Source: Ideonella sp. (GTDB taxonomy: Bacteria; Pseudomonadota; Gammaproteobacteria; Burkholderiales; Burkholderiaceae_C). From it: 64,000 bases of DNA. The stretch lies in assembly GCA_015075545.1 (NCBI GenBank), contig JABTUC010000005.1, positions 248,001 to 312,000 on the forward strand, written 5' to 3'. The position numbers and the translations under genes are program-made. A model generated the notes under the pieces. It was not told the origin of the DNA. It saw nothing but the letters and a program-made list of their open reading frames with translations, and did no database searches. Every line of letters starts with the position of its first letter. The stretch's first letter is position 1. Positions 1 through 64,000 of this stretch are shown one piece after another.

Positions 1-1
1 G

Positions 2-724
2 GCCAAGGCGCTCGAGACGCTGGACGCGCCGGAGGAGTTGTCGTGGCGCGAGTGGACTGCCGCCGCGCAGCGCGACTACCGCGCCAACCTCGAACCGACC
101 CCGGTGTCGCCGCTCGACCTCGCGCAGGTGATGAAGACCGTGCAGCGCCTGGCGCCGCCCGATACCGTGTACACCAACGGCGCGGGCAACTTCTCGGGCT
201 GGCTGCACCGCTACGTGCAGTACCCCGGGTTGCAGCACCACGGGCGCACGCAACTGGCGCCGACCTCGGGCGCGATGGGCTACGGCGTGCCGGCGGCGAT
301 CGCCGCGTCGCTGCTGCAGCCGCAGCGCACGGTGATCGGCGTCGCCGGAGACGGCGACTTCCTGATGACCGGGCAGGAGTTGGCCACGGCCACCGGGTAC
401 GGCGCAGGGCGCGGGCCAGGCAAGCTGATCGTGATCGTGGTCGACAATGGCAGCTACGGCACGATCCGCATGCACCAGGAGCGCGAGTACCCCGCGCGCA
501 TCAGCGGCACCGAGTTGTTCAACCCGAATTTCGCGCAGCTCGCGCAGGCCTACGGCTGGCAGGCGGCGCGCGTCGAGCGCAACGAGCAGTTCGAGCCCGC
601 GTTCGCGCAGGCGCTGCAGGCGCAGCGGCCGACGCTGCTGCACCTGAAGCTCGACACCGACGTCATCACGACGCGCACGACGCTGTCTGCGATCCGCCAG
701 CAGGCGCGACAGCGCCAGGGCTGA
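2..724 (+). CDS. Thiamine pyrophosphate-dependent enzyme, C-terminal part (5' cut by window)
   Basis: This is the C-terminal third of a TPP-dependent decarboxylase or synthase of the acetolactate synthase/benzoylformate decarboxylase type. The reading frame is open from base 2, so the start lies outside the window. The TPP/Mg2+ motif is visible as GDGDF, followed about 26 residues later by VDNGSYGT (the GDG...DN signature). The segment before it, ending in TSGAMGYGVPAAIAA, is the usual entry to the TPP-binding domain. The true substrate cannot be told from this fragment, because specificity depends on the missing N-terminal and central domains. It is followed by rraA about 100 bases downstream on the same strand, with no obvious metabolic link. 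Confidence 0.85.
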   Translation, partial: AKALETLDAPEELSWREWTAAAQRDYRANLEPTPVSPLDLAQVMKTVQRLAPPDTVYTNGAGNFSGWLHRYVQYPGLQHHGRTQLAPTSGAMGYGVPAAIAASLLQPQRTVIGVAGDGDFLMTGQELATATGYGAGRGPGKLIVIVVDNGSYGTIRMHQEREYPARISGTELFNPNFAQLAQAYGWQAARVERNEQFEPAFAQALQAQRPTLLHLKLDTDVITTRTTLSAIRQQARQRQG

Positions 725-826
725 GGCGCGCGCCGTCGATCGGGTTCGTGCCTGCTCGCAGCAGGCGAGCGGGGCGCGGGCGACGCGGCCTATGATCGCC
801 CGATCAACTTTGACGGCCCCTTGCAC

Positions 827-1321
827 ATGAACCCGCTCTCGACCTGCGACCTGTGCGACGAACACCGCCACGATGCGGGCGAACGCCTTCGCGTGCTACC
901 GCCGATCTTCCGCGACTTCGGTGCTCGGGTGCGCTTCCACGGCAGCGTCGCCACGCTGCAGTGCTACGAAGACAACACGTCGGTGCGCGAGGCGGTGCAG
1001 TCGCCGGGGCAGGGGCGCGTGCTGGTGGTCGACGGCGGTGGCTCGCTACGGCGCGCGCTGCTCGGCGGCAATCTGGCCGCCGCGGCCGAGAAGAACGGCT
1101 GGGCCGGCGTGGTGATCCACGGTGCGGTGCGCGATGCCGAGGAGTTGTCGCGCTGCCAGATCGGCATCCGCGCGCTCGCGGCGATGCCGCTGGCGACCGA
1201 GAAGCGTCATGCGGGCCTGGTCGACGTGCCGGTCCAGATCCAGGGCGTGTGGGTGCGCCCCGGCGATTCGCTGGTCGCCGACGAAGACGGCATCGTCGTG
1301 ATGGCTGCCGCAGCGCGTTGA
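827..1321 (+). CDS. rraA: RraA-family protein, ribonuclease E activity regulator type
   Basis: A 164-residue RraA-fold protein. It opens with the STCDLCD segment and carries VLPPIFRDFG, VLVVDGGGSLRRALLGGN and GWAGVVIHGAVRD, the typical order for RraA regulators that bind and inhibit RNase E. The fold is shared with class II HMG/CHA aldolases, which need a D-x20-R-D metal and substrate motif. Here the Arg-Asp pair is present (R102, D103), but residue 81 is Gly instead of Asp, so aldolase activity is unlikely. That is inference from the family rule. ATG 827 is preferred to the upstream TTG at 821 because proteins of this family begin close to the STCDLCD segment. Confidence 0.85.
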   Translation: MNPLSTCDLCDEHRHDAGERLRVLPPIFRDFGARVRFHGSVATLQCYEDNTSVREAVQSPGQGRVLVVDGGGSLRRALLGGNLAAAAEKNGWAGVVIHGAVRDAEELSRCQIGIRALAAMPLATEKRHAGLVDVPVQIQGVWVRPGDSLVADEDGIVVMAAAAR

Positions 1322-1362
1322 AGCGTGGCCGTCGAATGCACCCCGGTAGAATCGGATGCCAT

Positions 1363-1439
1363 CGGGGTGTAGCGCAGCCTGGTAGCGCAACTGCTTTGGG
1401 AGCAGTGGGTCGGACGTTCGAATCGTCTCACCCCGACCA
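1363..1439 (+). tRNA. tRNA-Pro (anticodon TGG)
   Basis: A 77-nt cloverleaf with the 3' CCA encoded. The acceptor arms CGGGGTG and CACCCCG pair perfectly. The D arm contains AGCGCAGCCTGGTAGCGC, the anticodon stem CTGCT/AGCAG encloses a TTGGG-centred loop with anticodon TGG, and the T loop is TTCGAAT. It lies between rraA and the Bug-family protein, whose ATG is only 6 bases downstream of the tRNA. Confidence 0.96.
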
Positions 1440-1445
1440 TCACGG

Positions 1446-2435
1446 ATGAAGCCATGCGAGTTGCGCTTGCCGTCACGAAGGCGCTCGCTCGCCGCGGCTT
1501 GCGGTCTGATCCTGGCCGGCCTGGCGCGTGCGCAGGCTTCGTATCCGAGCCGTCCCATCACGTTGATCGTGCCGTTCGGCCCGGGCGGCATCGCCGACCT
1601 GACCGCGCGCGCGGTCGCGCGCGAGATGAGCGCCTCGCTCGGCCAGCCTATCGTCATCGACAACCGGCCGAGCGCCGGGGCGATCGTCGGTGCCACTGCG
1701 GTGGCTCGCGCCGCGCCCGACGGCTACACGGTGCTGCTGCTCAGCAACGCCAATGCGGTCAGCGCGGGCCTGTTCCGCAAGCTGCCGTTCGACGTGCAGC
1801 GCGATCTTGCGCCGGTCACGACGCTCGGCTTCTTCGATCTCGCGCTCGTCGTGGCCCAGGGCTCGCGCTGGCGTAGCGTGGGTGATCTGCTGGCACAGGC
1901 GCGGCAGCAGCCGGGCAAGCTGAGCGTCGGCACCATCAGCCGAGGCAGCACGCAGAACCTGGCCGCCGAGCTCTTCAAGGCGATGGCGCGGATCGACATC
2001 GTGATCGTGCCGTACAAGGGCACGCCGGCGGTGACCACCGCGTTGCGCAGCGGCGAGATCGACCTCGCGTTCGAGATCCTGGGCCCGATGCTGCCGCAGA
2101 TCCAGGCCGGCGTGGTGCGCGCGCTGGCGGTTGCGTCCGACAAGCGCTTCGCCGGCCTGCCGACGGTGCCGACCGTACAAGAGTCGGGTCTGCAGGGCTA
2201 CACGGTGGCGTCGTGGAACGCGCTGGCGGTGCCGGCACGCGCGCCGGGCCTCGCCATCGAGCGCCTGCAGCGCGCCGCCGCCGAGGCGCTGGCGCTGCCC
2301 GCGCTGCGCAGCCAGTTGCAGGAATTGGGCGTGCGCACTCAGGCCGGTACGCCGCAGCAGTTGCGGCAACTGCTGGCCAGCGAGATCGAGCGCTGGTCGC
2401 GCGTGATCGAGTCGGCCGGGATCGAGCGGCAGTAG
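1446..2435 (+). CDS. Bug-family (TctC-like) periplasmic solute-binding protein
   Basis: A 329-residue extracytoplasmic binding protein of the tripartite tricarboxylate transporter (Bug/TctC) family, which binds small carboxylates or aromatic acids in the periplasm. The N-terminus has an RRRS segment, then a hydrophobic stretch ending in ARAQA (likely cleavage near residue 31). Family landmarks are YPSRPITLIVPFGPGG just after cleavage, an IDNRPSAG loop, and PDGYTVLLLSNA. The length is typical. No TctA/TctB membrane genes lie near it, so it is an orphan binding protein, as is common in Burkholderiales. It may serve the aromatic-acid cluster downstream (inference from position). Confidence 0.92.
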   Translation: MKPCELRLPSRRRSLAAACGLILAGLARAQASYPSRPITLIVPFGPGGIADLTARAVAREMSASLGQPIVIDNRPSAGAIVGATAVARAAPDGYTVLLLSNANAVSAGLFRKLPFDVQRDLAPVTTLGFFDLALVVAQGSRWRSVGDLLAQARQQPGKLSVGTISRGSTQNLAAELFKAMARIDIVIVPYKGTPAVTTALRSGEIDLAFEILGPMLPQIQAGVVRALAVASDKRFAGLPTVPTVQESGLQGYTVASWNALAVPARAPGLAIERLQRAAAEALALPALRSQLQELGVRTQAGTPQQLRQLLASEIERWSRVIESAGIERQ

Positions 2436-2541
2436 GCGAGGGCGTGAGCGGCGGGGTGGCCAATGGCCACGCGATCGGGCTCGCGAGCGCAAAACACGCA
2501 CAATCCGGCTCGAACGCACGCCTTCCGGCCGCGACGACTGC

Positions 2542-3228
2542 ATGAGCCAACGCATCACCGGCATTTCATCGATGGCCACGCGCGCCCTGCTGGCCGACCT
2601 GGCTCGAGCCTGCGAGCAGCAGACCGGCATCGCGGTCGCGATCGAGTCGGTCGGTGGCGTCGACGCGGCCAGGCGGGTCGAGGCTGGCGAGCGCTTCGAT
2701 GCGGTCTTCCTGGCCTCCGACGCAATCGATCGCCTGATCGCCTCGGGGCACGTGGCCGGCCCGCGCATCGACCTGGTGCGTTCGCCGGTGGCGATTGCCG
2801 TGCGGGCGGGCGCGGCGCGGCCCGACGTGAGTACCGAGTCCGCGCTGAAGGCCGCAGTGCTCGCCGCACGCCGGATCAGCCATTCCACCGGCCCGAGCGG
2901 GGTGCATCTGCGCAGGCTTTTCGAGCGCTGGGGCATCGCGGCCGCGATCGCGCCACGCCTCGTGCAGGCGCCGCCCGGCGTGCCGGTGGGCTCGCTGGTG
3001 GCGCGCGGCGAGGTCGATCTGGGCTTTCAGCAGCTCAGCGAGTTGATGAGCCTGCCCGGCATCGACGTCGTCGGCGGCCTGCCGGGCGATGCGCAGTTCA
3101 TCACCACGTTCTCCGCCGGCGTGTGCGCGCAGTCGGCGCAAGCCGATGCCACGCGAGCGGTAGTCGCATTCATGACCTCGCCGTCCACCGCCGAGTGCAA
3201 GCGGCGCCACGGCATGGAACCGGCCTGA
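2542..3228 (+). CDS. ModA-like substrate-binding-fold protein without signal peptide
   Basis: A 228-residue protein with the type 2 periplasmic-binding fold of the molybdate-binding protein ModA. Visible features are FDAVFLASDAIDRLI, the SPVAIAVRAG segment before the second lobe, GPSGVHLRRLFERWG, and GEVDLGFQQLSEL near the end. There is no signal peptide: residues 1-25 are MSQRITGISS followed by a polar helix, so it is probably cytoplasmic. ModA-like proteins of this kind recur in aromatic degradation clusters, but their role is not established. It lies 12 bases before the LigJ gene on the same strand, so it is probably co-transcribed. It could be an intracellular ligand-binding protein or an enzyme; I cannot assign a substrate. 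Confidence 0.75.
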   Translation: MSQRITGISSMATRALLADLARACEQQTGIAVAIESVGGVDAARRVEAGERFDAVFLASDAIDRLIASGHVAGPRIDLVRSPVAIAVRAGAARPDVSTESALKAAVLAARRISHSTGPSGVHLRRLFERWGIAAAIAPRLVQAPPGVPVGSLVARGEVDLGFQQLSELMSLPGIDVVGGLPGDAQFITTFSAGVCAQSAQADATRAVVAFMTSPSTAECKRRHGMEPA

Positions 3229-3240
3229 AGGAATCTGCCC

Positions 3241-4266
3241 ATGATCATCGACTGCCACGGTCACTACACCACCGCGCCCAAGGCGCTCGAGAACTGGCGC
3301 AACGCGCAGATCGCGGGCATCAAGGATCCCGCGGTGGCGCCGAAACCGAGCGAGCTGAAGATCTCCGACGACGAACTGCGCGAGTCGATCGAGGCCAACC
3401 AGCTCAAGCTGATGAAGCAGCGCGGCTCCGACCTCACGATCTTCAGCCCACGCGCCAGCTTCATGGCGCACCACATCGGCGACTTCCAGGTCTCGAGCAC
3501 CTGGGCCGCGATCTGCAACGAGCTTTGCTTCCGCGTGTCGCGGCTCTTTCCGGAGCACTTCATCCCCGCGGCGATGCTGCCGCAAAGCCCCGGCGTCGAC
3601 CCCAAGACCTGCATCCCCGAGCTGGTGAAGTGCGTCGAGCAGTACGGCAACGTCGGCCTCAACCTGAACCCCGACCCGTCGGGCGGCCACTGGACCAGCC
3701 CGCCGCTCACCGACAGGCACTGGTACCCGATCTACGAGAAGATGGTCGAGTACGGCGTGCCGGCGATGATCCACGTCAGCACGAGCTGCAACGCGTGCTT
3801 CCACACCACCGGCGCGCACTACATCAACGCCGACACCACCGCGGTGATGCAGCTGATCCAGGGCGACCTGTTCAAGGACTTTCCGACGCTGAAGTTCATC
3901 ATCCCGCACGGCGGCGGCGCGGCGCCGTACCACTGGGGCCGCTACCGCGGGCTGGCGCAAGAGCTCAAGAAGCCGCTGCTGAAGGACCACCTGCTGAACA
4001 ACGTCTTCTTCGACACCTGCGTCTACCACCAGCCGGGCATCGATCTGCTGACGCGCGTGATCCCGATCGACAACGTGCTGTTCGCCAGCGAGATGATCGG
4101 CGCGGTGCGCGGCGTCGACCCGGAAACCGGCTTCAACTACGACGACACCAAACGCTACGTCGAGGCCGCCGCGCTCACGCCCGAGCAGCGCTTCAAGATC
4201 TACGAGGGCAACGCGCGGCGCGTGTTCTCGCGGCTCGACGCCGCGCTGAAGAAGAAGGGGAAGTGA
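3241..4266 (+). CDS. pmdE: 4-Oxalomesaconate hydratase (LigJ/PmdE, amidohydrolase superfamily)
   Basis: A 341-residue amidohydrolase-family hydratase. It adds water to 4-oxalomesaconate to give 4-carboxy-4-hydroxy-2-oxoadipate in the protocatechuate 4,5-cleavage pathway. The N-terminal metal motif DCHGHYT gives His6 and His8. A further His lies in MIHVSTS near residue 178, and Glu in FASEMIG near residue 284, matching the zinc ligands known for LigJ. The length equals characterised LigJ proteins. The next gene, the aldolase that uses its product, starts one base after the stop. Confidence 0.95.
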
Positions 4267-4267
4267 G

Positions 4268-4951
4268 ATGTACGAGCTGGGCATCGTCAAGCGCAACATC
4301 GAGCGCGCCGAGCGTTCGGCGGTCGATCGCCTCGCGCCGTTCGGCGTGGCCACGGTGCACGAGGCGCAAGGCCGCGTCGGGCTGATGCAGCCCTACCTGC
4401 GGCCGATCTACCCCGGCGCGCAGATCGCCGGCCCCGCGGTCACGGTGCTGCTGCAGCCGGGCGACAACTGGATGCTGCACGTCGCGGCCGAGCAGATCCG
4501 CGAGGGCGACATCGTGGTCGCCGCCTGCACAGCCGACAACACCGACGGCTTCTTCGGCGACCTGCTGGCCACCAGCTTTCGCGCGCGCGGCGCGCGCGGC
4601 CTGGTGATCGACGGCGGCGTGCGCGACGTGTTGGTGCTCACCAAGATGGGCTTCCCGGTGTGGAGCAAGGCGGTGAGCGCCAAGGGCACGGTCAAGGCGA
4701 CGCTCGGCTCGGTAAACATCCCGCTGGTGTGTGCCGGCGCACTGGTGCACCCGGGCGACGCCATCGTCGCCGACGACGACGGCGTGGTGGTGGTACCTGC
4801 GGCAACTGCCGCCAAGGTGGCCGACGCGGCGGCGGCGCGCGAGGCCAACGAGGGCGACAAGCGAGCCAAGCTGGCCGCCGGCGTGCTGGGCCTCGACATG
4901 TACAAGATGCGCGAGCCGCTGCAGAAGGCGGGCCTGAAGTACATCGACTAG
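4268..4951 (+). CDS. pmdF: 4-Carboxy-4-hydroxy-2-oxoadipate aldolase (LigK/PmdF)
   Basis: A 227-residue class II pyruvate aldolase of the RraA/HMG-aldolase fold. It splits 4-carboxy-4-hydroxy-2-oxoadipate into pyruvate and oxaloacetate, the last step of the 4,5-cleavage pathway. The metal/substrate motif D-x20-R-D is intact: Asp98, Arg119, Asp120. Other landmarks are [25 protein letters not shown] and [16 protein letters not shown]. Compared with the RraA gene at 827, it keeps the catalytic Asp and has the C-terminal extension usual for LigK/GalC proteins. It starts one base after the hydratase stop. Confidence 0.95.
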
Positions 4952-4962
4952 GAGCGGCCGTC

Positions 4963-5892
4963 ATGCGCATCGCTCTCATCGGCTACGGCGAGGTCGGCCG
5001 CATCCTCGCCGAAGACCTGCGTGCGCGCGGCGAAACGCTGGCCGCGTTCGACCTGAAACTGGCAGGTGTCGCTGGTGATTCGTTGCGCGGGCACGCCAGC
5101 GAGCACGGCGTGACGCTGGCCGATTCGCACGCCGCCGCGGTGCGCGATGCCGAACTGATCGTTTCGGCCGTCACCGCGAGCCAGGCGGTGCCGGTGGCTC
5201 AGGCCAGCGCACCGGGGCTGGCGCGCGGCAGCTTCTTCCTCGACTTCAACTCAGCGTCTCCCGGGGCCAAGACGCGCGCGGCGCAGATCGTCGATGCCGC
5301 CGGCGCACGCTACGTCGAAGCGGCGGTCATGACCTCGGTGCCGCCGTATCGCATCAAGGTGCCGTTGCTGCTCGGTGGCCCTCACGCGAAGGCGCTCGGG
5401 CCGCTGCTCGCGGACCTCGGCTTCGTGGCCGAGGTGGCCAGCGAGAAGCTCGGCGTCGCCTCGGCCACCAAGATGTGTCGCAGCGTGATGATCAAGGGGT
5501 TGGAGGCGATGCTGATCGAGAGCTTCACCACTGCGCGCCACTACGGCGTCGAGGATGCGGTGCTCGCTTCGCTGAAGGAGACTTTCCCTGGTATCGACTG
5601 GGAGCAGCAGGGCGCCTACTTCTTCCAGCGCGTGATCGAGCACGGCCGGCGGCGCAGCGAAGAGGTGCGCGAGGTGGCGGTGACCGTGCGCGAAGCCGGG
5701 CTCGAGCCCTGGAGCGCCGCCGGCACGGCCGAGCGCCAGCGCTGGATGGCCGATCTGGCCGACGCCGGCGTGTTCGGCGCGAAGGGCCAGCCTGGTTTCG
5801 CGCGCAGTGCCGACTGGCGCGCCGAGGCCGATCGCATCCTGGCGCACTTGCGAGCGCAGCCGCTGCCGGCTGCACGCGAGGCGAAGACATGA
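4963..5892 (+). CDS. NAD(P)-dependent beta-hydroxyacid dehydrogenase-like protein with DUF1932 domain
   Basis: A 309-residue oxidoreductase. Residues 1-160 form a Rossmann domain with MRIALIGYGEVGR (GxGxxG at 7-12). The second half is the all-helical DUF1932 domain, including ATKMCRSVMIKGLEAMLIES, which places the usual catalytic Lys of 6-phosphogluconate/3-hydroxyisobutyrate-type dehydrogenases. A start at ATG 4963 follows GGAG and sits 11 bases after the aldolase stop. Its stop overlaps the ATG of the next gene (ATGA). It is embedded between pathway genes but matches no established step of protocatechuate 4,5-cleavage, so its substrate is unknown. A role on a 2-hydroxy or 2-oxo polycarboxylate side product is possible (inference). 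Confidence 0.85.
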   Translation: MRIALIGYGEVGRILAEDLRARGETLAAFDLKLAGVAGDSLRGHASEHGVTLADSHAAAVRDAELIVSAVTASQAVPVAQASAPGLARGSFFLDFNSASPGAKTRAAQIVDAAGARYVEAAVMTSVPPYRIKVPLLLGGPHAKALGPLLADLGFVAEVASEKLGVASATKMCRSVMIKGLEAMLIESFTTARHYGVEDAVLASLKETFPGIDWEQQGAYFFQRVIEHGRRRSEEVREVAVTVREAGLEPWSAAGTAERQRWMADLADAGVFGAKGQPGFARSADWRAEADRILAHLRAQPLPAAREAKT

Positions 5893-6824
5893 AGTTCGAG
5901 AAGACCCCCGGCTGGCTCGACTGGTACGACAACCCGAGCAAGCCTCGCTTCGAGCTGCCGGCAGGCAGCGTGGATGCGCACTGCCACGTCTTCGGCCCGG
6001 GCGATCAGTTCCCGTACGCGCCCGAGCGCAAATACACGCCGTGCGATGCCGGCAAGCAGCAGCTGTTCGCGCTGCGTGATCACCTCGGCTTCGCGCGCAA
6101 CGTGGTCGTGCAGGCCACCTGCCACGGCGCCGACAACCGCGCGATGGCCGATGCCTGCCGCAGCTCCGGCGGCAAGGCGCGCGGCGTGGCCACCGTGCGG
6201 CGCAGCGTCGGCGACGCCGAGCTGCAGGAGCTGCACGCAGCCGGCGTGCGTGGCGTGCGCTTCAATTTCGTCAAGCGGCTGGTCGACTTCACGCCGAAGG
6301 ACGAGCTGATGGAGATCGCCGGCCGCATCGAGGCGCTGGGCTGGCACGTCGTCGTCTACTTCGAGGCGCAGGATCTGCACGAGCTGTGGAGCTTTTTCAC
6401 CGCGCTGCCGACCACCGTGGTGGTCGACCACATGGGCCGGCCCGACGTACGCAAGCCGATCGACGGGCCCGAGTTCGCGCTGTTCATGAAGTTCATGCGC
6501 GAGCACCGCAACGTGTGGAGCAAGGTGAGCTGCCCCGAGCGGCTGTCGTTCGGCGGGCCGCCGGCGCTCGATGGCCAGCGCGATGCCTACCGCGACGTGG
6601 TGCCGTTCGCGCGCCGCGTCGTCGAGACTTTCCCAGACCGGGTGCTCTGGGGCACCGACTGGCCGCACCCGAACCTGAAAGACCACATGCCCGACGACGG
6701 GCTGCTGGTGGATTTCATCCCGCGCATCGCGACGACCGCCGAGCTGCAGCGCAAGCTGCTGGTCGACAACCCGATGCGGCTGTACTGGCCCGAGGAGCGT
6801 GGCGGCATTGCCGGACAACCCTGA
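5889..6824 (+). CDS. pmdD: 2-Pyrone-4,6-dicarboxylate lactonase (LigI/PmdD)
   Basis: A 311-residue amidohydrolase-superfamily lactonase. It hydrolyses 2-pyrone-4,6-dicarboxylate to 4-oxalomesaconate. VDAHCHVFGPG supplies His31 and His33, the same numbering as characterised LigI. VVVDHMGRPD lies in the middle, and LWGTDWPHPN near residue 255 carries the general-base Asp. LigI enzymes work without a metal. The ATG overlaps the previous stop (ATGA at 5889-5892), showing tight translational coupling. ATG 5889 fits the family N-terminus; the longer upstream frame is the antiparallel reading of the dehydrogenase gene. Confidence 0.95.
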   Translation: MKFEKTPGWLDWYDNPSKPRFELPAGSVDAHCHVFGPGDQFPYAPERKYTPCDAGKQQLFALRDHLGFARNVVVQATCHGADNRAMADACRSSGGKARGVATVRRSVGDAELQELHAAGVRGVRFNFVKRLVDFTPKDELMEIAGRIEALGWHVVVYFEAQDLHELWSFFTALPTTVVVDHMGRPDVRKPIDGPEFALFMKFMREHRNVWSKVSCPERLSFGGPPALDGQRDAYRDVVPFARRVVETFPDRVLWGTDWPHPNLKDHMPDDGLLVDFIPRIATTAELQRKLLVDNPMRLYWPEERGGIAGQP

Positions 6825-6841
6825 GGTATTCGAGGATCGAG

Positions 6842-8141
<1,300 letters not shown>

Positions 8142-8142
8142 C

Positions 8143-9090
8143 GTGACGATCCACGTGGCATTGGCCGGTGCCGGCGCATTCGGCATCAAGCATCTCGATG
8201 CGATGAAGAACATCGCCGACGTGAAGGTGGTCTCGGTGGTCGGTCGCGACCTCGCCAAGACCAAGGAGGTGGCCGAAAAGTACGGCATCGCGCACGTGGC
8301 CACCGACCTCGCCGACAGCCTGAGGCTGAAGACGCTGGACGCGGTGATCCTCGCCACGCCCACGCAGATGCACGCGGCCCAGTCGATGGCCTGCCTCGAG
8401 GCAGGCAAGCACGTGCAGGTGGAGATCCCGCTGTGCGACAAGCTGGCCGACGGCCAGGCGGTGGTGGCGCTGCAGAAGCGCAGCGGCAAGGTGGCGATGT
8501 GCGGCCACACGCGGCGCTTCAACCCGAGCCACCAGTGGGTGCGCAAGCGCATCGTGGCCGGCGAGTTCAACATCCAGCAGATGGACGTGCAGACATACTT
8601 CTTCCGCCGCACCAACATGAATGCCCTGGGCCAGCCGCGCAGCTGGACCGACCACCTGCTGTGGCACCACGCCGCGCACACGGTGGACCTGTTCGCCTAC
8701 CAGGCGCGCTCGCCGGTGGTGAAGGCCAACGCGGTGCAAGGCCCGATCCATCCGGTGCTCGGCATCGCGATGGACATGAGCATCCAGCTCAAGGCGGCCA
8801 ACGACGCGATCTGCACGCTGAGCCTGAGCTTCAACAACGAAGGGCCGCTGGGAACCTTCTTCCGCTACATCGGCGACACCGGCACCTACATCGCGCGCTA
8901 CGACGACCTTTTCAACGGCAAGGACGAGAAGATCGACGTCTCGAAGGTCGACGTGTCGACCAACGGCATCGAGCTGCAGGATCGCGAGTTCTTCGCCGCC
9001 ATCCGCGAGGGCAGGGAGCCCAACGCGAGCGTGGCGCAGGTGCTGCCGTGCTACGAGGTGCTGCACCAGCTGGAGCAGCAACTGCGGTAG
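8143..9090 (+). CDS. pmdC: 4-Carboxy-2-hydroxymuconate-6-semialdehyde dehydrogenase (LigC/PmdC)
   Basis: A 315-residue Gfo/Idh/MocA-type dehydrogenase. It oxidises the hemiacetal of the ring-cleavage product with NAD(P)+ to 2-pyrone-4,6-dicarboxylate, the substrate of PmdD. The Rossmann motif AGAGAFG lies at residues 8-14. VEIPLCDKLADGQ replaces the EKP motif common in the wider family, and GHTRRFNPSHQWVRKR is in the expected place. The GTG at 8143 is the start: it follows GGAG by eight bases and matches the family N-terminus, while the upstream frame overlaps pmdB. Confidence 0.94.
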   Translation: MTIHVALAGAGAFGIKHLDAMKNIADVKVVSVVGRDLAKTKEVAEKYGIAHVATDLADSLRLKTLDAVILATPTQMHAAQSMACLEAGKHVQVEIPLCDKLADGQAVVALQKRSGKVAMCGHTRRFNPSHQWVRKRIVAGEFNIQQMDVQTYFFRRTNMNALGQPRSWTDHLLWHHAAHTVDLFAYQARSPVVKANAVQGPIHPVLGIAMDMSIQLKAANDAICTLSLSFNNEGPLGTFFRYIGDTGTYIARYDDLFNGKDEKIDVSKVDVSTNGIELQDREFFAAIREGREPNASVAQVLPCYEVLHQLEQQLR

Positions 9091-9217
9091 TTGCCGCGGC
9101 GTGGCCGGCTTGCTCGCCCGCGCCGATCCCGCGCCCGTTTGACCCAAGGCAAACGCCTGATCGGCGAATGCTGGCAAGGTGGCCAGCATCGCACGGATCA
9201 CGCATGAAGAGGCTGCC

Positions 9218-9562
9218 ATGAGCGAGCGCGTCGAAATCCCGGGCACCACCTTGTTCGATGGCGCGCAGGCCAGGAAAGGCTACGCGCTGAACAGGATGTG
9301 CTATTCGTTCAACGACGCCGCCAACCGCAAAGCGTTCGTGGCCGACGAGGACGCCTACTGCACCCGCTTCGGCCTCAACCCGCAGCAGCGCGAAGCCATC
9401 CGCGAACGCAACGTGCTGAAGTTGATCGCCGCCGGCGGCAACGTGTACTACCTGGCCAAGTTCGCCGGCATCTTCGGCCTCGACGTGCAGGATCTCGGCG
9501 CGCAGCAGACGGGTACCACCAAGGACGAATTCAAGGCGCGGCTCGTCGCCGCGCGGGGTTGA
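9218..9562 (+). CDS. Second LigA-type extradiol dioxygenase small subunit
   Basis: A 114-residue LigA-domain protein, paralogous to PmdA. It shares PGTTLFDGAQARKGYALNRM and IAAGGNVYYLAKF but lacks the long C-terminal tail, ending soon after KDEFKARLVAARG. It is separated from pmdC by 127 bases that hold no other gene, so it may have its own promoter. It pairs with the LigB-like gene 5 bases downstream. The substrate is not evident; protocatechuate, gallate or a methoxylated analogue are the family options. Confidence 0.88.
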   Translation: MSERVEIPGTTLFDGAQARKGYALNRMCYSFNDAANRKAFVADEDAYCTRFGLNPQQREAIRERNVLKLIAAGGNVYYLAKFAGIFGLDVQDLGAQQTGTTKDEFKARLVAARG

Positions 9563-9567
9563 ACGGC

Positions 9568-10404
9568 ATGGCCACGATCGTCGGAACCATCACCACCTCG
9601 CACGTGCCGGCCATCGGCGGCGCGATCGCCAAGGGCCTGCAGAGCGACCCGTACTGGAAACCGTTCTTCGACGGATTCCCGCCGGTGCGGCACTGGCTCA
9701 AGGAGGTCAAGCCCGACGTCGCGGTCGTGTTCTACAACGACCACGGGCTGAACTTCTTCCTCGACAAGATGCCCACCTTCGCCGTCGGCGCGGCGCCCGA
9801 GTACCGCAACGCCGACGAAGGGTGGGGCATTCCGCAGCTGCCACCGCTGCAGGGTGACCAGGCCCTGTCGTGGCACCTGATCGAGTCGCTCGTGGGCGAA
9901 GACTTCGACGTCACCACCTGCCAGGAGATGGTGATCGACCACGGCGTGTCGCTGCCGATGGCGCTGCTGTGGCCCGATCAGCGCTGGCCCGTGCGGGTGG
10001 TGCCGATCTGCATCAACACCGTGCAGCACCCGCTGCCGTCGGCGCAGCGCTGCTACAAGTTGGGCGCTGCGGTCGGTCGTGCGATCGGCTCGTGGTCCGA
10101 AGACGCTCGCGTGCTGGTGGTCGGCACTGGGGGGCTCTCGCATCAGCTCGACGGCGAGCGTGCCGGCTTCATCAACAAGAGCTTCGACGAACGATTCATG
10201 GCCAGTCTGGTCGATGACCCGGAGTGGGCCACGCGCTACTCGATCCCCGAGCTGGTTCGGCTCACCGGCACGCAAGGCGTCGAGTTGGTGATGTGGCTGG
10301 CGGCACGGGCTGCCCTCGGGCCGCTGGCGCGCAAACGGCACAGCAACTATCACATCCCGATCTCCAACACCGCTTCGGGCGTGATGCTGCTCGAGCCGGC
10401 CTGA
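9568..10404 (+). CDS. Second LigB-type class III extradiol dioxygenase catalytic subunit
   Basis: A 278-residue LigB-fold dioxygenase. All active-site positions are kept: His12 (TSHVPAIGG), His59 (FYNDHG), His192 (GTGGLSHQL) and Glu239 (GVELVMW). Its sequence differs throughout from PmdB outside these motifs, so it is an old paralogue rather than a recent duplication. With the small subunit just upstream it forms a second two-subunit enzyme, not a fused gallate dioxygenase, which is a single chain of about 420 residues. Its position after pmdC suggests a related catechol acid substrate (inference). Confidence 0.9.
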   Translation: MATIVGTITTSHVPAIGGAIAKGLQSDPYWKPFFDGFPPVRHWLKEVKPDVAVVFYNDHGLNFFLDKMPTFAVGAAPEYRNADEGWGIPQLPPLQGDQALSWHLIESLVGEDFDVTTCQEMVIDHGVSLPMALLWPDQRWPVRVVPICINTVQHPLPSAQRCYKLGAAVGRAIGSWSEDARVLVVGTGGLSHQLDGERAGFINKSFDERFMASLVDDPEWATRYSIPELVRLTGTQGVELVMWLAARAALGPLARKRHSNYHIPISNTASGVMLLEPA

Positions 10405-10474
10405 GCGCGCCGGCGGCGCATTCGGCCAGGAAGGCCAGAATGTGGTCTGCCCGAGTTTGGGCAGCGAGGGCCGC

Positions 10475-11164
10475 ATGACTGCATCCGACCGCGACGCCGC
10501 GTATCGGCTCGAACAACTGGCCTTGGAGCGCTACAGCTGTCGCGGCTTTCTGCCCGAGCCGCTGCCGCGAAGCACGATCGATCGCATCCTCACGATCGCG
10601 CAGCGCAGCCCGTCGTGGTGCAATTCGCAGGCTTGGCAGCTGACGGTCGGCAGTGCCGCAGCCACCGATCGGGCGCGGCGCGCGCTGCTGGCGCACGCAC
10701 GGCAGGGCTTGCCGCCGACGCCCGATCTGCCGTGGCCGCGCGAGTACCGTGGCGTCTACCTTCAGCGTCGCCGCGAGTGCGGATTCCAGCTCTACGCCGC
10801 GGTCGGCGTGGCGCGGGGTGACCAGCAGGGCGCCGATCGGCAGCGGCTCGAGAACTTTCGCTTCTTCGGGGCGCCTCACGTGGCCATCCTGACGACCGAG
10901 GAGCCGTTGGGAACTTATGGCGCGATCGACTGCGGCGCCTACATCGGGCTGTTCATGCTGGCGGCGCGCGCCTGCGGCGTGGCATCGATCGCGATGGCGG
11001 CGCTGGCCGCTTACCCTGACTTCTGGCGGCGTGAATGGGGCTTGGATCCGCAACGGCGCGTCGTCTGCGGCCTGGCGTTCGGGATCGAGGATGCGCAGCA
11101 TCCGGCCAACGGCTTCAGAACCAGGCGGGCAGCGCTGGATGAGGTGGTGCGCTGGGTCGAGTGA
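10475..11164 (+). CDS. Nitroreductase-family FMN oxidoreductase
   Basis: A 229-residue nitroreductase-fold protein. The N-terminal FMN contact region reads YSCRGF followed by the SPSWCNSQAW segment. IDCGAYIGLFMLAARACGV forms the core helix, and the last third contains VVCGLAFGIED, the usual FMN-binding strand. Substrates in this family range from nitroaromatics to quinones and enones and cannot be assigned here. ATG 10475 (near GCAGCGAGGG) is preferred to the GTG at 10442. It is the last + strand gene before the putative dif site. Confidence 0.85.
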   Translation: MTASDRDAAYRLEQLALERYSCRGFLPEPLPRSTIDRILTIAQRSPSWCNSQAWQLTVGSAAATDRARRALLAHARQGLPPTPDLPWPREYRGVYLQRRRECGFQLYAAVGVARGDQQGADRQRLENFRFFGAPHVAILTTEEPLGTYGAIDCGAYIGLFMLAARACGVASIAMAALAAYPDFWRREWGLDPQRRVVCGLAFGIEDAQHPANGFRTRRAALDEVVRWVE

Positions 11165-11186
11165 GTCTGGTCGCCGTTTCTCAGGC

Positions 11187-11214
11187 AGTAAACATAATAT
11201 ACATTGGCGCGTAT
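11187..11214 (-). other. Putative dif site (XerCD chromosome dimer resolution)
   Basis: Read on the - strand the 28 bases contain CAATGTATATTATGTTTACT. Compared with the E. coli dif site, the 6-base central region TGTATA is identical and the XerD arm TTATGTTTACT matches at 9 of 11 positions. The XerC arm (ATACGCGCCAA) matches poorly except for its last two bases, though GCGC is present shifted by one. The site sits between convergent genes in a clearly AT-richer patch. All genes to its left are on the + strand and most to its right are on the - strand, as expected at a replication terminus. The last bases also form an 8-bp inverted repeat (11189-11196 with 11212-11219). Confidence 0.72.
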
Positions 11215-11255
11215 GTTTAGCAGCCTTGCTGGCTGCGATCCGCGATCCGGATCAC

Positions 11256-11495
11256 TCAGTAGATCGTGCCGAGTTCGGTGTCGACGACCTGGTCGCGCGC
11301 CGCGTCCATGATTTCGTCGAAGTGGCGCTGCTCGTCGCCGTCGCGCTTGGGTATCAGCGGTTTGTCGAGGGGCCGGCAGACCCGGCTGTTGAGGGCGCCG
11401 AGTCGCCCTGATTGCTCGATCGCCTGCAACACGGCCTGCGGATCGATCAGCATCGCAAAGGGATCACCGACAACGATGGCGTCCTGGTTCTCCAT
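11256..11495 (-). CDS. Conserved small hypothetical protein (79 aa)
   Basis: A 79-residue protein of unknown function, MENQDAIVVGDPFAMLIDPQ at the start and CRPLDKPLIPKRDG in the middle, acidic overall and without a signal peptide or membrane segment. The frame is clean, and the start ATG at 11495 is followed by an even, protein-like composition, which supports a real gene. It is alone on the - strand, convergent with the nitroreductase gene across the putative dif site, with 133 bases of non-coding DNA separating it from the ankyrin gene. Confidence 0.65.
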   Translation of the reverse strand: MENQDAIVVGDPFAMLIDPQAVLQAIEQSGRLGALNSRVCRPLDKPLIPKRDGDEQRHFDEIMDAARDQVVDTELGTIY

Positions 11496-11628
11496 TCGAA
11501 GCTCCGTGCAAGGTCTGTGTCGATGGCTCCGACTGTAGGCAGCGAATGCGCAGGCTCCTAGCCCGTGCAGGGCGGGCGTTCGTGCCGGATTTCATCGCCA
11601 CGCGTGCCGGCTGTGCACGACACGGGAT

Positions 11629-12255
11629 CTAGCGTGAATCAAGTCTCTCGGCCAGCGACTCGCGGCCGACCGAGCGGGCGAAATCTGCGGCGTTCATGCC
11701 ACGTTCGTTGCGTACCTTGACGTCAGCATGATGCGCCAGCAAGAGCAACACGGTCTGCTCGCTGCCGTAGCGGGCAGCCATCATGAGCGCGGTGGTCCCG
11801 TTGGGCGATCGCGACTCGATCGGGGCGCCCTTCTCGAGCAGCCACTCGACAAGTTTGGGTTCCGGGCCTGCCGCGGCGTAGAGCAGCGCATTCCATCCCT
11901 TCTGGGTAACCGCGGCACCGTGGGCGATCAAGCGCTCGGAGATCGATATGTGCCCGTGCAATGCGGCCAGCATCAACGCGGTTTCACCCGCGTTGTTGCG
12001 CGTGTCGACCTCGAGTTGGGGCTGCTTCAGCAAGACGTCGACCACCCGATCTGCGCCGTCTCGCGCCGCCAGGCCAAGCGCGAACTGGCCGCCCTCGTTG
12101 CGCGCATTGGGGTCGAACCCGCGCGCGAGCAAGCTGGAAACGGCGCCAGCGTCGTTGCTCTTGACGGCACTGAAGAAATCGTCGAATGAGCCCGCATTGG
12201 CTGAAGAGAACGCTGCAATAACAATAAGATAGAGTAATGTTCTAATGTAATACAT
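11629..12255 (-). CDS. Exported ankyrin-repeat protein
   Basis: A 208-residue protein with a signal peptide (MYYIRTLLYLIVIAAFSSANA) followed by four to five ankyrin repeats. Repeat signatures visible are DPNARNEGGQFALGLAARDG, NAGETALMLAALHGH, GTTALMMAARYGS and ERGMNAADFARSVG. The start at 12255 is chosen because it begins the signal peptide, 5 bases after the tatD stop on the same strand, so it is probably co-transcribed with tatD. It likely acts in the periplasm in protein-protein contacts; no partner can be named. The first bases of the gene are AT-rich relative to the surroundings. Confidence 0.88.
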   Translation of the reverse strand: MYYIRTLLYLIVIAAFSSANAGSFDDFFSAVKSNDAGAVSSLLARGFDPNARNEGGQFALGLAARDGADRVVDVLLKQPQLEVDTRNNAGETALMLAALHGHISISERLIAHGAAVTQKGWNALLYAAAGPEPKLVEWLLEKGAPIESRSPNGTTALMMAARYGSEQTVLLLLAHHADVKVRNERGMNAADFARSVGRESLAERLDSR

Positions 12256-12260
12256 GACAT

Positions 12261-13061
12261 TCAATTGCGAGGATTGGCAATGGCCAATGGCGAAAGGAAG
12301 AGGCGTTCGAAGTTCGCGCTGGTGGCTTCGGCGACGCGCTCCAGTGGGATCTGCTTGACCTCGGCGAGTTTGGCCGCGACGTGCGCCACCCACGCAGGCT
12401 CATTGATCTTGCCGCGGTGCGGCGCCGGCGCCAAGTAGGGGCTGTCGGTCTCGATCAGGCAGCGGTCGAGCGGAACGAATCGCGCCACCTCGCGCAGCTC
12501 TTTGGCATTGCCGAAGGTGAGGATGCCCGAAAACGACACCATGAAGCCGAGGTCGAGCGCGCCACGCGCCACCTCCAGGGTCTCGGTGAAGCAGTGGAAT
12601 ACGCCACCAGCTTCGCGGGCACCCTCCTCGCGCAGGATGGCCAGCGTATCGGCCGCTGCGCTGCGGGTGTGCACGACAAGCGGCCTGCAAGCGTGCCGTG
12701 CAGCGCGCACGTGCACTCGAAATCGCTCGCGCTGCCAGTGCATCTGCTCATGGGTGCGGCCGTTGAGCCGGTAGTAGTCGAGTCCGGTTTCGCCGATGGC
12801 CACCACCTTGGGGCGTGCCGCCAGCGCGACGAGGCGCTCGACATCGGGCTCCTCGACATCTTCGTTATCCGGGTGGACGCCGACGCTGGCCCAGAAGTTG
12901 TCGAAGCGCTGCGCCAGCGCGTGCACGCGGCCGAATTCTTCGAGCGTGGTGCAAATGGCCAGCGCACGCCCGACGCGGGCCGCGGCCATGCCGGCGCGGA
13001 TGGCATCGATCCGCTCGTGCAGCTCAGGGAAGGTCAGATGGCAGTGCGAATCGACAAACAT
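12261..13061 (-). CDS. tatD: TatD-family metal-dependent hydrolase (3'-5' DNase)
   Basis: A 266-residue TatD-family protein, a TIM-barrel nuclease implicated in DNA quality control and degradation. Metal-site motifs are DSHCHLTF at residues 4-11, GETGLDYYR, VVHTRSAAADT, GVFHCFTE and the terminal IETDSPYLAP, all in the normal order. It belongs to the run mltG-tmk-holB-pilZ-tatD, an arrangement usual in betaproteobacteria and many other proteobacteria. 46 bases separate it from pilZ. Confidence 0.94.
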   Translation of the reverse strand: MFVDSHCHLTFPELHERIDAIRAGMAAARVGRALAICTTLEEFGRVHALAQRFDNFWASVGVHPDNEDVEEPDVERLVALAARPKVVAIGETGLDYYRLNGRTHEQMHWQRERFRVHVRAARHACRPLVVHTRSAAADTLAILREEGAREAGGVFHCFTETLEVARGALDLGFMVSFSGILTFGNAKELREVARFVPLDRCLIETDSPYLAPAPHRGKINEPAWVAHVAAKLAEVKQIPLERVAEATSANFERLFLSPLAIANPRN

Positions 13062-13107
13062 GGGCGCGCATTGTCGCGCCCCAGCCGCTGGTGGGCGGCA
13101 TGCCGGG

Positions 13108-13494
13108 TCAGATCGTCTGTGTCGGCTTGGCCGATTGCAGCTGCGTGCCGAGCAGCTCTTCGATCTTCAGCTTCAGCAGCCGCGTCTTCTCGTCGTTGGG
13201 GAAGCGTACGCCGACCCCCTGAGTGCGGCCACCCGAGGCGTTGGCCGGGGTGATCCAGGCGACCTTGCCGGCCACCGGGTAGCGCTGCGGGTCGTCGGGC
13301 AACGACAGCAGCAGATAGATGTCGTCGCCGAGCTTGTACTCGCGCGTGGTCGGCACGAACAACCCGCCGTCGAGCAGTATCGGCACGTAGGCGGCGTACA
13401 GCGCCCCTTTCTCGCGGAACACGAGCTGGATCACGCTCGGCCGCGATGCGACGGCGCCGCTCGCAGCAGGCCGGCCAGAAGCTGCTTCGCTCAT
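13108..13494 (-). CDS. pilZ: PilZ-domain protein (type IV pilus associated)
   Basis: A 128-residue single-domain PilZ protein, of the kind required for type IV pilus assembly. The sequence has VIQLVFREKGALYAAYVPIL, a GGLFVPT turn, and GVGVRFPNDEKTRLLKLKIE near the end. The RxxxR c-di-GMP binding motif is not evident at the N-terminus, as in true PilZ itself, so nucleotide binding is doubtful. Its ATG overlaps the holB stop (ATGA, 13491-13494). Confidence 0.9.
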   Translation of the reverse strand: MSEAASGRPAASGAVASRPSVIQLVFREKGALYAAYVPILLDGGLFVPTTREYKLGDDIYLLLSLPDDPQRYPVAGKVAWITPANASGGRTQGVGVRFPNDEKTRLLKLKIEELLGTQLQSAKPTQTI

Positions 13495-14513
13495 CGTGCC
13501 GAGTGTAGCGAATGGTCACCGCCCCGACGCGCTGGGGTAGCGGTACGCGGCCAGCAGCGCGCGCCATTCGTCACAAGCGCCTCCACCAGCAGTGCCGCAT
13601 GCCACGGATGCTCGTCGTGTGCCGCCACGCGCAGCAATTCACGTTGCCACTGCGCGAGCGCAGACAATGTCGCGCCCGCCGGCAATGCGGCGTCGTCGAA
13701 GTACCGCGCTCCCGCGCCCGCAGCGCGCGCCATCGCGTCGTGGGCCACACGCTGCAGCAGGTCGACCACCAGCGGCACTGGCTTGCCGAGCAAGCCCTGC
13801 GCATCGCCGCGTGCCACCGCACTGGGTAGTGCGGCGAGCGCAGCGTCGTCGAATCCCGCTTCGAGCAGCATCATCGTCGCCAGCGGGCTGCCGCCGCAGA
13901 CGGCAAGCGCCCGATCCGTTTGCACCGCAACGCCCTGCTCGCTCAACCAAGCCTTGGCCTGCTTGGCATCGGGCATCTCGACTCGCAGACGCTGTACGCG
14001 GCTGCGCAGCGTGGGCAGCAGGCGCTGCGGATCGCTGCCCGCCATCACGATGCGCAGGTTCCCAGGCGGCTCCTCGAGGGTCTTGAGCAAGGCGCTGGCC
14101 GAGTGCGCATTGAGCGCCTCCGCGGGGTGAATCACGAGCGAGCGCCCGCGCGTCGAGCTGGCGCTGCGCTGTGTCCACTCGATGGCGTCGCGCACCTGCT
14201 CGATCTTGATCTCCCGGCTCGGTTTGGCGCTCGCACGCAACAGCGGGTCGTCCTCGGCCAACCACTCGAACCGAACCCGCAGCGCCTCTGGCACGACGAT
14301 GCGCAGATCGGGATGGCTGCGTTGATGCACCAGACGGCATGCGCTGCACCGGCCGCATGGCGCCTGCCCCGGGTGCTCGCACAGCCACGCCTGCGCAAGC
14401 GTGAGCGCGAGGTCGAACTGCCCGGCGTCTTGTGGTGCGTGCAGCAGCAGCGCGTGCGAGCGCTCCAGTCGCAACGCCCTGAGCAGCGGCTCACGCAGCC
14501 ACGGCAGCGGCAT
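13491..14513 (-). CDS. holB: DNA polymerase III delta' subunit
   Basis: A 340-residue clamp-loader subunit. It starts MPLPWLREPLLRAL; HALLLHAPQDAGQFDLALTL occupies the place of a degenerate P-loop. A cysteine cluster C..CGRCSAC follows, then HPDLRIV, IKIEQVRDAIEW, NAHSASALLKTLEEPP and SDPQRLLPTLRSRVQ, the sensor region with the SRC-like SRV motif. The start at 14513 follows a clear family N-terminus; the longer frame would overlap tmk. It is translated from the same unit as tmk upstream and overlaps pilZ downstream. Confidence 0.93.
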   Translation of the reverse strand: MPLPWLREPLLRALRLERSHALLLHAPQDAGQFDLALTLAQAWLCEHPGQAPCGRCSACRLVHQRSHPDLRIVVPEALRVRFEWLAEDDPLLRASAKPSREIKIEQVRDAIEWTQRSASSTRGRSLVIHPAEALNAHSASALLKTLEEPPGNLRIVMAGSDPQRLLPTLRSRVQRLRVEMPDAKQAKAWLSEQGVAVQTDRALAVCGGSPLATMMLLEAGFDDAALAALPSAVARGDAQGLLGKPVPLVVDLLQRVAHDAMARAAGAGARYFDDAALPAGATLSALAQWQRELLRVAAHDEHPWHAALLVEALVTNGARCWPRTATPARRGGDHSLHSAR

Positions 14514-14521
14514 CTCGCCGC

Positions 14522-14536
14522 TGGGGGACACCCCCA
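14522..14536 (-). other. Intercistronic hairpin between tmk and holB
   Basis: A perfect 6-bp stem TGGGGG/CCCCCA with a 3-base loop in the 34-base gap between tmk and holB. It ends nine bases before the holB ATG on the transcript, so it could influence translation of holB. There is no T-run, so it is not a normal intrinsic terminator. Confidence 0.5.
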
Positions 14537-14547
14537 CCGGCCTGGAG

Positions 14548-15162
14548 TCACCACCAGCCACGGCGGCTGACCTCGTGTTCGACCTGATCCCATACCGACG
14601 ACACGGTGCCGTGGGCGTCGATGCGAACGATGCGTTGTGGGTGCTCGGCGCGGCGGCGCGCGTAGCCATCGCGGACGCGACCGAAGAAGGCTTCGTCCAG
14701 CCGCTCGAGGCGGTCGGGTTGGCGTGCCGCCGCTCGTCGCGCAGCGGCCTCGGCCGGGGCAATGTCGAACCATAGAGTCAGGTCGGGCTGTCGGCTGCCC
14801 TGCACCCACCGTTCGAGCTGCGTCAGCACGGCCCAGTCGAAGCCGCGCCCGGCCCCCTGGTAGGCGAAGGTGGCGTCGGTGAAGCGGTCGCACAGCACCG
14901 TGTGGCCGGCCGCCAGCGCCGGCTCGATGCGCTGCTTCAGATGGTCGCGCCGCGCGGCGAACACCAGCAGGCATTCGGTGAGCGCGTCCATCTCGTCGTG
15001 CAGGAAATGCGTGCGCAACTGTTCGGCCAGCACAGTGCCGCCCGGTTCGCGGGTGACGACCACGGTGTGGCCGCGCGCGCGCACCCAGTCGGCCAGGGGT
15101 TCTAGGTGCGAGCTCTTGCCGGCGCCATCGATGCCCTCGAACGTGATGAAGCGGGCGTTCAT
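14548..15162 (-). CDS. tmk: Thymidylate kinase
   Basis: A 204-residue dTMP kinase that makes dTDP from dTMP and ATP. The P-loop is [11 protein letters not shown] at residues 8-18, followed by VVTREPGGT (dTMP-binding DR/REPGG motif), [17 protein letters not shown] and LTLWFDIAP. The length and motif order are standard. It starts 19 bases after the mltG stop and is followed by holB, an order shared by many proteobacteria. Confidence 0.96.
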
Positions 15163-15181
15163 CGGCGCATCATGCGCGATT

Positions 15182-16177
15182 TCAGCGGCCGCCTCGTTGA
15201 TGCGCGTTCACCGCCCGGTTGTGCTCGACCAGCGACTCGCTGAAAACGCTGCTGCCGTCGCCGCGCGCCACGAAGTACAACGCCTTCGTGCGCTCGGGGT
15301 TGAGCGCCGCCCGGATCGACGCCAGTCCCGGCATGGCGATCGGCGTTGGCGGCAGGCCAGCCCGGGTGTAGGTGTTGTAGGGTCCGTCGGCGAGCAGGTC
15401 GCGCTTGCGCAGGTTGCCGTCGAACGACTCGCCGAGACCGTAGATCACCGTGGGGTCGGTCTGCAGCGGCATCCCCTTGCGCAGCCGGTTGACGAACACG
15501 CCGGCGATCTGTGCGCGATCGCTCGCCTTGCCGGTCTCCTTCTCGACGATCGAGGCAAGGATCAATGCCTCTTCCGGGGATTTCAGCGGCAGCCCTTCGG
15601 CCCGCGAGCCCCACGCGCCCTGCAGTTGACGCTGCATGTGGTCGTAGGCGCGCTTCAATACGGTGAGGTCGCTGACACCGCGGCTGTAGACGTAGGTGTC
15701 CGGAAAGAAGCGTCCTTCGGCCGGCACCGACGGCGCACCCAGTGCACTCATCAGTTGCGCGTCGCTCATGCCGGCACTCGCCGGCTTCAGATAGGGGGCG
15801 CGAGCCAGTTCGGCGCGAAACTGGCGCAAGGTCCACCCTTCCAGCAGGCGAACGCGTTCGAAGAACTCCTCGCCTTGAACCATCTTGGCGAGCAATTGAC
15901 GCGGGGTCACCTCGGGCCCCGCCACATAGCTGCCGGCACGAATGCGCCGAGCATCGCCAGACCAGCGAAACCACTCGTACAGCAAGACCGGCGGCACTCG
16001 CACCCCGGCACGCACCCAGGCGTTGGCCACTTCGCGCGGTGTCGCGCCGGGCTCGATCGACAGCTCGACCGTCGGCGCCGCCAGCGGCAGCGGACGCTCC
16101 AGCCAGCGCCAGGCCCAGGCGATGCTGCCCGCCGCGGCGAGCAGCAGCAGGATCAGCGACCAACGCAGCAGTCGCAT
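15182..16177 (-). CDS. mltG: Endolytic peptidoglycan transglycosylase MltG
   Basis: A 331-residue YceG-like membrane-anchored lytic transglycosylase that cuts nascent glycan strands. A single N-terminal membrane helix (residues 5-22, [20 protein letters not shown]) is followed by a LysM-like region. The catalytic domain has [14 protein letters not shown], with the catalytic Glu, then [23 protein letters not shown] and [14 protein letters not shown]. Start 16177 is chosen because the membrane helix then lies at the N-terminus; an alternative ATG at 16249 adds 24 residues without family support. It is divergent from ygfZ. Confidence 0.93.
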
Positions 16178-16247
16178 GGTGCTACACGCGGTGGTCGCGA
16201 GTCCCTGACGCAGCGGTGCCCATGGCCAGCGATGATAATCGGCGGTC

Positions 16248-17183
16248 ATGACGGATCAGCTTCCAGACATGCTGGCAAGCGGCGGCAGCGTGCGTTTGTC
16301 GGATTGGGCCCTGTTGCGCGCGCACGGCGCCGACGCGGCGGTCTTTCTGCAGGGTCAGTTGACGCAGGACGTGGCGGGTCTGCAGGGCGACGAAGTGCGC
16401 CTGAGCGGCTACTGTTCGCCCAAGGGACGTCTGCTCGCGAGCTTCGTGGTCTGGCGCATGGGCGACGACGAGTTCGGTCTCTTGTGCAGCGCCGATCTGG
16501 CCGCCACGGTGCGCAAGCGGCTCTCGATGTACGTGCTGCGTGCGCGCTGCCGCATCGAAGAGCCGAGTGACCAATGGGCCGTGTTCGGCGTTGTCGGCGC
16601 AGCCGGGCCGGATGGCGCCGCGCCAGCGCCGTGGCGCGCGCGCCTGGACAATGGCCGCTGGTGGCTCGGCATGCCGGCGGTCGAGCAACTGCCTCGCTGG
16701 TTGCTGGTGCAGGCGGCGGCTGTGCAAGCCCCGGCGGGGCCGGCGCTCGATGCGCAGGCATGGCGCTGGCTCGAAGTATCGAGTGGCGTGCCGCGCATCG
16801 CCGCGGCAACGAGCGAGCAGTTCGTGCCGCAGATGATCAATTTCGAGCTGGTCGGCGGAGTGCACTTCCAGAAGGGCTGCTACCCGGGGCAGGAGGTCGT
16901 GGCGCGCAGCCAGTATCGCGGCACGATCAAGCGCCGCATGCATCTGTTCGCAACGACCGATTCGGCCTATCCGGGGCAGGAGCTGTTTCACAGCGAAGAT
17001 GCGACGCAACCCGCGGGCATGGTGGTCGATGCAGCGGAGATCCCGGCCCTGGGCACACGCTTGCTCGCCGAAGTCAAGCTCGCCGCGCTCGAGGCCGGCA
17101 GCCTGCACCTCGGAAGCCCCGAGGGGGCTGCCTTGCAACGCCTGCCCATGCCTTACAGCGTGCCCGAGCTGACCGCGGCATGA
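16248..17183 (+). CDS. ygfZ: YgfZ/GcvT-family folate-binding Fe-S cluster protein
   Basis: A 311-residue tetrahydrofolate-dependent protein that supports assembly or repair of Fe-S enzymes such as MiaB. Landmarks are VFLQGQLTQDV, GYCSPKGRLLASF, and the YgfZ signature QKGCYPGQEVVAR (K-G-C-Y-x-G-Q-E) with the redox-active Cys, followed by YRGTIKRRM. The length is typical. It is divergent from mltG. Its stop codon is part of a ~70-bp repeat element that follows. Confidence 0.93.
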   Translation: MTDQLPDMLASGGSVRLSDWALLRAHGADAAVFLQGQLTQDVAGLQGDEVRLSGYCSPKGRLLASFVVWRMGDDEFGLLCSADLAATVRKRLSMYVLRARCRIEEPSDQWAVFGVVGAAGPDGAAPAPWRARLDNGRWWLGMPAVEQLPRWLLVQAAAVQAPAGPALDAQAWRWLEVSSGVPRIAAATSEQFVPQMINFELVGGVHFQKGCYPGQEVVARSQYRGTIKRRMHLFATTDSAYPGQELFHSEDATQPAGMVVDAAEIPALGTRLLAEVKLAALEAGSLHLGSPEGAALQRLPMPYSVPELTAA

Positions 17184-17247
17184 GCGCACAGGCCGCTCCG
17201 AAGCGCTCATCCCGGAGCGCGCAGCGCGGAGGGTAGTCCAGTGAGCG
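17179..17247 (+). repeat. Dispersed ~70-bp repeat, copy 1
   Basis: A 69-base segment nearly identical to 22411-22480. It contains the dyad CGCTCCG/CGGAGCG (17194-17200 and 17213-17219) around a 12-base loop, then GCAGCGCGGAGGGTAGTCCA and GTGAGCG. The copies differ by one indel and a few substitutions. The ygfZ stop codon (17181-17183) lies inside the repeat. It resembles a REP-type element: short, palindromic and located at a gene end. Confidence 0.85.
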
Positions 17248-17302
17248 TGCTGGGTTGCACTCAGGTTCACGCCGCCGGGCCCGCGGTTCGGGAGTTCGCT
17301 CT

Positions 17303-17611
17303 TTGAGCAGCGGCGGTCGCGCAGAGCTGTACGTGTACTACCGCGTCGCGCCGGCCGACTGGCCGCGCGTGCTCGACATCGTCCGCGGCTTCCAGCAGCG
17401 CCTGCGCGATGCGCACGACGGGTTGGACGCCCGCGTGCTGCAACGCCCCGGCGCAAACGGTGGCGACGTGACCTTGATGGAGGTCTACGCACGCCACCGT
17501 GCATCGGGCGTCGACGAAGCACTGCGCGCGCGCATCGACGACGCGGCGAGAGTGCTGGCCCCGCTGCTGACCAGCGCGCGACACGTGGAGATGTTCGAGG
17601 CGCTCGACTGA
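17303..17611 (+). CDS. DUF4936 family protein
   Basis: A protein of about 102 residues (118 if the upstream TTG at 17255 is used) of the DUF4936 family, common in betaproteobacteria and of unknown function. It has the start ELYVYYRVAPADW, a helix LDIVRGFQQRLRDAHDG, and VTLMEVYARHRA, compatible with a small ferredoxin-like fold. The TTG at 17303 is favoured because GGGAG lies about nine bases before it and the protein then begins directly at the conserved strand. It follows ygfZ after the repeat element and is convergent with the thioesterase-GNAT gene 5 bases away. Confidence 0.75.
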   Translation: MSSGGRAELYVYYRVAPADWPRVLDIVRGFQQRLRDAHDGLDARVLQRPGANGGDVTLMEVYARHRASGVDEALRARIDDAARVLAPLLTSARHVEMFEALD

Positions 17612-17616
17612 CCGCG

Positions 17617-18477
17617 CTACAGCGAGCGCACCATCTCGACGTGCGGGATGCCGGCCTCCTCGAATACCGCCCCGCGCGCAACGAAGCCGGCGCGGCTGTA
17701 GAACGGCGCCGCGCCGAGCTGCGCATGCAATAGGGCCTCGCGGTCGCCGCGCTCGCGCGCGTGCTGCAGCAGCGCGTCGAGCACGGCACGGCCGATGTGT
17801 CCACCGCGCATCGGCGCCAGCACCGCCATGCGGCCGATCTTGGCGACACCGGGTACGTGCTCGAGCATGCGCCCGGTCCCGAGCGGAATGCCGAAGCGGT
17901 TGCGCGCCAGCGCATGAACGCAGCCATCGTCGGCGCCGTCCCACTCCATGTCGGCGGGGATGTTCTGCTCGTCGACGAACACCTGCGAGCGGATCTTGCG
18001 CGCCGCGTCGCCGAGCTCGTTCCAGCGGCCGACGCGCACGTCGACCATCGGCTTGCCGGCTTCGTAGGCGTTCAGGAGATCGCGGAACTCCTGCGGCACC
18101 GGCTTGGACTTCATGGTCGATGGGTCGGCAAACACGTAGACCAGTTCGCCGCTCACCAGCGCCTGCTCGCCGCGATAGACGGCGCAGGCGAACACCGTCG
18201 ACGAGTTGCCGATGCTTTGCGTGCGGATACCGACCTCGATCAGATCGTCGTAGCGTGCCGAGGCCATGTATTCGAGGGTTGCCTTGCGGGCGTAGAAGTC
18301 GCCGCCGAGGTACACCATCGTCTCGTGATACGGGATCGCGAGGGCGCGCCAGTAGCCGGCGATCGCCGTGTCGAAGTACATCAGGTAGTGCGCGTTGAAG
18401 ACGATGTTCTGCATGTCGACCTCGGCCCAGCGCACACGCAGGCGCTCGAAGAAGCGGAAGTCCGATCGGGAAGTCAT
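17617..18477 (-). CDS. Hotdog acyl-CoA thioesterase fused to a GNAT acetyltransferase
   Basis: A 286-residue two-domain protein. Residues 5-135 form a YbgC/FadM-type hotdog thioesterase with VRWAEVDMQNIVFNAHYLMY, which carries the catalytic Asp of the D-x-x-x-x-V-N/F-N pattern. Residues 140-286 form a GNAT N-acetyltransferase with VFVDEQNIPADMEWD, IGRMAVLAPMRGGHIGRAVL (acetyl-CoA binding R/Q-x-x-G-x-G/A analogue) and APFYSRAGF. Both halves look intact. ATG 18477 has GAGG upstream. The second half resembles ElaA/YjcF-type GNATs. A joint role, perhaps removing and transferring acyl groups, is speculation. Confidence 0.87.
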   Translation of the reverse strand: MTSRSDFRFFERLRVRWAEVDMQNIVFNAHYLMYFDTAIAGYWRALAIPYHETMVYLGGDFYARKATLEYMASARYDDLIEVGIRTQSIGNSSTVFACAVYRGEQALVSGELVYVFADPSTMKSKPVPQEFRDLLNAYEAGKPMVDVRVGRWNELGDAARKIRSQVFVDEQNIPADMEWDGADDGCVHALARNRFGIPLGTGRMLEHVPGVAKIGRMAVLAPMRGGHIGRAVLDALLQHARERGDREALLHAQLGAAPFYSRAGFVARGAVFEEAGIPHVEMVRSL

Positions 18478-18606
18478 CGCATCATCCTCAATGCGCCCAG
18501 GTGCCGTCGGCGCAAAGCATACCCAAGGCTGCGGCCGCCGCCGCGATCTGGGCCTCCGGCACCCTTCGCCCGCGCTCGGGAACTGCCTGCCGCGCAATGG
18601 CCTGCA

Positions 18607-18641
18607 ACAAGAAAACCCGGCCCCTTGCGGCGGCCGGGCTT
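18607..18641 (-). terminator. Rho-independent terminator of aceA
   Basis: On the - strand AAGCCCGGCC pairs with GGCCGGGTTT across a loop of about nine bases, and a T-rich run (TTTTCTTGTT) follows. It lies 27 bases after the aceA stop, in the right orientation. Confidence 0.85.
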
Positions 18642-18667
18642 CCAGTTGCGAGCCTGCGCGTGGCGCC

Positions 18668-19966
<1,299 letters not shown>

Positions 19967-20023
19967 GACGAGGCTCCAAGCAGGTTGTACTGGGAAGGAG
20001 CCTACCGTTCCTCCGGCATCCAA

Positions 20024-20073
20024 TGTCTTGTAGAAGATAAAAAATTACTCCATATAAATCATATCTTTAGACA
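20024..20073 (-). promoter_or_regulatory. AT-rich aceA upstream region with inverted repeat
   Basis: Between aceA and the amidotransferase gene, bases about 20020-20085 are strikingly AT-rich for this genome. They hold an inverted repeat: arm 1 TGTCT...AAGATA (20024-20039) and arm 2 TATCTTTAGACA (20062-20073), with 22 bases between the AAGATA and TATCTT halves. This lies about 60-110 bases before the aceA ATG, where the promoter and operator should be. No exact -35/-10 pair could be fixed. Confidence 0.45.
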
Positions 20074-20166
20074 TCGATTTCTAGAATGCGGCAAGCGATC
20101 GATCATCGTGGAAGGATTTCAGCCAGATCGACCGCAACGGGATTCGTAATGCGGAAAGTAAATCCC

Positions 20167-20889
20167 TTATTGCGAAAGCAGGCCAGCATTCCGGACCCAT
20201 CGACGATAGATCCGGTCGGCCAACTGCTGCTGCAGCGCGAGGAGGTGGACCGTGTCCTGGCGAATGCGGTTGGGTTGCTGCACGGTTTCGAAACGATGCT
20301 GGGCCGACTCGTACTGTGCATCGGGGTGCCGGAGCCAGAGATCGATCTTGGACGCGTCGATCTCGACATGGAACTGCAAGCCGAGGTGTGGCCCGATCGC
20401 GAACGCCTGGAACGGGCACTGCGCGCTACTGGCCAAGGCCTGCGCACCTGCCGGCAGGTCGAATGCCTCGTAGTGCCAGTGAAAGACCTGCTGTGCCGCA
20501 TCGGGCCCGAGCCATGCCAGGCTGAGCGGCGAATCGATGCGATCGATGCGATGCCAGCCAACTTCCGGCTTCGGCGAGGGGCCGACGCGTGCGCCGAGCA
20601 CCCGCGCCAACAACTGCCCTCCCAGGCAGTGGCCGAGCAGCGGCACGTTCTGGCGCAGCGACTGCTCGACCAGGCGGCAGGCATCGCGGATGCAGCGCAG
20701 ATCGTCGTTGACGCTCATCTCGCCGCCGAGCAAAGCCAGCGCGCTGAAACCGTCGACGCGATCGGGGAAGCCCGCGCTGGCCGTGGCCACGCGCAGTTCG
20801 CTGGCGACGCGGTGCCGCTCCAGCCAGGTACCAAGGTACGCCGGCGCATCGTTGTCCATGAACTGCAGAATCAGAACGGGTTTCGTCAT
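20167..20889 (-). CDS. Class I glutamine amidotransferase-like protein
   Basis: A 240-residue stand-alone GATase1 domain of the GMP synthase-like or gamma-glutamyl group. The nucleophile elbow GHCLGGQLLARVLGA contains the catalytic Cys, and LQFHVEIDASKIDLW supplies the His-x-Glu pair. The protein starts MTKPVLILQFMDNDAPAY at 20889; a longer in-frame start at 20976 is unlikely. Proteins of this type are often called cytosolic glutamine amidotransferases and act in amine or polyamine metabolism, but the acceptor here is unknown. It is upstream of aceA on the same strand, separated by 200 bases containing a likely aceA promoter. Confidence 0.88.
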   Translation of the reverse strand: MTKPVLILQFMDNDAPAYLGTWLERHRVASELRVATASAGFPDRVDGFSALALLGGEMSVNDDLRCIRDACRLVEQSLRQNVPLLGHCLGGQLLARVLGARVGPSPKPEVGWHRIDRIDSPLSLAWLGPDAAQQVFHWHYEAFDLPAGAQALASSAQCPFQAFAIGPHLGLQFHVEIDASKIDLWLRHPDAQYESAQHRFETVQQPNRIRQDTVHLLALQQQLADRIYRRWVRNAGLLSQ

Positions 20890-21029
20890 GGCACCAAGAG
20901 GGTTCGCGAAGCAGGCGTCGCCCTCATCATGCCCCGACGGACGGATCGGATGCGCCGCCACAGGCAAAATGCGCACTTCGTCAGTGGCGGGCAGCCCGCT
21001 GCATGACGCTCAGCGAGGAGACCCAACGC

Positions 21030-22331
21030 ATGAAGACCGACGCCTATTGGATGCCGTTCACGGCCAACCGCCAGTTCAAGAAGGCGCCTCGCCTGCTGGC
21101 GCGCTCCAGCGGCATGTACTACTGGACGCACGACGGCCGCCAGATCCTCGACGGCATTGCGGGCATGTGGTGCGTTAACGCCGGTCACGCGCGGCCGAAG
21201 ATCGTGCAGGCCATTCAGGAGCAGGCGGCCGAGCTCGACTTCGCGCCGCCGTTTCAGATGGGCCACCCGAAGGCGTTCGAACTGGCCGAAGAGGCGGTGA
21301 AGCTCGCGCCGGCCGGGATGACCAAGTTGTTCTTCACCAACTCGGGCTCCGAGTCGGTCGACACCGCGCTGAAGATGGCGCTGGCGTACCACCGCGTGCG
21401 CGGCGAAGGCCATCGCACGCGGCTGATCGGTCGCGAGCGCGGCTACCACGGCGTGAATTTCGGTGGCCTGTCGGTCGGCGGCATGACGGCCAACCGCAAG
21501 ATGTTCGGCGCCATGCTGGCCGGCGTCGACCACCTGCGCCACACGCACGACCTGTCGCGCAACGCGTTCAGCGTCGGCCTGCCCGAGCATGGTGCCGAAC
21601 TGGCCGACGATCTCGAGCGCCTGTGCGTGTTGCACGACCCGTCGACGATCGCGGCGGTGATCGTCGAGCCGATCGCCGGTTCGGCCGGCGTGTTCCTGCC
21701 GCCCAAGGGCTACTTGCAGCGGCTGCGCCAGATCTGCGACAAGCACGGCATCCTGCTGATCTTCGACGAAGTCATCACCGGGTTCGGTCGCACCGGCCAG
21801 CCGTTCGCCGCGCAGACCTTCGGCGTCACGCCCGATTTGATGACGGTGGCCAAGGGGCTGACCAACGGTTGCGTGCCGATGGGCGGCGTGTTCGTCAAGC
21901 AGGCGATCCACGACGCCTTCATGAGCGGGCCCGAGCACCTGATCGAGTTCTTCCACGGATACACCTACTCGGCTCACTCGCTGGCCTGCGCGGCCGGCCT
22001 CGGCACGCTGGCGACGTATGCCGAAGAAGGCCTGTTGACTCGCGCAGCCACGCTGCAGAGCTACTTCGGCGAGGCGGTGCATTCGCTCAACGGGCTCGCC
22101 AACGTGATCGACGTGCGCAACTTCGGTCTGGTGGCCGGTATCGAGTTGCGGCCGATCGACGGCGAGCCGGCCAAACGCGCGTTCAACGTCTTCCTCGATT
22201 GCTTCGACAAGGGCGTGCTGGTGCGCACCACCGGCGACATCATCGCGCTGTCGCCGCCGCTGATCGTCGAGCGCGAGCACATCGACCGCATCGTCGACAC
22301 GTTGCGCGGCGCCATCCAGCGCGCCGCGTGA
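21030..22331 (+). CDS. Class III PLP aminotransferase (beta-alanine/omega-amino acid:pyruvate type)
   Basis: A 433-residue class III transaminase. It is close to omega-amino acid (beta-alanine):pyruvate aminotransferases by MPFTANRQFKKAPRLL at the start and ARSSGMYYWTHDGRQILDG. FFTNSGSESVDTALKMALAY binds the cofactor phosphate, LIFDEVITGFGRTG holds the ring-stacking Asp, and VAKGLTNGCVPMGG contains the PLP Lys. ATG 21030 is preferred to ATG 21003 because GAGGAG lies ten bases before it. It may feed amino groups from beta-alanine or polyamine breakdown into alanine. A ~70-bp repeat follows it. Confidence 0.9.
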   Translation: MKTDAYWMPFTANRQFKKAPRLLARSSGMYYWTHDGRQILDGIAGMWCVNAGHARPKIVQAIQEQAAELDFAPPFQMGHPKAFELAEEAVKLAPAGMTKLFFTNSGSESVDTALKMALAYHRVRGEGHRTRLIGRERGYHGVNFGGLSVGGMTANRKMFGAMLAGVDHLRHTHDLSRNAFSVGLPEHGAELADDLERLCVLHDPSTIAAVIVEPIAGSAGVFLPPKGYLQRLRQICDKHGILLIFDEVITGFGRTGQPFAAQTFGVTPDLMTVAKGLTNGCVPMGGVFVKQAIHDAFMSGPEHLIEFFHGYTYSAHSLACAAGLGTLATYAEEGLLTRAATLQSYFGEAVHSLNGLANVIDVRNFGLVAGIELRPIDGEPAKRAFNVFLDCFDKGVLVRTTGDIIALSPPLIVEREHIDRIVDTLRGAIQRAA

Positions 22332-22410
22332 AGGGGTCCGGCCGCGGCGAGGCGCGCAAGGATCGGATCGCGCAACGGCGTGCGCCGGCCGCCGAGCGCC
22401 CTGCGCATCG

Positions 22411-22480
22411 CATGAGCGCGCACGGCCGCTCCGAAGCGCTCATCCCGGAGCGAGCAGCGCGGAGGGTAGTCCAGTGAGCG
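22411..22480 (+). repeat. Dispersed ~70-bp repeat, copy 2
   Basis: The second copy of the element at 17179-17247, in the same orientation. It has the same CGCTCCG/CGGAGCG dyad, the GCAGCGCGGAGGGTAGTCCA core and the GTGAGCG end. It sits 80 bases after the aminotransferase stop and 5 bases before the start of the DMT transporter gene, so here it also borders a gene start. Confidence 0.85.
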
Positions 22481-22484
22481 CGCG

Positions 22485-23402
22485 GTGAGCGGCCCACCCT
22501 GGGCCGCCTACGCCAGCCTGGCGGCGAGCATGCTGCTGGTCGGCAGCTACGTCGGGCTATCCAAACTGCTGTTGGTGGCGTTTCCGGTGTTCCTGCTGGC
22601 GTGGTTGCGCTTCGGCATCGCGGCGCTCGCGATGCTGCACTGGTTACCGCGCCGCGATGGCGAGGCGCCGTTGTCGCGCCACGACCGGCAGCTGCTGTTC
22701 TGGGAAAGCTTTCTCGGCAACTTCCTGTTCTCGATCTGCATGCTCTACGGCGTGCTGCTCAGTTCGGCGGTGGCCGCTGGCGTCGTGCTGGCGGCGATTC
22801 CGGCGGCGGTGGCGGTGCTGTCGCGGATTTTTCTGAAGGAGCGCATCGCGCCGCGCGTGATGGCGGCCATCGCCTGCGCAGTGGCCGGCATCGCACTGCT
22901 GGCACTCGGGCGCGCCGGGCCTGAGAGCGCCCGCGCGGGGGAGCACCCTACCCTCGGTCATGCGCTGCTGGTCGGCGCGGCGATCTGCGAGGCGAGTTAC
23001 GTGGTCATCGGCAAGCGGCTCACTGCCCAGGTGTCGGCGCGACGCATCAGCGCGCTCATCAACCTGTGGGGCCTGGTGCTGATCAGCCCGCTGGGGTTGT
23101 GGCAGGCACGGACGCACGATTTCGCGCAGGTGACGCCGGCCACCTGGGGCTTGCTGCTGTTCTATTCGCTGGCGGCGAGCGTGGCCACCGTGTGGTTGTG
23201 GATGCGCGGGCTGCGCCAGGTGCCGGCCTCGCGAGCGGGCGTGTTCACGGTGCTGCTGCCGGTGGCTTCGGCATTGGTGGGCGTGACGGTGCTGAACGAG
23301 CCTTTCACGGCGTCGCACGCCACGGCGTTCGGCCTCGCACTGGGTGGGCTGCTGCTGGCCACCTGGCCGGGGCGCGCGCCGATGGTCGTCGTGCAACCCT
23401 GA
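22485..23402 (+). CDS. DMT-superfamily (EamA) permease
   Basis: A 305-residue inner-membrane protein with about ten predicted membrane helices and two EamA repeats. Examples are SLAASMLLVGSYVGLSKLLL at the N-terminus and GLLLFYSLAASVATVWLWM in the second half; RVMAAIACAVAGIALLALG closes the first repeat. EamA permeases export amino acids or metabolites; the substrate is not evident. It starts at GTG 22485, directly after the repeat element, with no clear ribosome site other than GGAGGG inside the repeat 19 bases upstream. It converges on dusA. Confidence 0.87.
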   Translation: MSGPPWAAYASLAASMLLVGSYVGLSKLLLVAFPVFLLAWLRFGIAALAMLHWLPRRDGEAPLSRHDRQLLFWESFLGNFLFSICMLYGVLLSSAVAAGVVLAAIPAAVAVLSRIFLKERIAPRVMAAIACAVAGIALLALGRAGPESARAGEHPTLGHALLVGAAICEASYVVIGKRLTAQVSARRISALINLWGLVLISPLGLWQARTHDFAQVTPATWGLLLFYSLAASVATVWLWMRGLRQVPASRAGVFTVLLPVASALVGVTVLNEPFTASHATAFGLALGGLLLATWPGRAPMVVVQP

Positions 23403-23415
23403 GCGCTGTCTCGAT

Positions 23416-24459
23416 TCAGACGGACTGCGGTTCGCCCCGGGTCATCGCAGCGCGTGCGCGCTGCATCACCTCGGCCGGCGCGAGCGCGCGCAGCGCGTGA
23501 TCGGACCACACCTGGCGCCAGCGCCGCGCGCCGGGCTCGCCGAGCCGCAGCCCCATCATGTGGCGAGCCACGGCGAGCCACGGCGTTGCGTGGCTCGCGT
23601 GCTGTTCGGTCATGTAGCGCACCATCGCTTGCTCGACCTCGTCGCGTGTGGGCTCTGCCTCGATCGCCGGTCCGAACGCGATGGCCTCCCATTCGCGCAG
23701 GCGCCATGGGTCGTGGTAGGCGGCGCGACCGATCATCACGCCATCGACCCTGGCCAGTTCGGCCCGCAACTCCAGCGACTCGCCCAGCCCTCCATTGAGA
23801 ACGAAGATCCACTGCGGAAAATCGCACTTCAGGCGCGCCACCGTGTCGTGGCGCAGTGGCGGCACCTCGCGGTTGCGCTTCGGGCTCAGGCCGTCGAGCC
23901 AGGCATTGCGGGCATGCACGATGAAGACGGTGCAGCCACCCTCGCCCACCGTGCCGACGAAGTCGCGCACGAAGCCGTAGTCGTCGACCCGGTCGATGCC
24001 GATGCGATGCTTGACCGTCACCGGCAGCGCGGCCGCGTCGCGCATCGCCTCCACGCAGTCGCGCACCAGCGCAGGCTCGGCCATCAGGCAGGCACCGAAC
24101 GCCCCGCGCTGCACGCGCGGGCTCGGGCAGCCGCAGTTCAGGTTGATCTCATCGTAGCCCCACTGCTGTGCCAGCCGCGCGCAATGCGCCAGGTCGGCGG
24201 GTTCGCTGCCGCCCACCTGCAGCGCCAGCGGATGCTCGGCGGGGTCGAAGTCGAGATGCCGCGGCACGTCGCCGTGCAGCAGCGCGCCGGTGGTGATCAT
24301 CTCCGTATACAGCCGCGCGCGTGGCGCGATCAGGCGATGAAAGTAGCGGCAGTGGCGGTCGGTCCAGTCCATCATCGGTGCGACGCACAGGCGCCACGCC
24401 CGCGAGGGCGCGGTCGTCGCGATCGGTAGTGCCGTGTGCGGGGGCATGCACCCAAGCAT
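23416..24459 (-). CDS. dusA: tRNA-dihydrouridine synthase A
   Basis: A 347-residue FMN enzyme that reduces uridine 20/20a in the tRNA D-loop. LCVAPMMDWTDRHCRYFHR is the FMN-binding start of the barrel. NLNCGCPSPRVQRGAFGACLM contains the catalytic Cys, VTVKHRIGID and FIVHARNAWL are family motifs, and VMIGRAAYHDPW is near the end. Either ATG 24459 or ATG 24447 may be used; the conserved part begins around residue 20 in both cases. The gene is on the same strand as the acetate permease downstream of a strong hairpin. Confidence 0.94.
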   Translation of the reverse strand: MLGCMPPHTALPIATTAPSRAWRLCVAPMMDWTDRHCRYFHRLIAPRARLYTEMITTGALLHGDVPRHLDFDPAEHPLALQVGGSEPADLAHCARLAQQWGYDEINLNCGCPSPRVQRGAFGACLMAEPALVRDCVEAMRDAAALPVTVKHRIGIDRVDDYGFVRDFVGTVGEGGCTVFIVHARNAWLDGLSPKRNREVPPLRHDTVARLKCDFPQWIFVLNGGLGESLELRAELARVDGVMIGRAAYHDPWRLREWEAIAFGPAIEAEPTRDEVEQAMVRYMTEQHASHATPWLAVARHMMGLRLGEPGARRWRQVWSDHALRALAPAEVMQRARAAMTRGEPQSV

Positions 24460-24493
24460 GCCACGGCAGCGCGCCTCAACTGCGTGCCTTGCC

Positions 24494-24519
24494 GCCGGGC
24501 CGGCCTGCGCCGGCCCGGC
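24494..24519 (-). terminator. Strong GC hairpin after the acetate permease gene
   Basis: A perfect 11-bp stem GCCGGGCCGGC/GCCGGCCCGGC with a 4-base loop, 14 bases past the actP stop and before dusA. There is no T-run on the - strand, so a terminator role is only probable. It may instead stabilise the 3' end of the actP message. Confidence 0.6.
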
Positions 24520-24532
24520 GCAGCCGTGAACT

Positions 24533-26254
24533 CTAGTGCCCCGACGCCGACGCGGCGCCGATGCCGGTCTCGGAGCGCACCTGCTGCGCGACGAAGCCCG
24601 CGCGATCGCGCTGTGCGCGCGGGCTTCTGTCGAGCACCGAGAACAGCCAGATGCCGACGAAGCCGATCACCATCGAGAACAGCGCCGGCGAGGCGTACGG
24701 AAACAGCGACGAGCCCTTCGGGTTGCCGAGCGTGGCCTCCCACACCGCGGGCGACACCACCGTCAGCACCACCGACGAGACGAGGCCGAGAAAGCCGCCG
24801 ATCACCGCGCCGCGGGTGGTGCAGTCCTTCCACAGCACCGACATCAGCAGCACCGGGAAGTTGGCCGACGCCGCGATGGCGAACGCCAGGCTGACCATGA
24901 AGGCGATGTTCTGCTTCTCGAACGCGATGCCCAGCAGCACCGCGACGATGCCCAGCGCCACCGTGGTGATGCGCGACACCTTCAACTCCGACGCGCTGTC
25001 GGCCCTGCCCTGCTTGACCACCGTGGAGTAGAGGTCGTGCGACACCGCGCTGGCGCCCGACAGCGTGAGCCCGGCCACCACCGCGAGAATGGTGGCGAAC
25101 GCCACCGCCGAGATGAAGCCGAGGAAGACATTGCCGCCGACCGCATTGGCCAGGTGCACCGCGGCCATGTTGCCGCCGCCCAGCAGCGCGCCCTTGGCGT
25201 CGAGGAACTGCGGGTTGGTGAGCACGAAGGTGATGGCGCCGAAGCCGATGATGAAGGTCAGCACGTAGAAGTAGCCGATCCAGGTGGTGGCCCAGAACAC
25301 CGACTTGCGCGCCTCCTTGGCGTTGGGTACGGTGAAGAAGCGCATCAGGATGTGCGGTAGCCCGGCGGTGCCGAACATCAGCGCCATGCCGAAACTGATG
25401 GCCGAGATCGGGTCCTTGATGAAGCCGCCCGGCCCCATGATCGCGAAGCCCTCCTTGGCCGCTGCGTCGGGCGGCTTGCCGGCGGTCGTCGCGAGGCCGG
25501 TCTTGACCTCGACCGCCTTGGCGAACATCGCCTCGGGCGAGAAGCCGAAGCTCCACAGCACCATCAGCGCCATGAAGGTCGCGCCGCCCAGCAGCAGGCA
25601 GGCCTTGATGATCTGCACCCAGGTGGTGGCGGTCATGCCGCCGAACAGCACGTAGACCATCATCAGCGCGCCGACGATCACCACCGCGATCCAGTAGTCG
25701 AGGCCGAACAGCAGCTTGATCAACTGCCCGGCGCCAACCATCTGCGCGATCAGGTAGAACGCCACCACCACCAGCGTGCCGGAGGCGGCGAACACGCGCA
25801 CCGGCGCCTGCTCGAAGCGAAACGCGGCCACATCGGCGAAGGTGAACTTGCCGAGGTTGCGCAGCCGCTCGGCGAGCAGGAAGGTGACCACCGGCCAGCC
25901 GACCAGGAAGCCGATCGAGTAGATCAACCCGTCGAAACCACCCACCATCACCGCGGCCGAGATGCCGAGGAACGACGCCGCGCTCATGTAGTCGCCGGCG
26001 ATCGCCAGGCCGTTCTGGAAGCCGGTGATGCCGCCGCCGGCGGTGTAGAAGTCGGCCGCCGACTTGGTGCGCGCCGCCGCCCACTTGGTGATGAACAGCG
26101 TCGCCACCACGAAGACGGCGAACATGACGATCGCGGTCCAGTTGGTGGCCTGCTTCTGCGCCTGTCCGAGATCGGCACCGGCCGACCACGCGGCTTCCGC
26201 CGCCACGAGCAACGCCAGCGGCACCGCGCCGATGCGAACGACGCGGCGGCTCAT
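24533..26254 (-). CDS. actP: Cation/acetate symporter ActP
   Basis: A 573-residue sodium:solute symporter for acetate and similar short monocarboxylates. A cleavable-looking N-terminal segment ([17 protein letters not shown]) is followed by about 13 membrane helices. Characteristic stretches are [32 protein letters not shown] and [15 protein letters not shown]. The ATG at 26254 overlaps the stop of the DUF485 gene (ATGA), matching the yjcH-actP pairing known from enterobacteria and pseudomonads. Acetyl-CoA synthetase is not in the window; isocitrate lyase lies about 5 kb away, fitting acetate use. Confidence 0.95.
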
Positions 26255-26559
26255 TTCAGCGCTCCCTTGGCGATCTGCTCGGTCAGGTCGTCGTACTCCT
26301 TGTTGGCGCGCCGCACGTAGATGCCGGTGATGACGATCGTGAAGACGATGACGCCCAGGCCGAGCGGCATGCCGATCGTCGTGACGCCTGCGCCGATGCG
26401 GGTGGCCAGCAGCGCCTTGTCGAAGGCCACCAGCAGGATGAAGCCGTAGTAGACGATCAGCATCGCGACCGTCAGCCACCAGCCGAAGCGTGCCCGCCTG
26501 CTCTTGAGTTGCTGGTAGCGCGGATCGGCAACGATGCGCGCGGTCAGATCATCGTCCAT
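26251..26559 (-). CDS. DUF485 membrane protein (YjcH-type), ActP partner
   Basis: A 102-residue inner-membrane protein with two helices, [20 protein letters not shown] and [19 protein letters not shown], and polar ends, as in YjcH/DUF485 proteins encoded just before ActP. The start ATG 26559 has GAGGAG five bases upstream, which decides against the in-frame ATG at 26574. Its stop overlaps the actP start, so it leads the actP operon. It probably aids or modulates the symporter. Confidence 0.92.
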
Positions 26560-26652
26560 GGAATCTCCTCTCAACCCGGCTGCATGATGTGCCCGGTGCG
26601 TGCCGAGGGCAAGAGACCCCGTGAGCCGCGGTCAAAGGTGCAGGTTGCGGAA

Positions 26653-28242
26653 CTACAACGCTGTATCCCGGTTTTCCCTGACGAAGATCGCGCAGAGCAA
26701 GGCGCCGGCCAGTACCACCACGATCGGCACCCACAGCCCATCGACCACGCGTCCGCTGTGCGCCGACACTGCCAGCACCGCGCTCGGCAGCAGCCCGCCG
26801 AACCAGCCATTGCCCAGGTGATACGGCAGGCTCACCGACGAGCAGCGCACGCGGGTGGGGAACATCTCCACCAGCATCGCGGCCAGCGGCCCGTAGACCA
26901 TGGCGACGCAGGCGATCAGCACGAACAGGATCGCCACCACCTGCACGTGAGCAACGCGCGCCGGGTCGGCCTGCCGAGGATAACCCGCAGCGTCGAGCGC
27001 GGCGTCGAGCCGCTGTCGCAACAGCGCCTCGTCGAGGTCGAGCTCGATCTGCCGGCCGGCGATCGACACCATGGCAGGTCCCGACGCATCGACTTGCACG
27101 TAGTGCACCGCTCGCAGCGACAGCAGCCGTTGCGCCCGCTCGCAAGCGGTATCGCGCGCCGCGATGCGCCAGGCGCAATCGGCCGGCGCGGCGTGCAACT
27201 GCACGGCAACGCGCTGCTGCGCCGCCACCAGCAGCGGGTTGGCGCTCTTGGCCAGCGCGCCGAACAACGGCAGCCAGCTCGCCGCTGCCAGCACGCAGCC
27301 TGCGAGGATGATCGGCTTGCGCCCGATGCGGTCGGACCAGGCGCCGAACAGCACGAACAGCGGCGACGCCAGCAGCAGCGCTGCGCCGAGCAGCAGCGCC
27401 GCGGTCGTCTCATCGACCTTGAGCGTCATCGTCAGGAAGAACAACGCCTCGAACTGCCCCGTGTACCAGACGACCGCCTGCGCAGCGACCAGGCCGAACA
27501 GCGCGATCAGCACCTGCCGCAGATTGCGCCAGTTGCCGAATGCATCGGTCAGTGGCCGCCGCGACGCACCGCCCGAGCGCTTCAGTTCGAGAAACAGCGG
27601 CGACTCGCGCAGCCGCAGCCGCACCCAGATGCCCACCACCAGCAGCGCCAGCGAGGCGAGGAACGGTAGCCGCCAGCCCCAGGCCGCGAACGCCTCGTCG
27701 CCCAGCGCGCTGCGCAGGCCGACGCTGGCGGTCAGCGCCAGCAGCAGGCCGAGACTGGCGGTGGTCTGGACCCAGCCGGTGTAAAGGCCGCGGCGATCGC
27801 GCGGTGCGTGCTCGGCCACGTAGGTGGCCACGCCGCCGTACTCGCCGCCAATGGCCAGGCCCTGCAGCACCCGCAGCACCACGAGCAATGCCGGCGCAGC
27901 GGCGCCGATCGTGTCGTAGCCCGGCAGCAGGCCGATCGCGAAGGTGGCGACGCCCATCAGCACCAGCGTGACGAGAAAGGTGTATTTGCGCCCGATGAGG
28001 TCGCCGAGTCTTCCGAACAGCAGCGCACCCACCGGCCGCACCAGGAAGCCGGCGGCGAACGCCAGCAGCGTGGTGGCCAGTGCCGCGTGTTCGCCCGCAG
28101 CCGCGAAGAACGCCTGCGCGAACACCGGTGCCAGCACGCCGAACAGATAGAAGTCGTACCACTCGAACAGCGCGCCGATGCTCGAGGCGACGATCACCTG
28201 CCTGTGCTCGGCCGGCATCGGCGCGCTTGCTGTGGCAGGCAT
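26653..28242 (-). CDS. MHS-family major facilitator transporter with a large soluble insert
   Basis: A 529-residue MFS permease of the metabolite:H+ symporter (ProP/KgtP/ShiA) family. SSIGALFEWYDFYLFG opens the first helix. The MFS loop motif is FGRLGDLIGRKYTF after helix 2 and FGAWSDRIGRKPI after helix 8. Residues about 340-430 form a hydrophilic insert with two cysteines (CAWRIAARDTAC) before LFVLIACVAMVYGPLAAMLV, a feature of one MHS subgroup. A carboxylate substrate is likely. The ATG is 41 bases from the divergent DUF294 gene. Confidence 0.9.
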   Translation of the reverse strand: MPATASAPMPAEHRQVIVASSIGALFEWYDFYLFGVLAPVFAQAFFAAAGEHAALATTLLAFAAGFLVRPVGALLFGRLGDLIGRKYTFLVTLVLMGVATFAIGLLPGYDTIGAAAPALLVVLRVLQGLAIGGEYGGVATYVAEHAPRDRRGLYTGWVQTTASLGLLLALTASVGLRSALGDEAFAAWGWRLPFLASLALLVVGIWVRLRLRESPLFLELKRSGGASRRPLTDAFGNWRNLRQVLIALFGLVAAQAVVWYTGQFEALFFLTMTLKVDETTAALLLGAALLLASPLFVLFGAWSDRIGRKPIILAGCVLAAASWLPLFGALAKSANPLLVAAQQRVAVQLHAAPADCAWRIAARDTACERAQRLLSLRAVHYVQVDASGPAMVSIAGRQIELDLDEALLRQRLDAALDAAGYPRQADPARVAHVQVVAILFVLIACVAMVYGPLAAMLVEMFPTRVRCSSVSLPYHLGNGWFGGLLPSAVLAVSAHSGRVVDGLWVPIVVVLAGALLCAIFVRENRDTAL

Positions 28243-28283
28243 ACCGTTTAAGCTCCCCGTGGTTCTCGCCGCGATGATGCACC

Positions 28284-30104
28284 ATGCCCAACGCGTTCGA
28301 CTTCTCTGCCTCGCCGTTCGACTGCCTCGACGCCGACGAGCAGCGCATGGTGCGCGACAACGTCGACATCGCCTACTTCCGCGACGACGAGACCGTGCTC
28401 GACCGCGACAGCGAACCGTTGCACCTGTTCGTGGTGATCAAGGGCCACGTCTCGCAGGTCGACGGCGACGAGCTGGTCGCCACCTACGGGCCCAACGACT
28501 GCTTCGACGGCCGCTCGCTGGTGGCGGGGCGCGCCAGCCACCGCTTCGTCGCCGCCGAGGAGGTGGTGGCCTACCAGCTGGCCAAGGCGACGGTGAATCA
28601 GCTCATCTCGCGCAACGCCACCTTCGGCGCGCTGCTGTTCTCCGACCTCTCCAACAAGCTCGGCGCGCTCGCGCAGCGCCACAGCCAGCGCGAGATGCAG
28701 GCGCTGACGATGTCGCGCGTCGGCCAGGCCTACCTGCGCCCGGCGCATACCGTCGACGGCGACGCCGACGTGGTGTCGGTGGCGCGGGTGATGCAGACGC
28801 AGCGCACCAGCAGCGTGCTGGTGCGCGACGGTGAACGCCTGGGCATCCTCACCAACACCGGGCTGCAACGCGCGATCGTCGACGGCCAGCCGCTGGCGCA
28901 GGTGCCGGCGCGCGCGCACGCCACGTTCGAGCTGGTGACGATCGCGCCGCGCTCGCCGCTGTTCGAGGCGCTGGCGCTGATGATCCAGCACCAGGTGCAC
29001 AGGCTGGTGGTCGTCGACGGCAGCGAGGTGGTCGGCCTGCTCGAGCAGCTCGACGTGCTGAGCTACCTGTCGAACCATTCGTACTTGATCACCGTGCAGA
29101 TCGTGCGCGCGCGCGATCTCGACGATCTGCGAGCCGCCGCCGCGCGCATCAACGGCCTGGTGGCGCTGCTGTACCGCGGCGGCACGCGAGTCGGCCAGAT
29201 CAGCCGGCTGGTGCAGGCGCTGAACGGCAAGCTGTTCGAGCGCACCTGGCAACTGGTGGCGCCGCCCGAGCTGCTGGCGGCGAGCTGCCTGTTCGTGATG
29301 GGCAGCGAGGGCCGCGGCGAACAACTGCTGAAGACCGACCAGGACAACGGACTCGTGCTGCGCGACGACGCGGTGCTCGACGACGCCGTCGTCGGCGCGG
29401 CCTGCGACCGCTTCTCTGCCGCGCTGAACGACTTCGGCTACCCCGAGTGCCCGGGCGGCATCATGGTCAGCCGCCCGGCGTGGCGACACCGCCAGAGCGA
29501 GTTCACCGCCACGGTGCGTCAGTGGCTGTTGCGGCCGAGCCCCGAAAGCCTGATGGCGCTGGCGATCTTCATCGACGCGCGCGCGGTGGCCGGCGACCCC
29601 TCGCTGCTGGCGCCGGTGCGCGCCGAAGTCGATCGCCTGGTCAGCGCCGACGACGCGCTGCTCGGCCGCTTTGCCGCAGCGATCGATTCGTTCCCCGCCG
29701 AAACCGGCGGCTGGTGGAACCGGCTGCTGCTGATCGGCGACACGGGCACGCAGTTGCTCGACGTCAAGAAGGCGGCGATCTTTCCGATCGTGCACGGCGT
29801 GCGCAGCCTGGCGCTGCGCGACCACGTGGCCGCGATCGGCACCGTTGCGCGGCTCGACGCGCTGGTGGCCGTGGGTCGGCTCGACGCCGCAATGGCCACC
29901 GACCTCACCGACAGCCTGCACTTCCTGATGGCGCTCAAGCTCAAGGCCGGCCTGGCCGAGATCGACACCGGCCGCGCGGTCAGCGGCGGCGTCGCGACGC
30001 AGCGCCTGAGCAGCCTGGAGCGCGATCTGCTGAAAGACGCGTTGGCGGTGGTCAAGCGGTTCAAGGCGCTGGTGCGCCACCAGTTCCACCTGGAAAGCGC
30101 ATGA
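28284..30104 (+). CDS. Cyclic-nucleotide/CBS/DUF294 putative nucleotidyltransferase
   Basis: A 606-residue signalling protein. Residues 10-135 look like a cNMP-binding (Crp-type) beta-roll, DSEPLHLFVVIKGHVSQVDG. Residues 150-270 form two CBS repeats with VMQTQRTSSVLVRDGERLGILT and HQVHRLVVVDGSEVVGLLEQ. Next comes the DUF294 nucleotidyltransferase with MGSEGRGEQLLKTDQDNGLV, which has the G-S and D-x-D type metal site (TDQDN). A DUF294 C-terminal helical domain closes it. Its stop overlaps the exonuclease start (ATGA). This pair is often next to actP-type permeases; its biochemical target is unknown, though adenylyl or uridylyl transfer in response to a nucleotide ligand is plausible. Confidence 0.9.
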   Translation: MPNAFDFSASPFDCLDADEQRMVRDNVDIAYFRDDETVLDRDSEPLHLFVVIKGHVSQVDGDELVATYGPNDCFDGRSLVAGRASHRFVAAEEVVAYQLAKATVNQLISRNATFGALLFSDLSNKLGALAQRHSQREMQALTMSRVGQAYLRPAHTVDGDADVVSVARVMQTQRTSSVLVRDGERLGILTNTGLQRAIVDGQPLAQVPARAHATFELVTIAPRSPLFEALALMIQHQVHRLVVVDGSEVVGLLEQLDVLSYLSNHSYLITVQIVRARDLDDLRAAAARINGLVALLYRGGTRVGQISRLVQALNGKLFERTWQLVAPPELLAASCLFVMGSEGRGEQLLKTDQDNGLVLRDDAVLDDAVVGAACDRFSAALNDFGYPECPGGIMVSRPAWRHRQSEFTATVRQWLLRPSPESLMALAIFIDARAVAGDPSLLAPVRAEVDRLVSADDALLGRFAAAIDSFPAETGGWWNRLLLIGDTGTQLLDVKKAAIFPIVHGVRSLALRDHVAAIGTVARLDALVAVGRLDAAMATDLTDSLHFLMALKLKAGLAEIDTGRAVSGGVATQRLSSLERDLLKDALAVVKRFKALVRHQFHLESA

Positions 30105-30739
30105 GGCTCGGCCCGCTGGAGCCGCTGCGCCGCGGCTGGCTGCTGTACCACCTGGCCGACCCGCAGTTTGCGTTCATGTACGACGCGCCGCCGCGCAACG
30201 AGTGGGTGACGCTCGACTGCGAGACCACCGGGCTCGACGTGCATCGCGACCAGATCATCTCGATCGGCGCCGTGCGCATCGTCGGCAGCCGCCTGTTGAC
30301 CAGCCAGCGGCTCGAACTGCTGGTGCGTCCCGAGCGCGCGCCCACCGCCGACAGCGTGCGCGTGCACCGCCTGCGCGAGCGCGACGTGGCTGCCGGCATG
30401 AAGCCCGAGGACGCGATGCGGCGGCTGCTCGAGTTCATCGGCAGCCGGCCGCTGGTGGGCTACTACCTCGAGTTCGACGTGGCGATGATCAATCGCGAGA
30501 TCTGGCCGATGCTCGGTGTGCGGCTGCCGCAGCCGAAGATCGAGGTGTCGGCGATGTACTACGACTACAAGAACCGCAAGCGGCCGGCCCACGAGCGCGA
30601 CACCATGATCGACCTGCGCTTCCAGACCATGATGAACGACCTCGCGTTGCCGACCTTCGATGCACACGACGCGCTCAACGACGCGGTGATGGCGGGGCTG
30701 GCTTTCGTCAAGCTGCGGGGTCTGCTGGGGGAAGCCTGA
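30101..30739 (+). CDS. DEDDh 3'-5' exonuclease (DnaQ-like)
   Basis: A 212-residue exonuclease of the DnaQ/PolC-proofreading type. Motif Exo I is LDCETTGLD, Exo II is YYLEFDVAMINRE, and Exo III is FDAHDALNDAVMAG with the His of the DEDDh class. It is translationally coupled to the DUF294 protein (ATG within its stop). Such pairs are conserved next to acetate permease genes in many proteobacteria. The protein may process RNA or small nucleotides rather than proofread DNA (inference). Confidence 0.9.
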   Translation: MRLGPLEPLRRGWLLYHLADPQFAFMYDAPPRNEWVTLDCETTGLDVHRDQIISIGAVRIVGSRLLTSQRLELLVRPERAPTADSVRVHRLRERDVAAGMKPEDAMRRLLEFIGSRPLVGYYLEFDVAMINREIWPMLGVRLPQPKIEVSAMYYDYKNRKRPAHERDTMIDLRFQTMMNDLALPTFDAHDALNDAVMAGLAFVKLRGLLGEA

Positions 30740-30809
30740 AGGCGCCGAGCCGGCGTCCTCGGCTGCCATGCCACGCGGGCGGCCGCGCCGCATTGCGACC
30801 ACACTGGCT

Positions 30810-31664
30810 TCAGGCCGCCGGCGGTTCGGCGTGCTTGAAGAACCAGCCGCGTGCTCCGCTGGCGTCGAAGCGCTGCCAGTTCTGCGGATCCTGCCGCAGC
30901 CGATCGGCCAGCACGTACATCGCCAGCGGGTTCATTCCCATGCCGACATGGCTGGCGGCGATCTCGATGTTCTCGGTGTGCGGCAGCACGTCGTTGACGC
31001 TGCAGTGCCAGGCCACGACGCCGTCGGTGCGCGAGAAGATCGAGGTCGTCGGCACCGGCGGCGCGACACGCAGCTGCTGGTGCAGCCGCGGGTCATCGCG
31101 CACCTTCTGACCGCTCATGAGTTCGTAGATCCGCCAGGCGTTGGTGTGACGCGGATGGCCGGCGAAAGGCGAGCCGAGCGTGACCACGCAGCGCACGAGA
31201 TCGGGCATCTCCTTGGCGAACTCGCGCGCATAGACTCCGCCCAGACTCCAGCCGACCAGGCTGACCTGACGGCCATGCCGGTCGGCCAGCCGCTGCAGGC
31301 GCTCGCGGCAGGCCTGCAGCACGCCCTGCCGCGGCCCCAAGTTGAAGCCCTGCTTCCAGGCATGCGTCCAGTGCCCGCGGCGGCGCAGGAAGCTGCGCAG
31401 CAGCGCGGTGCTGATGTCCGATGCCGCCAGCCCGGGGAACACCAGCACCGGATGGCCGTCGCCGCTGGGCAGGCGATCGAGCCAGGGAGTCGCCAACGCC
31501 AGCGCCGCGGCTTCCCACGGCGCGCGCGCCTCCAGCATCATCAGCAGTGCGCCGGGAGCACCGGTGGGATGGTTCCCGGCCGCGAGCTTGGTCAGCCGCC
31601 GCAGGTTGGACCGTGTCTTCATTCGGGCGCGCTCTTGCGCGGCCTCTCGCAACAACGATGACAT
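30810..31664 (-). CDS. Alpha/beta hydrolase, lipase/esterase type
   Basis: A 284-residue cytoplasmic alpha/beta-hydrolase. VLVFPGLAASDIS holds the first strand, VSLVGWSLGGVYAREFA is the nucleophile elbow G-x-S-x-G with Ser in WSLGG, TDGVVAW supplies the probable Asp and ASHVGMGMNP the His. The region resembles PGAP1-like or triacylglycerol lipase folds. Start at 31664 (MSSLLREAAQ) or 31622 (MKTRSN) are both possible; neither has a signal peptide. It is alone on its strand, 38 bases beyond the gmhB stop. Confidence 0.82.
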   Translation of the reverse strand: MSSLLREAAQERARMKTRSNLRRLTKLAAGNHPTGAPGALLMMLEARAPWEAAALALATPWLDRLPSGDGHPVLVFPGLAASDISTALLRSFLRRRGHWTHAWKQGFNLGPRQGVLQACRERLQRLADRHGRQVSLVGWSLGGVYAREFAKEMPDLVRCVVTLGSPFAGHPRHTNAWRIYELMSGQKVRDDPRLHQQLRVAPPVPTTSIFSRTDGVVAWHCSVNDVLPHTENIEIAASHVGMGMNPLAMYVLADRLRQDPQNWQRFDASGARGWFFKHAEPPAA

Positions 31665-31702
31665 GTTAGCCAGCGGATGATCGCTGCGCTGGAGGGGTGT
31701 CC

Positions 31703-32269
31703 CTAGTCTGTGGCGCCGCTGCCACCGACGAGCGCTTCCGCACACCTGCCGAGGTCGGCGTAGACGGCGTCGGCCTGCTGCTCGTCGCCGTGGCTCAACG
31801 GCTGGCCGCTGCGTACCAGCAGGCAGCGCGCGACACCCGCGGCGCGGCCCGCCTGCACGTCGGACAGCCGGTCGCCGACCATCGCGCTGGCCGGCAGGTC
31901 GAGCGACAGCTCGCGCGCCGCGCTCAGCAGCATGCCCGGTGCCGGCTTGCGGCAATCGCACTGCAGCCGATACGCGGCCACCGTCGCATCGGGCAGATGC
32001 GGGCAATGCACGACGGCGTCGAGTCGCACGCCTTCGGCCGACAGGGCCGCACGCATGTGCGCGGTGAAGCGTTCGTAGTCATCGTTCGAGTACAGGCCGC
32101 GTGCGATGCCGCTCTGGTTGGTCACCACCACCAGGCGCCAGCCCGCGCGCTGCAGCCGCGCGAGTCCCTGCGCACTGCCGGGCACCAGGGCGAAGTCTTC
32201 GACGCGGTAGGTGTAACCGTGGTCGACGGTGATCACGCCATCGCGATCGAGGAAGACGGCGCGGTGCAT
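31703..32269 (-). CDS. gmhB: D-glycero-beta-D-manno-heptose-1,7-bisphosphate 7-phosphatase
   Basis: A 188-residue HAD phosphatase of the ADP-heptose pathway. The nucleophile loop is FLDRDGVITVDHGY, followed by VVTNQSGIARG, HCPH...CDCRKPAPGMLL with zinc-binding Cys/His residues typical of GmhB, and VGDRLSDVQAGRAAG. It makes heptose 1-phosphate, the substrate of the adenylyltransferase encoded just upstream, and is transcribed with it. Confidence 0.93.
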   Translation of the reverse strand: MHRAVFLDRDGVITVDHGYTYRVEDFALVPGSAQGLARLQRAGWRLVVVTNQSGIARGLYSNDDYERFTAHMRAALSAEGVRLDAVVHCPHLPDATVAAYRLQCDCRKPAPGMLLSAARELSLDLPASAMVGDRLSDVQAGRAAGVARCLLVRSGQPLSHGDEQQADAVYADLGRCAEALVGGSGATD

Positions 32270-32305
32270 CAGTTCGGCGCCAGTTCGCCGCGGCGGACCG
32301 AGCGT

Positions 32306-32776
32306 TCAGCCACCGCGGATGCGCTCGACGAGCCGGCTCGTCGAGTAGCCGTCGACGAACGCGATCGCCACGGCGCGCCCGCCCCAGCTGCGCACCAGCG
32401 CTGTCTCGCGCAGCGTTTCGATGTCGTAGTCGCCGCCTTTCACGTAGACGTCGGGGCGCACGCGCTCGATCAGCTCGCACGGCGTCGACTCGTCGAAGAC
32501 GACGACGAAGTCCACCGCCTGCAGCGCCGCCACCACGGCGGCACGGTCGGCCTCCGCGTTGAGCGGGCGCCCGGGTCCCTTGCCCAGCCGGCGCGCCGAG
32601 GCGTCGCTGTTGACCCCCACCAGCAGCGCCGCGCCGAGCGCGCGTGCCTGCGCCAGGTAGGTCACGTGGCCGCGGTGCAGCACGTCGAACACGCCGTTGG
32701 TGAACACCAGCGGCCGCGGCCAGCCGTCGTGCGCGACCTGCTGCGGACTCAGGATCTTGTCGGAAGGCAGCGGCAC
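32306..32776 (-). CDS. rfaE2: D-glycero-beta-D-manno-heptose 1-phosphate adenylyltransferase
   Basis: A 156-residue nucleotidyltransferase corresponding to the C-terminal half of E. coli HldE. FTNGVFDVLHRGHVTYL contains the HxGH motif (as HRGH); VGVNSDASARRLGKGPGRPL and YVKGGDYDIETL follow. It transfers AMP to heptose 1-phosphate. No ATG fits; GTG 32776 gives VPLPSDKILSPQQV at the start, matching stand-alone RfaE2 proteins. The start is 43 bases from the divergent gmhA start. The kinase half is separate (34439). Confidence 0.9.
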   Translation of the reverse strand: MPLPSDKILSPQQVAHDGWPRPLVFTNGVFDVLHRGHVTYLAQARALGAALLVGVNSDASARRLGKGPGRPLNAEADRAAVVAALQAVDFVVVFDESTPCELIERVRPDVYVKGGDYDIETLRETALVRSWGGRAVAIAFVDGYSTSRLVERIRGG

Positions 32777-32819
32777 AATGCGTGGGCTGCGGCCGCGACG
32801 GCCGCGCGAAGGAACCGCA

Positions 32820-33386
32820 TTGAGTCTACCCTTTGCCCAGCATCTGGCGCAGCACCGCGAGCTGTTCGCGCGGCTCGACTCTATGGCGCCCGACGTGGCG
32901 CGCGCCGCGCAACGCCTGAGCGATGCCTTGCGCAACGGCGGCAAGCTGATGTTCTGCGGCAACGGCGGGTCGGCGGCCGACAGCCAGCACCTGGCCTCGG
33001 AGTTCACCGGCCGCTTCGTCGACGACCGGAGGCCGCTGGCCGCGCTGGCGCTGTCGACCGACAGTTCGGCGCTGACCTGCATCGCCAACGACTACGCGTT
33101 CGACCAGGTGTTCGAGCGCCAGTTGCGCGGCCTGGGGCGTGCGGGCGACGTGCTGGTCGCGATCTCCACCTCGGGCAAGTCGGCCAACGTGCTGCGCGCG
33201 GTGCACGCCGCGCGCGAACTCGGCATCGGCGTGGTCGGCCTGCTCGGCCGCGACGGCGGGCCGCTGAAGCCGCTGTGCGACGTGCCGCTGGTGGTGCCCA
33301 GCGACACCACGGCGCGCATCCAGGAGGCGCACATCTTCATCGGCCACACGCTGTGCGCGATGGTCGAGGAGGCGCTGGGGCTGTAG
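32820..33386 (+). CDS. gmhA: Phosphoheptose isomerase
   Basis: A 188-residue SIS-domain isomerase that converts sedoheptulose 7-phosphate to D-glycero-D-manno-heptose 7-phosphate, the first step of LPS inner-core heptose synthesis. FCGNGGSAADSQHLASE and AISTSGKSANVLRA are sugar-phosphate binding loops; EAHIFIGHTLCAMVEE is at the end. The start is most likely TTG 32820 (LSLPFAQHLAQHREL), with AAGGA eight bases before. It is the only gene of the pathway here on the + strand, ending 4 bases from the convergent hldD stop. Confidence 0.92.
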   Translation: MSLPFAQHLAQHRELFARLDSMAPDVARAAQRLSDALRNGGKLMFCGNGGSAADSQHLASEFTGRFVDDRRPLAALALSTDSSALTCIANDYAFDQVFERQLRGLGRAGDVLVAISTSGKSANVLRAVHAARELGIGVVGLLGRDGGPLKPLCDVPLVVPSDTTARIQEAHIFIGHTLCAMVEEALGL

Positions 33387-33390
33387 GCGA

Positions 33391-34389
33391 TCACCCGGCC
33401 GGCTGATCGGCCAGCCAGCGGATGTAGCGCCGCACGCCGGTGGCGACGTCGGCAAAAGCGTGGTCGCAGCCGGCAGCGCGCAGCGCGCCGAGGTCGGCCT
33501 GCGTGAAGCACTGGTACTTGCCGACCAGCGCGGCGGGGAAGTCGACGTACTCGACGATGCCGCGCGCCACCAGCTCCGGCAGCGGCAGCGGCGGTTCGCC
33601 GGCGCGCTCGCGCCAGCCGTTGACCACCGCGTGCGCCACGTCGTTGAACGGCTGCGCGCGGCCGCTGCCGACGTTGAAGACGCCCTTGACGCCGCCGTGC
33701 TGCAGGAACCACAGGTTGATGGCAACCACGTCGTCGACGCTGACGAAATCGCGCGCCTGCTCGCCGGGCCCGTAGCCGCCGTAGGCGCCGAACAGCCGCA
33801 CCCGCCCCTCGGCGCGGTATTGCGTGCTGTGGTGGAACGCCACCGACGCCATGCGGCCCTTGTGCTGCTCGTGCGGCCCGTAGACATTGAAGTAGCGCAG
33901 GCCCACCACCTGGGCGCCGCTGGCCGGCAGCAGGCGCCGCACCACCTGGTCGGCGAGCAGCTTGGAGTAGCCGTAGACGTTGAGCGGCTGCTCGTGCGGT
34001 GGCGCCTCGCGAAAAACCGTGCTGCCGCCGTAGACCGCCGCCGACGAGGCGTAGATCAGCCGCGTGCCGTGCGCCTGGCAGGCGTCGAGCAGATCCTTGG
34101 TGCAGCGGTAGTTCTGCGCCATCATCAGGCGGCCGTCGTGCTCCATGGTGTCGGAGCACGCACCCTGGTGCAGCACGGCGTCGACGCGACCGAACTCGCC
34201 GCGCGCGAAGCGCGGGTAGAACTCGTCCCTGTCGAAGTAGTCGGCGATGTTTGCGCCGAGCAGGTTGGCGTACTTCGCGCCGTGGTGAAGGTCGTCGACC
34301 GCGACGATGTCGTCGGCGCCCAGCGCGTTGAGGCCGCGCAGCAGGTTGGCCCCGATCATGCCGGCGGCGCCGGTGACCACCAGTCTCAT
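33391..34389 (-). CDS. hldD: ADP-L-glycero-D-manno-heptose 6-epimerase
   Basis: A 332-residue short-chain NAD(P)-dependent epimerase producing ADP-L-glycero-D-manno-heptose for LPS. The Rossmann motif is [16 protein letters not shown]; the Y-x-x-x-K active site is in [10 protein letters not shown], and [15 protein letters not shown] is a family signature. The length is standard. It is in one unit with rfaE1 and the glycosyltransferase upstream. Confidence 0.95.
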
Positions 34390-34438
34390 GCCGCCCCCTG
34401 CGCCCGGCCAGTCGGCGTTCGATGGGGCCGGTAGTCGA

Positions 34439-35374
34439 TCACTCGAACAGCTCCTCGTAGGTCACGTTGGCGGTGCCGAAGCGGCTGACCACGATGCCGG
34501 CCGCGCGGTTGGCGATCGGCACCGCTTCGCGCGGGCTGAGGCCGGCGGCCAGCATCGCCGCCATCGTCGCGATCACGGTGTCGCCGGCGCCGGTGACGTC
34601 GAACACCTGCTGCGCCTGCGCGCTCACGTGCAATGCGCCGCGCGCATCGAACAGCGACATGCCCTCCTCGGAGCGCGTCAGCAGCACGTTGTCGATGCGC
34701 TGCTCGGCGCGCAGCCTCGTCGCCAGCGCGGCGAGCTGCGCCTCGTCGTCCCACGGCCCGACGGCGGTGGCCAGCTCGCTGCGGTTGGGGGTGATCACGC
34801 TGGCACCGGCGTAGCGCGAGAAGTCGCGCCCCTTGGGGTCGACCAGCACCGGTTTGCCGGCGCTGCGCGCGAGCTGAATCATGCGCGCGATGTGCGTCAG
34901 ACCACCCTTGCCGTAGTCGGAGAACAGCACGGCGTCGTGCTCGGGCAGCACGCGCTCGAAGTCGTCGAGCATCTGCGCCAGCAGCTCATGGTCGGGCCGG
35001 TTCTCGAAATCCACCCGCAAGAGCTGCTGCGAGCGGCCGACGACGCGCAGCTTGATCGTGGTGCGCAGCGCCGGATCCTGGCCCAGCACGCGCTGCACAC
35101 CCTCGCGCTGCAGCAGCCGCACCAGCGCGTGCGCCGGTTCGTCGTCGCCCATCACGGTGAGCAGCGTGGCGCCGGCGCCGAGCCTGCGTACGTTGAGCGC
35201 GACATTGGCGGCGCCGCCGAGGCGCTCTTCCTCGCGCTGAACCAGCACCACCGGTACCGGTGCCTCGGGCGAGATGCGCTCGACCTGGCCGAACCAGTAG
35301 CGGTCGAGCATGGCGTCGCCCACCACCAGCACGCGGGCGGCCTCGAGGCGGGCACGGGTGATCGCGGTCGTCAT
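34439..35374 (-). CDS. rfaE1: D-glycero-beta-D-manno-heptose-7-phosphate kinase
   Basis: A 311-residue PfkB/ribokinase-fold kinase, the N-terminal half of E. coli HldE as a separate protein. [15 protein letters not shown] opens the fold; [17 protein letters not shown] binds sugar, and [19 protein letters not shown] holds the catalytic Asp and anion hole. It phosphorylates heptose 7-phosphate at C1. The ATG overlaps the stop of the glycosyltransferase upstream (ATGA, 35371-35374), indicating translational coupling. Confidence 0.94.
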
Positions 35375-36480
35375 CGCGCCGCGATGATGCCTGAAGGCGC
35401 GGCCCGCGGATGCAGCCTTCGCCACGCTGCCAGCACCTCGCCGACCTCGATGTCCATCAACGCAGCGCCCGGCGTCGGCGGACGGGGGCCGAGCATCACC
35501 ACGTTGCCGCTGGCCGAGCGCGGCAGCCAGCGGCCCCAGCCGGCGCTGCCATACAGCACGACGAGCGGGCAATCCATCGCCCCCGCGACGTGCGCGGGCC
35601 CGGTGTCGACCGACACCATGCTGTGGGCCTGCGCGGTCAGCGCCACCAGGCGCTGCAAGGTGGGCTTCATCGCCGCGATGTTGGCGACGCGGCCTTCTGC
35701 GGGCGGCACCCCCACGGCGTCGACGATTTCCTGCGTCAGCCGCGCCTCGCGCGTCGAGCCGCAGACGAGAACGGCGGCGCCGGGCACCTCGGCCAGCAGC
35801 GCGCGGATGACCGCTGCCCAACGTTGCGCCGGCCAGTGCTTGTCGTGCGTCGCGGTGGCGATTCGCCCGCGCTTGTGCGTCTTCTTGTGGCCCGGTTGCA
35901 CCAGCACCAGCGGCCGCCCCGCGAGGCCATGCTGTTGCAGCCACTGCCGCGTCTGGTGCGCCCACTCAGGCGGCATGTGTAGCCGCGGCCGCGCTGGCAC
36001 CGGCGGGCGCACCGCCGGACCCTGCAGGCCCGGCGCGTCGAGTTGCGCGATGTCGAGCCACCAGTCGGCCCAGTGCGCATCGTCGCCCGGCCAGTGCTCC
36101 CAGGCGCGCACCAGGCGCGACTCGGGAATCCGCGCGTGCTGGACGATGGCCTCGCCGAAACGGTCGCGCTCGCAGTGGTAGACGGGGCCGCGATGCGCAC
36201 GCAGCCAGGCGTCGGCGTGCCAACGCGAGGGCGTCAGCCAGTGCGGCATGCGGCGGCTAAACACCATGCGCAGCTCCGACACCGCTGGGTCGGTCTGCAG
36301 CAGCACCGGCGTCCACGGGCCCGATGCCAGCAGATGCACCGGCTTGCCGTAGCGCTGCGCCAGCGCTTCGAGCAGCACGGTGAGCAGCACGCAATCGCCC
36401 ACCGACGGGAAACGGATCACCAGCGGCGCTTCGGCATCGGCCGTGTGCGTGGCGTGCAGGTCGGAGGCGTCGATCGGCAT
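35371..36480 (-). CDS. Family 9 glycosyltransferase (heptosyltransferase-like)
   Basis: A 369-residue GT9 family protein like the LPS heptosyltransferases. The N-terminal half has VIRFPSVGDCVLLTVLLEAL, the usual R-x-x-S/G-x-G-D motif with Asp as candidate catalytic base. The C-terminal half has VLVQPGHKKTHKRG, VLVCGSTREARL and MVSVDTGPAHVAGAMDCPLV, the nucleotide-sugar binding SVDTGPxHxA motif. The acceptor is unknown, but its operon with rfaE1 and hldD makes an LPS core role likely. Confidence 0.9.
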   Translation of the reverse strand: MPIDASDLHATHTADAEAPLVIRFPSVGDCVLLTVLLEALAQRYGKPVHLLASGPWTPVLLQTDPAVSELRMVFSRRMPHWLTPSRWHADAWLRAHRGPVYHCERDRFGEAIVQHARIPESRLVRAWEHWPGDDAHWADWWLDIAQLDAPGLQGPAVRPPVPARPRLHMPPEWAHQTRQWLQQHGLAGRPLVLVQPGHKKTHKRGRIATATHDKHWPAQRWAAVIRALLAEVPGAAVLVCGSTREARLTQEIVDAVGVPPAEGRVANIAAMKPTLQRLVALTAQAHSMVSVDTGPAHVAGAMDCPLVVLYGSAGWGRWLPRSASGNVVMLGPRPPTPGAALMDIEVGEVLAAWRRLHPRAAPSGIIAAR

Positions 36481-36516
36481 GCGGCAGCGGCGCGGAATTC
36501 GGTAGCGTGGCGGGCC

Positions 36517-37431
36517 CTAACCGGTGACCGCTGCGTATCGCAGCCGCTGCCGCAGTGCCAGCAGTTCGTTGCCCACCAGCGCCGCCAGCACCAGCGTGCC
36601 GCCGGTCAGCGTGGCCCGCGCGGGCACCTCGTCGGCGCCCAGCCAGGCCCAGGCCACCCCGAAGATCACCTCGAGCAGCGCCAGCAGCGCGATCTCGGGG
36701 CCTGGCAACACGCGCGTCAGCCAGACCACGATGAGGCACGGAATCGCCAGTTGCACCACCCCCAGCAGGGCAAGCAACCCGAGGTCGTGCGCCGAGGCGC
36801 GCATCGGCCAGGCCAGCGGCAAGGTGACGAGCGAGGAGATCACCGCTCCGATCCACACCGCGCCGAGCATGTCGTGAGCCGGCTCGTCGGGGTCGCCGCT
36901 GCCGTGGGCGATGTGCTGCAGCAACGTCCAGTTGGCGGCACCGGCCAGCGGCACCGCGAGCGCCACCGACATGCCGGCGAGTGCCCCGCTGAGCTGCATC
37001 TCGCGGCCGAACATCCAGCCGATGCCGACGCCGGCGAACGCGATAGCGGCCCAGGTGCGGCGCGGCAGCCGGTGATGCAGCACCACGCGGGCGAACAGCG
37101 CGGTGACCAGCGGGCCGATCGCCAGCGTCACCAGCACGTTGGCCACCGTGGTCAGTGTGATCGCCACCATGAAGGCGGTGAACATCACCGCCCAGCACAG
37201 CCCCGAAGCCCACAGCGGCCAGCGGCCGCGCAGCAGCTCGCGCCACGACGACGGGCCGCGCAGCACCGACAGCCCGACGGTCAGTGCGAGCACGGTGAAG
37301 GCGCTGCGCCAGAACGTGACCTCGAAGCTCGCGGCCGCATCGAGGTGCCGCGTGACCACGCCGGCGATGCTCCACATCAGCGTGACGAGGATCATCAGGA
37401 ACACCGCGCGCGTGTGGGTCATGCCTTGCAT
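36517..37431 (-). CDS. DMT-superfamily (EamA) permease
   Basis: A 304-residue inner-membrane protein with ten predicted helices and two EamA repeats. MTHTRAVFLMILVTLMWSIAG opens it; VARHLDA-like RHLDAAASFEVTFWRSAFTV is typical of the first repeat. GPEIALLALLEVIFGVAWAWL marks the second. The exported metabolite is unknown. It differs clearly from the other EamA protein at 22485. It lies between the LPS glycosyltransferase and typA, all on the - strand. Confidence 0.88.
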   Translation of the reverse strand: MQGMTHTRAVFLMILVTLMWSIAGVVTRHLDAAASFEVTFWRSAFTVLALTVGLSVLRGPSSWRELLRGRWPLWASGLCWAVMFTAFMVAITLTTVANVLVTLAIGPLVTALFARVVLHHRLPRRTWAAIAFAGVGIGWMFGREMQLSGALAGMSVALAVPLAGAANWTLLQHIAHGSGDPDEPAHDMLGAVWIGAVISSLVTLPLAWPMRASAHDLGLLALLGVVQLAIPCLIVVWLTRVLPGPEIALLALLEVIFGVAWAWLGADEVPARATLTGGTLVLAALVGNELLALRQRLRYAAVTG

Positions 37432-37470
37432 TCAGAGGGCCGCAACGCGGCCCGGGCGTGCTTCATGCGG

Positions 37471-37493
37471 GAGCCCCCTCGCGGAGGGGGCTC
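37471..37493 (-). terminator. Perfect 10-bp hairpin downstream of typA
   Basis: GAGCCCCCTC and GAGGGGGCTC pair over a 3-base loop (GCG) in the 116-base gap between the typA stop and the EamA start. No T-run follows on the - strand. It is well placed to end or protect the rimP...typA message, but without a T-run its terminator role is only likely. Confidence 0.55.
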
Positions 37494-37547
37494 GGGGGAG
37501 CGAACGGAACGGCGAAGCCGAGGCATTCGGCTGCGCACCCGCTGCAG

Positions 37548-39361
37548 TCAAGCAACCTCCCGGGCGGCACGCTTGCGATCGTGCTCCTTCAGCCACCTCT
37601 TGCGCAGCCGAATGCTCCTCGGCGTGATCTCCACCAACTCGTCGTCGGCGATGAACTCCACCGCCGACTCCAGCGTCAGCTCGATCGCCGGCGTGATCTT
37701 GATCGCGTCTTCCTTGCCCGAGACGCGGAAATTGGTGAGCTGCTTGGTGCGTACCGCGTTGACCACCAGGTCATTGTCGCGGTTGTGCATGCCGACGATC
37801 ATGCCCTCGTACACCGGATCGCCCGCCTTCACGAACATGCGGCCGCGATCGTCGAGCTTGCCCAACGCGTAGGTGACGATCTCGCCGTCCTCGTGGCTGA
37901 TCAGCACGCCGTTCTGGCGCCCGCCGATCTCGCCCTTGAACGCCTCGTAGCCGTCGAAGATGTGGCTCATCAGCCCGGTGCCGCGCGTGATGTTGAGGAA
38001 CTCGGTCGAGAAGCCGATCAGCCCGCGCGCCGGGATGCGGTAGTCGAGCCGCACGCGGCCGCGGCTGTCGCTGTGCATGTCGGCCAGCTCGCCCTTGCGC
38101 TGCCCCAGCTCCTGCATCACGGCGCCCTGGTGCTGGTCTTCGACGTCGACCGTCAGCAGCTCGATCGGCTCGTGCTTCTCGCCGTCGACATCGTGCAGCA
38201 CGACGCGCGGGCGCGACACCGCCAGCTCGTAGCCTTCGCGGCGCATGTTCTCGAGCAGGATCGTCAGGTGCAGTTCGCCGCGACCCGAGACCTCGAACAC
38301 GCCGTCTTCGTCGGTGTCCTTGACGCGCAGCGCCACGTTGCTCTGCAGCTCGCGATCGAGCCGGTCGCGGATCTGGCGGCTGGTGACGAAGCGCCCTTCG
38401 CGGCCGGCCAGCGGCGAGGTGTTGACGCAGAAGTTCATCGTCAATGTCGGTTCGTCGACCCGCAGCAGAGGCAGTGGCGCCGGCGCGTCGAGGCTGGTGA
38501 TCGTCATGCCGATGCCGATGTCATCGATGCCGTTGACCAGCACGATGTCGCCCGGCCCCGCGCTGTCGGCCAGCCGTCGCTCGAGGCCTTCGAACGTCAG
38601 CACCTGGTTGACGCGCGCCTTGCGCGGCGTGCCGTCCATGCCTTCGCAGACGGCCACATCCATCGCCGGCCGGATGGTGCCCTGGTTGATGCGCCCCACG
38701 CCGATGCGGCCGACGTAGCTCGAGTAGTCGAGCGAGGCGATCTGCAACTGCAGCGGTGCCTGCGCGTCGCCGGCGTGGGCCGGCACGTGCTGCAGAACGG
38801 CCTCGAACAGCGGCGCCATGTCGGTGCCGACCTCGCCGGCGGCCAGCGTCGCCCAGCCTTCGAGGCCCGACGCGTAGACCACGGGGAAGTCGAGCTGTGC
38901 CTCGCTGGCGCCGAGCTTGTCGAAGAGGTCGAACGTCGCGTTGATCACCTCGACGGGGCGGGCCCCTGGCCGATCGACCTTGTTGACGACGACGATCGGC
39001 TTCAAGCCGAGTGCCAGCGCCTTGCGGGTGACGAAGCGCGTCTGCGGCATCGGACCCTCGACGGCGTCGATCAGCAGCAGCACGCCGTCGACCATCGACA
39101 GCGCGCGCTCGACCTCGCCGCCGAAATCGGCGTGGCCCGGGGTGTCGACGATGTTGATGTGGGTGTCGCGCCAGCGCACCGCGCAGTTCTTGGCCAGGAT
39201 GGTGATGCCGCGCTCGCGCTCGAGGTCGTTGGAGTCCATCACGCGCTCGGCGACCTGCTGGTTCTGGCGGAAGGTGCCGCTTTGGCGCAGCAACTGGTCG
39301 ACCAGCGTCGTCTTGCCATGGTCGACGTGCGCGATGATCGCGATGTTGCGGATCTGGGTGT

Positions 39362-39365
<4 letters not shown>
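37548..39365 (-). CDS. typA: Ribosome-associated GTPase TypA/BipA
   Basis: A 605-residue translational GTPase. G1 is [16 protein letters not shown] near residue 11; RGITILAKN is the switch I Thr region, [16 protein letters not shown] is G3, and [12 protein letters not shown] is G4. Elongation factor-like domains II, III and V follow, then the BipA-specific C-terminus. It assists 50S assembly and translation under stress. Its ATG overlaps the truB stop (ATGA), so it closes the rimP-nusA-infB-rbfA-truB-typA operon. Confidence 0.96.
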
Positions 39366-40299
<934 letters not shown>

Positions 40300-40303
<4 letters not shown>

Positions 40304-40680
40304 GCCGTCCCCCCGCCGCCCTCGCCGCCGCTGCCTCGGTTGGCTCTGCGGATCAGCGCACTCAGGTCGGCGGCGCGCTCGGTGGTCTTGTCGAAGTGGA
40401 AGTGCAGCGTCGGCACGGTGTGGATCGCCAGCCGCTTGAACAGCCCGTTGCGCAGCCAGCCTGCGGCTTCGTTGAGGGCCGCTTCGCACTCGTGCGGGTC
40501 ACCCACCAGCAGCGAGAAGTAGACCTGCGCATGCGCGTAGTCGGGCGACACTTCGACGCCGTTGAGCGTGACCATGCCGACGCGCGGATCCTTCAACTCG
40601 CGGATCAACCCTGCCAGGTCGCGCTGGATCTGGTCGGCGACGCGGAAGCTGCGGTTGGGAATCGATTTCTTGTGGCGCAT
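40300..40680 (-). CDS. rbfA: Ribosome-binding factor A
   Basis: A 126-residue KH-fold protein for 30S maturation. It begins [20 protein letters not shown] and has [20 protein letters not shown] and [20 protein letters not shown]. The ATG at 40680 is the family start; an open frame reaches further upstream across the hairpin-rich infB-rbfA spacer but is not protein-like. It is coupled to truB by a 4-base overlap. Confidence 0.95.
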
Positions 40681-40722
40681 CGAAATGAAGCCCCCACGCT
40701 CCCTGGCAGTCGCTGCCCCCTG

Positions 40723-40820
40723 GGCTCCGAAGGAGCCTTGCGGGGCTCCGGGGCGCACGCTGCGGGCCGGCGCAGCCGGATGCGCGCGTGACCTTGGGGA
40801 AGCCCCGCTGGAGCGGGGCT
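40723..40820 (-). other. Hairpin-rich spacer between infB and rbfA
   Basis: The 143-base gap holds at least two perfect stems: GGCTCC-gaa-GGAGCC (40723-40737) and AGCCCCGCT-gg-AGCGGGGCT (40801-40820), the latter 3 bases past the infB stop. No T-run follows either. They could protect or process the mRNA between infB and rbfA, or partly uncouple the downstream genes. Confidence 0.5.
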
Positions 40821-40823
40821 GGC

Positions 40824-43616
40824 TCACAGTGTCCTTGCGACTTCCTTGATCTCGAAGAACTCCAGCTGGTCGCCTTCGGCGATGTCGTTGTAGTTCTTGA
40901 TGTTCAAGCCGCACTCGAAGCCTTCCTTGACCTCGCGCACGTCGTCCTTGAAGCGCTTGAGGCTGTCGAGTTCGCCGGTGAACACCACCACGTGATCGCG
41001 CAGCACCCGCACCCGTGCACCGCGGCGCACCGTGCCGCCGGTGACCATGCAGCCGGCGATCGCGCCGACCTTGCTGATGCGGAACACCTGACGGATCTCG
41101 GCGCTGCCGATGATCTCCTCCTTCTGCTCCGGTGCCAGCATGCCGGCCATCGCCGCCTTCACCTCGTCGACGGCGTCGTAGATGATGTTGTAGTAGCGGA
41201 TATCGATGCCGTTGTGCTCGGCCAGCTTGCGCGCACCGGCCTCGGCGCGGGTGTTGAAACCGATGATCACCGCCTTCGATGCGATCGCCAGGTTGACGTC
41301 GCTCTCGCTGATGCCGCCGACCGCCGCGTGCACCACCTGCACCTTCACCTCGTCGGTCGACAGCTTGAGCAGCGATTGCGCCAGCGCCTCTTGCGAACCC
41401 TGCACATCGGCCTTGATGATCAGCGACAGCGTCTGCGTCTTGCCCTCGCCGATCTGCTCGAACATGTTCTCGAGCTTGGCGGCCTGCTGCTTGGCGAGCT
41501 TGACGTCGCGGTACTTGCCCTGGCGGAAGGTGGCGATCTCGCGCGCGCGGCGCTCGTCGGCCAGCACCATGAACTCGTCGCCGGCTTGCGGCACTTCGGT
41601 CAGGCCCTGGATCTCGACCGGGATCGACGGGCCGGCTTCCTGGGTCGGCTTGCCATCCTCGTCGAGCATCGCGCGCACGCGGCCGTAGCTCGCTCCCGCC
41701 AGCACCACATCGCCGCGCTTGAGCGTGCCCGACTGCACCAGCACGGTGGCCACCGGGCCGCGGCCCTTGTCGAGCTGCGCTTCGATCACCAGCCCCTTGG
41801 CCATGGCGTCGGTGGGCGCCGTCAGCTCCAGCACCTCGGCCTGCAGCAGCACCTGCTCGAGCAGTTCGTCGATGCCCTTGCCGGTCTTGGCCGAAACCGG
41901 CACGAACGGCGCATCGCCGCCGAACTCCTCGGGCACCACGCCCTCGGCGACCAGTTCGGTCCTGACGCGGTCGGGGTTGGCCTCGGGCTTGTCGATCTTG
42001 TTGATCGCCACCACGATCGGCACCTCGGCCGCCTTGGCGTGGTGAATCGCCTCCTTGGTCTGCGGCATCACGCCGTCGTCTGCCGCGACCACCAGGATGA
42101 CGATGTCGGTGGCCTTGGCGCCGCGCGCGCGCATCGCGGTGAACGCGGCGTGGCCCGGCGTGTCGAGAAAGGTGATCATGCCGCGCGGCGTCTGCACGTG
42201 GTAGGCGCCGATGTGCTGCGTGATGCCACCGGCCTCGCCGGCCGCCACCCGCGTCGAGCGGATGTAGTCGAGCAGCGAGGTCTTGCCATGGTCGACGTGG
42301 CCCATGACGGTGACCACCGGTGCGCGCGGCTGCATCTCGCCGGCCTGGCCGGCGGTTTCTTCCTCGGTGAACGCCTCGGGGTCGTCGAGCTTGGCCGCCA
42401 GCGCCTTGTGGCCCATCTCCTCGACCACGATCATCGCGGTCTCCTGGTCGAGCTGCTGATTGATGGTGACCATCTGGCCCAGCTTCATCAGTTGCTTGAT
42501 GACTTCGCTGGCCTTGACGCTCATCTTGTGCGCCAGGTCGGCCACGCTGATGGTTTCGGGGATGTGGATCTCCTGCGCCACGAATTCGGTCGGGGCCGTG
42601 AAGGCCGGAGCATCGTCGCTGCGCTCGCCCTTGCGCGCACCGCGCGGCGCGCGCCAGCCGCTGCGGGCACCGCCGCTGTCGCCGCGGGTCTTGAGCGCGC
42701 GCTTCTTGGCAGCGTCGTCGGCCCAGCTCGACGACAGCTTCTCGGACTTGACCGACTTCTTGTCGCCCGGCTTGGCCGTCGTGCTGCCGGGCGCGGCGGT
42801 GCCGCCGGGTGCTGCCTTGGGTTTGTGGATGGTGCCCTTGATGCCTTCCTTGCCGGCCTCGCCGGGCTTGCCCTCCTCGGGCTTCTTGGCAGTGAGCACC
42901 TTGCGCGGCGCGGCCATCATCGCGCGGATGGCGGCGGCTTCGGCCTCGGCCGACTTGCGGCGGTTGTCGGCCTCGGCCTGCTTGGCCCGTTCGGCCGCCT
43001 CGGCACTGCCGGACTTCACCACCCGCAGCGCGGGCTTCGGCGGCGTCGGAGGCGCGGCCGGCGGCGCCGCCGGCGTCTCGGGCACAGGGCCTTCGGCGGC
43101 GCGCGCCAGCGCAGCAGCGGCCTGTGCCGCCGCCTCGGCCGCGGCCGCCTCGCGTTCGCGCCGCTCCTGCTCTTCGCGCACGCGGCGGGCCGCGTCTTCG
43201 TCCTGCCGGCGCAACAGCTCGGCCTGGCGGGCGGCTTCGGCCTCGCGGCGCTGCGCCTCGGCCTCGTCGATCACGGGGGCCGGCGGCTCCTCGGCGGCGG
43301 CCGCGCCCGGCGCATCCTCGCGCTTGACGAACACCCGCTTCTTGCGCACCTCGACCTGGATGGTGCGCGCCTTGCCGGAGGCGTCGGCCTGCTTGATCTC
43401 GCTGGTGGACTTGCGCGTCAGCGTGATCTTCTTGCGCTCGCCGCCCGCCGCACCGTGCGTGCTGCGCAGGAAATCGAGCAGCCGCTCCTTGTCGGCATCG
43501 GTGAGCTTGTCGTCGGGCGACCGCTTGGCCACGCCGGCGGATTGCAACTGCTCGAGCAGCGCCGCACTCGGGCGGTTCAGCTCGGCGGCAAACTGGGCAA
43601 CGGTGGTGACGGCCAT
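40824..43616 (-). CDS. infB: Translation initiation factor IF-2
   Basis: A 930-residue IF-2. The N-terminal IF2_N motif ([20 protein letters not shown]) is followed by about 350 residues of charged, Ala/Glu/Lys/Arg-rich linker, then a second IF2_N copy ([20 protein letters not shown]). The G domain has [33 protein letters not shown] and [14 protein letters not shown]. The C-terminal domains C1 and C2, which bind fMet-tRNA, end in [11 protein letters not shown]. It brings initiator tRNA to the 30S subunit. It lies 43 bases after nusA. Confidence 0.97.
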
Positions 43617-43659
43617 GTGTTCGGGGTCCTTGGCTGGTCTGGGTGCGGCTGGTCGGGCG

Positions 43660-45138
43660 TCAGGTGCTGAACCAGTGTTCGCGCGCCTTCATGATTAACG
43701 CCTTGGCCTGCTCGTCGCTGACAGCGGTCAGCTCCTGCAGCTCGTCGACCGCCAGGTCGGCGAGGTCGTCGCGCGAGTTGATGCCGCCTTCGGCCAGCTT
43801 GCGGATCAGCTCGGGGGTCAGACCTTCGAGGTCGCGCAAATCCTGCGACACGGCGTCGACCCGTTCCTCGCGTGCAATCTCCATCGTCAGCAGTGCGTCC
43901 TTGGCGCGGGTGCGCAGCTCGTTGACCGTGTCTTCGTCGAACGACTCGATCTCCAGCATCTCCTGCAGCGGCACGTAGGCCACCTCTTCCAGGCTGGTGA
44001 AACCCTCGGCGATCAGGATGTCGGCGACCTCCTGGTCGACGTCGAGCTTCTCGACGAACAGCTTGCGCACCGAGTCGGACTCCTGTGCCTGCTTCGACGC
44101 CGACTCCTCGGCGGTCATGATGTTGATGCGCCAGCCCGTCAGCTCGGAAGCCAGGCGCACGTTCTGGCCGCCGCGGCCGATGGCGATGGCGAGGTTCTCC
44201 TCGTCGACCACCACGTCCATCGCGTGCCGCTCCTCGTCGACGACGATCGACTGCACGTTGGCCGGCGCCAGGGCACCGATGACGAACTGCGCCGGGTCCT
44301 CCGACCACAGCACGATGTCGACGCGCTCGCCGGCCAGCTCGTTGGTGACCGCGTTGACGCGCGAACCGCGCACTCCGACGCAGGTGCCGATCGGATCGAC
44401 CCGCTTGTCGTGCGACTGCACCGCGATCTTGGCGCGCGAGCCGGCGTCGCGCGCACAGCTCTTGATCTCGAGCAGGCCCTGTTCGATCTCGGGCACCTCC
44501 TGCGCGAACAGCTCCTTCATGAACAGCGGCGACGAACGCGACAGCATGATCTGCGCACCGCGCGCCGTGGGGTCGACGCCGAGGATCACCGCGCGCACGC
44601 GGTCGCCGCTGCGCAGGTTCTCCTTGGCGATCATCTCGCTGCGCTTCAGGCGGCCCTCGACACGCCCCGATTCGACGATCAGGTCGCCCTTGTCGGCACG
44701 CTTGACGGTGCCGACGAAGATCTTGTCGCCGCGCGACAGGAAGTCGTTGAGCAGTTGCTCGCGCTCGGCGTCGCGGATCTTCTGCAGGATCACCTGCTTG
44801 GCCGCCTGGGCGCCGATGCGGCCGATCGGCACCGAGTCGATCGGCTCCTCGATGTGGTCGTCGACCTCGATGTCGGGGATCTGCTCCTTGGCCTCGAACA
44901 GCAGGATCTCGGCGTCGGGGATCTGCAGCCCGGCTTCGTCGGGCACGACGTGCCAGCGGCGGAAGGTTTCGTAGTCGCCGGTGTCGCGGTCGACCGCGAC
45001 GCGGATGTCGACCTCGCCGCCGTGCAGCTTCTTGGTGGCCTGGGCCAACGCGGCTTCGACGGCGCCGAAGACGACGTCGCGCTCGACGCTCTTCTCGCGC
45101 GAGATCGCGTCGACCAGCATCAGCATTTCCCGGTTCAT
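43660..45138 (-). CDS. nusA: Transcription termination/antitermination factor NusA
   Basis: A 492-residue NusA. An N-terminal RNA-polymerase binding domain ([20 protein letters not shown]) is followed by S1, then the KH1/KH2 domains with [20 protein letters not shown] and [20 protein letters not shown]. Two C-terminal acidic helix-hairpin repeats end the protein, [20 protein letters not shown] and [23 protein letters not shown] 45138 matches the family N-terminus; ATG 45147 would add MQA. It modulates pausing and termination and may regulate its own operon through the leader terminator. Confidence 0.96.
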
Positions 45139-45179
45139 GGCTTGCATCGCCTTTCTGCTTTCCCTTTGGCCAGCGGCGC

Positions 45180-45692
45180 TCAGGCCGTGGCCGGCCGCGC
45201 ACGGCGGCCCTTGAAATCCAGCTGCGGCACCAGGCGCGCCTCGCGCACCTCATGCAGATCGAAATCCAGCGTCTCGGCCGTGGTGGTGCCGTCGCGCGGC
45301 AGCAGCAGCCGCCAGCCGGCCTCTCGCGGCTGCAGGCGGCCGCGCCAGTGCTTGCGGCCCTGGTGCGGCGCGCGCAACGTGAGCGCGACCTCGCTGCCGG
45401 CGAAGCGCTGCCAGTCCGCTGGTTTGCGCAGCGGTCGGTCGAGCCCGGGCGACGACACCTCCAGGCGCGCATAGTCGACCCCGTCGACCTCGAGCGCGAT
45501 CTGCAGATGGCGCGTGACGCGCTCGCAGTCGTCGACGATGACCGTGTCACCCGGGCCGGCGTCGTAGCTGCGACCGGCGACGCGGTCGATGTAGACGCGC
45601 AGCAGCCCGCCCGCCGAACGCTCGACGTCGACGAGTTCATAGCCCAGCGCCTGCACGCCGCGCTCGACCGCTTGCTGCCACGGCAGGGTCAT
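45180..45692 (-). CDS. rimP: Ribosome maturation factor RimP
   Basis: A 170-residue RimP for 30S assembly. It begins [20 protein letters not shown] and has [31 protein letters not shown], and the hallmark [21 protein letters not shown]. It is the first gene of the rimP-nusA-infB operon. About 137 bases of leader separate its ATG from the proposed transcription start, and that leader contains an intrinsic terminator. Confidence 0.95.
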
Positions 45693-45782
45693 CGGTGGTC
45701 TTCGATCCTCTTTCTGCGGGTCTGCGCGGGGCCGGGTCCGTCCGATCCCCGCTGCTGCAACAAAATCCCAGCGCCCCACGGC

Positions 45783-45814
45783 AAAAAAAATGGGCTGGAT
45801 GAATCCGCCCATTT
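45783..45814 (-). terminator. Leader terminator (putative attenuator) of the rimP-nusA-infB operon
   Basis: On the - strand AAATGGGC-GGA-TTCA-TCC-a-GCCCATTT forms a stem with one bulged A, ending in a run of eight T. This is a strong intrinsic terminator, and it lies between the proposed promoter (45836-45864) and the rimP start at 45692. No gene upstream on the - strand needs a terminator there, as fabI is divergent. In the + direction no T-run follows. It therefore looks like an attenuator inside the operon leader. Confidence 0.7.
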
Positions 45815-45835
45815 CCTTGCCCCAGCGAAGCGCGG

Positions 45836-45864
45836 ATTCTACTCTGCAAGACCCATACCCGCAA
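45836..45864 (-). promoter_or_regulatory. Sigma70-type promoter for the rimP operon
   Basis: On the - strand the -35 box TTGCGG (45859-45864) and -10 box TAGAAT (45836-45841) are separated by 17 bases. The predicted start of transcription is near 45829, about 15 bases before the leader terminator stem and about 137 before the rimP ATG. Confidence 0.6.
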
Positions 45865-45944
45865 GAGTTCAGGCGTTGTCGTGACACCGGCGCATGCGAG
45901 AATCCGCTGCCCTTCCACACCGAGCCTTGCGACCCCTCGAGACC

Positions 45945-46730
45945 ATGGGATTCCTCTCCGGCAAGCGCCTGCTGATCACCGGCGTGCTGAACAACCGCTC
46001 GATCGCCTACGGCATTGCCCGCGCGTGCAGTCGTGAAGGGGCCGAGCTGGCGTTCAGCTACCAGGGCGAGCGCTTCAAGGACCGCATTGCCGAGTACGCG
46101 GCCGAATTCGGCTCCAAGCTCACGTTCGAGTGCGACGTCGCCGACGATGCGCAGATCGCGCGCCTGTTCGACCGGCTCGGCGATGCCTGGGGCGAGTTCG
46201 ACGGGTTCGTGCACGCCATCGCCTTCGCCCCGCGCGAGGCGATTGCCGGGGACTTCCTCGACGGCATGACGCGCGAGAACTTCCGCATCGCCCACGACAT
46301 CTCGGCCTACAGCTTCCCGGCCATGGCCAAGGCCGCCCTGCCGCGGCTGCGCACCGGTGCCTCGCTGCTGACCCTGACCTACCTCGGCGCCGTGCGCTAC
46401 GTGCCCAACTACAACACGATGGGTCTGGCCAAGGCCTCGCTGGAGGCCAGCGTGCGCTTCCTGGCGCACAGCCTGGGCGCGCGCGGCATGCGGGTCAACG
46501 GCCTGTCGGCGGGGCCGATCAAGACGCTGGCAGCCTCCGGCGTCAAGGATTTCGGCAGGCTGCAGGCCGATTTCGCGGCCGCCACGCCGATCCGCCGCAA
46601 CATCACGATCGACGACGTCGGCAACGTCGCGGCGTTCCTGCTGTCGGATCTCGCCGCCGGCGTCAGCGCCGAGGTGGTCTACGTCGACGGCGGCTTCAGC
46701 CACGTCGGCGGCGGTGCCGCTGCGAGCTGA
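45945..46730 (+). CDS. fabI: Enoyl-ACP reductase [NADH] FabI
   Basis: A 261-residue short-chain dehydrogenase-type enoyl-ACP reductase for the last reduction of each fatty-acid elongation cycle. It starts [25 protein letters not shown], the FabI cofactor-binding signature. The FabI-specific Y-x6-K active site is NYNTMGLAK, and [14 protein letters not shown] is in the middle. ATG 45945 matches the family start. It is divergent from the rimP operon across a 252-base region. Targets of triclosan-type inhibitors are of this class. Confidence 0.94.
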
Positions 46731-46739
46731 GCGCCGGCG

Positions 46740-48998
46740 TCAGGCGCGCACGCAGTCGACGTAGTAGCTGCGGCGAAACCCTTCGGTCTGGTTCTCGACC
46801 AGGCCGTGCACGTCGGTGTCGAAGCCGGGGAAGCGGGCGTTGAACTCCTGCACGAAGCGCAGGTATTCGACGATGCGGCGGTTGAAGCGCTCGCCCGGGA
46901 TCAGCAGCGGGATGCCCGGCGGGTACGGCGTCAGCATCGCCGTGGTGATCCGGTCCTCCAACTCCTCGATCGGCACGCGCTCGGTGTCGCGGTGGGCGAT
47001 GCGCGCGAAGGCGTCCGACGGCTTCATCGCCGGTTGCAGGTCCGACAGGTACATCTCGGTGGTCAGGCGGGCGATGTCGCCCTTAGCGTAGGTCTCGTGG
47101 ATGGCCTGGCTCAAGTCGCGCAGGCCCATGCGCTCGTACTTCGAGTTGTGCTGGCAGAACTCCGGCAGTACGCGCCACATCGGCGCGTTCTTGTCGTAGT
47201 CGTCCTTGAACTGCTGCAGCGCGGTCAGCAGCGTGTTCCACCGGCCCTTGGTGATGCCGATGGTGAACATGATGAAGAACGAGTACAGGCCGGTCTTTTC
47301 GACCACCACGCCGTGCTCGGCCAGGTACTTGGTGACGATGGCCGCCGGGATGCCGGTCTTGGCGAAGCGGCCGGTGACGTCGAGCCCCGGCGTGACCACC
47401 GTGCTCTTGATCGGGTCGAGCATGTTGAAGCCCGGCGCCAGGTCGCCGAAGCCGTGCCACTTCTCGTGCGCGGTGAGCATCCAGTCGTCGGGCTTGCCGA
47501 TGCCCTCGTGCGCCAGCCGCGGCGGCCCCCAGACCTGGAACCACCAGTCGCGGCCCCAGTCCTTGTCGATCTTGCGCATCGCGCGGCGGAACTCCAGCGA
47601 CTCGTGGATGCTCTCTTCCACCAGTGCGGTGCCGCCGGGCGGCTCCATCATCGCCGCGGCGACGTCGCAGCTGGCGATGATCGCGTACTGCGGCGAGGTC
47701 GAGGTGTGCATCAGGTACGCCTCGTTGAACAGGTGCTGATCGAGCCGCCGCGTTTCGGAGTCGGCCACCAGGATCTGCGACGCCTGCGACAGCCCGGCCA
47801 GCAGCTTGTGGGTCGACTGCGTCGAGAACACCATCGACGTCTTGGTGCGCGGCCGGTCCTTGCCGATCGCGTGCATGCCCTTGTAGAAATCGTGGAAGGT
47901 GGCGTGCGGCAGCCAGGCCTCGTCGAAGTGCAGCGTGTCGGTGAAGCCGTCCTGCATCGCCTTGATCTGGTCGACGTTGTAGAGCACGCCGTCGTAGGTG
48001 CTTTGCGTGATCGTCAGGATGCGCGGCTGCTTCTTGCTGGCGCCGTTGTCGGCCAGCAGCGGGTTGCGCGCCATGCGGCGGCGGATCGCCTCGGGCTCGA
48101 ACTCGGAGCGCGGGATCGGCCCGATGATGCCCAGGTGGTTGCGCGTCGGGGTCAGGAACACCGGAATCGCGCCGGTCATGATGATCGAGTGCAGCACGCT
48201 CTTGTGGCAGTTGCGGTCGACCACCACCACGTCGCCCGGCGCCACCGTGTGGTGCCACACCATCTTGTTGCTGGTGCTGGTGCCGTTGGTGACGAAGAAG
48301 CAGTGGTCGGCGTTGAAGATGCGCGCCGCGTTCTTCTCGCTGGCGGCCACCGGGCCGGTGTGGTCGAGCAGCTGGCCGAGTTCGTCCACCGAGTTGCAGA
48401 CGTCGGCGCGCAGCATGTTCTCGCCGAAGAACTGGTGGAACATCTGCCCGACCGGGCTCTTCAGGAACGCGACGCCCCCGCTGTGGCCGGGGCAGTGCCA
48501 CGAATACGAGCCGTCCTGCGCGTAGTCGACCAGCGCCTTGAAGAACGGCGGCGCCACGCCGTCGAGGTAGCTGCGCGCCTCGCGGATGATGTGGCGCGCC
48601 ACGAACTCGGGTGTGTCTTCGAACATGTGCACGTAGCCGTGCAGCTCGCGCAGGATGTCGTTGGGCAGGTGCTGCGAGGTGCGCGTCTCGCCATAGAGGT
48701 AGATCGGGATGTCGGCGTTGCGCCGGCGGATCTCGCCGATGAAGTTGCGCAGGCTCACCACTGCCTTCACCGGCTCTGGGCCGGAGGTGAACTCCTCGTC
48801 GTCGATCGACAGGATGAAGGCGCTGGCGCGGCTCTGCTGCTGCGCGAACTGCGAGAGGTCGCCGTAGCTGGTGACGCCGAGCACCTCCATGCCTTCCTTC
48901 TCGATCGCCGAGGCCAGGGCGCGGATGCCCAGGCCCGAGGCGTTCTCGGAGCGGAAGTCCTCATCGATGATGACGATGGGGAAGTGGAAACGCAGCAT
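46740..48998 (-). CDS. PLP-dependent Orn/Lys/Arg decarboxylase, class I
   Basis: A 752-residue fold-type I decarboxylase. Residues 1-125 form the response-regulator-like N-terminal domain (FPIVIIDEDFRSENASGLGI). The PLP domain has CPGHSGGVAFLKSP, FFVTNGTSTSNKMV, LHFDEAWLPHATFH and the cofactor Lys in STQSTHKLLAGLSQ. A C-terminal domain with EELEDRITTAMLTPYPPGIP completes it. The length matches inducible lysine/ornithine/arginine decarboxylases that make cadaverine, putrescine or agmatine. Which amino acid is used cannot be told by eye. It converges on fabI. Confidence 0.93.
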   Translation of the reverse strand: MLRFHFPIVIIDEDFRSENASGLGIRALASAIEKEGMEVLGVTSYGDLSQFAQQQSRASAFILSIDDEEFTSGPEPVKAVVSLRNFIGEIRRRNADIPIYLYGETRTSQHLPNDILRELHGYVHMFEDTPEFVARHIIREARSYLDGVAPPFFKALVDYAQDGSYSWHCPGHSGGVAFLKSPVGQMFHQFFGENMLRADVCNSVDELGQLLDHTGPVAASEKNAARIFNADHCFFVTNGTSTSNKMVWHHTVAPGDVVVVDRNCHKSVLHSIIMTGAIPVFLTPTRNHLGIIGPIPRSEFEPEAIRRRMARNPLLADNGASKKQPRILTITQSTYDGVLYNVDQIKAMQDGFTDTLHFDEAWLPHATFHDFYKGMHAIGKDRPRTKTSMVFSTQSTHKLLAGLSQASQILVADSETRRLDQHLFNEAYLMHTSTSPQYAIIASCDVAAAMMEPPGGTALVEESIHESLEFRRAMRKIDKDWGRDWWFQVWGPPRLAHEGIGKPDDWMLTAHEKWHGFGDLAPGFNMLDPIKSTVVTPGLDVTGRFAKTGIPAAIVTKYLAEHGVVVEKTGLYSFFIMFTIGITKGRWNTLLTALQQFKDDYDKNAPMWRVLPEFCQHNSKYERMGLRDLSQAIHETYAKGDIARLTTEMYLSDLQPAMKPSDAFARIAHRDTERVPIEELEDRITTAMLTPYPPGIPLLIPGERFNRRIVEYLRFVQEFNARFPGFDTDVHGLVENQTEGFRRSYYVDCVRA

Positions 48999-49117
48999 CG
49001 CAAGGGCCTCCGGGCCGAGTCAGGGCAAACCGAGCGCGAGAGTGTAGGACCGAATCCCTGAAGTGATGCTGTCGCTACACTTGGCCGCAAAGCAAAGTTG
49101 CCGCGGAGGGCGGTTCC

Positions 49118-49558
49118 ATGGATTGGCCGACGTCGACGCTGTGGTGGGTGGTTGCCGGCCTGCTGGTGGCCGTCGAACTGGCCAGCGGCACCTTCTACCT
49201 GCTGATGCTCGCGCTCGGCGCTGCCGCCGGCGCCATCGCGGCGCATCTGGGCGCGACGACGAGTGCGCAGGTCGTGGTGGCCGCGCTGGTGGGCGGCGGT
49301 GCGACGGCGCTGTGGCACTTCAAGCGCTTCCGCAAACCGCGGTCGGCGCCGGCCGAGGCCAACCCGGACGTCAACCTCGATATCGGTCAGACCGTCCGCG
49401 TCGATGCCTGGGCCTCCGACGGCACCGCGCAGGTCAGCTACCGCGGCGCAACGTGGACCGTGGGCTACCGCGGTGAAGGCAAGCCGGCGCCGGGCGAGCA
49501 CACCATCGTTGCCATCCAAGGCAGCCGCCTGCTGGTGGCTCCACGCGCCGCCCCGTGA
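49118..49558 (+). CDS. NfeD-family membrane protein
   Basis: A 146-residue NfeD short-form protein. Two N-terminal membrane segments (TLWWVVAGLLVAVELASGTF, then LMLALGAAAGAIAAHLGATT and a third hydrophobic stretch) precede a C-terminal OB-fold, VNLDIGQTVRVDAWASDGTA to TIVAIQGSRLLV. NfeD proteins pair with the SPFH protein encoded next, 45 bases downstream, and are thought to shape membrane microdomains. It is divergent from the decarboxylase gene. Confidence 0.9.
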   Translation: MDWPTSTLWWVVAGLLVAVELASGTFYLLMLALGAAAGAIAAHLGATTSAQVVVAALVGGGATALWHFKRFRKPRSAPAEANPDVNLDIGQTVRVDAWASDGTAQVSYRGATWTVGYRGEGKPAPGEHTIVAIQGSRLLVAPRAAP

Positions 49559-49603
49559 GCGGGGCCACCGCTTCGCAAGCCGCTACACCAGAGAGAACCC
49601 GAC

Positions 49604-50515
49604 ATGGAAGTCGCCCTGCTGATCCTCGTCATCGCCGTCATCTTCGTCGTCCGCACCTTCAAGATCGTGCCGCAGCAGCACGCGTGGGTGGTCGAGCGCC
49701 TCGGGCGCTACGACCGCACGCTGACGCCGGGGTTGAAGTTCGTGATCCCGTTCGTCGAGCGCGTGAGCTACAAGCACTCGCTGAAGGAGATTCCGCTGGA
49801 CGTGCCGAGCCAGGTCTGCATCACCAAGGACAACACGCAACTGCAGGTCGACGGCATCCTGTACTTCCAGATCACCGACGCCATGCGCGCCAGCTACGGC
49901 TCGAGCAACTATGTGCTGGCGATCACCCAGCTCGCGCAGACCACGCTGCGCAGCGTGATCGGCAAGATGGAGCTCGACAAGACGTTCGAGGAACGCGGCG
50001 CGATCAACGCGGCGGTGGTGGCGGCGCTCGACGAAGCCGCGCTCAACTGGGGCGTCAAGGTGCTGCGCTACGAGATCAAGGATCTCACGCCACCGGCCGA
50101 GATCCTGCGCAGCATGCAGGCGCAAATCACCGCCGAGCGCGAGAAGCGCGCGCTGATCGCGGCTTCCGAGGGCAAGCGGCAGGAGCAGATCAACCTCGCC
50201 GAGGGTCAGCGCGCGGCCTTCATTGCCAAGAGCGAGGGCGAGAGGCAGGCCGAGATCAACAAGGCACAGGGCGAGGCGGCGGCGATCACCGCGGTGGCCG
50301 ATGCCACCGCCGGCGCGATCCGCCAGATCGCGGCGGCCATCCAGCAGCCCGGCGGCGAGGCGGCCGTGCAGCTGAAGGTGGCCGAGCGTGCAGTCGACGC
50401 CTACCAGCAGCTCGCCAAGACCAACAACACGATGATCGTGCCGGGCAACATGACCGAGGTCGCGACGCTGATCGGCACTGCGATGGCGCTGATGAAAGGC
50501 GGCGCCAAGGGTTGA
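49604..50515 (+). CDS. SPFH/stomatin-like membrane protease-modulator (QmcA type)
   Basis: A 303-residue SPFH-domain protein. One N-terminal membrane helix (VALLILVIAVIFVV) is followed by the band-7 domain, QQHAWVVERLGRYDRTLTPG and CITKDNTQLQVDGILYFQIT. A long charged helix with repeated AEREKRALIAASEGKRQEQI and GERQAEINKAQGEAAAI forms the coiled coil. It is the partner of NfeD and probably oligomerises at the inner membrane. Confidence 0.93.
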   Translation: MEVALLILVIAVIFVVRTFKIVPQQHAWVVERLGRYDRTLTPGLKFVIPFVERVSYKHSLKEIPLDVPSQVCITKDNTQLQVDGILYFQITDAMRASYGSSNYVLAITQLAQTTLRSVIGKMELDKTFEERGAINAAVVAALDEAALNWGVKVLRYEIKDLTPPAEILRSMQAQITAEREKRALIAASEGKRQEQINLAEGQRAAFIAKSEGERQAEINKAQGEAAAITAVADATAGAIRQIAAAIQQPGGEAAVQLKVAERAVDAYQQLAKTNNTMIVPGNMTEVATLIGTAMALMKGGAKG

Positions 50516-50598
50516 ATAGAATCGCCGCCCGCCGTTCGGTGGGCACTCATGAGCGCTCCGCGCTCGTGACGTGACCACTGTTTTTCGAGCGCCCCTGC

Positions 50599-50689
50599 GG
50601 AGGGATGGATGAGTGGTTTAAGTCGCACGCCTGGAAAGCGTGTGTGGGTTAACAGCCCACCGCGGGTTCGAATCCCGCTCCCTCCGCCA
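50599..50689 (+). tRNA. tRNA-Ser (anticodon GGA)
   Basis: A 91-nt class II tRNA with encoded CCA. The acceptor arms GGAGGGA and TCCCTCC pair. The anticodon stem CACGC/GCGTG encloses CTGGAAA with anticodon GGA. A long variable arm GTGGGTTAACAGCCCAC and T loop TTCGAAT are clear. Its 3' end is a classic target for tyrosine integrases; an integrase gene starts 165 bases downstream. Confidence 0.96.
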
Positions 50690-50804
50690 GCAATCGATCC
50701 GCAGAGTTTCGGGATCGGCTGGCAACCGGGCTAAAGACCGAGATTCTCCTGGGAAATCTCGTTCGCTACTGACCGTTGCGGTTCGCCAGCAGCCGCGCTA
50801 CAGT

Positions 50805-50853
50805 GGGGGCTCTTTTGGGAAGATGAGCCCCCAAACGGGCGGAAAGAGCCCCC
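50805..50853 (+). promoter_or_regulatory. Spaced GGGGGCTC/GAGCCCCC repeats before the integrase gene
   Basis: The octamer GGGGGCTC (50805-50812) is followed by two inverse copies GAGCCCCC (50825-50832 and 50846-50853), the last ending one base before the integrase ATG. Starts are 20 and 21 bases apart, two helical turns, so a protein could bind them on one face. Hairpins between the first and either later copy would also cover the ribosome site. An operator or integrase arm-type site is possible. Confidence 0.5.
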
Positions 50854-50854
50854 G

Positions 50855-52072
50855 ATGGCGCTGACCGAGGTAGCCTGCAAGAGCGCGCGATGCCCGACCG
50901 GCCGGCCGCGCGTGCGGCTGTTCGACGAGCACGGTCTGTACCTCGAGCTTCTGCCCAACGGTGGCAAGTACTGGAAGTGGAAGTACCGCTTCGGAGGCAA
51001 GGAGAAGCGCCTCGCCCTGGGCGTCTACCCCGGCATCAGCCTAAAGGCGAGCCGCCTCAAACGCGACGACGCGCGCAAGTTGTTGGCCTCTGGGGTGGAC
51101 CCCGGCCAGGCCAAGAAGGAAGACAAGCTGCGCAATCGACTTTCTGCCGCGAGTTCATTCGAGAAAGTGGCTCGGGCGTGGTATGCAACATGGTCCACGG
51201 GGCGCAGTGAGCGCCACGCCAAGCAGACCCTGCGCCGGCTCGAGGCCGACGTGTTCCCCGAGATTGGGTCGCTGCCCATTAAGTCGGTGACCGCCCCGCT
51301 CCTGTTGGCCATGGCGCTCAAGATCGAGAAGCGCGGCGCCGTGGACATCTCCAAGCGCGCGTACCAGACCTGCGGCCAGATCCTTCGCTACGCGGTGGCC
51401 CATGGGAAGCTGGAACGCAACCCGGCAGCCGACGTGAAGCCTGGCGACGCCCTGGCCCCTGCCCGCAAGCGCAACTATGCCAGGCTGGACCAGAAGGAAG
51501 TGCCTGGCCTGCTGCGGAAGATCGACGCCTACGACGGCTCGGTCTACACCCGCCTGGCGCTGCAACTGATGGCGCTCACGTTCGTCCGCACGTCGGAGCT
51601 GATCGGCGCGCGCTGGCGTGAGTTCGACATGGGTGCCAAGCAATGGCGCATCCCTGCCGAGCGGATGAAGATGAAGACGCCGCACATCGTGCCGCTGTCG
51701 AAGCAGGCTGTGGCCGTGCTCAAGGAGTTGGAGCAGTACCGCCAGAGAAGCGACCTGCTGTTCCCTGGCGAGCGCGACCACGACAAGTCGATGAGCAACA
51801 ACACGCTGCTCTACGCGCTCTACCGAATGGGCTACCACTCCCGGATGACAGGCCACGGCTTCCGCGGCGTTGCGTCGACCATCCTGCACGAGCACGGTTT
51901 CGAGCACGCCCACATCGAACTCCAGCTGGCCCACATGGAGCGCGACTCCGTCTCCGCTTCCTACAACTACGCGACGTACCTGCCGCAGCGGGCCAAGATG
52001 ATGCAGTGGTGGGCAGACCACTTGGATACGCTGCGGCGAGGAGCCGAGGTGTTGTCGCTCCACGCGGCGTGA
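50855..52072 (+). CDS. P4-type tyrosine integrase
   Basis: A 405-residue integrase with the N-terminal DUF4102 arm-binding domain (LYLELLPNGGKYWKWKYRFG, RLALGVYPGISLKAS), the core-binding SAM-like domain, and the catalytic domain. Active-site residues: Arg in TFVRTSELIGARW, Lys in MKMKTPHIVPLSK, HGFRG (His-x-x-Arg), His in LAHMERD, and the Tyr nucleophile in SASYNYATYL. All are present, so the enzyme may be active. It lies next to tRNA-Ser, its probable attachment site, but no cargo genes follow, so it is the remnant of an island. Confidence 0.93.
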   Translation: MALTEVACKSARCPTGRPRVRLFDEHGLYLELLPNGGKYWKWKYRFGGKEKRLALGVYPGISLKASRLKRDDARKLLASGVDPGQAKKEDKLRNRLSAASSFEKVARAWYATWSTGRSERHAKQTLRRLEADVFPEIGSLPIKSVTAPLLLAMALKIEKRGAVDISKRAYQTCGQILRYAVAHGKLERNPAADVKPGDALAPARKRNYARLDQKEVPGLLRKIDAYDGSVYTRLALQLMALTFVRTSELIGARWREFDMGAKQWRIPAERMKMKTPHIVPLSKQAVAVLKELEQYRQRSDLLFPGERDHDKSMSNNTLLYALYRMGYHSRMTGHGFRGVASTILHEHGFEHAHIELQLAHMERDSVSASYNYATYLPQRAKMMQWWADHLDTLRRGAEVLSLHAA

Positions 52073-52152
52073 TGTTGACGCCGCGAGGGCGGCACCTCCC
52101 GGTAGCAGGAGACTGAATCAGTGGGCGGCATCGACCATCACCTGCACCAGGA

Positions 52153-53240
52153 TCAGTTCAGCGCAACCTTTGCTGTCCTTGTATGGTACAGCGTCATGCC
52201 GGATCCTTCAGTCAGCCGTCTTTCTCGAACGCGATGTTGGGTGACACCTTTGTACTTGATGGCCGCCAGCTTCGGCATGTAGACCTTCGGATCGGTGACC
52301 CAGATCGACCATGCCTGCAGCATCTGCATCGTAGACGTGTCGAGTAGACCTAATGATTCGATACTTGGTCGTAGCGCCTTCCAGGCCGTGCCACCGGGCA
52401 TCTTTCAGCGATGCGCCGCCCTCGGCGCAGATCACGTTGCCCAGCGTCTTGGCGCCGCCCAGCTCGGCCAGCTGGCGGGTGGTGATGCCGTCGCCGCCGA
52501 AGAACTTCACGTTGCTCAGGCCGGAGTTGCTCCATCTGGCGCAGCATCACGCTTCGGGTCCATGCCGCAGAAGATGCCATCGTTCTTCGACTCTGATGGC
52601 GGTGAGGATCGCCGCGAAGTCGGTCGCCTTGTCGTTGGTGTACTGCTGGTCGACGATCTGGATGCCCTTGCTCTTGGCGGTGGCGGCAACACCTCGCCAC
52701 GCCCTGGCTGCAGGCGGTGCGGTCATCGATGACCGCCACCCGCTTCAGGTGCAGCGCGTTGACGGCGTACAGCGCCAGGCCGGCGCCGAGCGCGTTGTCG
52801 TTGGCCAGCAGGCGGAACGTGGTCTTGAAGCCTTGCTGCGTCAGCTTCGGGTTGGTGGCCGACGGTGTGATGTGCGGAATGCCGCACTGGTTGTACACGG
52901 CCGATGCGGCGATCGTGGGGCCCGAGTTCAGGTGACCGACGACGCCGGCGACCTTGGTGTCGCAGAACTTCTGTGCCGCCGCGGTGCCCTGCTTCGGGTC
53001 GGCCGCATCGTCTTCGGCGACCAGTTCGAGCTTGACCTTCTTGCCGCCGATCGTCACGCCCTTGGCGTTGAGATCGTCGATCGCCATGCGCGCGCCGTTC
53101 TCGTTGTCCTTGCCGTAGTGCGCTTGCGGGCCCGACACCGGCCCGACGTGGCCGATCTTGACCACCATCTCTTGCGCCGATACCGCGCCGGCAAACAACG
53201 CGGCCGCCGCGGCGGCGATCAGGGTGAACTTGACTTGCAT
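52153..53240 (-). pseudogene. Decayed branched-chain amino-acid ABC transporter binding protein (livK-like)
   Basis: The N-terminal half is intact from ATG 53240: signal peptide QVKFTLIAAAAAALFAGAVS, then VVKIGHVGPVSGPQAHYGKD and ITPSATNPKLTQQGFKTTFR up to VAVIDDRTACSQGVA near 52700. From there the frame breaks repeatedly. Fragments of the rest are recognisable in other frames: KFFGGDGITTRQLAELGG (about 52445-52510), VICAEGGASLKD, DPKVYMPKLAAIKYKGVTQ (about 52230-52290) and a normal-looking end KVALN plus stop at 52153. At least five small indels are needed to explain this. A GGAGGT ribosome site precedes the start. Sequencing or assembly error is the main alternative. Confidence 0.85.
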
Positions 53241-53444
53241 AGGGAATGGACCTCCAAGTGGTGCTGTGCCCAGGGCCAGCGTGTATTCAGGCGGCCGAGA
53301 CAATACTCCAAAAACCGCTGCGCTCGCCTACCGGAAACCTCGGGGCCGGGCGCCGGGCACTTCAGGGCAAGCGCGGTCAACCGAAACGGCGCGCGAGTCA
53401 GTGGGGCGAGCCGGGTGGCGGCGCGCTGCCGGTTGTCCGGTGGT

Positions 53445-53807
53445 TCAGCCGCCGCGCTGGCGCTTGACTTCTTCCGCGACGGCTTCGTGCACCGCCTCGC
53501 GCAGCGCGTGGGCGAGCTCCCTGCGCGCATCGTCGACCAGCGCGGCATGCACGCGCGTCACCGCGGCGGCCAGCGCGTCGCGCAGCCGGTGCTCGAACAG
53601 CAGGTCGACCCGCACCTGCAGTTGCTCGATCACCCTTTGCGCGATGCGCTCCTCGTTCACCAGGGCGGCGGCCATCAGCGGGTCGGACGCCACGGCCGCT
53701 TCGCCACGCGGCGCCGGCGCTACCGCATCCGGCTCGGCCCGCAGGTCGGCAATGATCTCGGTCAGGGTCGGCAGCACGCGTGGCGGCGGCTTGGATTCGG
53801 GGTTCAT
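53445..53807 (-). CDS. Hypothetical protein linked to holC
   Basis: A 120-residue protein of unknown function, mostly helical and charged: PRVLPTLTEIIADLRAEPD at the start, then ALVNEERIAQRVIEQLQVRV and AHALREAVHEAVAEEVKRQR at the end. It has no membrane segment or signal. Its ATG overlaps the holC stop (ATGA, 53804-53807), so it is coupled to the clamp-loader subunit. Proteins of this shape are often encoded just after holC in Burkholderiales. Confidence 0.8.
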   Translation of the reverse strand: MNPESKPPPRVLPTLTEIIADLRAEPDAVAPAPRGEAAVASDPLMAAALVNEERIAQRVIEQLQVRVDLLFEHRLRDALAAAVTRVHAALVDDARRELAHALREAVHEAVAEEVKRQRGG

Positions 53808-54277
53808 TGCGTGGCATCGCCATCCGCCGCGGCCCCCTTGGCCGCAATGCGAACGGGCTCGAGTCCGTCGGCCACGTATTGTCGCCAGCGCGCACGGCCG
53901 GAGTGCACTGCATCGGCGGCGCTGCCCACGATCTCGATCACCCGCGTGAAACGCGCCACATCGGCGACGACGGGGTCACCCAGGTTCACTGCCACCTCGA
54001 TCGGCGGCCACGACGGCGGCCACGCCGCGCCACGATCGACCAGCCAGATCGGCGTGCGTTGCAACGCCTCGTCGGGCCGGTCGCCGGCGCGCAGCCGGAC
54101 GTGGGGCACGAACTCGAGCTGCTCGAACGTCCACAGCAGCGTGTCGAGCCGGCCCAGGGTCGCGCCGTCACCGGCCACCAGCACGCGCGAGCCCTGGCGA
54201 AAAGCCTTGCGCAACAGGCGGCAGGCGTAGGCCAACGAGTCGCCGACGCCAATGTGGAACTCCAGCTTCAGCGGCAC
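53804..54277 (-). CDS. holC: DNA polymerase III chi subunit
   Basis: A 157-residue HolC. It begins with KLEFHIGVGDSLAYACRLLR, the chi N-terminus, then RVLVAGDGATLGRLDTLLWT and TPIWLVDRGAAWP. Chi links the clamp loader to SSB. No ATG fits, and the GTG at 54277 (VPLKLEF) is taken as the start. It follows pepA after 65 bases on the same strand, the conserved pepA-holC order. Confidence 0.9.
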   Translation of the reverse strand: MPLKLEFHIGVGDSLAYACRLLRKAFRQGSRVLVAGDGATLGRLDTLLWTFEQLEFVPHVRLRAGDRPDEALQRTPIWLVDRGAAWPPSWPPIEVAVNLGDPVVADVARFTRVIEIVGSAADAVHSGRARWRQYVADGLEPVRIAAKGAAADGDATQ

Positions 54278-54342
54278 GCTTGGACCCCGGACAGGTCGAT
54301 CGGAGCCTGCGCAGCGCGCTGCCGCGGGCGACGTGCCGTGGC

Positions 54343-55812
54343 TCAGGCCGCCCGGGCCTGCTCGAGCACGTAGTGCGTCAGCAGGCCCACCGGCCGGCCG
54401 GTGGCGCCCTTGTTCGCACCGGTCTTCCACGCCGTGCCGGCGATGTCCAGGTGTGCCCAATGCAGCTTGGCGGCGAAGCGCTTCAGGAACATCGCCGCGG
54501 TGATCGCGCCGCCGGCACGCGGGCCGACATTGGCGACGTCGGCGAACGAGGTCTTCAGGGCCTCGTCGTACTCGGCATCCAGCGGCATGCGCCAACAAGG
54601 GTCGAGCGCGGCGTCGCCGGCACGGCCGAGCGATTCGGCTAGTGCGTCGTGCGGCGTGAACAGGCCACTGCGGTGATGGCCGAGCGCGATCACGCAGGCG
54701 CCGGTCAGCGTGGCGATATCGACCACCGCACGCGGCGCGAGCCGCTCGGCGTAGCTCAGTGCGTCGCACAGGATCAGCCGGCCCTCGGCATCGGTGTTCA
54801 GGATCTCGATCGTCTTGCCCGACAGGCTGGTCACCACATCGCCGGGCTTCACCGCGCGGCCGCTGGGCAGGTTCTCGCAGGCGGCGATCAGCCCGACCAG
54901 GTTGATCGCCGGCTTCAGTTGGGCGACGGCGCGCAACGTGCCGAGCACGCTGGCGGCGCCGCCCATGTCGAACTTCATCTCGTCCATCTCGGCGGCCGGC
55001 TTGATCGAGATGCCGCCGCTGTCGAACGTGATGCCCTTGCCCACCAGCACCACCGGCGGCGCGCTGGCCGCCGCGCCCTGGTAGCCCAACACGATGAACC
55101 GCGGCGGCTGCTCCGAGCCCTGCGACACCGCGAGCAACGCGCCCATGCCGAGCTGCTCGATCTCCTTGCGGCCGAGCACCTGGACCTTCAGCTTCATCTG
55201 GCGGGCGAGCTCCTGGGCCTGCTCGGCCAGCTGCGACGGCGTGCAATGGTTGCCTGGCCGGTTGGCCAGCTCGCGTGCCAGCTTCACGCCGGCGGCGATC
55301 GCGGCGCCTTGCTTGGTGCCTTCGGCCACCGAGGCTTCGTCGGCCCTGGCGCACAACAGCGTCACACGACCGAGCTTCGGTGCCGGTCCGGCGCTCGGCT
55401 TGGTGTGGCGGTACAGATAGACGGCATCGCCCGCGGCCTGCGTCAGCGCCTCGGCGTGGCCGGCGCCGACCGCGCCCGCGCCATGCAGCCACACCGCCAG
55501 ATGCCTGCTGCCCAGTGCCTTCAGCTGCGCGAGGCCAGCCACGAAGGCGGCCTTCACGGCGCGCGGCGAGGCATCGGCGGCCACCGCCAGCACAACGCGC
55601 GGCGCCTTCACGCCCGACACCGCGCCGAGGTACAGGCAGCGCCCGCCTTCGAGCGCGAGATCGCCCTGCTTGAGCGCGCGCTGCAGCGCGGCGTTCAACG
55701 CACGCGGCAGATCGGCCTTGCCCTTGGCGCCGGCCACGATCACGACGAGCAGCGCATCGGCCGCCGTGGCCACCACGCCGGTCGGCGCGATCGCCTGGTG
55801 TCTGAAGTCCAT
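54343..55812 (-). CDS. pepA: Leucyl aminopeptidase PepA
   Basis: A 489-residue M17 metallo-aminopeptidase. The C-terminal catalytic domain has [17 protein letters not shown] and the signature [14 protein letters not shown] with metal ligands; [15 protein letters not shown] holds the catalytic Lys region. The N-terminal domain is standard. It trims leucine and other residues from peptides, and in some bacteria binds DNA in Xer recombination at plasmid sites. It is divergent from lptF, 27 bases between the start codons. Confidence 0.96.
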
Positions 55813-55839
55813 AATCCGCCTGCGTTCTGAAGGGAGCCG

Positions 55840-56934
55840 ATGTTATTCGATTCGACGCTGCGCAAGGAGCTCGCGCGCGGCTTCGGGGCGACGCTGGTGG
55901 TGATCCTCACCATCGTCATCACGATGATGCTGATCCGCGTGCTCGGCCAGGCCGCCAACGGTGCGGTGGCGCCAACCGACGTGGTGCTGCTGATGGGCTA
56001 CACCGCGCTGAGCCACCTGCCGACGATGCTCGCACTCAGCCTGTTCGTCGCCATCGTCGTCACGCTCGGGCGCATGTACCGCGACAGCGAGATGGCGATC
56101 TGGTTCGCCAGCGGCGTGTCGCTGACGCGTTTCGTCACGCCGGTGCTGCGCGTCAGCTGGCCGGTGCTGCTGGTGGTGGCCGCATTGGTGCTGGTGGTGT
56201 GGCCGTGGGGCAACCGCAGCAGCGCCGAGCTGCGCGATCGCTACGAGCAGCGCTCCGACCTCTCGCGCGTGACGCCCGGCGTGTTCCAGACCTCGCGCGA
56301 TGGCCGCCGCGTGTTCTTCGTCGACAAGGGCTCCGACGAGGCGATGAACGCGCGCGGCGTGTTCGTGCTGGCCAACGGCGACCACGACGAATCGCTCACG
56401 TCGGCGCGCAGCGCGCATATGGAGGCCGTCGGGTCCGACCGCTTCCTGGTGCTCGACAGCGGGCAGCGCACGCAGGTCGACCGCCGCAGCGGCGAGCGCA
56501 GCCTGGCCAGCTTCGAGCGCTACCAGGTGCTCACCGGCGAGCGGCAGATGCAGCGCGCCGCCAACCGCACGCCGAAAACGATGGCCACGCTCGATCTGCT
56601 GCGCGACCCCGGTGCACGCAACCAGGGCGAGCTCGTCTGGCGGCTGGGGCTGCTGTTCGGCGCCATCAATCTCGTGCTGCTGGCGATCGGGCTGGCGGCG
56701 ATCAACCCGCGCCGTGCGAACAACTGGAACCTGCTGTTCGCGTTGATGGGCTTCGTCGTCTACTACAACCTGATCAACCTGTCGCAGGCCTGGGTCGCCG
56801 GCGGACGCGTGGCGCTCGCGCCGGCGATGGCGGCCGTGCACGGCGGCGCGCTGGTGCTGGCGCTGGCGCTGATCTGGTGGCGCGACCATGCGGCCGTACG
56901 ACGCCCGCTGCGCTGGCGGCGCGCGACGGCCTGA
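55840..56934 (+). CDS. lptF: LPS export ABC transporter permease LptF
   Basis: A 364-residue YjgP/YjgQ-family permease. It has two helices at the start ([20 protein letters not shown]), a large periplasmic beta-jellyroll domain between residues about 110 and 270, and helices at the end. With LptG and LptB it pulls LPS out of the inner membrane. Divergent from pepA, as in many Gram-negative genomes. lptG starts 14 bases after its stop. Confidence 0.94.
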
Positions 56935-56948
56935 ACAGCCACCCGAGC

Positions 56949-58064
56949 ATGAAGACCGTCCGCCGCCTGCTGTATCGCGACGTCGTCTGGTCGGTCGTGT
57001 TCGTCGCGGTGGCCTTCCTGTCGCTGTTCTACTTCATCGATTTCGTCGACGAGCTCGACGCCATCGGCCGCAATGGCTACACGTTGCTGCACGCCGCGGC
57101 CAGCGCAATGCTCGAGGTGCCCGGTCACCTGTACGAGCTGCTGCCGATCTGCGTGCTGATCGGCACCATCTACTCGATGGCGCGGCTGGCGCAGTCGTCG
57201 GAGTACACCATCTTGCGCACCGGCGGACTCGGCCCGGCACGCGCGCTGCGGCTGCTGGCCACGCTCGGCCTCGGCTTCGCCGTGATCACTTCCGTGGTCG
57301 GCGACTACCTGGCGCCGCTGGCCGAGCGCGAGGCCGTGCGGCTGAAGGCATCGTTTCGCGGCGGCCTCGAGCTCGGGCGCACCGGCGCTTGGCTGAAGGA
57401 GCGGCGCGTCGGTCCGAACGGTGAGCGCGCGATCTCGGTCAATGTGGCGCGCACCGGCGCCGGCGGCGAGCTGCAGGGCATCCGCATCTTCGAGCTCGAC
57501 ACCGATGGCCGCCTGCGCACGCGTATCGAGGCACGCAGCGGCCGCGTCGACCGCGCTGCCGTGTGGCATCTGGAGCAGGTGCTGCGCACCGATTGGCCGA
57601 CACCCGAGCAGGCCGCGACCGGCGCCGCGGTCACGGTGGAGCGCCTGCCGAGCCTGGAGTGGTCGAGCACGCTGACGGCCGACGTGGTGGCCGCGGCGGT
57701 GCTGCCGTTGAACACGATGTCCACCATCGAGCTGTGGCGCTACAGCGCCCACCTCGGCGACCAGGAGCAGGCCTCGCAACGCTACGACATCCTGTTCTGG
57801 CGCAAGGCGCTGTACCCGCTGGCCTGCCTGGTGATGATGGCGCTGGCGCTGCCGTTCGCCTATCTGCACGCGCGCGCCGGCGGCATCAGCCTGAAGGTGT
57901 TCGGCGGCATCATGCTGGGCATCAGCTTCGTGCTGCTGAACAACGTGTCGGGCCACCTCGGCATGCTGCGCAACTGGGCGCCATGGGTCGCGGCGGCGAC
58001 GCCGGGGCTGTTCTACCTGGCGCTGTCGATGGCGGCGTTCACCTGGCTGGTGCGCTATCGATGA
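56949..58064 (+). CDS. lptG: LPS export ABC transporter permease LptG
   Basis: A 371-residue YjgQ-type permease paralogous to LptF: RLLYRDVVWSVVFVAVAFLS at the start, the LLPICVLIGTIYSMARLAQS helix, then a periplasmic domain and four C-terminal helices, including ISLKVFGGIMLGISFVLLNN. ATG 56949 is the family start. Its stop overlaps the ATG of cbiX (ATGA). Confidence 0.94.
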   Translation: MKTVRRLLYRDVVWSVVFVAVAFLSLFYFIDFVDELDAIGRNGYTLLHAAASAMLEVPGHLYELLPICVLIGTIYSMARLAQSSEYTILRTGGLGPARALRLLATLGLGFAVITSVVGDYLAPLAEREAVRLKASFRGGLELGRTGAWLKERRVGPNGERAISVNVARTGAGGELQGIRIFELDTDGRLRTRIEARSGRVDRAAVWHLEQVLRTDWPTPEQAATGAAVTVERLPSLEWSSTLTADVVAAAVLPLNTMSTIELWRYSAHLGDQEQASQRYDILFWRKALYPLACLVMMALALPFAYLHARAGGISLKVFGGIMLGISFVLLNNVSGHLGMLRNWAPWVAAATPGLFYLALSMAAFTWLVRYR

Positions 58065-58447
58065 ACGCCGACCAGGCCGGCCGCGGGTTGCTGCTGTTCG
58101 CGCACGGCGCGCGCGAGCCCGGCTGGGCGGCACCGTTCGCCGCCGTGCGTGAGCGCATCCGCCGCGAGCAGCCGGGCCTGGCAGTCGAACTGGGTTTTCT
58201 CGAGCTGATGACTCCGGATCTGGCGGGCGCGGCCGACGCGCTGGTACGCGCGGGTTGCCACCGCATCGAGATCGTGCCGCTGTTCTTCGGCACCGGCAAC
58301 CACCTGCGGCGCGACCTGCCGGTGCTGGCCGAGCGCTTGCGCCAGCGACACCATGGCGTGTCGTTCGAGTTGCGCGCAGCGATCGGCGAACACCCGGACG
58401 TGGTGGCGGCGATCGCCCGCGCCGCGGCCGCCGCCCAAGCGCGATGA
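58061..58447 (+). CDS. CbiX-type sirohydrochlorin chelatase-like protein
   Basis: A 128-residue short CbiX protein. The metal-binding His is in LLLFAHGAREPGW, and a second is in AGCHRIEIVPLFFGTGNHLR. Short CbiX proteins insert cobalt or iron into sirohydrochlorin or nickel for related cofactors. It is coupled to lptG upstream by a 4-base overlap and is followed by a CysB-type regulator, which would fit siroheme for sulfite reduction (inference). Confidence 0.88.
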   Translation: MNADQAGRGLLLFAHGAREPGWAAPFAAVRERIRREQPGLAVELGFLELMTPDLAGAADALVRAGCHRIEIVPLFFGTGNHLRRDLPVLAERLRQRHHGVSFELRAAIGEHPDVVAAIARAAAAAQAR

Positions 58448-58484
58448 GCACCGCCTTCGCAGCCCCCGCATCGACCTGCGCGCC

Positions 58485-59429
58485 ATGAATCTGCACCAGT
58501 TCCGCTTTGTCCAGGAGGCCGCCCGGCGCAACCTCAATCTCACCGAGACCGCGAAGGCGCTGTTCACGTCGCAGCCGGGCATCAGCAAGGCGATCATCGA
58601 GTTGGAGGAAGAGCTCGGCGTCGAGATCTTCGCGCGCCACGGCAAGCGGCTGCGGCGCATCACCGAACCGGGGCAGCTGGTGCTGAAGTCGGTCGAGGTG
58701 ATCATGCGCGAGGTGGCCAACCTGAAGCGCATCGGCGAGGAATACTCCAAGCAGGACACCGGCACGCTGTCGATCGCCACCACGCACACGCAGGCGCGCT
58801 ACTTCCTGCCCGAGCGGGTGGCGGCCTTGCGCAGGCGCTACCCGAAGGTGCAGGTGGTGTTGCACCAGGGCACGCCGGCGCAGGTGGCGCGCATGCTGCA
58901 AGACGACAGCGCCGACGTCGGCCTGGCCACCGAATCGCTGGCCGATGTCGAGGGCCTGGTCACGCTGCCGTGCTATGAGTGGCAGCACGTGATCGTGGTG
59001 CCGGCGCAGCACCGGCTGGCCGCGGTGGAACAGCCGACGCTGGAGCAGCTCGCCGCCGAGCCGCTGATCACCTACCACCCCACGTTCACCGGCCGCACGC
59101 GCATCGATGCCGCGTTCGCGCGCGCAAGGCTGAAGCCGACGATCGCGCTCGAGGCGATCGACTCTGACGTGATCAAGACCTACGTGCGCCTCGGTCTGGG
59201 CGTGGGCATCGTCGCCGAGATGGCGGTGCGCGACGACCCGCCCGACGGCGACCTGGTGTCGCACCCGGCTGGCCAGCTGTTCGGCGGCAGCTTGACGCGG
59301 GTGGCGTTCAAGCGCGGTGCCTATCTACGCGAGTTCGTGTTGAGCTTTGCCGAGCTGCTGTCCGACCGCCTGAACCGCGAGCTGCTCCGGCGCGCGATGA
59401 GCGGCGGCGGTGACGACTACGATCTCTGA
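58485..59429 (+). CDS. CysB-family LysR regulator
   Basis: A 314-residue LysR-type activator of the CysB/Cbl group: MNLHQFRFVQEAARRNLNLT, TSQPGISKAIIELEEELGVE (winged helix) and TTHTQARYFLPERVAALRRR, the CysB-like sulfate/thiosulfate-binding half. ATG 58485 fits the family. CysB proteins control sulfur assimilation, sensing N- or O-acetylserine and sulfate. No cys biosynthetic genes other than the nearby CbiX are in the window. Confidence 0.93.
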   Translation: MNLHQFRFVQEAARRNLNLTETAKALFTSQPGISKAIIELEEELGVEIFARHGKRLRRITEPGQLVLKSVEVIMREVANLKRIGEEYSKQDTGTLSIATTHTQARYFLPERVAALRRRYPKVQVVLHQGTPAQVARMLQDDSADVGLATESLADVEGLVTLPCYEWQHVIVVPAQHRLAAVEQPTLEQLAAEPLITYHPTFTGRTRIDAAFARARLKPTIALEAIDSDVIKTYVRLGLGVGIVAEMAVRDDPPDGDLVSHPAGQLFGGSLTRVAFKRGAYLREFVLSFAELLSDRLNRELLRRAMSGGGDDYDL

Positions 59430-59458
59430 TCCGCCGCTTCCGCGACCGCGAACCTGCC

Positions 59459-60640
59459 ATGACCCGATCCACGATGAACACCGCTGGCGCGCGCACCCCC
59501 GCCGTCACCACCCGCCTGCCGAACGTGGGCACCACGATCTTCAGCGTGATGTCGGCGCTGGCGGTGCAGCACGGCGCGGTCAACCTCGGCCAAGGCTTTC
59601 CGGACTTCGACTGCGACCCCGCGCTGCTCGACGCGGTGAATCACGCGATGCGCTCCGGCCTGAACCAGTACCCGCCGATGGCCGGCGTGCCGGCGCTGCG
59701 CGAGGCGGTCGCGGCCAAGATCGAGCGCCTGTACGGGCACCGCTACGACGCCGGTGAGGAGATCACCATCACGGCCGGCGCGACCCAGGCGATCCTGACC
59801 GCGGTGCTGGCCGTCGTGCATCCGGGCGACGAGGTGATCGTGCTCGAACCGTGCTACGACAGCTACGTGCCCAACGTCGAACTGGGCGGTGGCCGCGCCG
59901 TGCGCGTGGCGCTCACCGCCGGCACCTTCAGGCCCGACTTCGACGCCATCGCCGCCGCGCTGACGCCGCGCACGCGCGCGATCATGGTGAACTCGCCGCA
60001 CAACCCCAGCGCGACGATCTGGACGCGCGATGATCTCGATCGCCTCGCCGCGCTGCTGCGCCCGACCGATGTGCTGCTGATCGCCGATGAGGTCTACGAG
60101 CACATGGTGTTCGACGGCGTGGCGCACGCCAGCGCGTCGGGCCACCCCGAGCTGGCGGCGCGCGCATTCGTGGTGTCGAGCTTCGGCAAGACCTATCACG
60201 TCACCGGCTGGAAGGTGGGCTACGTCGCCGCGCCGCGGCCGCTGACCGCCGAGTTCCGCAAGGTGCATCAGTTCAACGTGTTCACCGTCAACACGCCGGT
60301 GCAGCATGGCCTGGCGCAGTACATGCGCGACCCGAGGCCGTACGAGGAGCTGAGCGCTTTCTACCAGCGCAAGCGCGATCTGTTCCGTGCCGGCCTGGCG
60401 CGCACGCGGCTGCGCCTGCTGCCCAGTCAGGGCAGCTACTTTCAGTGCGTCGACTATGGCGCCGTCAGCAGCCTCGACGAAGAGGCCTTCTGTCGCTGGC
60501 TGACGGCCGAGGTCGGCGTGGCGGCGATCCCGCTGGCCGCGTTCTACGACGACGGCCGCAACCAGAAGCTGGCGCGGTTTTGCTTCGCCAAGCGCGACGA
60601 GACGCTGCACGCCGCGCTGGAGCGCCTGGCGCGCTTGTAG
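59459..60640 (+). CDS. PLP aminotransferase, YbdL methionine-type
   Basis: A 393-residue class I aminotransferase. NLGQGFPDFDCDPALLDAVN and MVNSPHNPSATIWTRDDL are typical of the YbdL/KAT II subgroup that prefers methionine and aromatic amino acids. ITAGATQAILTAVLAVVHPG binds phosphate, and VVSSFGKTYHVTGWKVGY holds the PLP Lys. ATG 59474 is an alternative start. It could make 2-oxo-4-methylthiobutanoate for methionine salvage. Confidence 0.9.
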   Translation: MTRSTMNTAGARTPAVTTRLPNVGTTIFSVMSALAVQHGAVNLGQGFPDFDCDPALLDAVNHAMRSGLNQYPPMAGVPALREAVAAKIERLYGHRYDAGEEITITAGATQAILTAVLAVVHPGDEVIVLEPCYDSYVPNVELGGGRAVRVALTAGTFRPDFDAIAAALTPRTRAIMVNSPHNPSATIWTRDDLDRLAALLRPTDVLLIADEVYEHMVFDGVAHASASGHPELAARAFVVSSFGKTYHVTGWKVGYVAAPRPLTAEFRKVHQFNVFTVNTPVQHGLAQYMRDPRPYEELSAFYQRKRDLFRAGLARTRLRLLPSQGSYFQCVDYGAVSSLDEEAFCRWLTAEVGVAAIPLAAFYDDGRNQKLARFCFAKRDETLHAALERLARL

Positions 60641-60655
60641 GCTCTCGTCGGCCGC

Positions 60656-62848
60656 TCAGCCCTTCGGCTTCGGTGATGGCGGCAGCGGCAGGTCGGCGAA
60701 GTCGCTGCGCTGCTCGGGGTTGAGGCGCTCGGGCGTGTCGTCGCGGCCGAGCACGACGGTGTCGTCGATCGGCACCGGGCTGGTCGGGTCGAGATCGACC
60801 GTGCCGTAGACGTTGCTCGCCTCGTCGCCGGCGGCCGGCACCGCGCCCGATGCGCGCAGCACCTCGATCGCCGGCTCGCTCGACGCCGCGGGTGGATCAC
60901 CGAGGCTGGCCAGGCCGCCGACCGATGTGAACAGGTGCGGTCGTGCCGTGGTCGGCTCGAACTCGCCGCCGCTTGGCGCAGCCGGCCCGCCCAGCGGCAG
61001 CAGCACGTCGATCGACGACGGCGGGCCGCCCTCGTGGTCGAGCAGGTCGCGCGCCATCGAGTACAGGAACAGCACCTCGCGATACGCCGGCAGCTCGAAC
61101 GGCTCGCCACCATCGCGGCGGAACATCAGCGCCTCGAGCTCGGCCATCGCATCGATCGGCGCGTGCCATACACCTTCGAGACGCTTCATCACACGCGGAT
61201 ACTCGTCGAGCGAGCGGCCGTGCTGCAGATCGGCATCCCAATCGGGCGCATAGGCGTTGAAGCGGTGGTTGAAGCGCTCGCGCGTGCGCTCGTAGATGCT
61301 GCGGTCGCCGCGGCGCCGGTAGATCTCGAGCAGCTTCAGGTACGGCAGCGGGCTGGTGCCGCCGCTGCCGCGGATGTGGCTCATCAGTAAGTCGATCGCC
61401 GCATCGTCCTGGCCCAGCACGACGAAGAACTCGGCCTGCTGCTCGAGATCGATCAGCTCCTCGATCGATACGTCGCGCGGTGGCTGCTGCGTCGGCGGGA
61501 ACACCGAATCGCGGAAACCGCCGGCCGGGGCCGCCGGAGCCGCGCTGGGCCGCACCGGCTGCGCCACTGCAGCCACCGTGTCGCCCTGCGGCACTCGCGT
61601 CGACGCCGGTGCCATCTGTGGCGGCAGCGTCATCGGGTGCAGCGTCGGCGGGTTGGCCGGTGGCAGGCGGCTGTTCTGCGCCGCGCGCGAGGCCGCCCAC
61701 CATTGCGCCTGCTGCTCGCGCTGCATCCGCCGCATGCGCAGCCACAGCCACAGCGCCAGTGCCGCCAGCAGCGCCATGCCGACGCCGAGCCACGGCGCGA
61801 GGCGGCTGGTGCCCTCAGCCCGCGCCAGCTTCGCGCGCAATGTGACCATCTGCTCGCGGTCGCGTTCGATATCGGCGCGCAGCTTGGTCATGCCGTCTTC
61901 GATTGCTCGCATGCGCTCCGCGGTGAGCGCCGCGGCGTCCAGCGCAGCGCTCGCCGCCGACTCGACGGCGCTGGCGACCGGCGCGGCGGCACTGGCGGCT
62001 GCGGCAACGGTGCGCAGTTGCAGCTCGTGCGAATCCTGCATCGCGCTGGCCGCCGGGGCCGATGCGGCACCCCGCGGCGCCGGTTCGATCGCATCGAGCT
62101 GCAGCCGCGGGCCGCGTGGCGTGGGTGCCGAGGCGGCCACCTGCGCTGCGGGTGCCACGCCGGCGGCCGCCACCGTGGTCGCACGCCGGGCGGGTCGTCG
62201 CGTCACCGTGGCTGCTGCCGACGCGCTGCGCTGGGGCCGCGTTGTGGCGGCCATCCGCGGTCTCGCGGTCGGCGCCGGCGCAGCCTGCGTGGGCGCCGCA
62301 CGTCGCTCGCCTTCGGTGTCGGTGCGCGCGCTCGCCGAGCCTCCGCTCGCCGCATCGCCGCCCGCAGAAGCCGGCCCGGCGGGCGCGGACTCGACCGGCG
62401 CCGAAACCGGCGACTCGGGCCGGGCCGTGGCGACCGCCGGCTCGACCGCCGGCGCAGCGGCAGCCACCGTGACGAGCGGCGGATCGGCCAGCACGGTGAA
62501 GCGTCGCTCGAGCTGGTTGGTGCAGCCGAGCGTCAACGTGACCGTGATCACCGGCTCGTCGATCGCGCTGGTCGACAGCACGCGCACCAGCCGCTCTTCG
62601 GCTGTGGGCCCGGGTTCGATCCCGATGCGGATCGTCGACGGCTGGATGCGGCGCTCGCCCTGCTGCACATCGGCCGTGACGCAGGTCGAGGTCAGTTGCT
62701 CATCGGGTGCCACCCGCACGGTGACCGCGAAGTTCAGCGGGGCGCCGAGCGCAACGGCCTCGGGCGCGCGCAGGATGCCAAGCGCGTGAGCGGCCGGGCA
62801 GACCATGCCCGCCATGGCTGCCACCAGGACGAAGGCACATGCTTTCAT
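60656..62848 (-). CDS. FimV-like envelope protein
   Basis: A 730-residue FimV-family protein. A signal peptide (KACAFVLVAAMAGMVCPAAH) is followed by a FimV N-terminal-like domain with LGAPLNFAVTVRVAP and LTLGCTNQLERRFTVLADPP. A long Ala/Pro-rich linker and a coiled-coil stretch (residues about 370-405) come before a membrane helix (APWLGVGMALLAALALWLWL). The cytoplasmic half has the acidic EELIDLEQQAEFFVVLGQDD (TPR-like) region. No LysM domain is evident. FimV/HubP proteins act in type IV pili and pole organisation. Start 62848 is fixed by the signal peptide. Confidence 0.75.
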   Translation of the reverse strand: MKACAFVLVAAMAGMVCPAAHALGILRAPEAVALGAPLNFAVTVRVAPDEQLTSTCVTADVQQGERRIQPSTIRIGIEPGPTAEERLVRVLSTSAIDEPVITVTLTLGCTNQLERRFTVLADPPLVTVAAAAPAVEPAVATARPESPVSAPVESAPAGPASAGGDAASGGSASARTDTEGERRAAPTQAAPAPTARPRMAATTRPQRSASAAATVTRRPARRATTVAAAGVAPAAQVAASAPTPRGPRLQLDAIEPAPRGAASAPAASAMQDSHELQLRTVAAAASAAAPVASAVESAASAALDAAALTAERMRAIEDGMTKLRADIERDREQMVTLRAKLARAEGTSRLAPWLGVGMALLAALALWLWLRMRRMQREQQAQWWAASRAAQNSRLPPANPPTLHPMTLPPQMAPASTRVPQGDTVAAVAQPVRPSAAPAAPAGGFRDSVFPPTQQPPRDVSIEELIDLEQQAEFFVVLGQDDAAIDLLMSHIRGSGGTSPLPYLKLLEIYRRRGDRSIYERTRERFNHRFNAYAPDWDADLQHGRSLDEYPRVMKRLEGVWHAPIDAMAELEALMFRRDGGEPFELPAYREVLFLYSMARDLLDHEGGPPSSIDVLLPLGGPAAPSGGEFEPTTARPHLFTSVGGLASLGDPPAASSEPAIEVLRASGAVPAAGDEASNVYGTVDLDPTSPVPIDDTVVLGRDDTPERLNPEQRSDFADLPLPPSPKPKG

Positions 62849-63026
62849 GCGGTGGTGGCGGTCGCTGGAAGTCACTTCGTCGCGCTGACTCTTCTCGCGC
62901 GGCACTCTAGCATGAAGGCCTGTGCGTACCGTTCGCCACGCATGGCACCGGCCACCTGCGTGCGACAATGTTGTCTGCCATGCGTCACGTCGTGCGCGCG
63001 AAGCCGAGCGCCGCGGGTACTGCTCG

Positions 63027-63806
63027 ATGCCCTCCGAACTGCTGACCGACCGCCGCGCCGCCACGCTGATCCTGACGATCAGCGACCCGGCCACCCGAAA
63101 CACCCTGTCGCCACAGGTCTACGAGGCCGGCAGCCGCGCGCTGGCGCAAGTGGCGGCCGACCCGACGCTGCGCTGCGTCATCGTGCGCGGCGACGGGCCG
63201 CATTTCTGTGCCGGCGGCGACCTCCATCGGCTGGCGGCGGCACGCGAGGGCCCGGCCGACACGCCGCACACCAACGTCGAGCGATTCCACGGCTTCGTGC
63301 GCGCGCTGCGTGCCTGCCCGAAGCCGGTGATCGCAGCGGTCGAGGGCCACGCGGCCGGTGGCGGCTGCTCGCTGGCGTTGGCCTGCGACCTGATCGTCGC
63401 CGCACGCGGTGCCAGGTTCACGATGTCGTACGGCCGCGCGGGCCTGTCGCCCGACGGTGGCGGCACCTACCATCTGGCGCGCGCGTTGCCGCGGGCGCTG
63501 GCGCTGCAACTGCTGTGGCTGCCCGAGCCGACGGCGGCCGAGCGCTGGCACCAATGGGGCCTGGTCAACGCGTTGTGCGACGACGGTCAGGCACTGGCCG
63601 AGGCGCTCGTCTGGGCCGAGCGCCTGGGTCGCACCGCGAGCAACGCGGTGGCCAGTGCGAAGGCGCTGGTCGAATCGGCTGGCACGCACGGCCTCGCCGC
63701 TCACCTCGACGACGAGCGCGAACACTTCGTGGCCAACCTGCGGCACGACAACGCCGCAGAGGGTTTGCGCGCCTTCTTCGACAAGCGCAGCCCGCGCTTC
63801 TCGTGA
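63027..63806 (+). CDS. Enoyl-CoA hydratase/isomerase family protein
   Basis: A 259-residue crotonase. The oxyanion-hole segments are FCAGGDLHRLAAA and AAVEGHAAGGGCSLALACDL. YGRAGLSPDGGGTYHLARAL is close to the hydratase active-site region, with Asp/Gly in place of the usual second Glu, so isomerase or other chemistry is possible. ATG 63027 begins MPSELLTDRRAATL; an open frame continues upstream but is unlikely to be translated. The next gene starts 7 bases on. Confidence 0.87.
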   Translation: MPSELLTDRRAATLILTISDPATRNTLSPQVYEAGSRALAQVAADPTLRCVIVRGDGPHFCAGGDLHRLAAAREGPADTPHTNVERFHGFVRALRACPKPVIAAVEGHAAGGGCSLALACDLIVAARGARFTMSYGRAGLSPDGGGTYHLARALPRALALQLLWLPEPTAAERWHQWGLVNALCDDGQALAEALVWAERLGRTASNAVASAKALVESAGTHGLAAHLDDEREHFVANLRHDNAAEGLRAFFDKRSPRFS

Positions 63807-63813
63807 CGGCACG

Positions 63814-64000
63814 ATGGCGACCCTGGCTGTCACGCCCGAGGAATTGCAGCGCGTCGAGTGCGGCGCCTGGTTCTCGCGTCTGTCGGCCGGACTGCGCAGC
63901 GACATCCTCGAGCAGGCCGTGGTGCGGCGCTATGCCGATGGCGCGTCGCTCGGCACGCGTGGCGGTCCTCCGGAGAACTGGTACGGCGTGGCTCGTGGTG
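63814..64000 (+). CDS. Start of a Crp/Fnr-family regulator (3' cut by window)
   Basis: The first 62 residues of a cNMP-binding regulator: RVECGAWFSRLSAGLRSDIL and VVRRYADGASLGTRGGPPEN are the opening of a Crp-type beta-roll. The DNA-binding domain is beyond the window. It begins 7 bases after the hydratase stop and is probably transcribed with it. Confidence 0.7.
   Translation, partial: MATLAVTPEELQRVECGAWFSRLSAGLRSDILEQAVVRRYADGASLGTRGGPPENWYGVARG

Follow-up and report, generated by a model that had tools for sequence, protein, structure and literature searches.

Sister chromosomes that cross over an odd number of times become joined in a dimer, which is resolved by the XerCD/dif/FtsK system. 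The system is textbook, and the site described here is ordinary in kind. By analogy with E. coli, FtsK would read the KOPS octamers and pump DNA towards dif at the closing septum, where its gamma domain would contact XerD; XerC and XerD would then recombine the two dif copies, converting the dimer into two monomers before division. The described proteobacterial sites (E. coli; Carnoy and Roten 2009, PMC2731167) have a 28-bp layout with a TGTATA centre and an XerD arm that begins TTATGT, and are single copy, AT-rich, intergenic and close to the GC-skew turn of genomes that encode XerC and the FtsK gamma domain. The XerC arm usually reads CGCATAA and the A at position 25 is highly conserved (PMC2731167). 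dif marks where segregation ends; the replication forks need not meet there (PMC6199493).

The site at 11187–11214 is alike in all of these features except the XerC arm, which reads RCGCGMCAA in this genus, and, in this genome, the bases at position 8 (C) and position 25 (T). The dif of Rhodoferax ferrireducens (PMC2731167) shares with it C at position 9, the centre (6/6) and most of the XerD arm (9/11), but only 4/11 positions of the XerC arm. The 28-mer is single, AT-rich and intergenic, carries a proteobacterial XerD arm and centre, is conserved in congeners and lies in the zone where KOPS and GC skew reverse; we therefore regard it as very probably the chromosomal dif of this uncultured Burkholderiales bacterium, marking the terminus region.

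The window (64 kb) is the stretch 248001–312000 of contig C9 in a 3.69-Mb draft of 13 contigs that is 85.4% complete, and the site is located at 259187–259214 of the contig. Its minus-strand sequence is ATACGCGCCAA TGTATA TTATGTTTACT. The agreement with E. coli dif given in the earlier note for the XerD arm (9/11) and the centre (6/6) was identical on recounting, and the XerC arm is weaker (2/11), as it had said. Its location between convergent genes in an AT-rich spot is also correct; the genes end at 11164 (plus) and 11256 (minus), and the non-coding gap of 91 bp between them (11165–11255) holds the 28-mer. The GC content of the 28-mer is 0.32 as compared to about 0.69 for the contig, where 157 of 324,660 28-mers are equally GC-poor. 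Window frames were searched by family, ten plus seven against Pfam and the integrase against NCBIfam. The genes searched around the site are of ordinary chromosomal kinds, and no phage-type gene adjoining the site was found among these frames. The features are collected in Table 1.

Table 1. Features of the dif region in window coordinates (contig positions of the KOPS octamers under Remarks)
Feature	Position	Strand	Remarks
dif site (28 bp), XerC arm, centre, XerD arm	11187..11214	-	genus consensus and footprint; best on contig by 8 mismatches
XerC half-site ATACGCGCCAA	11204..11214	-	2/11 vs E. coli; 9/11 vs five-congener consensus
Central hexanucleotide TGTATA	11198..11203	-	6/6 vs E. coli; 6/6 vs genus consensus
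XerD half-site TTATGTTTACT	11187..11197	-	9/11 vs E. coli; 10/11 vs genus consensus
Nitroreductase-family gene (PF00881), convergent neighbour	10475..11164	+	start may be 10442
79-aa protein gene, no Pfam family	11256..11495	-	stop codon 41 bp from dif
KOPS octamer GGGNAGGG	1007..1014	+	towards dif; contig 249007
KOPS octamer	7182..7189	+	towards dif; contig 255182
KOPS octamer, last on left	9009..9016	+	towards dif; contig 257009
KOPS octamer, first on right	22946..22953	-	towards dif; contig 270946
KOPS octamer	25003..25010	-	towards dif; contig 273003
KOPS octamer	51457..51464	-	towards dif; contig 299457

With up to 3 mismatches allowed, the pattern ATAANNTATATTATGTNAA has a single match in the 3.69-Mb draft, the window site, a count that covers the assembled part (85%) only. 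A genus consensus was built from five same-genus genomes, with the present genome not used. The site itself has 3 mismatches to the consensus, and the next best 28-mer on the 325-kb contig has 11. Matches this good would be expected by chance about 6e-8 times in the genome at the base composition of the contig, and 4e-5 times if the genome were 60% AT. The 28-base match proposed as a check is thus single, and no better dif match was found elsewhere in the draft assembly. The E. coli-like dif pattern with up to 3 mismatches gives no match in the whole draft, and the E. coli 28-mer none on the window, as is expected with an XerC arm that has diverged. The shorter core AANNTATATTATGTNAA at 2 mismatches has one further match in the draft (C8:294819), which was rejected as a dif, being located inside an open frame of 209 aa and 14 mismatches from the genus dif.

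With the same tolerance of 3 mismatches, the genus consensus has one match per genome in 6/6 genomes of the genus and none in the 54 other relatives searched. For the five congeners, from which the consensus comes, the one-site result is partly circular; for the present genome it is an independent test, which the site passes with 3 mismatches. The core AANNTATATTATGTNAA is matched in 57/60 genomes (this one included), and a reversed-pattern control also matches many genomes, so not every core match is a dif. Alignment with the congeners, starting at the 79-aa gene's end and running over dif, provides an independent footprint: the 28-mer forms a conserved block and both flanks drift. The stop codon of the 79-aa gene is 44–61 bp from dif in the five congeners, where the matches have the XerC arm RCGCGACAA in common. 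Judged from these sequences, the weak likeness of the XerC arm to that of E. coli is a trait of the relatives too. A close comparison is G005, whose dif is in the same syntenic place beside the same 79-aa neighbour and is identical at 26/28 bases, with differences at positions 8 and 25.

Gene order on the side of the 79-aa gene is kept in G001, G002, G004 and G005; the G003 contig stops close to dif. Across the site, a LigB-domain gene is located under 1 kb from dif here. The distance is at most about 1 kb in G001, G002 (where the contig end cuts it) and G003, and roughly 6 kb in G005. The LigB-side match in G004 is weaker (45%) and falls where another window gene fits better, and the nitroreductase gene is matched in G001 only. 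Thus dif stays in place and the far side varies. Within approximately 12 kb on each side, most of the compared genes have counterparts near the congener site. Among 80 named loci, scanned over as much as 9 kb to either side of a neighbouring gene, a dif-like core is found in one, which is the locus of G005; in the stretches scanned the place of the site is therefore not shared beyond the genus.

The polarity of the contig changes around the site. With GGGNAGGG taken by us to be the KOPS octamer, contig C9 has 17 forward and 1 reverse copies to the left of the site and 0 forward and 5 reverse copies to the right. The best single split, between 257,009 and 270,946, fits 22/23 octamers and encloses the site at 259.2 kb; in window coordinates the strand changes between 9.0 and 22.9 kb. 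Shuffling the labels equalled this split in 5 of 20,000 trials. The looser motif GNGNAGGG runs in the same direction with more noise (83 forward and 46 reverse on the left, 13 forward and 23 reverse on the right). Octamers chosen as the most skewed to the left of the site gave 118 forward and 137 reverse on the right, too weak to use. Around the congeners' own sites, 7/8 octamers fit in G004 (196 kb) and 14/18 in G005 (200 kb), which is less clean on its left (5 forward, 3 reverse). Elsewhere in the draft, among the matches listed, 52/65 octamers on C1, the largest contig seen, are on one strand, and those on C6 are on mixed strands. C6 carries dnaA and is a different contig from that of dif.

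The GC skew inside the 64-kb window is too noisy to reveal the turn at 11.2 kb that was to be looked for, and the contig is needed. A two-segment fit to the skew of C9 places the change point at 265 kb with an approximate 95% set of 251–274 kb, which includes the site; 4 of 2,000 shuffles of 10-kb blocks equalled the strength of this change. Cumulative skew peaks at 271,393, 12.2 kb from the site, as compared to a median of 7.3 kb and a third quartile of 21.4 kb for published distances between dif and the cumulative skew peak; by this measure the site is near the skew extreme. In both G004 and G005 the peak is in the 10-kb bin that ends at the site; in the left-hand stretch of G005, the skew over the initial 50 kb is slightly negative. 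The earlier note had proposed a replication terminus here, which, if correct, would pin that of the genome. Both KOPS and skew do change sign around the site, and the terminus region is upheld; the skew peak is 12.2 kb off, and dif as the end of segregation is not necessarily the point at which forks meet. The site fixes the terminus region and with it the replichore orientation of the draft genome of an uncultured bacterium. Congeners, KOPS and skew in combination can settle a dif whose XerC arm has diverged beyond the reach of an E. coli-like search (3 mismatches).

The flip in gene strand that had been reported at the site (14 genes, all plus, on the left; 33/49 minus on the right) is reproduced inside the window with a simple gene caller, at 13/13 plus and 33/50 minus. 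It is a local feature. Over the whole contig the genes to the left of the site are 123 plus and 125 minus: 33 plus and 11 minus at 0–50 kb from the site, 24 plus and 18 minus at 50–100 kb, and reversed beyond about 100 kb. We set gene-strand bias aside as evidence for the terminus because of this reversal on the left. rimP, nusA and infB are on the minus strand (40.8–45.7 kb), as noted before, and would be on the leading strand if the forks of that side run towards the site.

The draft contains the site, KOPS, XerC and the FtsK gamma domain; XerD and the reaction itself are inferred from the E. coli system. XerC is encoded on C1 (TIGR02224, 326 bits, slightly under the curated cut-off of 335), preceded by a frame that we take to be DUF484-like, and the FtsK gamma domain is on C13. 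No XerD was found in the 85%-complete draft, where the best match to the XerD model is XerC. XerD is above cut-off in 18/20 genomes searched; the two exceptions are this draft and G041 (68% complete). When the 3.9-kb xerD neighbourhood of G004 was compared with the draft at the DNA level, it matched only stretches of XerC, the integron integrase and three short segments; an assembly gap is therefore the likeliest reason for the absence of XerD. The integron integrase in the draft is located at C1:407539-408138 (TIGR02249, 466 bits).

The 28-mer could instead be a decayed dif, or the attachment-site remnant of a phage or mobile element that uses Xer; the working dif would then lie in the missing part of the draft. 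The draft is indeed 85% complete, elements are apparently integrated at dif in other members of the family and the order, and this site differs at the usually conserved positions 8 and 25. Position 25, however, varies also in G001, G009 and G010, there is one site in the draft assembly, and the neighbouring genes that were searched are ordinary chromosomal ones; most of those compared, out to about 12 kb either way, recur near the congener site. The reversal of skew and KOPS around the site also argues against this reading, which we regard as very improbable.

Even less credence is given to a regulatory element that resembles dif by chance. This reading draws on a perfect 8-bp inverted repeat, TAAACATA-15-TATGTTTA, at 11189–11219, which could be an operator or a terminator stem and which lies half inside and half outside dif; the window has no second repeat of this kind. 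Its outer half is kept in 0/5 congeners, whereas the 28-mer is kept, and the repeat was rejected as an operator for this reason. The stem is AT-rich, unlike an intrinsic terminator, and the location between the 3′ ends of convergent genes does not favour regulation; that such an element accounts for the site is hardly believable.

The XerC arm was compared across the family. Site stretches were available for 28/36 genomes and 25 gave a readable dif; G013, G017 and G024 were dropped as having no site that fits the rule, which ignores the XerC arm, and the first core search did count positions 10–11 of that arm. Position 9 is C in 25/25 readable family sites. For G009, which has two sites, the one with the normal arm was counted; C is found at this position in its second site as well. 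Outside the family, the usual-looking site has T at position 9 in the three readable genomes (G038, G039 and G042), and the second sites have A in G039 and C in G042; G052, also outside the family, did not fit the rule. Position 8 is C here, whereas all 24 of the other family sites that were read have A. Across the family the XerC half-site may have shifted, furthest in this genus, and the specificity of XerC could have changed in step; we put this forward tentatively, as a possibility that we would not yet favour. If true, XerC/dif co-evolution could be followed through the family as a natural series in which the XerD side is nearly fixed. As sequence, C at position 9 is already in print, in the Rhodoferax dif of Carnoy and Roten 2009 (PMC2731167, Table 1). 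The main text of Kono et al. 2011 (PMC3025954) has none of the six names looked for.

The two dif-like sites of G009 are located 7.7 kb apart on its contig C1, at 6733 and 14393. The stretch between them is of lower GC content and encodes Rep_trans, Zot-family and TspB-like proteins, and the XerC arm of the site at 6733 is spoiled; the arrangement resembles a filamentous phage that Xer has inserted at dif. The same two-site pattern, with an unusual XerC arm in one copy, is seen in G039 (C1, 6243 and 14150) and G042 (C1, 6676 and 13479), from two other families of the order.

Two further loci on the contig of the present genome carry tyrosine integrases. In the window, tRNA-Ser(GGA) is directly followed by a tyrosine integrase gene (50855–52072); the slightly lower-GC stretch 50599–52072 reads as a small island or remnant at tRNA-Ser, about 40 kb from dif. 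At 56.0–59.5 kb of C9 a tyrosine integrase frame directly follows a frame that, named by eye, is presumably isocitrate dehydrogenase, and the locus has the look of an element inserted at the icd end.
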